DNA of 64,000 nt, taken from assembly GCA_015178975.1 (NCBI GenBank), contig WHVD01000001.1, positions 4,092,001 to 4,156,000 on the forward strand, given 5' to 3'. Of the stretch, positions 1 through 64,000 are shown one piece after another. A program made the position numbers and the translations under genes. Source of the DNA: Hysterangium stoloniferum (lineage: Eukaryota > Basidiomycota > Agaricomycetes > Hysterangiales > Hysterangiaceae). The first letter of the stretch is position 1, and each line of letters starts with the position of its first letter. A model generated the notes under the pieces. It did no database searches. It had not been told where the DNA came from and saw only the letters and a program-made list of their open reading frames with translations.

Positions 1-156
1 GGCAGGCTGTGAACTCTTACCTTATGACTCTTAGTATTTTGGTCCCCCAGCCAATTGAGCTAAGTGTTGAACTTCATCTATATTGTACTATCCACTATGT
101 TTATAGAGTTGGATCTCTGACTTAGAGCTCTTCTTCACCTTTTAGCTTAGATCTTA

Positions 157-808
157 ACACAATGATAGAGATTGTACTAATTGGGAGGTCCAACTCTATA
201 AAATGGGTGGAGCTTGGCTTCAACTTACAGTATGTGTTGCACCCTCATATGTATGAACTGTTAAGGTGCTCTGGTATTTCAGATAGAGTGGATAGTACAA
301 TAAGAACTCAATACAACACTAAGCTCACTCAACTGGAGGGCTGAAATGCTAAGAATCATAGGGGAAAGAGTTCCAGCTTGCTGGTAACACCTTCAAGGAT
401 ATTAGAGAGGGAGTAAGGTGGCTGAAGACTAAATGGGGGTAATCTAAGTCAATATTAGAACTGGAGAGTGGTAGCATAGATGGTAGGAACTTTATACAAA
501 GGTATAATAGATGATCAGAAGGCCAATCAGAAAGCAAGAAGTAGTGGTGGGTCAAGGGAAGCACAGGAAGGAGAGGGATCAGATTGGAACTAAATACAAT
601 GTAGCAAAAGTATTCTAAAGGTTATGAGGTGGCAAATAACATTTACATGTAGAATGGGTGACAGGAGGGCATCAGGACAGAGATGTGACAGGATGACAAA
701 AAGGGAAAGCCATAGTGAACCAAGTGTCAGGGGTACTGATAGTGGGACACTGGAGTGTGGGGAAGGTAAAACAAGCTTGTGGGAGGCTGAATGACTGGGA
801 TCCTAACA
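157..808 (-). mobile_element. Solo LTR-like copy, family B
   Basis: Read on the minus strand this begins with the family signature TGTTAGGATCC (its complement ends at 808) and runs to a block containing GGACCTCCCAACT near 190. The same order of blocks recurs at 1409-1932, 2600-3260, 5081-5838 and 58675-59362. A TG start and CA end in better copies, roughly 520-760 bp length and absence of coding sequence fit a solo LTR. Copies differ by many substitutions and indels, so the family is old. Bases 1-156 are a scrap of the same family in plus orientation. ORFs inside are not credible genes. Confidence 0.6.
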
Positions 809-1289
809 GTCATGGGGATAAGAGTTGCAGCTGGCTGATGACATTTTCAAGAGTATTAGGAGCATGCAAAGGGGCTTAAACACAAAAGGGGTAATCTAAG
901 TTGATATTAGAACTGAAGAACTATAGCATACATGATAGGGTTTTTATACAAAAGTATAATGGATAATTGGAAGGCCAATCAAGGAAGTGGGAAGTTGTGA
1001 TGGGTTAAAGGAAGTGGAAAAAGGATCAAGGATCAAACTAAGACTAAATGTGATGAGACACAAGTATTCTAAAGGTTGTGATGGCAAATAAAACATACAA
1101 ATTGAATGGGTGATGGGAGAGCATCAGGACAGAGACAGGATGGGATGACTAAAAAGGAAATCTACAGAGAAACATGTGTCAGGGCACCACTGGTGGTGAC
1201 ACTGTGGTCAGGGATACTAATAGTAGGGTACTGGAGAGTTATGAGGGTAAAACCAAGTTGCAGGGATCTGAAATGATAGGATCCTAACA
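809..1289 (-). mobile_element. Partial family B LTR
   Basis: A second minus-strand copy abuts the previous one and ends with the same GGATCCTAACA signature at 1289. It lacks the distal third of the LTR. The back-to-back arrangement suggests nested insertion or rearrangement between copies. Confidence 0.5.
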
Positions 1290-1408
1290 CATCTGCTCTA
1301 CATGTACACATCATTTGTCACCTCAACCCCTTTTTAGTATTCTAATATTACCTTGCATTTAGTTCCTATTGTCCCTCCATTCTGTCAATTGCTTCTTTTG
1401 ATTCATTT

Positions 1409-1932
1409 GGGTTAGGATCCTATGATCTCAGACCCCCACAACTTAGTTTTACCCTCATAGCCCTCTGGCACCCCACTATCAGTATCCCCAACCTCAGTGT
1501 CACTGCCTGCAGTGCCCTGACACCTGTCCCTCTGCAAATTGCCCTTTTTCCCACTTCCTTTGACCTGTCATGACTTCTCACTTCCTTGATTGGCCTTCCA
1601 ATCATCTGTCATACATTTGTATAAAATCCCCCTCATGTATGCAACAGTTCTCCAGTTTGGATATTGACTTAGATTACTCTTCTCTTAATACTTCTCTACA
1701 TTGGCAAGCTGTGACTCTTACCCACATGACTCTTAGTATTTTGGCCCTCTGGTTGATTGAGCTAAGTGTTTACTTTAGTTTCTATTGTGCTATCTGCTCT
1801 GTTTGAAATACCAGAGCACCTTAACAGTTTGTGCAAGGGCAAAATACATACAGTAAGTTGAAGCCAACCTCCACTTGTTTTATAGAGTTGGACCTCCCAA
1901 CTAGTATGATTTCTATTGTCAGTGCTCTGACA
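1409..1932 (+). mobile_element. Solo LTR-like copy, family B (plus)
   Basis: Plus-orientation copy starting near GTTAGGATCC and ending in GTCAGTGCTCTGACA. The short inverted ends (TGTTAG...CTGACA) define the family. No coding potential is visible. Confidence 0.6.
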
Positions 1933-2599
1933 TACAGTAGATACCCTTTGCCCCCTTGACCTTAGATCTTAACAATTTGCCTTCTTACCTCCATGATTGG
2001 CCTTCTGATCATCCATCTCATTTTAGTATTCTCATCCTGTATGCGATACTTCTTCACTTTGAATATTGACCTAAGTTCCCCTACTCTTTTACTTAATCCA
2101 CTTCAAAAGGTCATCAGCCAGCTGATACTCTTATCACCCCAGCTCTTAGTATTTTGGCCTCCTGCCTGATTATGCCAAGTGTGGACTTTAGTCTGTTACA
2201 GTACATACTATTTGCCCCCCCAACCTCATTTTACTCTCCCCACCCTCCAGCATCCCACCATTAGTATAAGACACTACACATAGGAGCCTGTTTGCTTTAG
2301 TTTGGCATGTTCAGTATTCATGTCTGTCCATGCTTGAGTTCATTTATCATGTTGGCCATCCTTCAACATCTCTTTTAACTCTTGGCCTCTTCACTTTGGT
2401 AGGTAATTGTGTCCACTTTATTGTCTCATTTCTGTCACATCTGTTGCATCTAAGCTCAGCCTTCTTGATGCTGTCCCCTTGTCTGTCCTGTTCATCAGGG
2501 TGTAATCACATCTGTGTGCCAATTTCCAGTGGTGTCAATTTTTAATTCTGTCCACAACACTCCAATGCATAATCACTATCAGCTCTGAACACATTTTTG
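1933..2599. other. Scrambled family B fragments, no gene
   Basis: Short pieces of the family B LTR in plus orientation alternate with unplaced AT-rich sequence. The longest frames have no recognisable domain and no intron pattern. I see no gene here. Confidence 0.4.
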
Positions 2600-3260
2600 A
2601 GAGATCATACTAGTGGGGAGGTCTGACTCTATAAAACAGGTGGAGTTTGGCTTCAACTTATGTGTTGTACCCTCATACAAACTGTTAAGGTGCTCTAGTA
2701 TTTCAAACAGAGCAGATAGTACAATAAGAATTAAATACAATGCTTAGCTTGCTCAACCAGAGGGCCAAAATACTAAGAGTCATAGGTAAAGAGTCATGGC
2801 TTGCTGATGATGCATTCAGGGGTATTAGAGAGGGAGTAAGATGACTCAAGACTAAATGGGGGCAATCTGAGTCAATATTAGAACTGAAGAATAGTAGCAT
2901 ACATGGTAGGAACTTTATATGAAGGTGTAATGGATGAGCAGAGGTCTGATCAAGGAAGTGAGAAGTAGTGATGGATCGAAAGAAGCATGGAAAGGGGTAA
3001 GGATCAAACTACAAGTGAATACAATGTGATTAGGGTATACTAAAAGCATGAGGTAGCAAGATATTGTTTACATGTAGAATGGGTGATGGGAGGGCATCAG
3101 GATGGAGATGGAACAGATGACGAAAAGAGAAAGCTATAGTGAACCAAGTGTTGGGGTGCTGTGGGTGGTGGCACCATGGTCAGGGGTACCAATAGTGGGA
3201 TGCCAGAGGGTGGGAGGGTAAAACAAGGTTGTGGGGAGCCAAATGACTGGGATCCTAACA
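2600..3260 (-). mobile_element. Solo LTR-like copy, family B
   Basis: A nearly full-length minus copy. The signature GGATCCTAACA ends at 3260, and the distal GGAGGTCTGACT block lies near 2615. The block order is the same as in 157-808, with scattered substitutions. Confidence 0.6.
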
Positions 3261-4013
3261 AACACCCTCAATCACCTATTATTGTTTTTTATTACTTGCC
3301 TAACAGTATGTTGGTCCTTATACATACAAGACTATGCAAGTCAAGGAGGATAATTTTACTCCTATGTATCTTCTGCAACTCAGCAACCTTTTTTGGCCAA
3401 CAACTGCAATAAATATTAACAATCTATTTTATTTCTATGATTGTCTAACAGTACATCAATGCTTGTACAAGCCTATGTATGTGAGTTGAGGAGAATTTTA
3501 GTCCTACCTTATGCAACTCAGCAAGCTTGTCTGGCCAATGACTGCTACATCTTTTAGTGACCCAACAAGGTGGATAAAAAGGGAAAATTCCACTTTTATT
3601 ATCATGACTATTTGGTGGCATTATGGATATCAATTTTCTTTTTAGCAGCATTCATGGATACTACTTGTTTTGAAATGAATGGACTGGAGGAGTTCAAAGC
3701 AGATCATGGTGAGCTACTGTTCACAAATTGGGTTCACTAGAATTTCTATTTCTGGTCACAATTGCCCCCCACAGCACATTGGATTGAATGCATTCAGATA
3801 TCTTCACAAAGCCATAGGACCTTGCTGAAAATGTCCAACTTTGTGGTTTCCTCAGTCTCTGGAAGTTGTGACTCCCACCAATCCCACCCATGAGGAGGAG
3901 GAGCTCATTGACTGTTGTCCATGCTGAGGAGGAATGTGTATATCATGAACAACAGATTCTGAGATTGGCATCTATTTTTAGGACATAATACCATGGACAC
4001 ACTATCAAGTTCC
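3261..4013. other. AT-rich stretch, no recognised gene
   Basis: Sequence between two LTR relics. It may include internal debris of the degenerate LTR element at 4014-4520, but no reading frame resembles gag or pol. I see no supported gene. Confidence 0.3.
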
Positions 4014-4520
4014 ATGTTGGGACATATTCCAGAACTATTGGGAAATAACCAGGAACTTGGATACTTCTGGGTAGGGTCAGCTGATGTGCTGCACCCCTAT
4101 ACAAACACTCATATGTCCTTAATTCCAGAGAACTGATAATTATTGGAGATTTTACAGATATTCAGAATTCTGAAGAGTTCTGAATATTGAGCATACAGCA
4201 AGAGAAGAGGAATAAGCTAACTAAGTTGATATCAGATCTAAGGTGTAAGTACAAATGTGCAGAAACTAATATAGATCCTCTGGCTATTGTACTACAGATT
4301 GAGATCACAATAAGAATGGATAGGATAGAAGTTTTGAATCAGGAACATAATAAACAAATCAATGAGTACTTGTCAATGGACAAGTTACCAAATACAGAAC
4401 AAGGGCAAAGTTCAGCATGTCCAGAGACTAGTTGGTTTCTGGAGGCAGAGAATACATTGGAATATCTGAGAACAGAAGGTTATATTGGAATATTGAAATA
4501 TCCAGGAATGGATTGTAACA
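4014..4520 (-). mobile_element. Degenerate Ty3/gypsy LTR, family A
   Basis: Aligned by eye in reverse complement, this matches the gypsy LTR at 60798-61341 along most of its length. Shared blocks include the GCAGCACATAAGCTGA-like segment (near 4090), the ATATCAGATCTAAGGT segment (near 4215) and the terminal GGATTGTAACA at 4520. A 139-codon open frame across it on the plus strand is antisense to the LTR and not a gene. Both ends have drifted and no clean target duplication is visible. Confidence 0.65.
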
Positions 4521-4689
4521 TACACAAAAAGAACACTTCATCCCTTTGTTCCTCCATTCCCTTTGTTCCACATATTGCCATTGTTCTCTATATGATATTT
4601 AAATGATGTATGTATGTAGTTACACTATCTACACTTTAGTTTGCTATATGCTACTATTACACAAGACTGAGCTATAATATTTAGGTCTT

Positions 4690-5080
4690 ACTTTCTAACA
4701 AATGGTATGCAATAGAACTAAAGTCAACACTTAGCTAAATCAACTGGGAGCCAGAATGCTAAGACTTGAGAGGGCAAGAGTCTCAGCTGGCCAAGGACTT
4801 CTTGTCAAAGACTAAGTAGACAGTAGGGGAACCTAAGAGTTGACATTTGAACTGAAGATCAGTAAAATACAGGATGAGGGTTTTATACTAAAGTGAAATG
4901 GGTGATCAGGAGGTTGATCACAGTGGTAATAAGACAAAGAGGTCAGAAGAAGCAAGTAATGGAACAAGGGATGGAAGGAAACTTAATGCAAGGTAACAGA
5001 AGAATACTAAATGGTTTGAGGTGGCAAATTGTTAAGGTCTAGGGTCTATCTAAAGACAAAAGGGGGAATAATGTCAGAGG
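4690..5080 (-). mobile_element. Partial family B LTR
   Basis: Family B blocks in minus orientation, directly followed by another minus copy. The TGTTAGGATCC end is missing. Bases 4521-4689 between the two LTR families show nothing recognisable. Confidence 0.45.
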
Positions 5081-5838
5081 GCTGACAGGTATTTCATACT
5101 CAACTGGGAGGTCTGGTTCTACAAAACAATTGGAGTTTGGCTTCAACTTATGTGTTGCACCCTCACACAAACTGTTAGGTGCTCCAGTATTTTAGGAAGA
5201 GTAAGTAGTACAGTGTTAGACTGAAGATAATACTTAGCTGAATCAACCAGAAGGCCAAAATGCTAAGGATTGTAGGGATAAGAGTCACAGCTGGCTAACA
5301 ACCTCTTCAAGAGTATTAGGAGCAAGCAAACTGGATTAAACACAAAAGGGGTAATCTAAGTCAATATTCAAACTGAAGAACTATAGCATATAGGCTTTTA
5401 TACAAAAGTATAATGGATGACAAGGGAGTGGGAAATCATGACAGGTCAAAGGAAGTGGGAAAAGGAACAAGGATCAAACTAAGACTGAATATGATGAAAC
5501 ACAAGTATTCTAAAGGTTGTGAGGTGGCAAATAAAACACATGTTGAATGGGTGATGGGAGAGCATCAGGATGGAGATGGGATGGGATGACTAAAAGGTAA
5601 TCTACAGAGAAACATGTGTAGGTGGTGACACTGTGGTTGGGGATACCAATAGCAGGGTGCCAGAGGGCTACAAGAGTAAAACCAAGTTTCAGGGATCCAA
5701 AATGATAATATAGAGTAAACAAAGTGGCATGATGCCACAGGCAGTGACACTGCAATCAGGGTACCAATGTCAGGATGTGAGAGGGTTGGCAGGGTGGGGA
5801 CAAGTTGCAGAGGCCCAAAAATGGGGTTCCTGACAATC
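5081..5838 (-). mobile_element. Solo LTR-like copy, family B
   Basis: This minus copy keeps the LTR 3' terminus best: its left edge reads TGTCAGAGGGCTGACAGG, the complement of the ...CTCTGACA end seen at 1932. The right edge is a decayed version of the GGATCCTAACA end (GGTTCCTGACA, to 5838). It contains a partial internal duplication near 5600-5760. Confidence 0.55.
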
Positions 5839-6084
5839 ATAGCTAATGAGATGATTTCTCTAAGAGTTTGTGATGCCTCTGTGGCCTCATCATTACAAGT
5901 CATAACCATTGAAATTATTAGATAGTAGGGGATCAGGGTACAAAATAGTGACCCTAGTGGACAAATGGACCACCACTCAAACACAAACACATAATAGTCA
6001 CTAGAAGTGACCAGACCCATACAACTGCATGGTGGACAGAACCAAAGCCACAGATAAGGACTACTATGGATACATGTGGGTACT

Positions 6085-6795
6085 TAGTTCGCCAGATTTA
6101 AGGAATTTTGCTTCCGTCTGCCCTTGCGGGATACTTTTAGACATTCACACTACTATCCCGCGCAGGCGCCTCTTTGTATTATGTAATGAGACGGCCTTTC
6201 CGATGCTGTTTGGTTCCTGTGGTTAATCGAAAAAAAAAGAAAAAAGAAAAAAAATATAGGAAAGATGAAGGATCGTCAGCACTCGACGAGGATGATGACC
6301 GACACTGACACCAATGTTCAATAAATACCAACCAGGCGTCTTCCAAGGCAAAGTTTTTGGTGGCAGTGGTGATGGTGACACCTTTCTATTGTTCATCTAC
6401 TTGAGTATACCTGAAACTGCACTGTGCCGTTAATTCAGTGATGCTATTTGAAAGGGAAAGATAAACATATCACTGATATAATAGATGCTTTTAGGCTGTG
6501 AAGAGATTGAGTGGGATACTGCGTGATGGGTGGCAAGTGAAGTATATGATTTATGTTGACAATTGGAGTCACCAAGAGGCCAGTCTTGCTTGGGCTCCTA
6601 ACAACACCTTCAGTTGGCAGTTTTGAATCGGTGGTACATTTTTTTTTTTCGTATATACAGTCTTGACATTTACTGGGATTAGGCAGAGCTAAGGTAATTG
6701 GAAATACCGCTCAAATGATGGGACCATTGGTTGCAAAGGTTCTATATATTTGTGAAACCACACATTTGATTTCAATTAGCTAATTTTACAGGAAA
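6085..6795 (+). repeat. Dispersed duplication, copy 1
   Basis: About 700 bp nearly identical to 9575-10500, starting at the CTTAGTTCGCC block and running through an A-rich tract and a GTCAGCACTCGACGAGGA block. The two copies differ mainly by an extra ~215 bp in the second copy. Small ORFs inside are not shared intact between copies. No protein family is recognised. Confidence 0.7.
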
Positions 6796-7920
6796 TTATC
6801 AATTTCACCAGACTCTTCATCTCTGCCTGCAGAGGAAGAACAGGTAGCAATATCTGCAGCAACAGAAAAGACTGTGTAAAAGATCACGAAGATGTTTTAG
6901 CTGCTAGTGCAGCCACTTTATCGACTGATCCTTCTACTGAAGAGTTGGTACACCCTCCCCATTTGTTCCCACAATGTATCCCCCTCCTCTGAGTGAAAAG
7001 GCAAGAGGAAAGTTATGCACGCAAAGCCCTTCTCTAGATGGTAGTGACAGTGTGATATTGGGATATACAAGTTACTAGAGTGCCAGCAGATTGTGGCGAC
7101 AGAAGAATGGGTCGAATCATGGCGGAAGGGACTTCCTATGGACTCCGTTTTACTTGCGGTCCTAACCCCACTCGAAAGAATAGTGAGCGGGGCAGGGTGC
7201 ATTTCCAAGACCCTTTGGTGCGAGGTTGGAGGCAGGCCCTGGGGCATGATAATTTGTCAAGGTGAGACCAAATCCTTTGGTGGTTGCAGATTCAGATTCT
7301 GTTCCAAAGTCGTCTTCGTCATAGGTAGCGGCGCGTTTCAGCTTGGCCTCAGAACCTTCTTCACTTTTTATTGTTGATAATGACGATGAGGTCAAAGAAC
7401 CGGGTTTTGAAACAACATGCCTCTTCGAGACTAAACCGCCCAAGCATACCCATCGGTGCAGATCGAGAGGGGAGCGTGTGTAGGTGGGGGATGAGCGGTG
7501 AGGGAAGAGGTTATATAGCACAAACAAGATGATTTTGTCGATCTCCAGCTTGGTTTTTTTGTTTTCGGTCCTGGCACTCTCCATCCTCCTCACGTACAAA
7601 CTCCCTCCACTGAAGAGGTAGCCTGGCGATCGCATGCAGAGTGAGAACCGTGTGTTCGGGTGGATAGTGCGGAAGTGGTGCCACGATGGCACAGGCTAGA
7701 AACAGTGGTGCGATGGTGCTGGAGAAGAATCCGGCAAGATGGGATATGGCATGAAGGGATGGACAATGGAGATGTTGACTGGCAGAATCAAAAGAAGTGG
7801 ACGGCGACGAAATTGCAGTAAGTTGAAATGGGACCAAAAGGACGAGTCTGAATCTGCATACACGCTCATCCACCCTGCACCTGAATGTATATACGGACAA
7901 TAATGGAAGGAGTGCGATCA
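6796..7920. other. Open frames without recognised product
   Basis: Overlapping frames on both strands cover this stretch, the longest on the minus strand at 7162-7692 (176 codons). One minus-strand segment (about 7250-7390) is rich in Ser, Glu, Asp and Lys and could be an exon of an unknown protein. I cannot find a consistent start, splice pattern or domain, so I do not call a gene. Confidence 0.2.
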
Positions 7921-7927
7921 GGCATCA

Positions 7928-8290
7928 AAGCTTCCTAAGTTTTTGTGGTCTATCATGGTGGAAACTATGGTGTACCTTAGAAATTGTAGCCTTACTCACA
8001 TGAATAGCAGACATACACCATTTGAACGCATCACAGGGAGAGAAACCGAATTTGTCGCATCTAGGTATATTCGGAAGTCCTGTTAGTATGGCAATTCCGA
8101 AGCAAAAACAACTGAAATGGGACTCACGGTCAAAAATAGGCTACATGGTGGGTTATGAGTTATATTCTTCAGATTATTTGGTGTGGGTGCCCGGGCGAGG
8201 TGAATCGAGAAAGTGAGAGATGTAATATTTCATGAGGAGGTGATGTTGTTATCATCCCCAGTGCCATGCATGAATCATGACCCTGAAAAA
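7928..8290 (+). pseudogene. Ty1/copia pol fragment (integrase C-terminal region)
   Basis: Translation in alternating frames gives the region that follows the integrase core in copia polyproteins: LPKFLW, then TPFE, GEKPNLSHL, IFGSPV, DSRSKIGYMVGYE, LVWVP and VIFHEE. This order (TPFE..., KP.LSHLR.FG, K...GY.VGYE, VIFDE-like) is typical of Ty1/copia. Frameshifts separate the TPFE and GEKP parts, and nothing of the catalytic core or reverse transcriptase is present. It is a dead fragment at the start of a repeat shared with 17284-18035. Confidence 0.75.
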
Positions 8291-8785
8291 AAAGATGTCA
8301 AAGTACACTCACACTCAGGAGTCTGGTTCAATAACTGACAATGGTACACTGCCGAGAATGGAAGACACAATGTGGTTGCCATATTTTGCTGTCACTTACA
8401 TAATCAAGTGCGGTTCTAAGGGTGTGCAATGAATATTTGGTGATTGGTTGTGTGTGAGCTGAAAAAATCAATCACTTTGATATTTGAACACAAAATAATT
8501 TCAGTTTGATATTTATATAATGTAGGTTATAGTCGACAGGGTAATTAGAGCATATACCACTGCCCTCCACGAAAGTATTGGCCAAGCTGCCATCTGCTAG
8601 CCTTAATTAAGAGGAAATTTGTAGAAAAGAATAAAAATATCACACACTAAATATTATCAAGTTATTTAAGCTAGTAATAATTTATTAAGCTAGATTTAAG
8701 GCATAAGTGATTACTAAGTTTGCAAAAAGGCCGAACTAAGCTAGCCGAGCTTAGTTTTAAGCCAAATTTTAAGCAAATTTAAGGG
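8024..8785 (+). repeat. Dispersed repeat D, copy 1
   Basis: About 750 bp nearly collinear with 17284-18035, including the copia scrap, a CTGAGGAGTCTGGTT-like block, an AT-rich segment and an end rich in GCCGAACTAAGCTAGCCGA. The copies differ by scattered transitions and small indels, which indicates duplication after the copia fragment was already degenerate. Confidence 0.75.
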
Positions 8786-9574
8786 CTCAAACTACCCAAC
8801 TAGACCATATAGTTGCATAGGAATTTTTGTAGAATATTTCAATACATCTTAAAAGAATATACGCCACGATTCACAATATTTTTAAGGCCCAGGAGAGGTT
8901 CGAAATGTGAAAGTTCTCATTGCCATTATTAGTTTACATAAGTGTGTCGCTAAAACTATAGGCTTTTTTATTTAAAAAAAAAAAAAGAATATTCACTCTT
9001 AGCATTGCTCGTGAGTTTTCATAATAAGACGGAACATTTAGCCATTCATGAATTACTGACTGACATTCTAGGAGTGGTCCAGATGCAAAGTGTTCTATTT
9101 ATTGTATTTTGAACTTTTCTTTTTTTTAAGAAAAAAAAAAAGAATTCTTCAACGTTTTATTTCATGGATTCCGTCTGGAATACTACTTGACTACTTGCCA
9201 CCAACTGCCTTTGGGGTTAAGCTGCCAGCCTACATTACTGTAAACGAAATTCAAACACCCCCCCAGTGGCTACTATATTATTTCGCGCAATCCCATTCCT
9301 GGAAGGGTCTCTTTGAGTTGTTACATAATGACACCCAGTATCTCGCCCCCAAGGGAGTCAAGGTCGCAATATTTAAATTTCTGGCCATTAGCCATAACCC
9401 TCTTTTCTACCCTCCTTGAGGAATAAATCAACATACTTGTAATGGCTTTTGAGCCTGAGCCGGACTTATATATCCGTTCACGGCAGCTGCCGAGATGTAA
9501 TCCCGCACTATCCCGAATTCAAGCGAGGCATGAAATTTAAGACCAAAACGCTTAAAATATCCCAACTAAGGGGA
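8786..9574. other. AT-rich stretch, no recognised gene
   Basis: Contains poly-A/T runs and a 109-codon plus frame (9090-9419) without a recognised domain. From about 9480 a 130-bp GC-richer block (repeat family C) recurs near 21540. Confidence 0.3.
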
Positions 9575-9640
9575 CTTAGTTCGCCAAATTTAAGGCATTT
9601 TGCTTCCGTCCGCCTTGCAGGATACTCTTAGACGACTATC
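9480..9640 (+). repeat. Repeat family C block
   Basis: A block containing CGGCAG...TAATCC...CACTATCCC, then repeated TTTAAG/CTTAAA words and GGGGACTTAGTTCGCC. Related blocks lie at 6085-6170, 18000-18130, 20938-21040 and 21555-21690. Dense GGCTTAA/TTAAGCC inverted words suggest the end of a DNA transposon or MITE. The identity is inferred. Confidence 0.45.
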
Positions 9641-10500
9641 CCGCTCAGGCACCTCTTTGTATTATGTAATGAGACTGCTTTTCCCATGCTGTTTGGTTCC
9701 TGTGGTTAATCGAAAAAAAAAAAAATGTAATATAATATAGGAAAGACGAGGGATCGTCAGCACTCGACGAGGACGATGACCGACTCTGACGCTGATGTTC
9801 AATAAATACCAACCAGGCGTCTTCCAAGGCAAAGTTTTCGGTGGTGGTGGTGATGATGACACCTTTTTATTGTTCATCTATTTGAGTATACCTGAAACTG
9901 CACTTCGCCGTTAATTCAGTGAAGCTATTTGAAAGGGTAGCGCATGATGAAATCCAGATTTATTTATTTTTAAAAAAGGAAAGAAAAGATATGTGATTAA
10001 TTACCTCTTAATGCATGAGATGGGACTCTGACCGTGATTATCTATATAGCGGTCTCCCAAAATGGAGACGAGGAGAGACTACACTTACAGCCTGAGGCAC
10101 ATATACAGCATTAAATGTGAGCATCTACATACCTGGTTAAATTTTGGAAAAAAGATAAACATATCACTGATATAATAGATGCTTTTAGGCTGTGAAGGCA
10201 TTGAGTGGGATACTGTGCGACGGGTGGCAAGCGAAGTATACGATTTATGTTGACAATTGGAGTCACCAAGAGGCCAGTCTTGCTTGGGCTCCTAATGACA
10301 CCTTCAGTTGGCAGTTTTGGATCAGTGGTACATTTTTTATTTTTTTTCGTATATACAGTCTTGACATTTACTGGGATTAGGCAGAGCTAAGGGAATCAGA
10401 AATACTGCTCAAATGATGGGACCATTGGTTGCAAAGGTTCTATATATTTGTGAGACCACACGTTTGATTCCAATTAGCTAATTTTACCGGGAATCATCAA
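9575..10500 (+). repeat. Dispersed duplication, copy 2
   Basis: Second copy of the 6085-6795 repeat. An additional segment at about 9934-10148 is absent from copy 1. It contains a poly-T/A tract and ends near AAATTTTGG. No clear target duplication flanks it, so it could be an insertion here or a deletion in copy 1. Confidence 0.7.
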
Positions 10501-11403
10501 TTTTGGTAAAGAGCATTTCGCTGCATGAACATCTGGTGAACCTGGCCCCAATGTCGGATGAGGAATCGGTTTGGCTATTGGGTTATTTTTTTTACTTTAA
10601 CTTCTGCTGTGATGCAACAGCAGGTGAGTTGGACATATGTCAGTCTACAAATTTTGAAATATTGATGACTATGTGTTATAGTTTTTCTGGCACTCTATGA
10701 GCAACGGTGTATTAGCTCGCTCAGCTCTTATTGCTTCAATTTATGAGAGAGGCATTTTCCTTGCTCCTGCTGCCCATCCTGCACACTCATAATTTCAAAT
10801 AACATCAAAAATCGTGAATACCATATACTGATCCACCCAAGTGCAAGTCTCTGGTAGACAGGAAAGAATGTCACTGACGAAGTAATCACACCATTCTAAT
10901 ATTATTACATATAAGTTGGGTCAAAATGGTGGGTGGTGAGTACTCCCCAGCTGCTAATGTACCCGCACATCCCATAAATTGTAGTTGTACAGGGGCAGGA
11001 CAAGCGGTGAAAATGACATTGTGTGTGCCCTTGGTGTGGCCTCCAAAATTGACGACTGCCACCACATACATTCAATGATACTGTTGTGTGTGCACCCTGT
11101 CAACTTTTCTGAGGATGCCCTACCGTGACTTTGAGAGTGTTGTTTAACATTCGTATGGCAAGTCATTCTGCACGACAGCGAAATAATCAACAGCCCTCAG
11201 ATCTCAGACCCAGGCTCATTCGGACTCTCATGCACATAGCATCTCACAATATTTAGTATGGATCGATATGTTTATCAACTACTATATTACGAATCAATGC
11301 TACAGTATGTGGTTTTCAAATACATGTAATCACGACAAATACACAATGATGGTGCAAATATAATCCAGACGGCAGTATATCCAACAACTTCACAATGTCA
11401 GCA
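10501..11403. other. No recognised gene
   Basis: Short frames only (60-80 codons). No domain, tRNA or repeat was recognised. It is the downstream flank of the nucleoporin fragment that follows on the minus strand. Confidence 0.3.
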
Positions 11404-12184
11404 CTACCACATCTCCATGGGAGGTGCCCACTCAGGGACATGTCCCCACTGGAATTCCTGGCTCGCAAATGCATCCTTGGCAGCCTTGGGAATAATATCC
11501 AGATAATTGGGCGGTAATAGCACTGCGTACGGGTCCTTTGAGTTTTCAAAGCTGAATGATGCATGGTCTGAGCCAGGCTTTGAAGACAGTTGTGACTGTA
11601 ATCGAGGTTGGGCTGGTGTTTCTGTCTGTATTTGGGGTTGTGCCCCTGCCACCAATTGATTCAGCCCTCCAAACATGGATGTTGTAGGAGGATTATTTGG
11701 TGTGATGGTGGCAGGTCCAGTGCCACTGTGACCAAAAGCAGAGCCTGTACCGCCCGGACCAAAAGCAGAGGCAGCCGTAGTCTTACCAGTGCCAAATACA
11801 GATGGGACGCCACTCGTGCCAAAGGCAGATTGCGGGGTGCTAGTCATGGTTCCAAAGGCACTGCCCGTACCTCCCACGCCGAATGCAGATTGCAGTGCTG
11901 CTGTAGGATTTCCAAATGCAGATTGTGGTGCAACTGCAGTGGTTCCAAATGTGCTGCTCGTGGCGGGAGGCTGCGCGAAGGACGTGGACTTTCCTGTGAA
12001 GGCGCTGAATCCACCGCCAGATGATGCTGCAGTCGGTGCGAATGCAGATGTGGATGGCTGTGCAGGCTGGGAAAAGGCAGATGGCTGTGATGGTTGTCCG
12101 AAGGCAGAGGCGGGCTTCATGGGCTGGCCAAATCCTGATTGCCCAAAGGCTGGCTGGCCGAACATGGATGCAGGTTTCACATCT
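11404..12184 (-). CDS. FG-repeat nucleoporin, C-terminal part (Nup42/Amo1-like)
   Basis: About 258 codons rich in FG motifs: repeated FGQP, SAFG and TSFAQP spaced by Ser/Thr/Pro/Gly linkers through residues 1-180. A conserved tail follows, with DPYAVLLPPNYLDIIP, AFASQEFQWG and PEWAPP at the end. FG linkers of this kind bind transport receptors in the nuclear pore. The tail matches my recollection of fungal Nup42/Amo1-type proteins, which normally start with a CCCH zinc finger. No CCCH finger is found upstream: an in-frame TAA lies a few codons before the first FG. The frame could begin as an exon after the CAG ending near 12185, but no upstream exon is recognisable. It is therefore partial or truncated. 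Confidence 0.7.
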
Positions 12185-12540
12185 GTCGCTTACATCATAC
12201 TCATTTCTTCTCTTTTCCATTAAGCACCGTTAACACGGTGTGATCAGGCAATTGCAAATGTGACAAGTGCTGTCGGAAACTCGTTGGCGGAGGCAGGACC
12301 GGTCAACCTGGCACAGGGAGCGTGAGAAGTAGCAGGGATGGTGGCGAGGGAGGCACGGGACGGAGGCAGTGATGAGGTGCTTGCTGTTCGACAATAAATA
12401 TTGTTGAAAAAAATTGATATAACTATTGTTCCATCTGAGTTGAGCTGGGCTTGAACACATGGCACTTGCACAAATTCTCTTCATAAAGACTGGAATCAAT
12501 TGAGTTATTGCAGGAAGAGCGAGCTCACACATGTAAATAT
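12185..12540. other. Spacer between nucleoporin fragment and Crypton
   Basis: Minus-strand frames of 75-107 codons have no recognisable domain. A short inverted repeat CACCGT/ACGGTG lies at about 12225-12240. It could hold lost 5' exons of the nucleoporin or the 3' end of the Crypton; I cannot tell which. Confidence 0.25.
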
Positions 12541-12545
12541 ATAAA

Positions 12546-15519
12546 TTATCCAAACCCTATCATTTTGCTGTGTTTGTTACTGTGGGCTTTAGATATACCC
12601 ATATTCTTGCTTTGACGGGACCTAGCTGTACCATTCTTAATCTTCATCTCGCGAATGGCAGCCATCAATCCGGTTGTTCCATCCATGGCCATGGGCCATT
12701 TAGCAAGGAACTCAGACTCATTGCGATTACAGCTATCAACCATTTAGCATGAGTTTTAAATAATTTGTTCAATTTAAAATTACAGAAATACTCACTTGTT
12801 TATAAACTCCATAGCAATCACTTCTCAGGTGTGAAAATTCATTGCAAATGCAATCCACCATGATGACGGCCAATCTCTTAGTGGGGGGATGCCATGTTTA
12901 GGGTCCCCATCCTCCCAGTCTTGGATGAAAAGTCGCCATCGTGTGTCTTTTGGTGCATTTGTATGGATTGGCACCCAAATCCCAACAGGAGGAGACAGAA
13001 TTTCGGAATTTTCAGTTGTTGATATCTGAGTTGAGGGAGTGTTAACTAAGGTTGCGGTGTGGACAGCTTGGTTATGTCCACTATACTCAGTTGAACGATG
13101 CTGAGAATACGATAGATTAGGTGTATGTCCAGTTACGCTATTAGTAATCAAGTTTGTTATATGTTGCTCGAGGCCTCCTATCAGTGCCTTGATCTCTCCA
13201 ACAGTAGCATTCTGCATATCAGTGTGTTCTCCCATGAAAGATATATCTGCTTCACGCTTGATAGGATGCAAGGCATCACCATGACCCTCTTCATAATAGT
13301 GCAGTTCATCCAATAGGTATCGAATAAGTGTATCTTTCTAAAAATATATGTCAATTGCATGGAACTTGCAGCAGCAGATGTACATATCTTACATGTTCAC
13401 CTTCTGCCCAACCACCCCACCATCGGATTGTGGCCAGTGTCCATCATTGTTACGACCGTGTCGCAACCCTATCGGTCCCGAGGTTATCACCACTTGTCAA
13501 TGTTTCAAGTCACCATCTCGGAAACCATCAGCCCCGAAGCTGACGAATGTTTTCGCGAAGATCAAACTCCGTTTACGCCCACGTCAAAATAACTCGTATT
13601 GTCTGGTCAAACTTTGATACGTCCCCTTTATTATGTTGATCCGTTCAATCTTATGCTTCGCATATGTCTATCTATATTTGTAGTCCTTGAACTATTTCCT
13701 TTTATCGTAATCCCGCTCTCGGTTATCATCGGCCTCTGAACTAATCATAAACTTCCTGTTCCTAGTCAAGCTTATTGTTAATACCGTGTTCCGCCCTTCT
13801 CCCCATTAGTATTTTCCAGACGCCTGTTACTTGTATATGAACCCGCTGTAGTTGTAGTCACCAGGCAATCAGAATATCGACTCAGAATACCCTCATACGC
13901 CTGTATCAGTCTCATACTAAGAATCCCCCCATCCTCGCCCACTCCCGGCCCCGACCCCTTGGCCCGACGCTCGACTTGTCCTTCGATTCCGATCGGTATC
14001 ACGCCGAAAGGTACTCATTAGGATTAGTCTTCGCCTGCCCGAAATTTAAGGACACCCTATGGATATTTGCGAGGGCGCAGCACATAAGCTGAAGCCAAGT
14101 CCTTCCGATCGGTCCCTGTCGGCCACCGACATTAGTCAGTTTTCAGTTGTTAACAATCGTTTTCCAATAGGAGCAAACATAAACCGGTATTGAGCTCCAC
14201 CCCTCCTGAGACAGTGAGTTGTCAGCCGAGCCTTTGAATTATCAATTCCTGTGCTTGCTGTAAACTCGTCAATCCATTTTTGAACAATGTCATGTGACAT
14301 TGGTCTCTCAGGATGTGCCACGCCATTTACATTGATGGAAGGAAAGAAATAGTCCTCATCTTGCAATGCTCTCCCATAGACATGAGTTTCTAGATAACTG
14401 ATCCAGACCTTCATGTGATAATCCAGATCTGCTGCAGGCAATTCAGGCTGGGGATAAATTTCATATATATGACCTGAAATTTCACATAAATTAACTCTTA
14501 CATTACCATAGAAAGAATAGCAGACCTCGGAGTTCAGATTCTTTACTCATTTTATTTTGCCAATTTTTTCGTTGTTCCAGGCTGATTTGCCAATGTGGGA
14601 TTCGGAAACAATCCTCCGTTACACAATTAAAGTGAGATGTTTCCATTTCAGCTGTAAAGTTTCAAAATTTCTAGAGATAGCAATGGCAATGTCATTCAGA
14701 TACATTGTCCAATATCTGAATATATGTACCTTGTCCATACTGTCCAACCAATTGAAGACAATGCCTGCCAGCCAAGGTGCTTATGGACATTATAACGCTC
14801 TGTAAGTAACATTGTTGTTGCTGGTGGAAGTGATGTCAGCATGGAACACTGCTGCCTTGACCAGGCATATATGCATTCCAAGTACTGCAGTGACATTGCT
14901 CCTGAGTGTGTCCATATTCCATCCTCACCACCCTTCTTCCAAACAGCACTAATGGTCTCCTGGACATCATAAGCAGTTGAAGGATTTCCAAAGGCACAGT
15001 TTGCTTCCTCATCCCACCTCCAAGGACCTTGATAAAGGCCTTCCACATCTCTAATAGAAGGAAGGTAAGTGTTGGTGCAAAGGCAGCAGGTTGGATTGAG
15101 AGACTTACGCTCTGTCCCAGTATTTCTGAAATCCAGCATGTATACCCTCTGCTGTTGATTGGCCACAACTATTTGTGAAGCATTTAAATGATATAAATGT
15201 TGCTAGAGCCCATGGTAAAGCCCGGTTTGGTGTTTCGTAAAATGCATGAATTAAATCGAAACTGGTCCATTTCACATCACCGAGTCCCTCTGGACAGCCC
15301 CTGGGATGCTCAAGCCCTTCATTACCTCTTAATTCCTTTGCTACCTCTGCCAACCACTCCTTTCCTCATCATACATGACCGTCATAGTCCTGTGTAGTTT
15401 TTGCTGCCAAACCATGTTTCTTTTTGGAGGCCCTGCTTTGTTTTTGCAATTTCACCAAGGGTGAGTCTTGCTTTCACAGTCTTCTTCTCAGCTTTTGTTG
15501 GTTTTCTACTACCAGGCAT
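12546..15519 (-). pseudogene. Crypton-type tyrosine recombinase, disrupted
   Basis: Minus-strand gene in several exons starting near MPGSRKPTKAEKK (15519). Order: N-terminal segment with GKEWLAEVAKEL and CFTNSCGQSTAEGIH (15350-15110), QGPWRWDEEANCAFGN (15040-14980), HSGAMSLQYLE (near 14900), YLETHVYGRALQDEDYFFP (14400-14330), then the recombinase motif THCLRRGGAQYRF, which carries the H-x-x-R signature (14230-14180). The reading continues beyond a 708-bp LTR insertion with WWGGWAEGE and RYLLDELHYYEE, the expected place of the catalytic Tyr. The C-terminus has the GDP...PPLRDWP pattern of the GCR1_C DNA-binding domain found in fungal Cryptons. Cryptons move as DNA circles using a tyrosine recombinase. 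Stops (TGA) occur before GKEWL, after FAMNFHT and elsewhere, so the gene is dead. Confidence 0.85.
13448..14155 (+). mobile_element. Solo LTR, Ty3/gypsy family A, inside the Crypton
   Basis: Begins TGTTACGACC and ends TTGTTAACA, with the CGCAGCACATAAGCTGAAGCC block also seen in the LTR at 60798-61341. It splits the Crypton exactly between the GKR codons and the tryptophan that follows. Flanking 5-mers are ATCAT (13443-13447) and ATCGT (14156-14160), a target duplication with one mismatch. Removing 708 bp plus one 5-mer restores an open reading frame. No internal gag-pol remains, so LTR-LTR recombination is inferred. Confidence 0.85.
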
Positions 15520-15837
15520 TTTTACGAGATGGTTAAGTGATAGAGAAATATTTTTTGGAACTTTTTGCAATGTCAATTAAGATTTAGATCTGTTTTGTAT
15601 TCTAGCAGCGTCAAATTGAAACGGCGATAAATTGAAATTGAAACAACGATGTATTGGTATTTCATTGCCCTAGCTAGATATGGTACTAGAGATAATGAAG
15701 ATATTGAAATTCCCATCGGAGTATCCACCTACAGAGAACCAGTGTGATGAGGGTGAGGAAATAGGGTTGCAGGTTGCAGACTCAATCGAGCTGCAAGAAA
15801 GCTAATCAATAATATATTGATATTTGCAAAGCCTTAC
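15520..15837. other. Gap between Crypton and protease relic
   Basis: About 320 bp with no recognised gene. It includes the probable Crypton 5' flank and a continuation of the protease strand that no longer resembles a protease. Confidence 0.3.
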
Positions 15838-16256
15838 CAAGGATGCCAGCAGTAGTTGAGAGAATGGAGGTGCTACCGTATTTGATGCTCTGGTCAAGTC
15901 CCCAGAAGTCGCTAGCAGGGTTCATGGACATAATGGACACGAAGGTGATGTCTCCTGTGAACTAGCTTGAATCGGTTCCGCAGAAGGTGATCTGACCACT
16001 AGCCTCAGAGGTGGAGGTGAGGTGGAGGTGCTAAGGGTGCCTACTGTGAGACTGGCGGGTCCTGCAATAAATGGATACATCAATGACAACTATAATAACA
16101 TTGACAATATGACTAACCAATTCCCAAGATTCCATTGACACCTGTGGTGGAGGTGCAAACATTGTTATGCCTAAGGACTGATAATGCTTTGAACCAGCCT
16201 TACCATCGAAGCCCTAGCTGGTGGTTGCCACACTGATGCTCAGCGATTTGATTACC
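15838..16256 (-). pseudogene. Pepsin-like (A1) secreted aspartic protease relic
   Basis: Spliced minus-strand reading gives SLSISVATTS-stop-GFDG, then VNGILGIG, PASLTVGTLSTSTS, ASGQITFCGTDSS-stop-FTGDITFVSI, and SDFWGLDQSIKYGSTSILS. This is the centre of polyporopepsin-type A1 proteases (GFDGVDGILGIGP..., GELTFGGTDSSKFTG..., WGIDQSIKYG...). Introns read as GT-AG at 16203-16142 and 16117-16062. Two in-frame TAG stops and a frameshift near 16010-16030 kill it. Neither catalytic Asp motif lies in the retained part. Homology stops at a GTAAGG at 15837, so it is truncated at both ends. Confidence 0.75.
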
Positions 16257-16261
16257 AGACA

Positions 16262-17170
16262 GTTTTGCTGCTTCGCATGTTCGCTTGGCCTGCAGAGGGT
16301 AAGCAGCATATGAGGTGATGTGCATTGTGAGCATACCTGCCACCGCACCTCCTCAATTGCCTTGTCCTTTTCGATCCAGGGTCCTTCTCGTATAATCTCG
16401 CCAGTTGACAAGGTAATGAATTCGATGAATGTGATTGGATAGATCTTGAAGGTAACGTGAGTGATAACAGATTAATCAGCGGGCGACGGCTCACGTTTGT
16501 GATAATTAGATCTAGCAGAGGTACACCCCCACCATCTGGCGTTAGACTTCGCAAAGTGGCCACAAACGGTGTGGATTTAAACCCAAGCAAGGTATGCCAT
16601 GAAGCTAAATGTGTTGAGTTTCCGGAAAGTATAAGATGTACACTATCGTAAGCCTCTAAGATTTCCATGGGGTCCTTCTTCAATGAATCAAGCTGGCAGT
16701 AGAGATCTTCATACATAGTTTCATTCTCAGTAAGAACGATACATACCCTAGCCCCACTACATGCAATCTTCCTCCCAGTGCGCAAGACTTTATTTCGAGC
16801 GGCACATGCGAGTGATTCGTCGACCTTCGCACAAAGACGGTACCATCCATCCGTGATCTCCAGTTCAGGATGTGCAGGGACCGATTGACCAGCATCGTCA
16901 ATATGTTCATCTGTCCAGAATATATTAGATATACACAGAACGATTGGCCCCGATGGCGGGCATCCTGTGTGGTTATGAGGCGTAATGCAGGACGGGAACT
17001 ACCGGCAAGCTCGCGTTGATATCTATCAACATTCTTCCATGAGCAGAGTTCATTAGTTGCAAAAACAATCATACCGCATATGTAGCTGCCACATAACCTC
17101 ATCCCAACTCCACTTCTTTGCGATCTTCTCAGGCTCTAAACATGCCATTCCAATCATTTCGACCATTTAG
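16262..17170 (-). pseudogene. BRCA2/Brh2-like DNA-binding-domain fragment
   Basis: Minus-strand exons show, in order, the end of the helical domain (KWSWDEVMWQLHMR, 17125-17075), an intron starting GTATGA, YQRELAGSSRPALRLIT, then in a shifted frame GPIVLCISNIFW and LEITDGWYRL (OB1 start), GRKIACSGAR, an intron, DPMEILEAYDSVHLILSGNS, WHTLLGF, FVATLRSLTPDGGG, VPLLDLIIT and GEIIREGPW at the OB1-tower junction. The series matches the BRCA2 helical/OB1 layout, which loads Rad51 on single-stranded DNA. A one-base loss near 16957-16966 breaks the frame. The tower, OB2/OB3 and all upstream parts are missing, so this is a fragment; a working copy presumably lies elsewhere. Confidence 0.8.
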
Positions 17171-17199
17171 GTACAACACGAAGATGTCTGCTAGCGAGT

Positions 17200-17570
17200 G
17201 TGACCAGATTGGTAACTAGTAATCCATTATATACATCAACCGAAGTCAGAGGATACAAAGAACAACTTACATTCGTCTCCAGACTAAATTTGAACGCATC
17301 ACAGGGGGAGAAACCAGATTTGTCACATCTACGTATATTCGGAAGTCCTGTTAGTGTGGTGATTCCGAAGCAAAAACAACTGAAATGGGACTCACGGTCA
17401 AAAATAGGCTACATGGTGGGTTATGAGTTGTATTCTTCGGATTATTTGGTGTGGGTGCCCAGGTGAGGTGAATCGAGCAAGTGAGAGATTTAATATTTCA
17501 CGAGGAGGTGATATCGTTATCGTCCCCAGTCCCATGCATGAATCACAACCCTGAAAAAAAAGACATCAAA
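17200..17570 (+). pseudogene. Ty1/copia pol fragment, second copy
   Basis: Same copia region as 7928-8290 (GEKPDLSHLRIFGSPV, DSRSKIGYMVGYELYS, LVWVP) but with a stop straight after LVWVPR and a different 5' flank. It opens repeat D copy 2. Confidence 0.75.
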
Positions 17571-18035
17571 GTACACTCACACTCAGGAGTCTGGTTCGAT
17601 AACTGACAATGGTACACTGCCGAGAATGGAAGACACAATGTGGTTGCCATATTCGTTGCTGTCACTTACATAAGCAAGTGTGGTTCTAAGGGTGTGCAAT
17701 GAATATTTGGTGATTGGTTGTTTGTGAGCTGAAAAAATCAATCACTTTGATATTTGAACACAAAATAATTTTAGTTTGATATTTATATAATGTAGGTTAT
17801 AGTCGACAGGGTAATTAGAGCATCTACCACCTGCCCTCCACGAAAGTATTGGCCAAGCTGCCATCTGCTAGCCTTAATTAAGAGGAAATTTGTAGAAAAG
17901 AATAAAAATATCACACACTAAATATTATCAAGTTATTTAAGCTAGTAATAATTTATTAAGCTAGATTTAAGGCATAAGTGATTACTAAGTTCGCAAAAAG
18001 GCCGAACTAAGCTAGCCGAACTTAGTTCGCCAATT
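17284..18035 (+). repeat. Dispersed repeat D, copy 2
   Basis: Nearly collinear with 8024-8785. The right end runs into a family C block (GAACTTAGTTCGCCAATTTT). Confidence 0.75.
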
Positions 18036-18579
18036 TTAAGCCGCTTTTGGCCACCCCGTTTTGCCTCCGTGCTCATCCCGCGGGATACCCCGCGCCCGAG
18101 ATTCCCGAGTATTCCCGATTGGGCATTATCTTCCCACGCTGGGTCGCCCCTGGGCAAAATATAAAATATATATATATATATATATTTACAATATTTACAA
18201 TATAATTGGGAGAGACCATCAGCACAACTCGCTGGATGCTTGACGAAACAATATTATACCTACCAACCGGGGCATATCTTCAAGGAAAGTCTGAACCCTC
18301 ACCCTTCTTCGGCGCATATTCTACTTTTTCATTTTATCGCTGACCATGGATACTTGCAACAGAAACGGTGCTACTGCGATGGATTCACACACGTATATAT
18401 ATATGTAATCGAGTACTTAGTGGGCAGGTCACAAACCAAAATGATCTCAGCTAACATAATTAAGACATTGCTAATATTTTATTAGAAATCCGAGTACTCC
18501 TCATCTACGCGGGTGCATAAACTCAAGGTACAGCATCGAATTGCTGCATATTGCATCGTCTGCTAATTTAGATCAAGCC
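18036..18579. other. Repeat C block, TA microsatellite, no gene
   Basis: A GC-rich family C segment with CCCGCGGGATACCCCGCG and CCGAGTATTCCCGATT is followed by an (AT)n tract near 18163-18184. The rest shows no recognised feature. The GH3 fragment begins at its right edge. Confidence 0.4.
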
Positions 18580-19996
18580 TAGGAATAAACCCGACATCCA
18601 TTATCCAACAGGGGGCGCACGCATCAAAGGTAAACTCCGTCCCCGTCCCGCTGGCGTCGCACAATTCGAGTTCGGGCTGATTGTTACTGGACAAGGAAAG
18701 CTCTACATAGACGGCAAGCTTGTTATCGACAACTGGACGAAGCAGCGCCAGGGCCAGGCATTTTTCGGTATGGGCACACTAGAAGAAAGAGGGGTAATAG
18801 ACGTCAAACCGGGGGTCAGCCATGAGATCGTCATCGAGCTCTCGAGTATTACGGGGCCTAGGGGGGATAACCCTGGGGGCCTGCCCACACAGGCTGGTGT
18901 TCGACTAGGAGGTCGTGACGTCATTAGCGAAGACAAGTTGATGGAGTCGGCTGTACAGCTTGCGAAGGAGGCGGATGTCGTAATCGTTGTCATTGGCTTG
19001 AACAGCGATTGGGAGTCGGAAGGCTATGACAGGACAACATTGGATCTCCCCGGAAGGACTAATGAACTGGTGGAAAGGGTGGCGGCTGTTAATAAGAAGA
19101 CTGTCATCATTAGTCAAATGGTAATTAAAGTTTTGAGACCATTGTACCAAAGTTGTACTGATGATGCCATTTAATAGGGTTCAGCTATTACGATGCCATG
19201 GATAGACTCTGTGCCCGCCTTGGTCCATGCATGGTATCTGGGTAATGCGACTGGTGCTGCCATTGCCGATGTTATTTTCGGAAAGGTTAATCCCTCAGGG
19301 AAACTTTCTTTAACGTTCCCCCGCCGTCTTGAAGATACACCGTCCTATGGACATTTCGGCTCTGAGAACGGAAAGGTGCTAATATATTTGCTTCTTTTCT
19401 ACTGCATCCTGTTGACTTATTTTTCAAAGGTTCGGTATGGCGAAGATCTTTTTGTGGTGCGTTTGAAAGACAGCTTGGGAGAAAATTAAATACTGATGTG
19501 AGCAGGGATACAAACATTACCTTCATCGCAAGATTGCGACTCTTTTCCCATTCGGGTAAAAACCTCCTTCTTCTCAGGAGTTAAGATTTCTGACCTGGAG
19601 TCTAGATTCGGTCTGTCCTATACCTCCTTCGAATACTCAACCATCAGTCTCTCGTCGCCACAACGTTTTGACGGGGCATCCACAGTCAACCTCTCAGTCA
19701 AAGTTACCAACACAAGCTCTGTTTCTGGATCTGAGATTGTCCAGGTATACACGTCGCTTCCGACTACCTCCGAACTCACGCACCCTCCTCGCTCACTGAA
19801 AGCATTCGCCAAAGTCGCATTGCAGCCCAGAGAGAGTAAGACCGTGCTCCTCACGCTCGACAAATATGCTGTTTCCTATTGGGAAGAGAGGATTCAGAAG
19901 TGGGTCGCCGAAAAGGGAGTGTATACCGTGTATGTAGCTGCTTCAAGTGAAGATGTGAAGGAAAGTAAAACCTTGTTCGAATGGACAGGTCTGTAG
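18580..19996 (+). pseudogene. GH3 beta-glucosidase, 5'-truncated (PA14 to FnIII-like end)
   Basis: Coding starts abruptly at GNKPDIHYPTGG-like sequence; an in-frame TAG lies just upstream. Order: PA14 domain (GQGKLYIDGKLVIDNW, 18690-18745), GH3 C-terminal domain (ADVVIVVIGLNSDWESEGYD and LDLPGRTNEL, 18970-19070), PSGKLSLTFPRRLED (19290-19335), RYGEDLFV, GYKHYL, FPFGFGLSYTSFEYS and an FnIII-like tail ending TLFEWTGL with TAG at 19994. Four GT-AG introns: 19121-19177, 19376-19429, 19457-19505, 19556-19605. Exons 18590-19996 are fully open. The N-terminal GH3 barrel with the nucleophile Asp is absent, so the enzyme cannot be active. The family cleaves terminal beta-glucosides from cello-oligosaccharides. 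Confidence 0.85.
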
Positions 19997-21800
19997 TCTC
20001 TGTATCTTTATAGTTGTAACAAGGTTGTTAACGTATCAAGCTACGGTTATTTTAGCGAAATAGCAGATTGTTATATTACAAGCGAAGCATGACTCAACGG
20101 AATTGACTATCCCTGCGACTTGAATAAAGATATACTGAGAATTAACTGAGACATCCTCAGCACCATTCGTGTGCAGGCGTGTCGTGGGGTTTGGGGCAAA
20201 GGTTTGTGTTACAAACTCCCGCTGCACAGGAGGTCAAAGACGAGTTTGTGATTGGCATACAGCATGTAATCTGCACATATCTCTAGCGTGAATGCAAATA
20301 CACATCAGCATCTTTGACTGTTCAAGAATTGCCTCATATAGACTCTATACTCACTAGTACCCAAAATGACCATTCAGAGATGGTTCAGTCCATTTTCTCT
20401 TTGATGAGTGGTTGCGGTAGACATTGAAAAAGGCGGCCCCCCAAAAATAGACATAGCCATTAGAGAAATGACAGTGGTAAAGTTCACCCAGATGCACTAG
20501 TATGTATGTATGATGATGGTGGAGTAGCACTGTGACACAAAAAAAACCCTCATGGTAGTGGTGATGTAAAAATGCACTCAGAGGTGAGGGTAAGATGTCG
20601 AGGCAGAGTGAGACACAAAGTTGCTTACATAATCGAACATACTTCCCTTTCATAGGCTCGAGTAGTTTATTTTGATTGATAACCTTTTTGCACTGAAGAT
20701 AATAATATATATTTTGATTTATAATTTATATAATTAATAATAGAACATTATGGAGTTGGAAAGTGTGTTGGTTTCGTAACAAACCACATGATAGCCACTT
20801 TTGCCCATAATATAATTGCAAGGCTCACCATCCAGCAGCCTCGAATGCAATAAAACTCGCTGAAAGGTTCTTTTGTATGTGAAGAGAATGAATAACAGTC
20901 AATATAAGCTACACAGAATTCTTCAGGTTGGATTTTAAGCATAAGTTGCAATTAAGTCACCTACAAGGCCTAATTAAGTTAACCGAGCTTAATTTTAAGG
21001 CAAATTTTAAGGAATTTTAAGGGCTCGCATCAACAAACCAGGTGATTTTATAGTACAAAGATGGCTGCTAGACCTTTTCTCTACTATTAAAAGGCCAATT
21101 ACCCATTTTATATAATATTTGAAGTGTAATACAGGCCCAACACATCAAATAAATTTCATTGCACGGCCTGTGGCCTTAAGCGCGCGTCGAAGAAATGTAA
21201 GCTGCCCAATTTTGTACGACTATATGTATATATGATAAATGCTACATGAAAGATGAATTAAATTCAAAATTATTTCCAGTTTCAATGGCAATGCAGTTAA
21301 CTATGTGTCTCATCCATTGTGAGATTTGAATAAATTCAAAAAACTGTCTAAATCAATATTTTTATGCATTAAAAAATCACTTTGTAAAAAAGATCTAGAA
21401 AATTCCAAGAAAATTATTGTGCCATCTTAAATTAATCTATTAATCTATTCATTCATTCAATTTTTTATTTATTTATTTTTCAGTAAAAAAACGAGCCATG
21501 TGAGCATGACTGATGGCGTTTAGGGCACAATGAAGGTGGTTAGAGTGGTGTTTGAGCGGGTTCGCGGCAGTTTCCGAGGGATAATCCTACACTATCCCAA
21601 CTATCCCAATTTTAAGCGGTTAGCGAATTTTAACACCAAAAGGCTTAAAATTTCGGAGTTAAGGGGACTTAGGGTTCCAAACCATGTATTCCAACAGAAA
21701 TATCTTAAAAGGCGGCAGACCACACCCCTGTTCAACAATCCCGTTTCCTATGCGCTCATGGCCGAGGTGTGATTGCGGATGACAGTGCATATTCATCTGA
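19997..21800. other. No gene; repeat C blocks
   Basis: AT-rich. Family C blocks lie at about 20938-21040 (TTAATTTTAAGGCAAATTTT) and 21555-21690 (GGTTCGCGGCAGTTTCCGAG and downstream TTTAAGCGG words). Remaining frames are short and without domains. Confidence 0.4.
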
Positions 21801-21824
21801 CAAAGTCTGAAGTTGAGATCTGTT

Positions 21825-23533
21825 TCAGCCAAGTATAGAAAGTAGAGGTGGGGGTGTCATTACCATCTGTGCAGGGAAGTTCGGGTTCTGAAACCACGTG
21901 TCGACACCTAATATGACACTGCTAAAAATTGTACGGCCACGGTCGGTACTGGTTAAGGGATCAGAACTTTTGCAATTATCACGCGCCGCTTTTCGAAGAT
22001 TGACTAAAATCCGTGCAGTGAATATTGCATGGAAGACGCGTTGCGTACTACTGTAGTAATGAATTTGTGAATTTGGAAAACGAAAGAGATGCACGGACAG
22101 CACGAGGCTAGGCGCGGGCTTGGGCTAGGTAAGTTAGATTTAGCTTGTGTAAAATGTAGGGATATTGATATATACCTTGGTGACCAAAATAATCATGTTA
22201 ATAATTGATATGCCTTCCGACGGTAACGTGTCAACGTGATCGTCAAACCTATAACATATCCACACACCGATGAGGTAAACATAGTACAGTATACCTTTCA
22301 CCGCAAGGAGAATTAGCTGGCACCCTATGAGTAAGCTGAGAAAAATACCGTCTCGATATAATGTAACAATAAGACGGGAGCTGCTTCTTCTGACTGACAG
22401 GAGGAAGTCCCAGTGTGATGCTAGGTATAGAATTGACGCACATCAGTGCAAGACAGTACTCACAATGTTGAAAGCATCTGCGCGTGGTCAATATTAAGAT
22501 GACTGAAAAGGTCGAATAAGTAGACGAAGGCTGTAGGTGGATGGCGAATACTTGTTTCGAATATCACAAGAAAGATGTAGTCGAGAAATATTATGTTACC
22601 AGGAGGCGTCACGGCCCAGCAAACATAGTCTGCGTTTCCAATTGGACTTGGTCCATCTGAGTGGCTCATAGTCATGAAGGATTTAAATCACGGTCTGGAA
22701 ATGAGCGGTTTACATGTGATGAGCGAAATACCGTGGTAGGCGAAATATCCGATCGGACATGACAGCAGCACTGCTGCACAAACGAGCGATATCCCTATAG
22801 TACTATCTTTTCCCCAAACGGCCCAGGTTCGGAAAACTAGAACGACTGCAGCACATGTCCAATTATCTGTCTGGACATCCGTTGTGGAAAGGGTACATAC
22901 ATTCTGCAACAATAATCCCAGTTACAATCATTCCTGACAGATATGATGAGTATGTCCTCAGAATGAGATCGTTTCAAACATGACGAGTATCTCAATACCT
23001 CCAGCTAGTTTATATAAAACCTGGCAAATACTCGGAGTGGTACCTGGTGGCGCAACACGGGCTAATTAGGAGAGTGTTCAGATTTATTTTGGACAGGATC
23101 AGTTTCTATTCCACGTACTATAAAGAAGAAATGCACTATCCAGAAATGCGGGGTATTTCGTAGCATAAAATAGAACTTTTCCCGCGCTCCAGGGAGTGGG
23201 CCATATAAGATCAATTTCTGACCCTATGGTCAAGACGTGATCATACAACTGTATATCGACAGCCTTAGTCTCGATCTACACTTGCTTTGCCTGTTTAGGT
23301 ATTCCTAACACACCAATAAAGTAAAGCTGGCAACTACGTGAGGGTTAGTTAGTCTGGACAAATCAGTGGTCGATAAATGGTAAAGCACACATACGGTCAG
23401 AACACTAGAAGATAACGCCCCATTATTCACGCATAATCAAACTCGTACAACTACAAGGGCTCACCGTTGTAGTACGATAAGTCAATAAATCCGATGACAA
23501 AGTCTGAATATCGATGGTCTGTAATGAAGACAT
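21825..23533 (-). CDS. DUF6533 membrane protein, paralog 1
   Basis: Minus-strand intron-rich gene. Likely start MSSLQTIDIQTL (23533). DUF6533 core: IQLYDHVLTIGSEIDLIW then KVLFYATKYPAFLDSAFLLY (about 23255-23125). Later exons carry VVLVFRTWAVWGKDS followed by a membrane stretch (22860-22720), YVCWAVTPPGNIIFLDYIFL (22640-22560) and a C-terminal STQRVFHAIFTARILVNLRK block (22045-21990). LYDH...L....EI.LIW and (L/F)RTWA(V/I)WG are hallmarks of this basidiomycete family of multi-pass proteins of unknown function. I read the exons by motif and did not fix every splice site, so intactness is uncertain. It is the most diverged of three same-strand paralogs. Confidence 0.65.
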
Positions 23534-24110
23534 TAGGTTATATGCTAGTTTGGCTGAAATTTTGAAGAGCCGGTACACGAAGAAATACAGGCATGAGAAA
23601 TTTAAAGGAAATACTAACAGGACAGTTATCTCTAATATACTAATACGGACCCAGGATCTCAGGGTCAATTCAGTGTACCATAGAAACACGTGTCTTTTCG
23701 GCCAATGACCAACCATCATCCACTTTATTGCATGTTTGCCGAATATTTCAATGTTGCGAGGTTTCGAGTAGCTGGCGAGTTGACAGTTATGACTGGCGAA
23801 ATGCTACGGCGGTTGATGCACTCGTTTGGCGCTCGTGGATTTCTGATCTCAAACAAGCGCCAAACAACCTAGACAAAATTTGTATTTATGTGCGTGGATC
23901 CTGTCACAAAAACAGTCATAATTCTGTTCATAAGTTCCCACAAACAGGCGAAACATAACTCACAAAAATGAAATACGACATACTTCGGAACAAAAGATGA
24001 TTCGTCAGATATTCACTTGTTCTATGATCTGTATCACTCCCAGCATCAAGCTTATCTATGGTACTCGCCTTAGGTGTCGAAATTATGTCCCAGGTATTTA
24101 TTCCACATCT
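23534..24110. other. Intergenic, no gene
   Basis: Upstream flank of paralog 1 and downstream flank of the duplicated block. Short frames only. Confidence 0.3.
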
Positions 24111-24564
24111 GCCATTTTGCCTATGGTAGGAACAAGCTTATATTACAATTAATTACTTTGTGTTCACGTTCACGCTATAGGTAAACACCATAGATCTTTT
24201 CATGCGGTATCAGCTCTTTAGGGAACAATCTACCAAGCCTAGTATATTGTGATCAATCTTCACTTTTGGAAAAATTTAAAAATAGTCAGACCGCGGGTAG
24301 CTAGCTACTCTCCCAAAACGCTATGAGTGCCACCCAAAATGGATCGGTCTAGGTTGTTAAGGAATCGAAACAGATGAGACGACTTCCCCGAGATTTCCTT
24401 TATACATATGTAGCTTTGTTATTGTTCCAGGTCATAGCCATCGGAAATCTTTAAAAGTGGTGAACGGCACCCTGTGTTCAAGGATGTTGTTTCATATGCG
24501 TGATTGAGGAGAGAAGGGCGAGTCTACACTATTATATACATCAGATAAAGTCTAAAGTTGAGGT

Positions 24565-26281
24565 CTATTTCAGCCAAATATAGAACAGTTGAAGAGAATA
24601 TGAAGGTTTCATTACCATCTGTATGATGGCGTGCGGGTTGTGAAACCACGTATTAACGCCTAATACGACACTGCTAAAGTTTGGACGGCCACGGTCGGTA
24701 GTGGTCAAGGCATTAAAATTTTTATAATTATCACGCGCCGCTTTTCGGAGATTGACTAAAATCCGTGCAGTGAATATTGCATGGAAGTTGCGCTGTGTAC
24801 TGTTGTAGCAATGGGACTGTGAAGTTCGAATGACGCGGAAAACGAAAGAGATGCACGGACAGTATGAGGGTGAGCTTGGGCTTGGGCTAGGTAAAGTGAA
24901 ACTTAGAGTATGTAGGCTGTAGAAGGTTTGGTGGCATACGTCAATGACCAAAAGGATGATGTTCATAATTGAGATGCCTTCCCAGTGTAAGGTTACAACA
25001 TGATCGTCAAGTCTATGACATATCTACACACCGATGAGGTACACAAAGTACAATACACCTTTCCCCGCAAGAAAAATCAGCTGGCATCTTAGGAGTTAGC
25101 TGAGAAACATACCGTCTCGATATAATGTAACAATTAGACGGGATCCGCTTATTCTGACTGCGAGGAAGTCCCGGAGAGATTTTAAATGTGTTGTTGAAGT
25201 GTGTCAAGACCAGGCAGTACTCACGGTGTTGGAGGCACTTGCGGATGGTCAGTACTAAGATGACTAAAAAGAGTAAATAGGGAGGCGAATACTGTCATTA
25301 ACAGAATGGCAAATACTTGTTTCAAATATTACAACCACGATGTAGTTGAGAAATATCATGTTGCCAACAGGCGTTACTATCCAGCAAACGTAGTCTAGGC
25401 CGCTTGGACTTGGTCCGACTGCATGGCTCGCAATGGTAAGATATTTGAATAACACCAATCGAAAAATGAGTGGTTTACATTTGGTGGGCGAAAGACTGTG
25501 GTAGACGAAATATCCACTCGGACAAACCATTAAAAGTTCTGCACAAAGGAGCGATATTATTACTTTGTTATTTTTCCCCCAAACAGCCCAGGTTCTGAAG
25601 ACTAGAACAACTGCCCCAGATGTCGATTTATTTGGCCGAAACTCGGGTTCTGAAAGGGCACATACATTCTGCAATGGCTATCCCAACTACGATCATTACT
25701 GAAAGACGTGATAAGCGCAGGTCCTCAGAACGTCCCCGTTTAATCATGACGGGTACTTCATACCTGCAGCTAGTTTGTATAGAAGCTCACAGGTGCTTGG
25801 CGTTGTACCTAATGGCGCGAACAGGACTAGTCAGGGGGAATTTTTCAAATCGTCTTTAAGTTCCAGATCAATTTCTACTTCACGTACAATAGAGAAGAAA
25901 TGCACCATCCAGAAATGCGGGGTATTTCGTAGCATAATATAGAATCTTTCCAGCGTTCCAAGGAGTTGACCAAATGAGATCAATCTCTTCCCCCAAGTTC
26001 AAAAAGTGGTCGTACAACTGCGTCCCACAAGCTTCAGCCTCGATCTAAATTTATGTTTAAGTATTCTTAACGTACCAATAAGGTATAGCCGGCTACTATG
26101 AAACGGTTAGTATGGACAGATGAATGATCGACAAATGGTAGAGCATGCATACTATCAGAATACTAGAAGATAATCCAGATAATCCGTATATAATTGAACC
26201 TGTAGAAAGCTGAGGGCTTACCGCTCTAGCACGGTGGTTCTCTAACAGGGCCTGAATGTTGATGGTGTGGGATGAAGACAT
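24565..26281 (-). CDS. DUF6533 membrane protein, paralog 2
   Basis: Start MSSSHTINIQALLENHRARA (26281), donor GTAAGC. Core exon: QLYDHFLNLGEEIDLIW and GKILYYATKYPAFLDGAFLL (26020-25880). Next exon ends CELLYKLAAG (near 25770). A long exon (25674-25264) has VVLVFRTWAVWGKNNK, YFVYHSLSPTKC, DYVCWIVTPVGNMIFLNY. Terminal exon: STQRNFHAIFTARILVNLRK (24810-24755). Several hydrophobic stretches fit a seven-helix-like membrane protein; function is unknown. No stop was seen inside the exons I could place, so it may be functional. Confidence 0.7.
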
Positions 26282-26285
26282 TACG

Positions 26286-26860
26286 TCATATACTGGTTTG
26301 GCTAAAATTTAGATGAAATGGTAGGTGAAGGAATACATTAGCAATGGTGAAAAAAGCCCTCTTTAGTAGACTGGGTCTGTAAGTTTCGGGAGCACAGCCT
26401 ACAGGTTGGCTCAAAGTATCATAGAAACGTGTCTCCAGTAAGATAAAGGAAGCCATCAAAGGCATTGTATATATGCCGAAATCAAGCACCAGAAGACATC
26501 GCGAACATGATCTCCCATCAATCTGTACTGTTGATATCCTTGTGATGTGCGTAATAAATGCACTGGAATGTATGGGCACACTGATAGTGACCAGGCAGCG
26601 TGCCGGAGTTGGAAATTTAGTATCTAGCTGTGAATAGAACCGATGTATAGCCTCAGTATTGACATTGAAAATGATGTCTGGAAGAATCGCTAGTAACAAT
26701 GGCTTGAAACCCTTACTGAGATGATAAGCATTCATGGCGATGCTTCTTCCACTGAAACGATGCCAGTGGGGGAGTTGACACTGCCATACGATGACATCTG
26801 CCTTGCTACTAAGTAGTTCAGCTCGATCGATTTGCAAGCACATCAGTTACATAATAGGAG
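26286..26860. other. 5' flank of DUF6533 paralog 2
   Basis: Contains a 185-codon minus frame ending just before the paralog 2 start. In the duplicated copy (30610-31160) small indels break that frame, so I treat it as upstream non-coding sequence conserved by duplication. Confidence 0.4.
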
Positions 26861-27061
26861 TTACTTCAAGTGTAAATTAGGTGAAATAGCGAGCACTTTC
26901 TATATACTCCTCCTGTGCGCTCGAGCTCATTAATGACCTCCTAATCAAATCTTCATATATTCCTCTCGTCCTATCGCAACCTCATCCACGTTTTCTATTT
27001 GGTGCTTTTATTAATAGAAGGAATTCTTTTGGGATATTACTGCAACAAAAGGTCAAATTCA

Positions 27062-27286
27062 TGTTGGAATTACGAGTGTGACATAAGCTCGTCTCTTTGT
27101 TTCATTATTTCATTGTTTTTATTTTCTTTGTTCTATTCCTCTTTTGTTCTCTATTTTAGTATTCCTTTTGTTTAGCAGACTATATAAGTAGCCTAGAGTC
27201 CATGTATCTAGCCATTCGTTTGCCTTACGGCCAAATAGACAAATGGAACCTTATTGCTCTCTGTTCTCACGAGCTTAATTCTAACA
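27062..27286 (+). mobile_element. 225-bp solo LTR with 5-bp target duplication
   Basis: Starts TGTTGGAATTACGAG, ends TTAATTCTAACA. Target duplications ATTCA at 27057-27061 and 27287-27291. The other segmental copy has the uninterrupted site near 31355. A TATATAAG box sits at 27181-27188. The ends resemble Ty1/copia LTRs; no coding sequence is present. Confidence 0.9.
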
Positions 27287-27402
27287 ATTCATGTCAATAT
27301 TATATTTGTATTCATTGATTACCATAATACGTGCCAGAACAATTATGCATAATTTGTTCTATTCATGCTGCAGCATTAGGTTTCACTCCAAATGCATGTA
27401 CC

Positions 27403-27707
27403 TGTTGAAACAGTTGAATAACTCTTGACAAACACCCTGTGAGTGTGAGAAAAGTAAACACTAAATGTATTCAACTGTGAAATAACTACATACCTGTGAG
27501 TGTGAGGAAAGTAAACACTAAGGAGACTTTCCCACACCCACAGCGGAGTATGCTACAGGGTGCTTACCTAAGCACCTATACATCAGTTACCTTACTAGGT
27601 AATTCACTCAATACTGCACTTACAGTGCTGGGAAAAATACTACAAATATCAGAAACATATAGGGAACATCATATACTATGTGAGAGCTGTAATATCATAC
27701 TCTAACA
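27403..27707 (+). mobile_element. 305-bp solo LTR with 5-bp target duplication
   Basis: Starts TGTTGAAACAG, ends ATACTCTAACA. Target duplications GTACC at 27398-27402 and 27708-27712. The empty site (GTATC) is at about 31468 in unit 2. It contains a direct repeat of CTGTGAGTGTGAG.AAAGTAA at about 27435 and 27492. Confidence 0.85.
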
Positions 27708-27800
27708 GTACCATATCACACGCTTGGGCTCATACTCATAGTTTGATATCCCACTCGATAACAGGAGCTCTTCACGCTGCACATACATATGCCATGACAA

Positions 27801-28364
27801 ACCACTCACACAAGGAGAGGCTTCTGCTACAACCAAATTCGTTTATGGTCCTTGTTAGGGAAAATGGAAGCCTAAGGTCAGCTCGACCTGTCAATTATCC
27901 GTCGCCAACTTCCTCCATACCCTTTACAAGTCTACGACTTTTCAGCTTGGTGCTTTCATTATCACCAAACGTGGGTTAGCGTCGGGTCGTTCTGAGCAGC
28001 TCGGCTCACATCCAGCGCTCTACAAGAAACTCAAGTTGTTGGTTAGAATATTTAGAGCTCACAGATTTCCCATCCCAGCGCCATGATTGTGCGTGTACAG
28101 TGTCAACGGAATATTGTTCCAGTGTGAAGGCAGCAGCAGATCATACAATCGCGACCATTAAACCAGGCGGAGATGATATTTTGTTGTCATAGCTGAACAG
28201 GCCAATGTGCCTCTTGAGGGTAGCACATCATATTCCTGTTACTCGTCTCTGACAGCTAAGTCGTAAAACGTGAGTACGCTGCGTAAGTAGGTCATACAAT
28301 ATAAATAAAAAAGACAAATGCATTAATTATTCAAGATATAATAGGTATTCCACTGATAGACCAT
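27801..28364. other. Unique spacer between duplicated units
   Basis: No recognised gene or repeat. Short frames only. Confidence 0.3.
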
Positions 28365-28610
28365 TCTGCCTATGGTGGGAATAAGATTGTATTACAATTA
28401 CAAAATGGATCGGTCTAAGGTGCAACCAAAAGGTTGTTAATTAATCGAAACTGATGAGATGACTTCCCCGAGACTTCCTTTATACGTCTGCAGCTTTATT
28501 GTTGTTCCAGGGCATAGTCATCGGAAAATCTTTTTTAAAAGTGGTTAACGGCACCTTGTGTTCAAGGATGTTGTTGATTCATATGCGTGATTGAGGAAAG
28601 GGGGACGAGT

Positions 28611-30602
28611 CTACACTATCAGATACATCAGATACATCAGATACAGTCTAAAGTTGAGGTGTTTCAGCCAAATATAGAACAGTTGAAGATAATATGAAGG
28701 TTTCATTACCATTTGTGTGATGGTGTTCGGGTTGTGAAACCACGTGTCGACGCCTAATATGACACTGCTAAAGTTTGTACGGCCATGGTCGGTAGTGGTC
28801 AAGGCATTAGAATCTTTACAATTATCACGCGCCGCTTTTCGGAGATTGACTAAAATCCGTGCAGTGAATATTGCATGGAAGTTGCGCTGTGTACTGTAGT
28901 AGCAATGAGACTGTGAAGTTCGAATGACGTGGAAAACGAAAGAGATGCACGGACAGTACGAGGCTGGGGCTGGGCTTGGGCTAGGTAAAGTGAAACTTAG
29001 AGTATGTAGGCTGTAGGAGTATTGGCGGCATACGTCAATGACCAAAATAATGATGTTCACAATTGATATGCCTTCCCAGTGGTAAGGTTACAACATGATC
29101 GTCAAGTCTATGGCATATCTACGCACCGATGAGGTATACATAGTACATTATACCTTTCCCCGCAAGAAAAATCAGCTGGCGTCTTACAAGTTAGCTGAGA
29201 AACATACCGTCTTGATATAGTGTAACAATTAGTCGGGATCTCCTTATTCTGACTGCGAGGAAGTCCCGGAGAGTTTAAATGTGTTGTTGAGGTGTGCCAA
29301 GACCAGGCAGTACTCACGGTGTTGAAAGCACTTGAGGATGGTCAGGACTAAGATGACTAAAAGAGTAAATAAGGAGGCGAACACTGTCATCAAAATAATG
29401 GCAAATACTTGTTTCAAATATTACAACTACTATGTAGTCGAGAAATAGGAAGTTGCCAGTAGGCGTTACTATCAAGCAAACGTAGTCTATACCGCTTGGA
29501 CTTGGTCCGACTGCATGGCTCGTAATGGTAAGATATTTGAATCACGCCGATCGAAAAATGAGTGGTTTACATCTGGTGGGCGAGAGACTATGGTAGACGA
29601 AATATCCAGTCGGAAACGCCACTAAAAGTTCTGTACAAAGGAGCGATATCATTACTTTGCTATTTTTCCCCCAAATAGCCCAGGTTCTGAAGACTAGAAC
29701 AACTGCAACAGATGTCGATTTATTTGGCTGAAACTCGGGTTCTGAAAGGGCACATACATTCTGAAATGGCTATCCCAACTGGGATCATTGCTGAAAGACA
29801 TGATAAGCAGGTACTCAGAACGTCCCCGTTTTAATCATGACGGGTACTTCATACCTGCAGCTAGTTTGTATAGAAGCTCACAGGTGCTTGGCGTTGTACC
29901 TAATGGCGCGAACAGGACTAGTCAGGGGGAATTTTTCAAATCGTCTTTAAGTTCCAGATCAATTTCTACTTCACGTACAATAGAGAAGAAATGCACCATC
30001 CAGAAATGCGGGGTATTTCGTAGCATAATATAGAATTTTTCCAGCGTTCCAAGGAGTTGACCAAATGAGATCAATCTCTTCCCCTAAGTTCAAAAAGTGG
30101 TCGTACAACTGCGTCCCACAAGCTTCAGCCTCGATCTAAATTTATGTTGAAGTATTCTTAACGCACCAATAAGGTATAGCCGGCTACTATGAAACGGTTA
30201 GGATGGACAGATCAATGATCGACAAATGGTAGAGCGTGCATACTATTAGAATACTAGAAGATAATCCAGATAATCCGTACATAATTGAACCTGTAGAACG
30301 TTGAGGGCTTACCGCTGCAGCGTGGTAGTTCTCTATTTCCAATGACAGGGCCTGTGTAATCCCGTCGTCAATTGGGATCACTGGCGGTCACACAAGTTGA
30401 CAGGACCATGGTGTATTGTCCAGAGCAGAACAAGATACAGGCAAGTGCAGCATACGGTAAGATCTAAGGTCCTGAAAACTTCCCGGCTACTTATACCGTA
30501 AAACGCGGTGATTATGTAATCACGTAAAACTAAAGGGTCCGTGCGTAAGACTGGGGGCACCAGGATTACAGCCTGAATGTTGATGGTGTGGGATGAAGAC
30601 AT
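28611..30602 (-). pseudogene. DUF6533 membrane protein, paralog 3, exon 1 disrupted
   Basis: Near-identical to paralog 2: start MSSSHTINIQA (30602), core exon (30130-29960), FRTWAIWGKNSK exon (29700-29360) and STQRNFHAIFTARILVNLRK end (28890-28830). A 216-bp LTR lies within exon 1 after eleven codons and breaks the reading frame. A CAG-rich resumption (ALSLEIENYHAAA) follows it. Unless an alternative start is used, this copy cannot make the full protein. Confidence 0.65.
30355..30570 (+). mobile_element. 216-bp solo LTR in DUF6533 exon 1
   Basis: Perfect 8-bp inverted ends TGTAATCC...GGATTACA, flanked by GCCTG at 30350-30354 and 30571-30575. The uninterrupted site is present in paralog 2 near 26255. 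TG...CA ends and a 5-bp duplication fit a small solo LTR. Strand is arbitrary because no internal region remains. Confidence 0.9.
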
Positions 30603-31565
30603 CACGTCATATACTGGTTTGGCTAAAATTTAGATGAAATGGTACGTGAAGGAATACGTTAGCAATGGTAAAGAAAGCCCTCTTTAGTAGACTAGGTCTG
30701 TATGTTTCGGGAGCACAGCCTCCAGAGCCGGCTCAAAGTATCATAGAAATGTGTCTCCAGTAAGATAAAGGAAGCCATCAAAGAGATTGTATATATGCCA
30801 AAATCAAGCACCAGAAGACATCATGATCATCATCTCCGATCAATCTGTACTGTTGATATCCTTGTGATGTGCGTAATAAATGCACTTGAATTCCTAGGCA
30901 CACTGATAGTGACCATGCAGCCGGAGTTTAAAATTTAGTGTGGATGTGTGTAGGCTTGTAATCTAGCTGTGAATAGAACCGATGTATAGCCTCAGTATTG
31001 ACATTGAAAATGCTGTCTGGAAGAATCGCTAGTAACAATGGCTTGAAACCTTTACTGAGATTATAAGCATTCATGGCGATGCTTCTTCCATGGAAACGAT
31101 GCCAGTGGGAGAGTTGACACTGCCATACGATGACATCTGCCTTGCTACTAAGTAGTTCAGCTCAATCGATTTGCACGCACATCAGTTACATAATGGACTT
31201 TCTATATACTCTTGTGCGCTCGAGCTCATTAATGGCCTCTTAATCAAATCTTCATATATTCCTCTAGCCCTATCGCAACCTCATCCACGTTTTCTATTTG
31301 GTGCTTTATCAATAGAAGGAATTCTTTTGGGATATTAGTGCAACAAAAGGTCAAATTCATGTCAATATTATATTTGTATCCATTGATTACCATAATATAT
31401 GCCAGAACAATTATGCATAATTTGTTCCATTCATGCCGCAGCATTAGGTTTCACTCCAAATGCATGTATCATATCACACGCTTGGGCTCATACTCATAGT
31501 TTGATATCCCACTCGATAACAGGAGCTCTTCACGCACATACATATGCCATGACAAACCACCGGTG

Positions 31566-31745
31566 GGAATAGAACCAATGTATAACCTCAGCGTTGACAT
31601 CGAAATGATGTGGGAGAATCGCTTAGTAACAATAGCTTGAAACCCTTACTGAGGTCATAAGCATTCATGGCGATGCTTTTTCCACGGGAACGATGCCAGT
31701 GGTGGGGTTCGCACTATGTGCGATATCATCTGCCTTGCTGCACAT
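31566..31745 (-). repeat. Extra partial copy of the DUF6533 5' flank
   Basis: This repeats the segment also found at about 26630-26815 and 31010-31155 (GATGCTTCTTCCAC, ACGATGCCAGTGG). It is joined directly to the end of unit 2, with several substitutions. Confidence 0.6.
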
Positions 31746-32039
31746 TATCTAATGAAAAGAGTTCTCTGAGAGGCATTTATTACTGGCTCTGGTGTAATTT
31801 ACCACAACTGTTTATTATGCCATAATCATAGGGGCATAATAAATATATAGCCAGTCACCTGGACTCCATCTTTGTAAAGGGACCCTCTGTTGAGACCCCT
31901 GGGAGCATTGTTGTATTCTAAGGCAGTTCTGAAAATATTTTCACTATTTTAGGAAATTTATTTGATCAGTTATAAAGTATTTAATGGGAATTATCAAAAC
32001 ATTGGGACAGTTTTGTCTCCCACTGTATGTTGCCAACAA
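31746..32039. other. Leader of a gypsy relic; hairpin
   Basis: Non-coding. It contains a perfect 11-bp inverted repeat TTTATTATGCC / GGCATAATAAA at about 31810-31846. It probably belongs to the retroelement whose gag relic follows. Confidence 0.3.
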
Positions 32040-32530
32040 CTCCACTAGTAATGTCACCAATTCAAGAATCAGAAGGAGTTCAAGAAGAGTGTATTAAATC
32101 TCTGCCCAAGTCTCCACCTCCAGAACTTGTTACTTCTGAGGATGAAACAATGTTTTGATATTTGGGAGACACACTCAGAAAGGTTCTCAAAGAGTGATTA
32201 CCTTCTTCCAAGGAATCTGAGATTACAATTAATAAACCAGAAAATTTTACAGGAGAAGAGCCATCAATGTTGAGGAATTTTATCACTCAATACAAAATGG
32301 TTTTTCAATCTCAACCAAAGTCATACGAAACCAATCAGTTGAACATTATGAGGGTAACTGCTTACTTTTGTAAAACTACTCAAGAGTGGTAGCAACTTTA
32401 CTTGTTAAATCCTCTGATTCCCCTCCATCTTTCTTGTGGATTATCTTGATTTTCTAGATGAATTGTATGCTCGGTTTGGAGAGATCAATGCAGAAGGAGA
32501 AGCTGAAAAAAAACTCAACAAAGTCATCAT
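32040..32530 (+). pseudogene. Ty3/gypsy gag relic
   Basis: Conceptual reading gives PENFTGEEPSMLRNFITQYK, then VTAYFCKTTQEW-stop and, after a shift, LDELYARFGEINAEGEAEKK. The pattern F.G....L..F..Q....F...P....(A/T)YL..TA..W...F...F is the gypsy capsid core; the intact element at 61376 shows the equivalent EPFTGKDLKKLKNFLLQC. Stops and shifts occur throughout. No pol sequence follows; family B LTR scraps take over at 32540. Confidence 0.7.
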
Positions 32531-32539
32531 CATGTTGCA

Positions 32540-32969
32540 AAGTATATAATATAAAGCTTCTTTCATGTATGCTACAGTTCTCCAATTTGAAATTTGATTT
32601 AGATTACCCCTTTTCAGTTCTCAGCCTTTCCCTCTCATCATAATACCCCCAAAGGTGTCTTCAGCAAGCTGCAACCTTTTACCTTTTGACTCTTAGTATT
32701 TCAGCCCTCTAGTCAATTGAGCTAAATGTTGATCTTTATTTTTATTATACTATCTGCTCTGTTTGAAATGCCAGAACACCTTGACAGTTCATGCAAGGGA
32801 AAAGTGTCAGGACAGAGACAGGATGCAATGACCAAAAGGGTAATCTCCAGGAGAACAGGGGGTTGGAGTACTGCCAGTGGTGACACTATAGTCAGGGGTA
32901 GTGATAGCAAAGTGCCAGAGGGTTACAAGAGTAAAAATGAGTTGTGGAGGTCAATGATAGGGATCCTAA
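32540..32969. mobile_element. Inverted mosaic of family B LTR fragments
   Basis: 32540-32805 is in plus orientation; 32806-32969 is in minus orientation and ends with the GGATCCTAACA signature. The switch occurs at a GTGTCAGGACAGAGACAGG block. Confidence 0.55.
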
Positions 32970-33147
32970 CATGACCCATATGTAACAATGGGTGGAGTTT
33001 TCACCATGCATCCACTCACAAACTATATTGTAAAGTTATAATGTTTTTAATAGCCCATGTCTATCCATTTTCAGGATCAAATCCTGAATATGCTCAGAAG
33101 AAATATCCTCCATGAAATGTATTATGAAGGATAAAATGTGAGCAACT

Positions 33148-36100
33148 TCAAGAATGGTATGGCTTACACAAGCTACCAAGATCAGCATTTATGACAACTA
33201 GAGGATACAAACACTTACTAGATTTCAAGAGGATTTCAATCAGCGTACAACAATGTTGGAAAGGTGGTGTGGGTAAATATAGATGGCACAATGCAGACAG
33301 GACTATGTTCAGCTTAAGGTTGGTAAGGTAACCTGCAAGGCCATGAAGGGAATCAATGTTGCAAAGGATTAAAGCTTACCATATTGAGCAAAAGCTACAA
33401 ATAATTTTCCACCAGCTGAAATGACTTCTTCATTGTCGAAATCAACAAGGGATCTACAGTGATGTTGTAAGTTACAGCCAATAATAGCTTCACGAAAACA
33501 ATCTTTGAAAACATGGATGAGGAGAAGGTGTTGACTTGCATTTCAAGGGCACACACCATAAGCTGCTAGCTTAACGAGCAAGTCAACAACTTGTGTTTTA
33601 GTTTGTACATCTGGGTCTTTCAACAGTGTAACAATGTCAGGAATGACAGCCGCAATGGCGGCTTGAAAGTCGGCTGTGGTCAAATGTCAGTGCATTCCCA
33701 TCCCATTCTCATACACCGCACCTTGCTCTGAAACATTCCCCAGGACCGATGCTGCGTACGATCGAACGCCAGAGTCAGAGTCCTTCAACAGTGCAACAAT
33801 GTCTGGAACGACACCCGCAATGGCGGCTCGAAATTCGTCTGTGGTCAGATGTCAGCTGGATCCCATCCATTGGCACACACCGCACTTTGCTCTGAAACCT
33901 TCCCCAGGACCGATACCGCGCGTGATCGAACGCCAGAGTCAGAGTCCATTAACAGTGCAACAATGTCAGGAATGACACCCACAATGGTGGCTCGAAATTT
34001 GGCTGTTGTCAAATGTCAGCTGAATTCCCATTCTATTGTCACACACCGCACCTTGCTCTGAAACCTTCCCCAGGGCCGATACTGCGCTTTTTCGAACCCG
34101 AGACACAGCGTCCTTCAACAGTGCAACAATATCGGAGATGACACCCGCAATGCCGGCTGGAAATTCGACTGTGGTCAAATGTCAGCTGGATTCCCATCCA
34201 ATTGTCAGACACCACACCTTGCTCTGAAACATTTCCCAGGGCTAATACTGCGCCTGATCGAACGTCAGAGTGAGAGTCCTTCAACAGTGCAAGAATGTCG
34301 GTAATAACATCCGCAATGGCGGCTCGAAAGTCGGCTGTGATCAAATGTCAGCTGGATTCCCATCCATTGGCACACACCGCACTTTGCTCTGAAACATTCC
34401 CCAGGACCGATACCGCGCGTGATCGAACGCCAGAGTCAGAGTCCTTCAACAGTGCAACAATGTCGGGAATGACACCCGCAATGGCGGCTCGAAATCTGGC
34501 TGTCGTCAAATGTCAGCTGAATTCCCATCCTATTGTCACACACCGCACCTTGCTCTGAAACCTTCCCCAGGGCCGATACTGCGCTTAATCGAACGGTAGA
34601 GTCAGAGTGCTTCAACAGTGCAACAATGTCGGGAATGACACCCGCAATGGCGCCTCGACATTCGGCTGGGGTGAAATGTCAGTTGGGTTCCCATCCCATT
34701 GACACACACCGCACCTTGCTCTGAAACTTTCCCCAGGGCCCATACTGCACTTGATCGTACGTACGAGAAAGAATCCTTTAACAGTGCAAGAATGTCGGGA
34801 ATGACACCCGCAATGGCGGCTCGAAATTCGGCTATGGTCAAATGTCACCTGGATTCCCATCCCATTTTCACACACCGCACCTTGCTCTGAAAGCCTCCCC
34901 AATGTCCATACTGCGTCTGATCGAACGTGCGAGACAGAGCCTTTCAACAGTGCAACAATTTCAGGAATGACACCCGCAATGGCGGCTCGAAATTCAGCTG
35001 TGGGCAAAATGTTAGCTGGATTCCCATCCCATTGTCGCAAACCGCACCTTGCTCTAAAACCTTCCTCAGGGCCGATACTGCGCTTAATCGAACGTTAGAG
35101 TCAGAGTGCTTCAACAGTGCAACAATGTCGGGAATGACCCCCGCAATGGCGACTCGAAATTCAGCTGTGCGCAAAATGTTAGCTGGACTCCCATCCCATT
35201 GTGGCAGACCGCACCTTGCTCTAAAACCTTCCTCAGGACCGATACTGCGCTTAATCGAACGTTAGAGTCACAGTGCTTCAATAGTGCAACAATGTCGGGA
35301 ATGACACCCGCAATGGCGGCTCGACATTCGGCTGTGGTCAAATGTCAGCTGGATTCCCATCCCATTATCACACACCTCACCTTGCTCTGACACCTTCCCC
35401 AGGGCCGATACCGCGCTTGATCGAACGTCAGAGTCCTTCAACAGTGCAACAATTTCGGGAATGACACCCGCAATGGCGGCTCGAAATTTGGCTGTGGCCG
35501 AATCTCAGCTGGATTCCCATCCCATTGTCACACACCGCACCTTGCTCCGAAACCTCCCCTAGGGCCCATACTGCCCTTGATCGAACGCGCCAGTCAGAGT
35601 CTTTCAACAGTGTAACAATGTTGGGAATGAGAGGCGCAATGGAGGCTCGAAATTCGGCTGTGATCAAATGTCAGTTGGATTCCCATCCCATTGTCATAGA
35701 CCGCACCTTGCGCTGAAACCTTCCCCAGGACCGACACTGCACTTGATCGAACGTCAGAGTCAGAGTCCTTCATCAGTGTAACAACGTCAGGAATGGCGGC
35801 GGTAATGGCCGTTCCAAATGCGTCTACAAGTCTATGAATTATGGCGGTTTATGAGGAATTTGTGCACGGACCAAATATATGCAGGGCAGAGACCACCATT
35901 AACAGAGCGAACTTTCCTTTTCGGGCTCTGGGGTCGAATCTGGATAAGGGAAGGAAAAAATTCCGCGCTTTAAAGTGGGATGGGAATTAGTGAATGAATA
36001 ATATATGACCTGACTTCACATACATGTAATTGTTACGCATTGAATGATCTTGATGTCTTCATGACGCGAAACACTATCAGTACTATGCAAGAGATCCACA

Positions 36101-39100
36101 GTTGACGACAGAGGACGGGTAGATGATCCGGAGAGTTCTCGTATATCGGGCACACTTGCTAGAGTACCACTATCGATCAGAATGGGAGGGAAAAAAGGAG
36201 GGAATGGGAATACTTTGACGTAGGATTGAGAGTGACTCAAGCAGTGCTGGTTGTCTTTTCTTAGACAATCCTACAGCCGCACGTGTTTGAGCCCTGACGA
36301 GAGGGAGAAACTCCACTGTGGAGACTTAAGACAGATCCTTCGACAAGATTTATTGGATCACCTTGTTCTGAAAATTTCATCAGGGCTGATGCTGCGCTTG
36401 ATCGAACGTCGGAGTCAGAGTCCTTCAACAGTGCAACAACGTCGGCAACGGCGTCGGCAATGGTGTCTCGAAATTCGGCTGTGGTAAAATGTTAGCTGGA
36501 TTCCCATCCCATCGTTACACACCGCACTTTGCTCCGAAACATTCCCCAGGGCCGATACCGCGCTTGATCGAACGCTAGAGTGAGAGTCCTTTAACAGTGC
36601 AACAATGTCGGGAGTGACACCCGCAATGTCGGCTCGAAATTTGGCTGTGGTCAGATGTCAGCGGGATTCCCATCTCATTGACACACCGCACCTTGCTCTG
36701 AAACCTTCCCCAGGGCCGATACTGCGCTTGATCGAACGCCAGGGGCTGCGTTTTTCAACAGTGTAATAATGTCAGGAATGACAGCCGCAATGGCGGCTTG
36801 AAAGTCGGCTGTGGTCAAATGTCAGCTGGATTCCCATCCCATTGTCATACACCGCACCTTGCTCTGAAACATTCCCCAGGGCCGATGCTGCGTACAATCG
36901 AACGCCAGAGTCAGAGTCCTTCAACAGTGCAACGATGTCGGGAACGACACCCGCAATGGCGGCTCGAAATTCGTCTGTGGTCAGGTGTCAGCTGGATTTC
37001 CATCCTATTGTCATACATCGCACATTGCTCTGAAACCTTCCCCAGAGTCTGTACTGCGCTTGATCGAACGTCAGAGTCAGAGTCCTTCAAAAGTGCAACA
37101 ATGTTGGGAATGACACCCGCAATGGCGGCTCGAAATTCGGCTGTGGTCAAATGTCAGCTGGATTCCCATCCCATTGTCACACACTGCACCTTGCTCTGAA
37201 ACATTCCCCAGGGCCAATACTGCGCTTGATCGAACATCAGAGTCAGAGTCCTTCAACAGTGCAACAATTTTGGGAATGACACTCGTAATGGCGACTCGAA
37301 ATTCGGCTGTGGTCAAATGTCAGCTGGATTCCCATCCCATTGGCACACCGCACCTTGCTCTGAAACCTTCCCCAGGGCCGATACTGCGCTTGATCGAACG
37401 TCAGAGTCAAAGTCCTTCAACAGTGCAACAATGTCGGGAATGACAGCCGTAATGGCGGTTCGAAATTCGGCTGTGCTCGAATGTCAGCTGGATTCCCATC
37501 CCATTATCACACACCTCACCTTGCTTTGAAACCTTTTCCAGGGCCCTTACTGTGCTTGATCGAACGTCAGAGTTAAAGTCCTTCAACAGTGCAACAATGT
37601 CGGGAATGACACCCGCCATGGCGGCTCGAAATTCGGCTGTGGTCAAATGTCAGCTGGATTCCCATCCCATTGTCACACACCGCACCTTGCTCTGAAACAT
37701 TCCCCAGGGCCAATACTGCGCTTGATAGAACGTCAGAGTCAGAGTCCTTCAATAGTGCAAGAATGTCGGGAATGACACCCGCAATGGGCGCACGAAATTC
37801 GGCTGTGGTCAAATGTCAGCTGGATTCCCATCCCATTTTCACACACTGCACCTTGTTCTGAAACCTTCCCCAGGACCGATACTGCGCTTGATCGAACGGG
37901 CCAGTCAGAGTCCTTCAACAGTGCAACAATGTCGGGAATGACACCCGCAATGGTGGCTCGAAATTCAGCTGAGGCCAAATGTCAGCTGGATTCCCATCCC
38001 ATTGTCACACACCGCACCTTGCTCTGAAACCTTTCCCAGGACCGATACTGCGCTTGATCGAACGTGCCAGTCAGAGTCCTTCAACAGTGTAACAATGTTG
38101 GGAATGGCACCGACCATACCAGTTGGAAATCTAGCTGAACAGCGGTGTATAATATCGTACTCCTCCACTAGGCATTTTCTTACCACATTCCACTAGTAAT
38201 TGTTCCACAGGAACATCTGCTTTTTGAACCATTTTCTTCATCCAGTCTTTTTCTTTTCCTGTTGTGATAATAATTAGGTACGTGTGTTTTGACTCATGTT
38301 ACATGCAGTTCACCTGCTATTAACCCCCTCTCTTCCAACATTTTCCGGCACCCCGCTGGCCAACAATCAGTTTCTTTCCCGGTGCCATGGAAAAAATCCC
38401 TACGAAGATGCCAATATGCTAACGTTAACCGTTCGCAGGTTACATGTAAGCCCTCCTTTTCTGACAGTGCTCCATCAATAATCGCCCCCATTAACGCCTT
38501 TCGCTCGTATGGTGCTGCACCCATATTGGCCACCGTTTCAATTTGTGCTTCTCCCGGTACCTCTAGGTTACCGTCATCCATGTTTACCCAGATACCAATG
38601 TAAACCGCCCATCCCAATGTCTTCACGCAAGGATCTAAATTGTCCAAGCGATGTAATGGTCTCCCAACATGTAGTAGTGTTTTGAAAGGCGTAAGGTACT
38701 CTTTGTTTATGAGTTTGTCTGTTGGCGGCGATAGGACTCGTGACATTGCAAGGAGAGAAACTTCCGCAAGGGCTGGATTACGTATAGTGACGACGCCTGC
38801 GGTGAGGTGAAAGCAGTTCTCCAAAACTTTGCATAGTTTCTCCGTCACGGTTAGTTGGGACAAGGCATTCCGCAACTGTTGAGATTGCTTAGCACCTGCT
38901 ACAGCCCTAAGTGCCTCGTTAAGTGCCTCCTCCGATGTGGGGTTTGCAATTACCCATGCCAGGACATCAGCTTCAAGTTCGGCCCGTGGAGGCTTGCTAT
39001 GCAGTTCGGCAAAGAACCGAGCAAGGCTTTCTAGCCATTCAGAAATTCTGAATGCATACGTCATAGTCGGTGGCGAAGACCCACAGTAGTCTGATGTGGA

Positions 39101-40060
39101 GGAGTCATACTTTGTGCTTGCAGACACGACTGGGAAAAACCGTGACGCTGTTGTCTGAAAGGGACAAGCGGGGGACAACAAGGGAAAAATGGTGCCGAGC
39201 GTATATAGCAAGATTGCAAATATGGTCAAAAAAAGCATAAGAACGCCCAAAGCTACACTGTTATTCCAGGTGAATAAGACGAGACCTGCCGAGAAAAGGA
39301 AGAGAGCTAGTTGAATCAAAAGCGGGATTCCAGTAACAACTGACTCGAGGTGCCATTGCTGTGCTCTCTTAACACGAAGGAGACGTTGGCACGCATCACT
39401 CGAACGACTTCCGGGTGATACAGGAATATACTTCGCCAGCCATTCTCTTGCAAGTACAGCACAAAGAGCACTGAAGAGGGTCAGACAGAGACTAGTGAAC
39501 CACAGATAGTTGACAACAAGGGATGATTTGGAGACTTGAAAAGGCTGAGAGGTAGGTACAGCGAAGTGACTTTGAAGCGCCTGAAGGATTTCCTGAACAG
39601 GATCTACCTGCAAATCCTTCCTACTTTCGATCAGGAACGCGGTAAGAATCGCTCCAAACAAACCGGCCTAAAAAGCTGTGAATCAATTGAATATCTATGA
39701 AGGTAAACGTATTCAACATACAAATATTAGAAGCTCGTCGACACCAACTTGCAATGAGCTGGCAAGTTCCTTGTCCTCTTTTTCGGTTTCCTTCAGATAT
39801 AATGACCATATGGTTGAATCCGATTCAACGTGCTTGCTGTAGAGGTTATCGTCTTCGCTTTCTAAGCCATCATCGCGACTGGATGTTGCCTCGATTGGGC
39901 CGGAGGGAATCTTAGTAGACAAAGGTTGATGGTTGGTCGTTCCTTGTTCCTCTGTGTGCGTGCCTCAGTTTAGAATTAGTGCAAACTTTGATTTAATACC
40001 TGAGACAAACGGAATCTGTGATTCGGCGCAGCTAAGGTCTTGTGCATACTGCGACGGCAT
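33148..40060 (-). CDS. DUF6535 membrane domain - HEAT repeat protein (left copy)
   Basis: Exon 1 starts MPSQYAQDL (40060-40000). Exon 2 (39951-39722) ends LQVGVDELLIF and joins exon 3 (39667-38314) at AGLFGAILTAFLIESRKDLQ, the DUF6535 hallmark. Exon 3 continues with LWFTSLCLTLFSALCAVLAR EWLAKY, a pair of hydrophobic segments (about residues 210-270) and a soluble part ending RKMLEERGLIAG. Exon 4 (38258-38184) encodes KEKDWMKKMVQKADVPVEQ. From 38134 come serial 39-residue HEAT exons (AEFRAAIAGVIPDIVALLKD then SDSDVRSSAVSALGKVSEQ) with phase-1 boundaries, interrupted by ~460 bp at 35827-36362. The final exons read AIIGCNLQHHC, ISAGGKLFVAFAQYG and LSALCHLYLPTPP, with TGA at 33148. Exons 1-4 are fully open; I did not check every HEAT exon. 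The predicted product exceeds 1,500 residues: a membrane-anchored solenoid of unknown function. Confidence 0.75.
33549..35826 (-). repeat. HEAT exon array, left arm, 3' block (about 14 units)
   Basis: Tandem ~166-bp units, each a 117-nt exon plus a ~49-nt intron. In sense orientation the intron begins GTGCGGTGTGTGACAATGGG, has CTGAC about 15 nt before the acceptor and ends TTTGACCACAG. I count 13 introns here. The last unit (VQTKTQVVDLLVKLAAYG) is diverged. Confidence 0.85.
35827..36362 (-). other. Non-HEAT insert splitting the array
   Basis: A ~535-bp segment between HEAT exons, present at the same place in the right arm (55185-55730). In sense orientation both copies keep an open stretch ending LSSTVD(L/V)LHSTD and RHEDIKIIQCVTITCM, which may be a conserved exon. 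It also contains AAAGCGCG and CTCCACAGTGGA-like blocks. It could be an old transposon remnant, a large intron or the junction of two genes. Confidence 0.5.
36363..38134 (-). repeat. HEAT exon array, left arm, 5' block (about 11 units)
   Basis: Ten introns and eleven HEAT exons of the same 166-bp unit. The corresponding block of the right arm has only two units (54902-55184), so about nine units were gained here or lost there. Confidence 0.85.
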
Positions 40061-40817
40061 GACCTGAGTCAGTTGGGGGCTTCAAACGCCAACAAAGGTT
40101 GTGCTTCGTTTCAATAAGCCCCCGAAACCCGATGGTGTACGAGAATCACATTAGCTATAATCAATTCGGCTTGGTCGACGAGTGAGCAAAGCTTATTCTA
40201 TCCTTTTCTATTTCCACCCCTACCAACGTCCCTTGCTGGTAACCTTTTGGGCTGTACAAGACGGCACATGATTTTGCAGATGGTTTTGTAAAAAACTTGA
40301 CAGTTTTGTAAAAGACTTTTAGTTCTCGGTCACACAAAAGAGAGTTTAGGGTTTACTCAATTGCGTCCATAACGCGCTTTCCCTATAAGGGCATGGGCCC
40401 TGCAGTCGGCTCGTAAAACAGCCACCTCTCAAGGCGTTTGTATTTTCTGCAGGTCTGATCCATCCTTTGGTTAGCGTGGCATTGGTCATCTCATCTACCA
40501 CCGTGACCTTCTGTGACTAAACACTCCTACAGTTGAAAATTATTCCCATGGTCAAGACTCAGTCTCGTACACACTTCTTACGATCCAATTTATGTAAGTT
40601 GAGCTACTCTAGGAGAATTGCGACATATGCCGTTGCAAAGCGTGTCACAATGACATGGGCAAAAGCACGCGTTCACTCCAACAGTTACCTGGCTTGTTTT
40701 TATTTCTTCATGATTCCTGACATGATTCTCAGATGGCCTTCATATACTGGTACATTTCTGTATCTCGACCGTATAAAAGGCTGAACACCTTGTTTTTGTC
40801 CCACTCAGGTTCCTACA

Positions 40818-41524
40818 ATGTGTGCTGTTACGATAATGACACCTCGTACCACAACTGCATCGTCTTTCAGATGTGCGGCAACTAACTCTTCATCATACTA
40901 CACCATCGCGAGATTCCCGCCATCCTACTTATCCCTCGTCGCCCATCCTTTCGACCAGTTCAACATCTACACCATCCTCCTACCCACGCCTTCATGCATA
41001 CCCTCCTGTGCCTCCTCGGGGAAGCTCCAGAGTCAGCATCGGCTCGTTCCTCGTTTTCATTCCCATGTGTGCAACTCACTTCCACCCACGCCAATCGTCA
41101 CGAGGTTGTATTCCTCCTCCTCAGCCTACCATCAAGCCTTTCACCTCGAGACCACGCCATGCCAGCCATGTCCCTGCCACCTCCTTTCCTCCACCTCCAA
41201 TCCAATCTCTCACCCTGCCCGATTGGCATCTATCCCTCCGACCACAGCACGGTGTTGCCAGTAGACGACGTCCTTGCGGCATTAATCATGAATTACGACG
41301 ACATGTCTCCAGCTGCAAATCGCACAGCCCTCCTACTTACACCAGGGAGCGCGTCAGGCAGTCGTAGGTCCGCTGTTGCAAACGCCAGCAGACACAGAAA
41401 TCGCGAATTCGAACCCAGTAATGGACTGCACCGATTGACTGCATGTCGAAAGATATTGTTTTTCAAGATTTGTATCCAGCCCAGGGATGGTATTCCGTTT
41501 TCGGTTATCCGGGAGTCTGTCTAG
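40818..41524 (+). other. Overlapping Pro/Ser/His-rich open frames, unknown
   Basis: Three overlapping plus frames (40818-41264, 40873-41367, 40994-41524) are biased to Pro, Ser, Thr and His because of a CCT/CAC-rich base composition unlike the flanks. A decayed second copy of the end of this stretch (TTACACCAGGGAGCGCGTCA versus TTAACACCAGGAAGCGCATC) lies near 43670. No domain is recognised, and which frame (if any) is coded is unclear. Confidence 0.25.
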
Positions 41525-44400
41525 TGTCCATCTCGGCCGTAGACGGCGCCATTGCTGGCAGATTTGTCATTAGCGTTCGACAAGCACTTTGACGCCGAGT
41601 CCCGCGATCGCGGGTGTACTTCACACTTCCCGGTTCCATCTGAAACCGAAGAGTTCAAGATACTACTCCCTTGATATGGCACAAGATGCGTTGTAGAGAG
41701 ATAATGTGTTGACGTGGCAATACCCGTGTCACGCCACTGTCACCTCTTCATACTCTTCACCGCACTGCGTCGCGTGGTCCATTCGAATATTCCCACTGAA
41801 CTGTGTGCCGATCGACGAGGTGCTGATTATGTTTGCAACTTTGCCTCTTCATATCGTGGCACAGTGAGGATCCTGATGGTTTTTGCAGTAATATATGACC
41901 GGAAGTCTCGCCAAGGAGTAAGTGTGTCGATCCTCGTATTTATACATTTGCTGTTTGTTCATGTACACGTTTTTTTTCATAGATATTGCCCATCACGCGT
42001 CATTCCTCCTCTTGGCCATGTAGCCTTCACAAGTATTCCAAGCGCTTGACAAGATGAACTCGAGAGCTAGCATGGCTTGGAGAATCTGATGTCTGCTATC
42101 CGACCTTCATTTATGATTCGTCCTTTGTACTTGTCTTTTTTCTTGGTCTCCTTCCACCGCTTCCTATCACCGTGGCTTCTTCTTCACTCCATTCTACTTT
42201 GACACACGTGGCTAATATTGTGGCTCCGTTATATCTCGCCATTCGGTTACAGTGACCTCGCTTCTGGCTTCATCGTCGTTGAACCGCCGACGCTGCGCGT
42301 TCGTTTCGAACATTTGTCACGTCTGTCAAAAGCTTCACACACGCCATGTTCCTCAGGCAACACCTCTCTCCAAGCTCACATAACCTTCCTTACAAAGACA
42401 ATCCACGTTCGATGCTATAGTTTCGCTCTGAACCCACTTTGCATGACGACGGCTGGTGCTCAGTTCTCCCAGCGGCGAAGATGCCTCGATCCGGACGGAT
42501 GTTGGACCATGTACCGTCATACAAGTATCAGACTGTCATTCTTGCCACGAGGACTATGAAAGAAAACTTAGTGAGTATGGAGCTATTTGAAGCAATTTTT
42601 GAACGGACGATGCTGACGTTTATATTTATGACAGAAATATGGCGGATTATACGCTCTGTGTGTATCTCAAACCTGAAGTCGATTTCTTGCGTAGCCCTGC
42701 GCCAAACACCACGCTACAATTGCCGACGATGATATTGAGGATGTCTCGGGACGTTAAAGGACGATGTCGTTCTGTGGATATGTCTGAATCTAGTATGGAG
42801 AGGTGCAAGTGCTGGACCATGTACATGCGCCATTTTCATGGTTTATGATGATCGTGACTGCGACGTACTCGTTGACTATCTTGGCATCGATACTAATGAC
42901 CTTTGTTTATGTTCAGCACTAAATATGGCTGTCCTCAGCGGCTTCTACTGCATGCACCTCTTTCCTGCCACGTTCCGAAGCGTAGCAACCAACACTATTC
43001 TCCACGCCAGAAACGCCGCAACCATACTAGCAAGCATGAGCTCACGGTCAGCAATAATGCGTGATAGAACGCGCATATCTCTTTGATTTAGGTTCGGGCG
43101 TGGCCACTACAACTTGACAATAGGAAGACGTTGGATAATGGGTGTGGGTTATGACAAATTGTTTGACCATACAACTTTAATTGACACTGGCTCACCTAGG
43201 TGCAGTGTTTATCTGGAGCATGTAGAGTACAATTAGCGCGTATCTTCAATGGGCTCAGTTACTACAACCTATCTATATGCGGTAAAAGAGCCCAGATATT
43301 AAACGATCTCATGGTGGGTTCCCTATCGTGCGTTTGTTCTACGTGTCACAAAGCAAAGGGATTCTCTCATAAGTATCATCTCTAGCTGTTTCCTATTGAA
43401 CTACTCTCTTTAAAGCAACTTTTCCCATACGCAGAACTTGAACGCCAGATTGGGGGAACTACGGAACCTACACCACCTCGAGACCGCGCCGTGACAGTCA
43501 CGATCTCTCTACTTCCTTCCCTTTGACTCCAATGCAACCTGTTACCCTATCCCATTGAGATCTGTCCCGGCCGCCTCAGCGCAGTGGTAACAGTAGGCGA
43601 CGTCTTAGCGGGTACCTATCACGACTGATTGCGACATGTCACAGCCATGAATGACAAGGTGCACTTGTTAACACCAGGAAGCGCATCAGGACAGTCGTCG
43701 CTCCGCCGCTGCAAACTCTAGTTAGAATGATCACTCAACAAGATGAACTCGAGAGCTAGCTAGCATGGTTTGGCGAACCCTGGCGCCAGCTGTCTGTCCT
43801 TCGTTATGTCTAAGCTATTATGCGTCGCGCCCTTTCTCCTCATATACCCATTCGTCCTTTGAACTTGTCTTTTCTTGGTCAACCTGTTGCTTATCATCAT
43901 GATATCCTCTTGACTGCATTCTCTGTCGACACACGAGGCTAAGAAATAGGCACCCTTATATTTCGCTGTTGGGCTGCCTTGACTTGGCTCAAAGCTTCAA
44001 GACCGACATTGTCGTGATATGTCCGAACTTGGTGTAGAATTCTACGAGCGCTAGTCTGTGGACATGCTCTAAGATTGCGGTTAAGGATAGGTGTGACCAT
44101 CGTGACTGCAACATGTTCGTTGGTCGTCTTGACATCAGCCGTTAATGATCTTGACTTCTGTTTGGTACTAAATGTAGGCGCCTTCAATGACTCTGCTGCA
44201 TACACCTCTTGCCCGTCATCGTTCCAAAGGTTAATCAAGCTACATCATTCTTAATGCCGGAATACGTCCTGCGAAGAATCCAGTGAAACAATTGTACTAG
44301 CCAAACATGTGCTCAAGGCCGGCAAATACTACTTGGAACCGTGCCAGAACGTGGATATCTCTCGAAGTTAATTGTGCCGTAACCACTGTAGCTTGTGAGG
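41190..44400 (+). repeat. Old tandem duplication
   Basis: Blocks at about 41190-41400, 42040-42085 and 42840-43040 recur in the same order at about 43490-43710, 43735-43775 and 44095-44320 (for example AAGATGAACTCGAGAGCTAG at both). The copies are diverged, with indels. Frames are not preserved in the second copy. Confidence 0.55.
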
Positions 44401-46021
44401 ACGGATAATTGGTGTGACTCGTAACAAAGCGTAGTGGAGCGCGAACAATGAGATTAATAAGCCGAAGAACGATCCGTAGGTCTAGTTTTTCATAGAGCCA
44501 TCGAACCTTTGTTTTAAATTCCCGTCTACCATCAAATCATTCTATGAATGCCTATGCCGGACATGCCTGCTTCCCCAAAGATCTACAAAAAATAGAATTC
44601 CCCCAATATTGTTATTGCACTGTTGGAGCCCAGTTCATGAGGTGTCTGGATGTGTGAAGTCTGAGTGATGAAGGGTCGGTGTGTATACATTCGTGAAATG
44701 ATATCCATCAGCCAAACCCGAAAAAAAACTGTTTTGTATTGGTGAGCACTTGGGGACCTTCTCACGTTATGCAAGAATTTAAGACCATGGTAATGCCCTT
44801 TTCTGGCTATGCCGCTATTTTACATCATTGCACAACCTTGCGCATTCAGGGCAGGGATGGTGCTTCCAGGTATATTACGGGTTTCCAAGCATGGTATGCA
44901 TTAATATGATTTTAATGAGGCAACCTGGTATTTTCAGGTATGTATCATCCAAAGGCATTGCATCCATCAATAGGTTCATGAACTATTTATTTATATTGGC
45001 ATTTCAATAGGAAGGAAACCCTCACCTTACACATTTCACCTCTTCGATAGATTTTGATATCAGTTTTAATCTCAGAATTTTGTTTTAATTTTTTTTTTAA
45101 TTCGTTGTTTAGTACATATATTTTGTGTAACTTTCAAGTTGTCAGAGAAAGTCTGCGCTATGAACGGGTCGGATGGTAGTCGTCACCGTTGGAATGTTAA
45201 CAGCTGCGAATGATGTTTATCCGTTTGAGGAAGGACATCTTGGAATCAGAAGAATCTGAAAGTACGAACGTTTTTCAATTTATAAAACGGGCTAAGTAGG
45301 TGGAAGAAGTTGACATGACTAGTTTTAACAATAATGACACTGAAGCCCAATGGTTATGCTGGGTATCACATGATGTTGTATGTCGCTCATACATCAGGGA
45401 TTTGGGATTGTCTACACCCACTATGTAGACTCCCTAGCCTTCCTAGACTCCCTAGATCTATAGTAAGCTTTTACTATACCGACTAGTAAATAGGGATCTC
45501 GCGAAAGTAGGGTGTCTAGCCGAGCTAGCTAGCTCTCCGAGATGGCTCTAGACAATATAGACGGCGTACTTACTGATCTTCCCACTTTCCTGATGTACAC
45601 CAGCTTTTTTCGCTTTCAACGTGTCAATCTGTCAATTGTAGGAAAGGTCATCGGTATCTCGAGTAATCCAGACGCGAAACGGTTGTTTATACTCGCCGTG
45701 TTCGGCAGTGCAATAACCCGTGAACCCAAGACGACTCGAAGACAGTTCGAAATCTCCTTACCATTCAATAAATATCTCATGAGATGATCTGATAATCAAT
45801 GAAGGATCATGGGCGCTCAGAGACAGGAGCGGTGTTCCTTGGCACCATTCAATTACACGCATCACCATATAAGGAGAGATTTACAATGCGAGCCAGGGAA
45901 GGGGCTGGATCCGTTCATGCTTATAATTTGAAAGAAGATCGAACAACCCAACATACGTTCAAAAACTGTTCAAGTGAAAAAATTGGGGAAGAATGAAAGT
46001 CATACTCAGACCCTGATATGA
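44401..46021. other. No recognised gene
   Basis: AT-rich. It has a T-rich run near 45085 and a run of CTCCCTAG/CTTCCTAG words at 45425-45465. Short frames (45542-45787 and others) show no domain. Confidence 0.3.
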
Positions 46022-46048
46022 GTCAATGTTAAAAGTGTAGATAATGAA

Positions 46049-46120
46049 TGGCCAGACTGGGGATTGAACCCAGGGCTTCTGCATATATAGCAGGGGTGTT
46101 AACCATTACACCACCTGACC
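46049..46120 (-). ncRNA. tRNA-like Pol III unit in TRIM LTR (copy 1)
   Basis: 72 nt folding as a cloverleaf: acceptor GGTCAGG with CTGGCC (two G-U pairs) plus A, D-stem GTG/CAC, T-stem CTGGG/CCCAG with loop TTCAATC. A box TGGTGTAATGG (46103-46113) and B box GGTTCAATCCC (46060-46070) fit Pol III promoters. The anticodon arm is CTGC/GCAG closing loop TATATAT; position 33 is A instead of the universal U, so decoding is unlikely. A TTTT Pol III stop (46031-46034) lies just downstream, still within the LTR. Confidence 0.75.
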
Positions 46121-46331
46121 CTGGGAAGCACTGCTAGCATTACTCAAACTAACACACTCCCTTAATGCTAGCACTCAACTATACTATAAGCAGATATAGG
46201 TCCTCTCTGGCTCTTTTGTCCAGACTTGTCCACTATACCACACACAAATATAGCTGTTCACTCTACACACAGGAACCATGCCCTATAGCACACAGCGGGG
46301 CCCATAACCTGTTAAAAGTGTAGATAATGAA

Positions 46332-46403
46332 TGGCCAGACTGGGGATTGAACCCAGGGCTTCTGCATATATAGCAGGGGTGTTAACCATTACACCACCTG
46401 ACC
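46332..46403 (-). ncRNA. tRNA-like Pol III unit in TRIM LTR (copy 2)
   Basis: Identical to copy 1, at the same position in the second LTR, with the same A box, B box and TTTT. Confidence 0.75.
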
Positions 46404-46442
46404 CTGGGAAGCACTGCTAGCATTACTCAAACTAACAGTCAA

Positions 46443-47111
46443 TGCAGTGGTTAAGGATGTTATTACTGGCCCAAGAGTAAGTATTCAGGCCAGGTAGCAA
46501 AGAGAGACTGATTTATATCTTTCAGATTCAATAAATTGAATATATATATATATAAATGTACATAAATAATTAATCCCATTTAAACATATTAAATTAGTTC
46601 CCCAAGATAGCTTCTGGAAAAGGTTTGCCATGCCCAGTCATGAACCAGTCTATCTCGATGTAAGCAATCTGTGCCATACCTAGCTGCAATATCCCCAGTT
46701 TATTAAATGTTTTGTTACATACTTTGATTACATTGGCTCAAATATAAGTGAAGTGACAAAGATTTTATGGCGGTAGCAAGCTCCTCAGAGAGCAAGTGGT
46801 GTTTCATAATGTACAGATTGCTAAGGCGCAGTGTACATTCCGTGACCCGATCATCGCCCACTATTTGTAGACTAAGTGAAGTGTATGCGGTGAACCAAGG
46901 CGTCCGGAGACAGGACGAAGATAATTGCCTTCTCATCAGTGGTGGAGTTTAGATAGTAGTTGGCCGATATATCCCACAAGAAATCAGGAATGGCATGCGC
47001 GAGGATTTTAATCACATGTCAACAGGAAATTTGTTGATGGATGTATAGTCTGCCTTGGCTTTGGAACATGTGACTGGCATTTTTCATCTTTGAGGTTATA
47101 AGAGAAGTGGG
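46443..47111. other. AT-rich flank, no recognised gene
   Basis: A short (AT)n tract near 46538. Frames of 61-73 codons around 46715-46950 on both strands are unsupported. Confidence 0.3.
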
Positions 47112-48825
47112 GAGATATGCATGTGGCAAGAAGTGATCGTAAGAATTACGAAACGGCCCCGGTGGCTTGTCACTTGCAGTCTCTCATCACGTTAGGAAAA
47201 CTTGAACACCGGTATCTGGCCCGTGCTAACCGTTCCACGGCAATACCACCATGGCAAGGGATCGACAGTTTAATGGGATGGCTGGGGTCTCTTGGAGATC
47301 AGCTCGGTCAAGTCCGATCCAATTGACTAGGGAGCCAGAGAAGTCTTGTGAGGTTCGAAAGGGTGGTGACCAACTTAGGTACATAATTGAACGGGGGCTT
47401 ATTCAAATCAGTGCTACGGATTCCAATTGGTCTGAATATGTATGACATTGCGTGAGGTTAGGGTTTCACGGTTAAAGTCTGATTGGATAAAGTCGGAAGA
47501 AATCATAGGCATTGCCTTAGCATGGGGCTGTTGAATTTTGGGGAATCTGATATGCGAGCCGCAAGGAGCAATATTAGTAAGCAGTTACTAGCGTATATAA
47601 TGACGATACATATATTGTAGTCCTTATCCGTTTACAACGAGTTAAACGTCACCTACTCAGACAAACGGGAAGTTATATGGTTTAGGAACAGCACTACCAA
47701 AAACTTAACAGGGGCGCCAACTTGAAAATTGGAGACATACTCCTCGCCTCCTCAATCACGTCATCAGGACAATGACCTCTGGCGTGGTGACATTGCTCTT
47801 TCCTCAACGAAATTTCAATTCTGATTCCCATACGTTGGGCGCTCCGCCCTTTGGCAAAAAGCTTCTACTGAATATTGGATTGTCATTGCACGTGCAAGTT
47901 TCCTTCATCGTGGCTGTTATCAATAGATCCCAGTCACATTCTTCCTGATACCCTATATCAAGAGAGGACACCCAGGCGTTACTGCATGGCACAGCCTCAT
48001 CGTAACAGTAGTATTCAACAGCAGACTATTGATGCCGAGTGATGCAATGATTTGGGGACAGCGGTCACTGGATGGTGCAGCCTTAGAGTGACAATGGTAT
48101 TGAACAGCAAACTATCGATGCCAAGTGATGTTGAAATACACTAAACGGCAATGATTTCGACACCTATGTATCTAGAAATGCCGTAAAGTTATGCATTGCT
48201 GTGTTCTTCGCGGGAATGTTCCACTGTGTATTGAATTCTAGAACGCGTTGCTTAAGTTCTCCACCTGAATCTTAAACGTGGACCAATGCGCTAATACTCT
48301 TGCGCTCATTAAATATTAAATACAAAATCTACTACAGCTATTTGACAGTGACCCATTGGAAAGACTGAAAAAGTGTAAACAGCCAGTGATAATGGATTTC
48401 AAAGTCCATTCTGTTAAGGAGCAAGGCAGCTATTGGACCAAGGCGACGAAATCAAGCACATCCCCCCCCCTAAAATGGTAACAGTCTATAATTTGGCGAA
48501 ATTCCGGACATGCTTTATTACTGCCTACGCTGTGCTACATAATGTCATATTTGGTAGGGACGTTGATGGAGTATAGGAATGTCTGATGATAAGCATGGGT
48601 GTGAGCAGTACATGCTGTACGACAGTGTGACGAGTTAAAGTGATGGTTGCAGGTTCGCTGCTGAAGATGGTGCTGAGAGCGCAGAATAATGATATAACGA
48701 GGGAAGAGTTGTTCGATAGTAAAATCCTATAGTCCGACGCTGAAATCGAAATGCTGTGCGACGCAATGCTGCGTATCGGCGATGCCTGGTCTGTCAGGGG
48801 AAATGTATAGAAATGAGGCGTGGCG
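47112..48825 (+). repeat. Left arm of the palindrome (inner part)
   Basis: Reverse complement of 50860-52110, from TGCATGTGGCAAGAAGTGAT (47118) to the GAGGCGTGGCG block (48815). A segment at about 47195-47360 is absent from the right arm. Non-coding in both arms. It ends at the central gene. Confidence 0.85.
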
Positions 48826-50695
48826 TTTCATAATCGGGGCGAAAAAAGCATATGGAGCCTCTCGTGCGATCACGGGGATCCATTACCAAATCCTTATCCA
48901 TCATCTTCAACACCTCTAGGCAGTACGAGTGTGAAACGACAGAGAGACCGGTGAAAGGGGTAGCAATCAAACACAGGAGACAGTAACAAACATTCTTAAA
49001 CAAGCCAGAGTCAGAGTCAAGTCCATTCAAATATAGCCAAACCATGACGAGAGGCTCTACCACATTTTCGATCCGTATTATGGTACACGAATATTCTGGA
49101 TCCGGAGAAACGGTAATGAGCTTTATGATGGTTTCAAGGATCCTGGACGCAGGATCGAAGTTCAGGTAATGTGTGTGGTGTTGGGTCAAGAAATGGCTAG
49201 AAAGGAAAGTAATGGTTGATATATCAGTTGACAGAGATATATGTACGACTTGCCGTAGATAGAGAGCCAGAAACGACGCAATGCGATCGACCTTCTTGGT
49301 GAAGTCAATGAGTATTGCCTTGTCTCCCAAGAAGCTATTCACAGCCCGTGCTCTTGAATCAAAAAACAATCCAACACCATCACGTTGTGGAGTAGCTTCA
49401 GCAGTGGTATCTAGAGCGACATCCAATAATGCCTCAGATAGGATTTTGAACCGCACATCCTGCCGTGAACATGCCACGGAGATCCGCATGTCGACGTCTA
49501 GTAGATAGTCTACTTTGCAAAGCCTTGTTCGGTCGCATCAGTCGTGGCTCAAGTCAGCCCAGTGTGAGGAAGATATCTCACCTTTGCAGTGAGGATTGCA
49601 AGTAAACGTGAATGACATTTAATGCTTGGGGTGACAGCTGACCTGATGTGCAGACATTGAATACCAAATGATCTAGCAGGGTGTAATTGTGGGGATTCCC
49701 ATGCCGAGAGAGATTTCGACAGAGAATTATGATGAATTCGGAGGCGACCTCGGTCCAGTGAGTGTGCAGGGGTCCACGCGCCAGACTCTTATACAGTGCT
49801 GACATAATTTCAGGCGAATCGTTGTCCCAGCGCCAACTAAACGCAAAACCTAACCATTGTAACATAAAACCGGTGTAATCAGCAGCCGATAGATGTTGAT
49901 CGACATTTGACGAGATAGAAAAAATTTCAGATGCCCGTCTTTGAACACGCCATGGGTACGACGGCCTGTGAAGATATTCAATGTTCAAAAGTTTGGCAGT
50001 AAATTTATGGAATGAATAATTGCTCGTACCGCATTAGATCCGCAGTCTCTTGCACGATTGTTCCAAAGCGGCACATGGACAAGGCGTTAAGGGGTCTGGC
50101 GCTATTTTTGCTCACGATCCGCTTGTATAATAATATCTTCCCTAACAATATCGCAACCTTTGCGCCATAAAGGACTACCCTGCCGATTCGCTCCTGGACA
50201 ACACCACAAAGGTGCCCTGGTCCATGAACACCATCTTCAGCGTCTGGGTCATAACTTGTTTCGCTGGCTCCCCAATCATACTTTCGGTCTCTATTGGGTC
50301 CGGAGCAATCTGGGATAATGAGCGTCTTGGGCGGGTAGAGGTGTGTTGCCTGATTTCTGCACTGTGAAAACCAGCGATCCATTGATTCAATAACGATGAT
50401 TATTTTCAAGGAATATGCGGCCCACAATTTCATCGACCCAAATGGATACTTGATCTTCAGACAGCTGTATATGACCATCATAGTCAATTCCCCGTAGGCA
50501 TAAATCATGGCCTGGTTCTGCGCAACTCCATTTATTTTGGAGGAGTCTGTGAGCCCTGAGTATCGTCTTAGTGGTTTCATCGTTTTTCTGAGCGTCAACA
50601 TTCATTACTGTGGCTGGTGGCGAAACCGAGGGGGATGAATTGTCAAGGCCGTCAACTAGAATTATGTTAGAGGGGGTAGCAGTAACGGTATCCAT
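48815..50695 (-). CDS. Unrecognised multi-exon gene at the palindrome centre
   Basis: Minus-strand open blocks in order: 50695-50387 (start MDTVTATPSNIILVDGLDNS, then LRAHRLLQNKWSCAEPGHDL, LCLRGIDYDGHIQLSEDQVS), a middle part with shifting frames, 49988-49578 (WRVQRRASEIFSISSNVDQH, QWLGFAFSWRWDND) and 49489-48794 (MRISVACSRQ..., YLRQVVHISLSTDISTITFL, ...DPRDR). The blocks look helical and are separated by plausible short introns. I do not recognise the family. It is the only unique sequence between the palindrome arms, so it exists once. Confidence 0.5.
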
Positions 50696-50859
50696 AGGTG
50701 CTTCCGGGGTATCATGAAATGAAGCGGATATGATCCATTATAAGGGATTAGACCAACATGTGCATTGCATTGCTGTTAATATCTTGGCTAAGCTTGGGGC
50801 AACTGACAGCACAGGGTAGTACGCGAGTCAGAAATAACCCGAGGCATCCCTGAAACGCC

Positions 50860-52110
50860 ACGCCTCATTGCTGTACATTTCGCCTGACAGACCAGGCATC
50901 GCTGATACGCAGCATTGCATCGCACAACATTTCGATTTCAGCGTCGGACTAAAGGATTTTACTATCGAACACTCATCTTCAGCAGCGAACCTGCAATCAT
51001 CACTTTAACTCGTCACACTGTCGTACAGCATGTACTGCTCACACCATACTTATCATCAGATATTCCTATAATCCATTAACGTCCCTGCCAACTATGCCAT
51101 TATGTAGCACAGCGTTAGGCAGTAATAAAGCATGTCCGGAATTTCGCCCAATTATTGACTGTTACCATTTTAGGGGGGTAATGTGCTTGATTTCGTCGTC
51201 TTGGTCCAATAGCTGCCTTGCTCCTTAACAGAATGGACTCTGAAATCCATTATCACTGGCTGTTTACACTTTTTCAGTCTTTCCAATGGGTCACTGTCAC
51301 TGTACTGGATGAATAGCTATAGTAGATTTTGTATTTAATGAACGCAAGAGTATTAGTGCATTTGGTCCACGTTTAAGATTCAGGTGGAGAACTTAAGCAA
51401 CGCGTTCTAGAATTCAATACACAGTGGAACATTCCCGCGAAGAACACAGCAATGCATAACTTTACGGCATTTCTAGATACATAGGTGTCGAAATCATTGC
51501 CGTTTAGTGTATTTCAACATCGCTTGGCATCGATAGTTTGCTGTTCAATACCATTGTCACTCTAAGGTTGCACCATCCAGTGATCGCTGTGTCCCCAAAT
51601 CATTGCATCACTCGGCATCAATAGTCTGCTGTTCAATACCACTGTTACGATGAGGCTGTGCCATGCAGTGACGCCTGGGTGTCCTCTCTTGATGTAGGGT
51701 ATCAGGAAGAATGTGACTGGGATCTATTGATAACAGCCACGATGAAGCAAACTTGCACGTGCAATGACAATCCAATGTTTCAGTAGAAGCTTTTTGCAAA
51801 GCGCCCAATGTATGTAAATCAGAATTGAATTTTCGTTGCAATGTCACCACGCCAGAGGTCATTGTCCCTGATGACGTGATCGAGGAGGCGAGGAGTATGT
51901 CTCCAATTTTCAAGTGGCGTTCCATGCTAAGGCAATGCCTTAATTTCAAATGATTTCTTCCGACTTTATCCTAACCTCACGCAATGTCATGCATGTTCTA
52001 AGCCCGATCACGCTCCGTTCGATTATGTACGTAAGTTGGTCACCACCTTACTAACGTGATGAGTGTGACAAACCACCCGGACCGTTTACGATCACTTCTT
52101 GCCACATGCA
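50860..52110 (-). repeat. Right arm of the palindrome (inner part)
   Basis: Mirror of 47112-48825; see the CACGCCTCATT block at 50872 and CTTGCCACATGCATATCC at 52107. It continues almost directly into the outer right arm, unlike on the left side. Confidence 0.85.
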
Positions 52111-54901
52111 TATCCTTGGCGGTGCTGTTCCTAGTCCGTATATGCTCGTGTCGATAGGTAAAGTGCGTTATGGACAAAATTGAGTAAACCCTAAACTCTC
52201 TGTTGTTTGATTTGTTACAAAAAACTCTATACATTATTAATCCCCACGCCTTCTTTGAATAAACCTGGAGGTATGAGTCTAAGATCTGAATAGAGATGCT
52301 GCCACACTAAATGTTTTCTACAAAAACTGTCAAGTTTTCCACAAAACGATCTACAAAATCATGTACAGTCTTCTACAAAAAGTACAGCCTAAAGGGTTAC
52401 CAGCAAGGGACGTTGGTAGCGGGAGAAATAGAAAAGGAAAATAGATGGCAAATAAGTGGTTAACGTGCGCCACTTGTGATTTTAAGTATCTAATGTGTGT
52501 TTCTTGGGTTTTCGGGCGCTTATTGATAATGACAAGTGCCGCACGATCCCTAGCTTCCCGGGAGTAGTTCGGCACTTAATGTCCAGCCGAGCGTAAGGAG
52601 AACTCTCATGCCTTCGTTCTCTACGACTACTCTGTCGATCCACAGTCTTTCAAATTTCGCTCACTGACATCTCATCATTCTTTTTATTTAATTATTTTAC
52701 CCACCCACCCTCCCTCACCTTGACGACAGTGGTAATATAGCAGTCATCAGTCTTAGAGTTGACCAAAATAAACCAAAATAGCGGAACAGCAAAGTGAGAG
52801 TTGTAAATGCATAAGAAAACCCGCCCTCCCGAGCGGCGAGTGTTCCCACGCATACGCGGAGAGCTGACACTCTCCCTCTACCCAACCATACCGCTCCTCA
52901 CACAGAGATTCCGCATTAGGCGAAGCTGGACATTTATATCGACCGCTGTGAAGTCCAACTGACTCAACATGTCCTCCCAGTATGCACAAGATCTTAGCTG
53001 CGCCGAATCACAGATACCGTTTGTCTCAGGTATTAAACCAAAGTTTACACTTATTCTAAACTGAGGCACGCAAGCAGAGGAAAAAGGAACGACCAACCGT
53101 GAACCTTCGTCTACCAATGTTCCCTCAAGCGAAACCGAGGCGGCATCCAGTAACGATAATGGCTTGGAAAGCGAGGACGATAACCCCTATAGCAAGCACG
53201 TTGAATCGGATTCAACCATATGGTCATTATATCTAAAGGAAACGGAAAAAGATGACAAAGAACTTGCCAACTCATTGCAAGTTGGTGTCGACGAGCTTCT
53301 CATATTTGTATGCTGAATACGTTCTCCTTCATAGATATTCAATTAATTCACAGCTTTTCAGGCGGGTTTGTTCGGAGCGATTCTTACCGCGTTCCTGATC
53401 GAAAGTAGGAAGGATTTGCAGGTAGATCCTGTTCAGGAAATCCTTCAGGCGCTTCAAAGTCACTTCGCTGTACCTACCTCTCAGCCTTTTCAAGTCTCCA
53501 AATCCTCCCTTGTTGTCAACTGTCTGTGGTTCACTAGTCTCGCTCTGACCCTCTTCAGTGCTCTTTGTGCTGTACTTGCAAGAGAATGGCTGGCGAAGTA
53601 TATTCCTGTATCCCCCGGAAGTCGTTCGAGTGATGCGTGCCAACGTCTCCTTCGTGTTAAGAGAGCACAGCAATGGCACCTCGAGTCAGTTGTTACTGGA
53701 ATCCCGCTTTTGATTCAACTAGCTCTCTTCCTTTTCTCGGCAGGTCTCGTCTTATTCACCTGGAATAATAGTGTAGCTTTGGGGGTTCTTATGCTTTTTT
53801 TGATAGTATTTGCAATCTTGCTATATGCACTCGGCACCGTTTTTCCCTTGTTGTCCCCCACTTGTCCCTTTCAGACAACAGCGTCACGGTTTTTCCCGGT
53901 TGTGTCTGCAAGCGCAAAGTATGACTCGTCCACATCAGACTACTGTGGGTCTTCGCCACCGACAAGGACGTATGCATTCAGAATTTCTGAATGGCTACAA
54001 CGCCTTCCTCGGTTCTTCGCCGAAATGCATGGCAAACCTCCACGGGCTGAACTTGAAGCTGATGTCCTGGCATGGGTGATTGCAAACTCCACATCGGAGG
54101 AGGCAGTTAACGAGGCACTTAGGGCTGTAGCAGGTGCTAAACAATGTCAACAGTTGCGGGTTGCATTGTGTCAACTAGCCGTCGCGGAGAAATTATGTAA
54201 AGTTCTGGAGAACTGCTTTCATCTCACCGCAGGCGTCGTCACTATACGCGATGCAGCGCTTGCGGAGGTTTCTCTCCTTGCAATGTCACGAGCCCTATCG
54301 CCGTTAACAGACAAACTCATGAACAAAGAGTACCTTACGCCCTTCAAAAGACTCCTACATGTTGGGAGACCATTACATCGGTTGGACAATTTAGATCCTT
54401 GCGTAAAGACATTGGCGTGGGCGGTGCATCTTGGTATTTGGGTAAACATAGATAACGGTAACCTAGAGGTGCCGACAGACCCACACATTGAAACGATGGC
54501 CACTATGGGGGCAGCACCATACGAACGAAGGACGTTAATGGTGGGGACTATTGATGGAGCACTGTCAGGAAAGGAGGGCTTACATGTAACCTGCGAACGG
54601 TTAATGTTAGCATATTGGCATCTTCGTAGGGATTTTTTCCATGGCATCGGTAAAGAAACTAATTGTTGGGCAGCGGGTTGCCGGAAAATGCTGGAAGAGA
54701 GGGGGTTAATAGCAGGTTAACTGTGTATAACATGAGTCAAAAAACACGTACCTAATTATTATCACAACAGGAAAAGAAAAAGAGTGGATGAAGAAAAAAG
54801 GGTTAAAAAAGCAGATGGTCCTGTGGAACGATTACTAGTGGAATGTGGTAAGAAAATGCCAAGTGGAAGAGGAGTACAATATGATATACACCGGTGTTCA
54901 G

Positions 54902-55184
54902 CTAGATTTCCAACTGGTATGGTCGGTGCCATCCCCGACATTGTTGCACTGTTGAAGGACTCTGACTGGCACGTTCGATAAAGGGCAGTATCGGTCCTGG
55001 AGAAGGTTTCAGAGCAATGTGCGGTGTGTAACAATGGGATGGGAATCCAGCTGATATTTGACCGTAGCCGAATTTCGAGCCGCCATTGCGGATGTCATTC
55101 CCGACATTGTTGCACTGTTGAAGTACTCTCACTCTGACGTTCGATCAAGCGCAGCATCAGCCCTGGTGAAAATTTCAGAACAAG
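54902..55184 (+). repeat. HEAT exon array, right arm, 5' block (two units)
   Basis: Two HEAT exons separated by one intron (ending GACCGTAG near 55061). The left arm has about eleven units here. Confidence 0.8.
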
Positions 55185-55730
55185 GTGATCCAATAAATCT
55201 TATCGAAGGATCTGTCTTAAGTCTCCACAGTGGAATTTCTCCTTCTCGTCAGGGCTGAAATACGTCTGGCTGTAGGATTGTCGGACACAAGACAATCAAC
55301 GCTGCGTGAGTCACTTTCAATTCCACTTCGCAGTATTCGCATTCCCTCTTTTTTTTCCTCTCATTCTGATCGATATTGCGGTAATCTAGGAAGTGTGCCC
55401 GATATGCGAGACCTCTCCGGATTATCTACCCGTCCTCTGTCGTCAACTGTGGATGTCTTGCATAGTACCGATTGTATTTTGCGTCATGAAGACATCAAGA
55501 TCATTCAATGCGTAACAATCACATGTATGTGAAGAGAGGTCACATTATTCATTCACTAATTTCCATCCCACTTTAAAGCGCGAGATTTTTACCTTACCTT
55601 ATCCAGATTCGACCTTAGAGCCCGAAAAGGAAAGTTCGCTCTGTTAATGGTGGTCTCTGCTTTGCATATATTTGGTCCGTGCACCAATTCCTCGTAAACC
55701 GCCATAATTCATAGACTTGTAGACGCATTT
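55185..55730 (+). other. Non-HEAT insert splitting the array (right arm)
   Basis: Counterpart of 35827-36362, including the open stretch ending RHEDIKIIQCVTITCM (55532). Its presence in both arms means it predates the palindrome. Confidence 0.5.
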
Positions 55731-57785
55731 GGAACCGCCATTACCACCGCCATTCCTGACGTTGTCACACTGATGAAGGACTCTGACTCTGACGTTCGAT
55801 CAAGTGCAGTATCGGTCCTGGGGAAGGTTTCCGCGCAAGGTGCAGTCTATGACAATGGGATGGGAATCCAACTGACGTTTGATCACAGCCGAATTTCGAG
55901 CCTCCATTGCGCCTGTCATTCGCGACATTGTTGCACTGTTGAAAGACTTTGACTGGGGCGTTCGATCAAGGGCAGTATCGGTCCTCGGGAATGTTTCGGA
56001 TCACGGTGCGGTGTGACAATAGAATGGGAATCCAGCTGACATTGACCGCAGCCGAATTTCGAACCGCCATTGCGGGTGTCATTTCCGAAATTGTTGCACT
56101 GTTGAAGCACTCTGACTGGCACGTTAGATCAAGCGCAGTATCGGTCCTGGGACATGTTTCAGAGCAAGGTCCGGTGTGTGACAATGGGAAGGGAATCCAG
56201 CTCACATTTGTACACAGGCGAATTTCGAGCCGCCACTGCGGGCATCATTCCCGACATTCTTGCACTATTGAAGGACTCTGACTCGGACGTTCGATTGAGC
56301 GCAGTATCGGCCCTGGGGAAGGTTTCAGAGCAAGGTGGGATGTGTGACAATGGATGGGAATCGAGCTGATATTTGACGACAGCAGAATTTCGAGCCGCCA
56401 TTGCGGGTGTCATTCCCGACATTCTTGCACTGCTCCAACACTCTGACTGGCGCGTTCGATCAAGCGCAGTATCGGTCCTGGGCAAGGTTTCAGAGCAAGG
56501 TGCGGTGTGTGGCAATGGAATGGGAATCCAGATAACATTTGGCCACAGCCAAATTTCGAGCCACCATTGCGGGTGTCATTCCCTACATTCTTGCACTGTT
56601 GAATGACTTTGACTGGCGCGTTCGATCAAGCGTAGCATCGGTCCTCGGGAATGTTTCAAAGCAAGATGCAGTGTGTGACAATGGAATCGCAATCCAGCTG
56701 ACATTTGACTACAATGGAATCGCAATCCAGCTGACATTTGACTACAGCCGAATCTCGATTCGCCATCGCGGGTGTCATTCCCGACATTGTTACACTGTTG
56801 AAGCACTCTGACTGGCACGTTCGATCAAGTGCAGTATCGGTCCTGGGGAATGTTTCAGAGCAAGGTGAGGTGTGTGACAATGGGATGGGAATCCAGCTGA
56901 CATTTGACCACAGCCGAATTTCGAGCCGCCATTGCGGGTGTCATTGACGACGTTGTTGTATTGCTGAGGGACTCTGACTCTGACGTTCGATCAAGCGCAG
57001 TATCGGCCCTGGGGAAGGTTTCAGAACAAGGTGCGGTGTGTGGCAATGGGATGGGAATCCAGCTGACATTTGACCACAGCCGAATTTCGAGCCGCTATTG
57101 CGGGTGTCATTCCCGACATTGTTGCACTGTTGAATGACTTTGATTGGCCCGTTCGATCAATCGCAGTATCGGTCCTGGGGAATGTTTCAGAGCAAGGTGC
57201 GATGTGTGAGGATGGGATGGGCAATCCAGCTGACATTTGCCACAACGAATTTCGATCCGCCATTCCGGGTGTTATTCCTGACATTGTTGCACTGTTGAAG
57301 GACCTTGACTGGCGCGTTCGATCAAGCGTAGTATCGGTCCTGGGGAATATTTGGGAGGGAGGTGCGGTGCGTTATAATGGGATAGGAATCCAGCTCACAT
57401 TTGACCACAGCCGAATTTCAAGCCGCCATTGCGAGTGTCATTCCGGGCATTGTTGCATTGTTGAACGACTCTAACTCTGGTGTTCGATCAAGCGCAGTAT
57501 CGGCCCTGGGGAAGGTTTTAGAGCAAAGTGCGTTGTGTAGATCGGAATCCAGCTGACATTTGACCACAGTTGTATATCGAACCGCCATTGGGGGTGTCAT
57601 TCCCGACATTCTTGCACCGTTGAAACACTCTGACTCTGGCGTTCGCTCAAGCGCAGTATTGGTCCTGGAGAAGGTTTCACAGCAAGGTACGGTGTGACAA
57701 TGGATGGGAGTCCAGCTGACATTTGACCTCAGCCGAATTTCGATCGGCCATTGTGGGTGTCATTCCCGACATCGTTGCACTGTTG
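55731..57785 (+). repeat. HEAT exon array, right arm, 3' block (about 13 units)
   Basis: Twelve introns counted by the ATCCAGCTGACATTTGAC word. One intron (about 56685-56745) contains a 33-bp internal tandem duplication of CAATGGAATCGCAATCCAGC and following bases. Confidence 0.85.
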
Positions 57786-58383
57786 GAAAACACATATTTA
57801 CAAACTCAAATACAAGTTGTTGACCTGCTTATTAAGCTGGCAGTTCATGGTACGTGCCCTTGACATGGAAGTCAACACCTTCCCCCTCATCCATGTGTTC
57901 AAAGATTGCTTTCGTGAAGCTATTATTGGCTGTAACTTACAACATCACTGTATATCCCTCGTTGATGCCGACAATGACAAACTCATTTCAGCTGGTGGAA
58001 AATTGTTTGTGGCTTTTGCTCAATATGGTAAACTTTAATTCTTTGCATCATTGACTCCTTTTACGGTCTTGCAGGTTACCTCATCAACATTAAGCTGCGG
58101 ATAGTTCTGTCTGCATTGTGCCATCTATATTTGCCCACACCACCTTTGCAACATAGTTGTACACTGATTGAAATTCTGTTAAAATCCAGTAAGTGTTTTT
58201 ATCCTCTAGTTATCATGAATGCTGATCATGGTAGCTTGTGTAAGTCATACCATTCTTGAAGTTGCTCATATTTTATCCTTCATAATACATTTCATGGGGG
58301 ATATTTCTTCTGAGCATATTCAGGCTTTGATCCTACAAATGGATAGACATGGATTATTAATAACATTATAGTTTCACAATATA

Positions 58384-58674
58384 CAGTGAGGGACAAAACC
58401 CTTCTAATGATTTCTAATTGTGCAAAGATTCTTGAATAACTCAAGAGCCACTGTAGCTTCAGATCTAAAATTTGGTGGGATGTTAGGTCTATATGTTATC
58501 TATTTACCCTAAAAATATCATGACATAAACATCAGTATTTCCTGCACTATAAATAAAATACTAACTAAAACACATTGGAAGGGGTTTTTGGCCCTGGTAT
58601 CAAAGAGAACACAAATCAAACAATCTAGTATTTGGTATAGCCTCCCTTCACTTTCAGAGCAGTCTCAATCCTTC
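58384..58674. mobile_element. Tc1/mariner-like transposon end, truncated
   Basis: Begins CAGTGAGGGACAAAA straight after a TA dinucleotide. The left palindrome arm has the uninterrupted CAATATAGTTTG site, so this is a TA-target insertion. The far part (AGTATTTGGTATAGCCTCCC then TTCAGAGCAGTCTCAATCC) resembles the sub-terminal sequence of Tc1/mariner elements. It is cut at 58675 by a family B LTR. No transposase is present. Confidence 0.6.
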
Positions 58675-59362
58675 TGTTAGGATCCATCTCATTTGGCCCT
58701 CTGCAACCTTATTTTGCCCTCCTCACTGTCTGGCATCCCACTGTTGGTACACCTACCCATGGTGACACTGTCCATGGTATCCCAACACTTGGTCTACTAT
58801 AGCTTTCCCTTTTTGTCATCCCATCCTGTCTCCATCCCAACACTCTCCTATCACCTGTTCTACATGTAAATGTTATTTACCACCTCATATCCTTTATAAT
58901 ACTTTTGTTACATTGCATTTAGTTCCACTTTGATCCCTACTTCTTCTCTGCTTCCTTTGACCCATCACTACTTTTCACTTCCTTGATTGAACCTCCTCCA
59001 CTCATCCATTACACCTTCATATAAAGTTCCTACCATGTATGCTACTATTCTTCAGTTCTAATATCAACTTAGGTTACCCCCATTTAGTCTTCAGCCACTT
59101 TACTTCCTCTCTAATATCCTTGAAGATTGTCATTGGCAAGCCATGACTCTTTATCTTACAACAACTCTTAGCATTTTGGCCCTCCAGTTGATTGAGCTAA
59201 GTGTTGTCTTTAGTTCTTATCATACTATCTGCTCTGTTTGAAATACCAGAGCACCTTAACAGTTCATATGAGGGCACAACACATAAATTGAAGCCAAGCT
59301 CCATCCATTTTATAGAATCAGACTTCCCAACTAGTATGATCTCTATTGTCAGCCCCACAACA
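58675..59362 (+). mobile_element. Solo LTR-like copy, family B (plus)
   Basis: Starts TGTTAGGATCC, ends ATTGTCAGCCCCACAACA. It is the best-preserved 5' end of the family in the window. Same internal order as the copies in 1-6 kb. Confidence 0.65.
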
Positions 59363-60034
59363 TAGGAGGTTGTTGTCACAACTGTCACAGTCACAACATT
59401 GACACAAAACATTCAAGGTAACCTTCAACTATTATTCAATTCATCTTTGACAAAATCTTTGACTAGACATTCTATTTGACATTTTTGACATCCTTGAAAA
59501 TATTCAATGAACATTTGACTTATTCAACTTGTCTCATTTTGATGTATGATTTCATTCTTAGGTCATAGTATAATCATAGTTTAATGAAGAAAGGTGTGGA
59601 GGGACAATGAAAAGAGTGAAGGAAGTCAGGCAGAAAATCTCTCCATTGTATACTAGTTGTCTGTAATATTAATTCAGTCTTGATCTTATCTTTTGTAATT
59701 GTTGTAAGGAGGATAACCCAAAACTTTAAAAGTTATTTATCTACTAAAGTATATATATTTATATTGTTTGTTGTAAAATTAATATTTAATCAAATTCAGT
59801 TAATTAGGTATCACTCTGAAGAATGCAAAAATATTAATATTTATCCTATATCTGACAAAATTTAGTCAAACAATCATCTATAGATTATTATTTTGGAATA
59901 AATTGAACAATGGGGATTGGTACCCCAGATAGTTCTGGTTAACTCTCTAAACCAACTAGATTTAAATTATATGAAATATATTTGAAAGTTTGCTTGTATA
60001 CAAGAGAATACATCACAACCCAAAGATTAAGTCA
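59363..60034. other. AT-rich, no gene
   Basis: Strongly AT-rich with short frames only; it leads into the minisatellite. Confidence 0.35.
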
Positions 60035-60543
60035 TAACCCAAATAATCTAGGTTAACCCAAATAATCTAGGTTAACCCAAATAATCTAGGTTAACCCAAA
60101 TAATCTAGGTTAACCCAAATAATCTAGGTTAACCCAAATAATCTAGGTTAACCCAAATAATCTAGGTTAACCCAAATAATCTAGGTTAACCCAAATAATC
60201 TAGGTTAACCCAAATAATCTAGGTTAACCCAAATAATCTAGGTTAACCCAAATAATCTAGGTTAACCCAAATAATCTAGGTTAACCCAAATAATCTAGGT
60301 TAACCCAAATAATCTAGGTTAACCCAAATAATCTAGGTTAACCCAAATAATCTAGGTTAACCCAAATAATCTAGGTTAACCCAAATAATCTAGGTTAACC
60401 CAAATAATCTAGGTTAACCCAAATAATCTAGGTTAACCCAAATAATCTAGGTTAACCCAAATAATCTAGGTTAACCCAAATAATCTAGGTTAACCCAAAT
60501 AATCTAGGTTAACCCAAATAATCTAGGTTAACCCAAATAATCT
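60035..60543 (+). repeat. 19-bp minisatellite, about 27 units
   Basis: The unit AACCCAAATAATCTAGGTT repeats head to tail with no variant noticed by eye. Each junction forms the palindrome GGTTAACC. Degenerate half-units (CACAACCCAAAGATTAAG) precede it. Such perfect homogeneity implies recent expansion. Confidence 0.98.
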
Positions 60544-60797
60544 TGTGTAACTATATCATTTGTGTGTATTTTAAAAGGGCATGCATATTTTAAAGATGAA
60601 ATTTCAGGTAATTAAATATAAACTCATAGAATAAGTTGCCATGGCCAGAGGAAGTAGTCTCACTTAAAAATATGAGGATTATTCAGTAAACTTTTGTATA
60701 TTCAATAAAGTGTGACCATCCTCCTAACTCTTTAACATTTCCATCTGTGAGCCTTTGTGGATGGCATTAGCCTCTAACTTCACTGACAGGATGAATT

Positions 60798-61341
60798 TGT
60801 TACGACCTGTTCCCGGATGTTTCAATATCTGACTTCCGATCTCCAACTACAGAACATCATAGTTACCATATCTTCCGCATTCTTCCCTTGTTCCACATTT
60901 GGTAATTTGTCTGTTGACAAGTATTCACTCGTTTGTCTATTATATTCCCATTTCAGAATATTATCTCCCCAATATGTCTTATTGTATTTCCATTTTAAGA
61001 ATACTTCTGTTTCCGTCTTATTATGGTCTCAGTTTGTAGTACAATAACGAGAAGACTTATATTAGTTTCTGTGAATTTGTACTTTACCTTAGATCTGATA
61101 TTGACTTAGTTTCTTATTCCTTCTTCTGTCTTTCTGTACGCTCAATATTCGGAACTCTTCAGAACTCTGAATATCCATATCTTCCATCATAAGTCTCACT
61201 TCTGAAATTAAGGACTTTGAGAGTTTGTGTAGAGACGCAGCACATAAGCTGAAGCCGACGTCCTGACCCTATCTGATAGTTCCCGACTTCCCGGTGACTT
61301 TCCGATAGTTCCAGAATAAGTTCCTGACACGGCACTTAACA
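60798..61341 (+). mobile_element. 5' LTR of Ty3/gypsy element, family A
   Basis: Starts TGTTACGACC, ends GGCACTTAACA, 544 bp, with the CGCAGCACATAAGCTGAAGC block shared with 4014-4520 and 13448-14155. The following bases (TATATCAGATC) loosely resemble a Met-tRNA-type primer site, which is a weak inference. The 3' LTR lies beyond the window. Confidence 0.85.
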
Positions 61342-61375
61342 GTATATCAGATCTCAACTCTGCGACTTGCTCATC

Positions 61376-62716
61376 ATGGGTCCCAAACGCAAAGCTGCCA
61401 AAGAACCATCCCAACTTCAATCCCTGTTGCAACTTTACACCACTCAACCCGAAACCCCAATTCAGCCGACAACATCAGCTTCAGTCGAAGAAGTTACTGA
61501 GGAGGTTACTGAGGTAATGAAGGACCCCAATATTCCCCACACTTCCGACAACGAAGCAGAAGATCAGCCAGAGACATTGAAAAAGAAATCTTCCGATGAA
61601 CCGACTGAAATGTTGTTTATCAACTCCATTGTGAAATTCACTGACTATTTGAAATCCACTGAGGATAGTAAAGAATCATCCCGCACTGGAGTCAAAGAAC
61701 CTGAACCATTTACCGGCAAGGATCTGAAAAAATTGAAGAATTTCCTTCTCCAATGCTATTTCAGTTTCCATGATCGACCCGCTGCATTTAAATCTGACAG
61801 TTGAAAAGTCAATTTTGCGCTCTCTTATCTCAAGGATACCACTCAAGATTGGTTTGAACCCAGACTATCTGGAATATCTGATGAGACACCCGTATGGCTC
61901 GATGACTGGGACGCTTTTGTGGAAGAACTGGAAACTAATTTCGGACCTTACAATCAATCTGGTGAAGCAGAAAATGAATTAATGATGCTTAAGATGAAGG
62001 ACAATCAACGAGTTTCCGATTATCTCATCAAGTTCAATACCCTTGCCGCACGATGTGGATGGGATGATTCCGCCCTCAGGCATCATTTCTATATGGGACT
62101 TCCATCACGCCTTAAAGACAAGATCTGCAAAGATGGGAAGCCGAAAACTCTCCAACTCATGCAGATTAAAGCTCAAACATCCAATGCCCGTTATTGGGAA
62201 TGAAAAGCTGAGGTCTCTCGAGAGAACCCGATGGAACGTTCTCAGAATAACAAGGCGTCGACTAGCAAGTCTTCCGGCAACAACTCAGGCAATAACACTG
62301 GCAACTCTGGCACTAGTACTGGCAAATCAAACTCCGACCGGAAAAAAGACAAGAAATCCAACAAGGAAAAACAGTCAACTTCTGACAAACCCGACATTTC
62401 CCATTTGTTGGGTACCGATGGTAAACTCACCCCGAAGGAGAAACAGCGATGTATGGACAATGACCTCTGCCTTTTCTGCAGGAAAGGCAGACACAAGGTT
62501 TCGAACTGTACTGTTAAATCTAACTCTTCCAAGGCCCGTGCAGCAACTTCCACTACAACTACAACGTCTAAGGAAAAACCGGCCATGGAGTCGAAAAAAG
62601 AGCAAGCAACCCTCCGGAATCTGCACAGACAGAGGGTTGTGTTGACTCTCTCCATGTTTCCGAGGTTATCCGTCTCAACGTGTCCGCCCTCTCTAATCCC
62701 GATTCATTATTTGTAA
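61376..62716 (+). pseudogene. Ty3/gypsy gag
   Basis: Start MGPKRKAAKEPSQL soon after the LTR. Capsid core: EPFTGKDLKKLKNFLLQCYF (61690-61750), SYLKDTTQDWFEP, WDAFVEELETNFG, ENELMMLKMKDNQRVSDYLI and MGLPSRLKDKI (to about 62125). A Ser/Asn/Lys-rich linker follows, then a CCHC zinc knuckle CLFCRKGRHKVSNC (62467-62508; C-x2-C-x4-H-x4-C) that binds RNA. Two in-frame TGA codons (61802, 62201) interrupt one continuous frame, both at positions where CGA (Arg) would suit. Pol continues in another frame from about 62610. Confidence 0.85.
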
Positions 62717-64000
62717 AACTCGTCTCTGACTTTCTTGGAAATTTAGTGTTCCGAGCTCTGATAGATTCCAGCTCCACACACTGTTTTGTAGACACCACCT
62801 TTGCCATGAAACATAATCTGAAACTCCATTCTGTTCCCACAATCTCCTTGCGTTTGTTTGACGGCACTAGCAATACAGCAATTACCCAAGCCTGTGACAT
62901 GTCTATCCAGTTCCCTTGTGGAACATCCCAGACGGTTACCTTTTTTGTAACACAGTTGGACTCTAGCTGTTCGGTAGTTCTTGGATACAACTGGCTCACC
63001 TGATATAATCTGTTGATTGACTGGGTATTGGGCAGTATTAATTTCTGAATTCCTGACACTTCAGTTCCTCCTGCAGCGTCTTTTCTGGCCAATGCCTTTT
63101 CGGCATCAATGGCATCTCTGGCTTCTACTGAAACCTCTGAGCCTCCGAAAATCTCTCTCATCAACGCTTCGGCATTTGTTAGGGTGAGTAAACTGGATGG
63201 TTCACAGTGTTTTTTGATCAGCTTAAAAGTTGATGAAGCATCTGGACATTTTGCAACTCCAGAATTATCCGAGCTAAAAGCCGACCTGGAAGGAGTTCCC
63301 GAAAAATACCATGATTTCACGGACATTTTCAGTAAGCAAAAAGCTGACAGGCTTGCACCACATAGGCCCTACGACTTAAAAATCGATATAGAGCCCAGTT
63401 CAAACCCTCCATTAGGACCTATTTACCCATTATCCCAATCAGAACTTTCGTCCATTCGGGAGTTCCTGGATGAACATCTGTCGATAGGTTTTATCCATCC
63501 CTCAAAGTCTCCATACGGAGCACCCGTCCTTTTCGTCAGAAAGAAGGATGGCTCCCTTCGACTCTGTGTCGATTTCAGAGGATTAAATTCCATCACATGG
63601 AAAGATAAGTATCCACTTCCACTTGTTACCGATTTACTCGATGCCCCACGGAAAGCTCGAATCTACACCAAAATAGACCTCAAACACGCTTATCATTTGG
63701 TTCGAATTGCCGAGGGCAATGAATGGAAAACTGCTTTTCGGACTCGCTATGGATCCTTTGAATGGTTGGTTATGCCATTCGGTCTTACCAATGCCCCTTC
63801 CGCTTTTCAATGTTTTGTTAATGATATATTTTCCAACATGCTTGACGTATGTTTTATAGTCTATTTGGATGACATTTTGGTATTTTCTGAGGATCCCGCT
63901 CTTCACAATGAACAGGTCCATGAAGCCTTCTAAAGACTCCGTAAAAATGGTCTTTTTGCCAACGGTAAAAAATGTTACTTTGACATGGATTCTATTGAAT
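62610..64000 (+). pseudogene. Ty3/gypsy pol: protease and reverse transcriptase (runs off window)
   Basis: Aspartic protease: FRALIDSSSTHCFVD (62751-62795; the usual D-S/T-G is D-S-S here) and SVVLGYNWL. Then [20 protein letters not shown] and the reverse transcriptase: [80 protein letters not shown] and the active-site YLDD (63862-63873). Stops TGA at 63001 and 63046 and TAA at 63931 interrupt it, and the frame change from gag near 62610 may be a deletion. RNase H and integrase would lie beyond 64000. Confidence 0.9.

Follow-up and report, generated by a model that had tools for sequence, protein, structure and literature searches.

The closest described counterparts of the element analyzed here are the Helenus elements, or TRIMp3, which are TRIMs with tRNA-derived sequence in their LTRs (Kojima, 2024; PMC10886601). 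The accessible parts of that paper, the sole one on Helenus or TRIMp3 that we found in the open-access literature, include Agaricomycete families and name Agaricus, Coprinopsis and Amylostereum as hosts besides rusts. In most of the fungal Helenus families described there, the PBS is complementary to a tRNA anticodon loop, often that of iMet. Pol III transcription is unproven for Helenus itself according to the same parts; Cassandra, a plant TRIM with 5S sequence in its LTRs, is reported there to be transcribed from that sequence. An LTR with a tRNA-type Pol III promoter in a fungal TRIM, which the preliminary description of this DNA had put forward as a fungal counterpart of Cassandra, is not a new idea, and is to be found as Helenus in those parts of Kojima (2024; PMC10886601).

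In the current study, we characterized a 411-bp element of Hysterangium stoloniferum that is real, young and multicopy and that is a new family of this published kind (Table 1). Like Helenus as presented in the accessible text (PMC10886601), it is a TRIM of less than 1000 bp without coding capacity (its longest ORF has 52 codons), and its two LTRs each include a tRNA-derived stretch with an A box and a B box. It also has, like Helenus, a PBS beside the 5′ LTR on the iMet anticodon arm (a host tRNA-Met being taken here as the initiator), a PPT before the 3′ LTR (here AAGGGAGTG, recognized by sequence only) and, like fungal Helenus, 5-bp target duplications, here at 23 of 30 loci and on the outer flanks of two arrays; several families per genome, solo LTRs and a suspected Copia partner complete the likeness. 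The assignment to Helenus rests on these shared features rather than on sequence kinship with the published consensus sequences, and the primer-site mosaics that the element forms with longer ones do not feature in the parts of the Helenus description available (PMC10886601). With Cassandra, the element shares a Pol III-type gene sequence in the LTR and the occurrence of tandem arrays, but the sequence is tRNA and not 5S rRNA (Rfam gives tRNA only), and the primer site of Cassandra is TGGTATCAGAGC in the accessible part of its description (PMC7215508), whereas the internal part here begins with GGTTATGGGCCCCGC. SMART and other plant TRIMs are likewise very short and without coding capacity, and tandem arrays are known among plant TRIMs (PMC4717578; PMC7215508, both in part), but a small-RNA gene is absent from their LTRs, except in Cassandra, as far as the accessible text extends (PMC4717578). 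For a class of TRIMs that entered the literature in 2024, the element provides an example that is young and present in many copies.

Structure and orientation of the 411-bp element

Each of the two identical LTRs contains a tRNA-Ile(TAT)-like gene of 72 nt on the minus strand, as called by ARAGORN, and each matches the Rfam tRNA family RF00005 with 46.8 bits (gathering score 29; E 7.4e-07). No other RF00005 match exceeds the gathering score in the window, that is, the whole 64,000-nt stretch of DNA that was analyzed, and ARAGORN makes no tRNA call in the window besides these two; tRNA counts are thus inflated by such elements. The predicted RNA fold of the 72-nt stretch is a cloverleaf (z -2.18), and 7 of 200 shuffles fold as well. 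Both LTRs carry an A box (TGGTGTAATGG), a B box (GGTTCAATCCC) and a TTTT run. The minus strand is the sense strand, on which the purine tract AAGGGAGTG, directly before the 3′ LTR, and the primer site GGTTATGGGCCCCGC, directly after the 5′ LTR, agree. Judged from its sequence, the LTR would divide into a U3 of 34 nt, an R of about 90 nt and a U5 of 4 nt. Our results bear out the preliminary description in its TRIM structure (identical 128-bp LTRs and GTCAA duplications), in the tRNA-like sequence as the core of the LTR with its boxes and downstream TTTT, and in its orientation.

Table 1. Positions in the window of the features of the 411-bp element; 5′ and 3′ refer to the sense strand.
Feature	Position	Strand	Basis
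Whole TRIM, 411 bp, TG...CA ends	46027..46437	-	repeats, ends, genome copies
Target-site duplication GTCAA, left	46022..46026		sequence
Target-site duplication GTCAA, right	46438..46442		sequence
5′ LTR, 128 bp	46310..46437	-	direct repeat
tRNA-like sequence, 5′ LTR	46332..46403	-	ARAGORN, Rfam, predicted fold
A box, 5′ LTR	46386..46396	-	sequence
B box, 5′ LTR	46343..46353	-	sequence
TTTT near 5′ LTR end	46314..46317	-	sequence
Primer-binding site, 15 nt	46295..46309	-	complement of host tRNA-Met anticodon arm
Internal region, 155 bp, no ORF above 52 codons	46155..46309	-	between repeats
Polypurine-like tract AAGGGAGTG	46155..46163	-	sequence only
3′ LTR, 128 bp, identical to 5′ LTR	46027..46154	-	direct repeat
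tRNA-like sequence, 3′ LTR	46049..46120	-	ARAGORN, Rfam
A box, 3′ LTR	46103..46113	-	sequence
B box, 3′ LTR	46060..46070	-	sequence
TTTT near 3′ LTR end, proposed end of long RNA	46031..46034	-	sequence

Elsewhere in the window, a TA-dinucleotide palindromic run lies about 100 bp to the right of the element (46537-46562). Two inverted frames, 38294-39667 (-) and 53347-54720 (+), are identical at 403 of 451 aligned residues, the first of them containing DUF6535, a domain suggestive of an agaricomycete and named in work on Flammulina, and a reverse transcriptase fragment (Pfam RVT_1; 63049-63933, +) marks another retroelement.

Genome copies and a second tRNA-bearing family

In the host genome (111 Mb, 554 contigs), 43 of the 45 matches listed span all 411 bases, a count that is a lower bound since 40 of 503 candidates were scored. 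At least 12 of the listed matches are identical to the 411 bp throughout, including the window copy and two overlapping units of one array. Exact 5-bp duplications flank 23 of the 30 loci fetched, with 22 distinct sequences, while flanks compared in shifted registers matched in 3 of 3000 comparisons. Of the other seven loci, L001 with L002 and L015 with L018 each make up one three-LTR array in two overlapping halves, with matching outer flanks (GATTC and TCGTG), and L011, L022 and L024 have flanks without a match as cut. The LTR pair is identical in 18 of the 23 copies with duplications, and 21 of the 23 are exactly 411 bp long, with a mean difference of 2.1 positions. The very recent mobility claimed in the preliminary description is upheld by these identical copies and LTR pairs, and the search that it had proposed for copies with differing duplications yielded neither a single-copy sequence nor copies without conserved ends. 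A 30-mer from the LTR core occurs 445 times as opposed to 86 for one from the internal core (up to 3 mismatches; reversed controls 0), indicating many solo or broken LTRs. On contig C520 (G000:C520:241319-241788), three A internal cores lie 220 bp apart, and the LTR piece read there (L111) is without most of the tRNA-like part, giving an array whose LTR has wholly or partly lost its boxes.

The occurrence of a tRNA-like gene twice, 283 bp apart, might also suggest something other than a retrotransposon, namely a local tRNA-gene duplication or two adjacent SINEs. Unlike such a pair, the locus has an LTR structure with defined ends and 5-bp duplications, copies of the 411-bp unit at many sites agree in their ends and differ in their duplications, and a primer site and a purine tract stand at the ends of the internal part. 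Given the copies, the conserved ends and the duplications, we regard this origin as ruled out for practical purposes.

A pattern running from the B box to the primer site matched 135 sites (control 0), and among the matches listed two kinds recur: the 411-bp element, hereafter family A, and a family B, in which tRNA-bearing LTRs of 251 bp enclose 66 or 67 bp of internal sequence. In a global alignment of LTR-A and LTR-B, the matches fall in the tRNA-like part and at the 3′ end, and both boxes are present in LTR-B though it otherwise differs from LTR-A. ARAGORN calls no tRNA in LTR-B, and the predicted fold of its tRNA-like piece has no cloverleaf (z -0.14). A functional tRNA is unsupported as an explanation, because ARAGORN calls Ile(TAT) in LTR-A and nothing in LTR-B, which makes a promoter role the likelier one.

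Proposed transcription and cycle

We assign a probability of roughly 80% to the reading that the element is a non-autonomous Helenus-type TRIM (TRIMp3) that moves by the cycle proposed here. From the boxes, the cloverleaf and analogy, we infer that it is transcribed by Pol III. Some transcripts would stop at the weak TTTT that ends the 5′ LTR, giving short tRNA-like RNAs, and others would continue across the 155-bp internal part as far as the TTTT of the 3′ LTR, yielding an RNA of about 373 nt with the R region of about 90 nt at either end. Initiator tRNA-Met, which pairs by sequence with the 15-nt site, may then serve as primer with its anticodon arm, and the particle, reverse transcriptase and integrase would be provided in trans by Copia elements of the same genome that have the same primer site and similar LTR ends. 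As the sequences show, 5-bp target duplications result from integration, a good number of the copies are of recent date, there are three-LTR arrays, and TRIM sequence also stands fused to longer elements at the primer site common to both. Since the same TTTT is present in the 5′ LTR, the long RNA needs read-through, and as the downstream T runs of the two tRNA-Met genes read are T4 and T6, the T4 of the LTR is a plausible, weak terminator.

Variation among copies was analyzed in 17 distinct LTR-A sequences out of 66 unique copies. Variable columns number 0 of 11 in the A box and 3 of 11 in the B box, and box conservation relative to the remaining LTR is not significant (P 0.33). Among the cloverleaf pairs, 11 cells are changed, of which 10 are still paired and 1 is broken; the ten kept pairs are all carried by three divergent rows, and none changes both sides. 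The absence of other TTTT runs between the terminator and the 3′ tRNA is not significant in either family (P 0.74 for A, 0.61 for B) and so lends no support to selection against internal terminators. The lack of significant box conservation would accord with transcription of the TRIM by Pol II, the tRNA-like sequence being a passenger without promoter role, such as an old SINE insertion. Yet the tRNA-like part occupies 72 of the 128 bp of the LTR, where 34 bp remain upstream of it, both boxes persist in the otherwise different LTR-B, and Cassandra offers the precedent of reported transcription from an LTR 5S sequence (PMC10886601, in its accessible parts). Taken together, these points make the Pol II explanation improbable to us, and we favor a Pol III-type promoter within the LTR.

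Primer site, Copia elements and mosaics

For the 15-nt primer site, the exact complement lies in a tRNA-Met(CAT) gene of the host (L098, called by ARAGORN), within the anticodon arm; we take this gene to be the initiator. The word CAGGTTATGGGCC, comprising the LTR end and the primer site, occurs 1000 times in the genome (reversed control 0). At 30 loci drawn from these matches, many downstream frames resemble Copia Gag/protease by eye, and the one such frame tested (L035) is a Copia-type Gag (PF14223, E 2.3e-27). With respect to Copia mobilization, what was observed is this shared primer site and the mosaics with Copia families. As to the autonomous partner sharing LTR ends that the preliminary description had envisaged, no autonomous element with the LTR body of family A was found; the longer elements seen have just the LTR ends and the primer site in common with it. 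Family D, considered as autonomous partner of A, was rejected, having no Copia frame in about 1.5 kb past the primer site (L045 and L051) or in an 801-bp piece further on.

Another family, Copia-C (L095), has the same primer site as the TRIMs and its own 349-bp LTR-C, in which ARAGORN calls no tRNA. It had been a candidate owner of the tRNA-bearing LTR, as LTR-B precedes its internal part, but was set aside when LTR-C was found. The dissimilarity of LTR-B and LTR-C agrees with the statement, in the accessible parts of Kojima (2024; PMC10886601), that TRIMp3 and its partner need not share LTRs. At least 11 Copia-C matches of at least 98% have stop-free frames of at least 1381 codons (150 scored of 1228 candidates). 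At L088, a family B TRIM with a CTGAA duplication is inserted in a copy of LTR-C.

On the evidence of their sequences, families A and B form mosaics with longer elements, among which two families are Copia-type, joined at the shared LTR-end/primer-site boundary. Copia-C has 66 5′ junctions, 54 of them on contigs reached by the listed B-box-to-primer-site matches, and LTR-B precedes Copia-C at six of those 54. On contig C14, it stands before a Copia-C internal part with an unbroken frame of 1386 codons containing Copia Gag, Pol_BBD, SH3_retrovirus and RVT_2 domains (E 1.1e-66 for the last) and an integrase core match just below the curated cut-off (32.2 vs. 32.6 bits); this mosaic has no target duplication. 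On C2, LTR-B is followed by a Copia-C with a gag-part deletion, then by LTR-C, the B internal part and another LTR-B, with TTTTT, a low-complexity sequence, at both outer sides. An alignment of the outer LTR-B pair of C2 gives 249 matches to 1 mismatch and 1 gap; both LTRs carry a variant that 2 of the 21 unique LTR-B copies have, and the left LTR is itself one of those 2. Two mosaics lie on C35. At 906k, where reading covered both ends and the initial 1.5 kb, LTR-B, Copia-C and LTR-C follow one another with a 1385-codon frame between the ends, and AGAGA at both sides is weak as a duplication since the stretch is AGAGA-rich. At 1081k, LTR-C, B internal part, LTR-B, Copia-C with the same deletion as on C2, and LTR-C are found without a duplication, and the outer LTR-C copies differ by 8 mismatches and a 30-bp gap. 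The mosaics on C256 and C259 were read on the 5′ side only, where the B internal part precedes LTR-B at C259; the 3′ pieces fetched contained no known LTR.

In family A, LTR-A is joined on C24 (L076) and C58 (L086) to internal parts of the related families D and D′, which showed no Copia frame where read, and the arrangement on C24 is inverted. The sequence after LTR-A matches the Copia internal part of L035 on C135 (98% over 61 bases) and the internal part of L039 on C533 (82% over 61 bases). From the pattern in family B, the LTR of the same foreign family was expected before the A internal part, and both pieces fetched matched (L035, 96% over 74 bases; L039, 84% over 57 bases). After the join on C135, a 308-codon stop-free frame is 94% like the Gag of L035, whose family, Copia-E, is known here from the Gag side; the family of L039 would be at most a candidate Copia. 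The 8 pieces read upstream of the A internal part comprise 1 with a foreign LTR, 3 with LTR-A, 1 with an LTR-A deleted through the tRNA-like part and 3 unassigned or without an LTR, and the 3 downstream of LTR-A comprise 2 foreign internal parts and 1 unassigned, proportions that do not stand for genome rates because the sites were picked for irregular-looking positions. At L105 (C140) and L108 (C527), the sequence before the A internal part resembles the flank of the TRIM at L011 (C55) and not an LTR, and the joining point at L105 falls on a short sequence that nearly matches the LTR-end/primer-site word.

Two processes could have given rise to the mosaics. One is ordinary recombination of DNA, in which chromosomal copies cross over at the short LTR-end/primer-site sequence that they share; this route is silent on particles, and in our estimate it has an even chance of being the explanation. 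It would account for the missing duplication on C14, for the inverted arrangement on C24 and for C35:1081k with its differing outer LTR-C copies, and C140, where a short near-match joins the A internal part to preceding non-LTR sequence, likewise speaks, by its sequence, for plain short-homology joining. It fits less well with C2, where TTTTT on both sides, albeit low-complexity, accompanies near-identical outer LTR-B copies with a rare variant in common, and with the AGAGA flanks of C35:906k, weak as these are. Sabot and Schulman named a flanking 5-bp duplication and matching outer LTRs as criteria for template switching (2007; PMC1950507), by which, in sequence terms, C2 fits template switching and C35:1081k recombination. 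Like the Triticeae template-switch insertions (PMC1950507), C2 has three LTRs, two internal parts, a duplication and matching outer LTRs; unlike the Triticeae case, in which two similar elements were involved, what is joined here at the primer site is a Copia and a TRIM whose LTR is unlike that of the Copia. The order LTR-B, Copia-C, LTR-C would follow directly if plus-strand strong-stop DNA passed from TRIM to Copia at the primer site that they share. We tentatively suggest, with less than even confidence, that a virus-like particle shared by TRIMs and Copias left the mosaics as its fossils, the second strand transfer sometimes crossing from TRIM cDNA to Copia cDNA; it would do so at the primer site because both kinds of element use the same initiator-tRNA anticodon-arm site. 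If this is true, the primer site would be both the ticket of Pol III-type TRIMs into Copia particles and a crossover point, and tRNA-bearing LTRs would have been placed before intact Copias (LTR-B before the 1386-codon frame on C14 and the 1385-codon frame on C35), from which Copias with LTRs of the Pol III type might arise.

We found no TRIM-Copia mosaic of this kind among the titles and abstract openings seen in open-access work on chimeric or template-switch LTR elements. For the machinery behind movement of the TRIM, the mosaics offer the best leads; they go beyond the parts of the Helenus description covered (PMC10886601) and are the part worth following. By singling out certain Copia families and the primer site in common, they make testable how an element with LTRs of the Pol III type acquires the proteins needed for its movement. 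Two Copia-C copies, L065 and L081, have the same gag-part deletion, at internal positions of about 278 to 893, and possibly represent a non-autonomous Copia-C subfamily that is found in both three-LTR mosaics.
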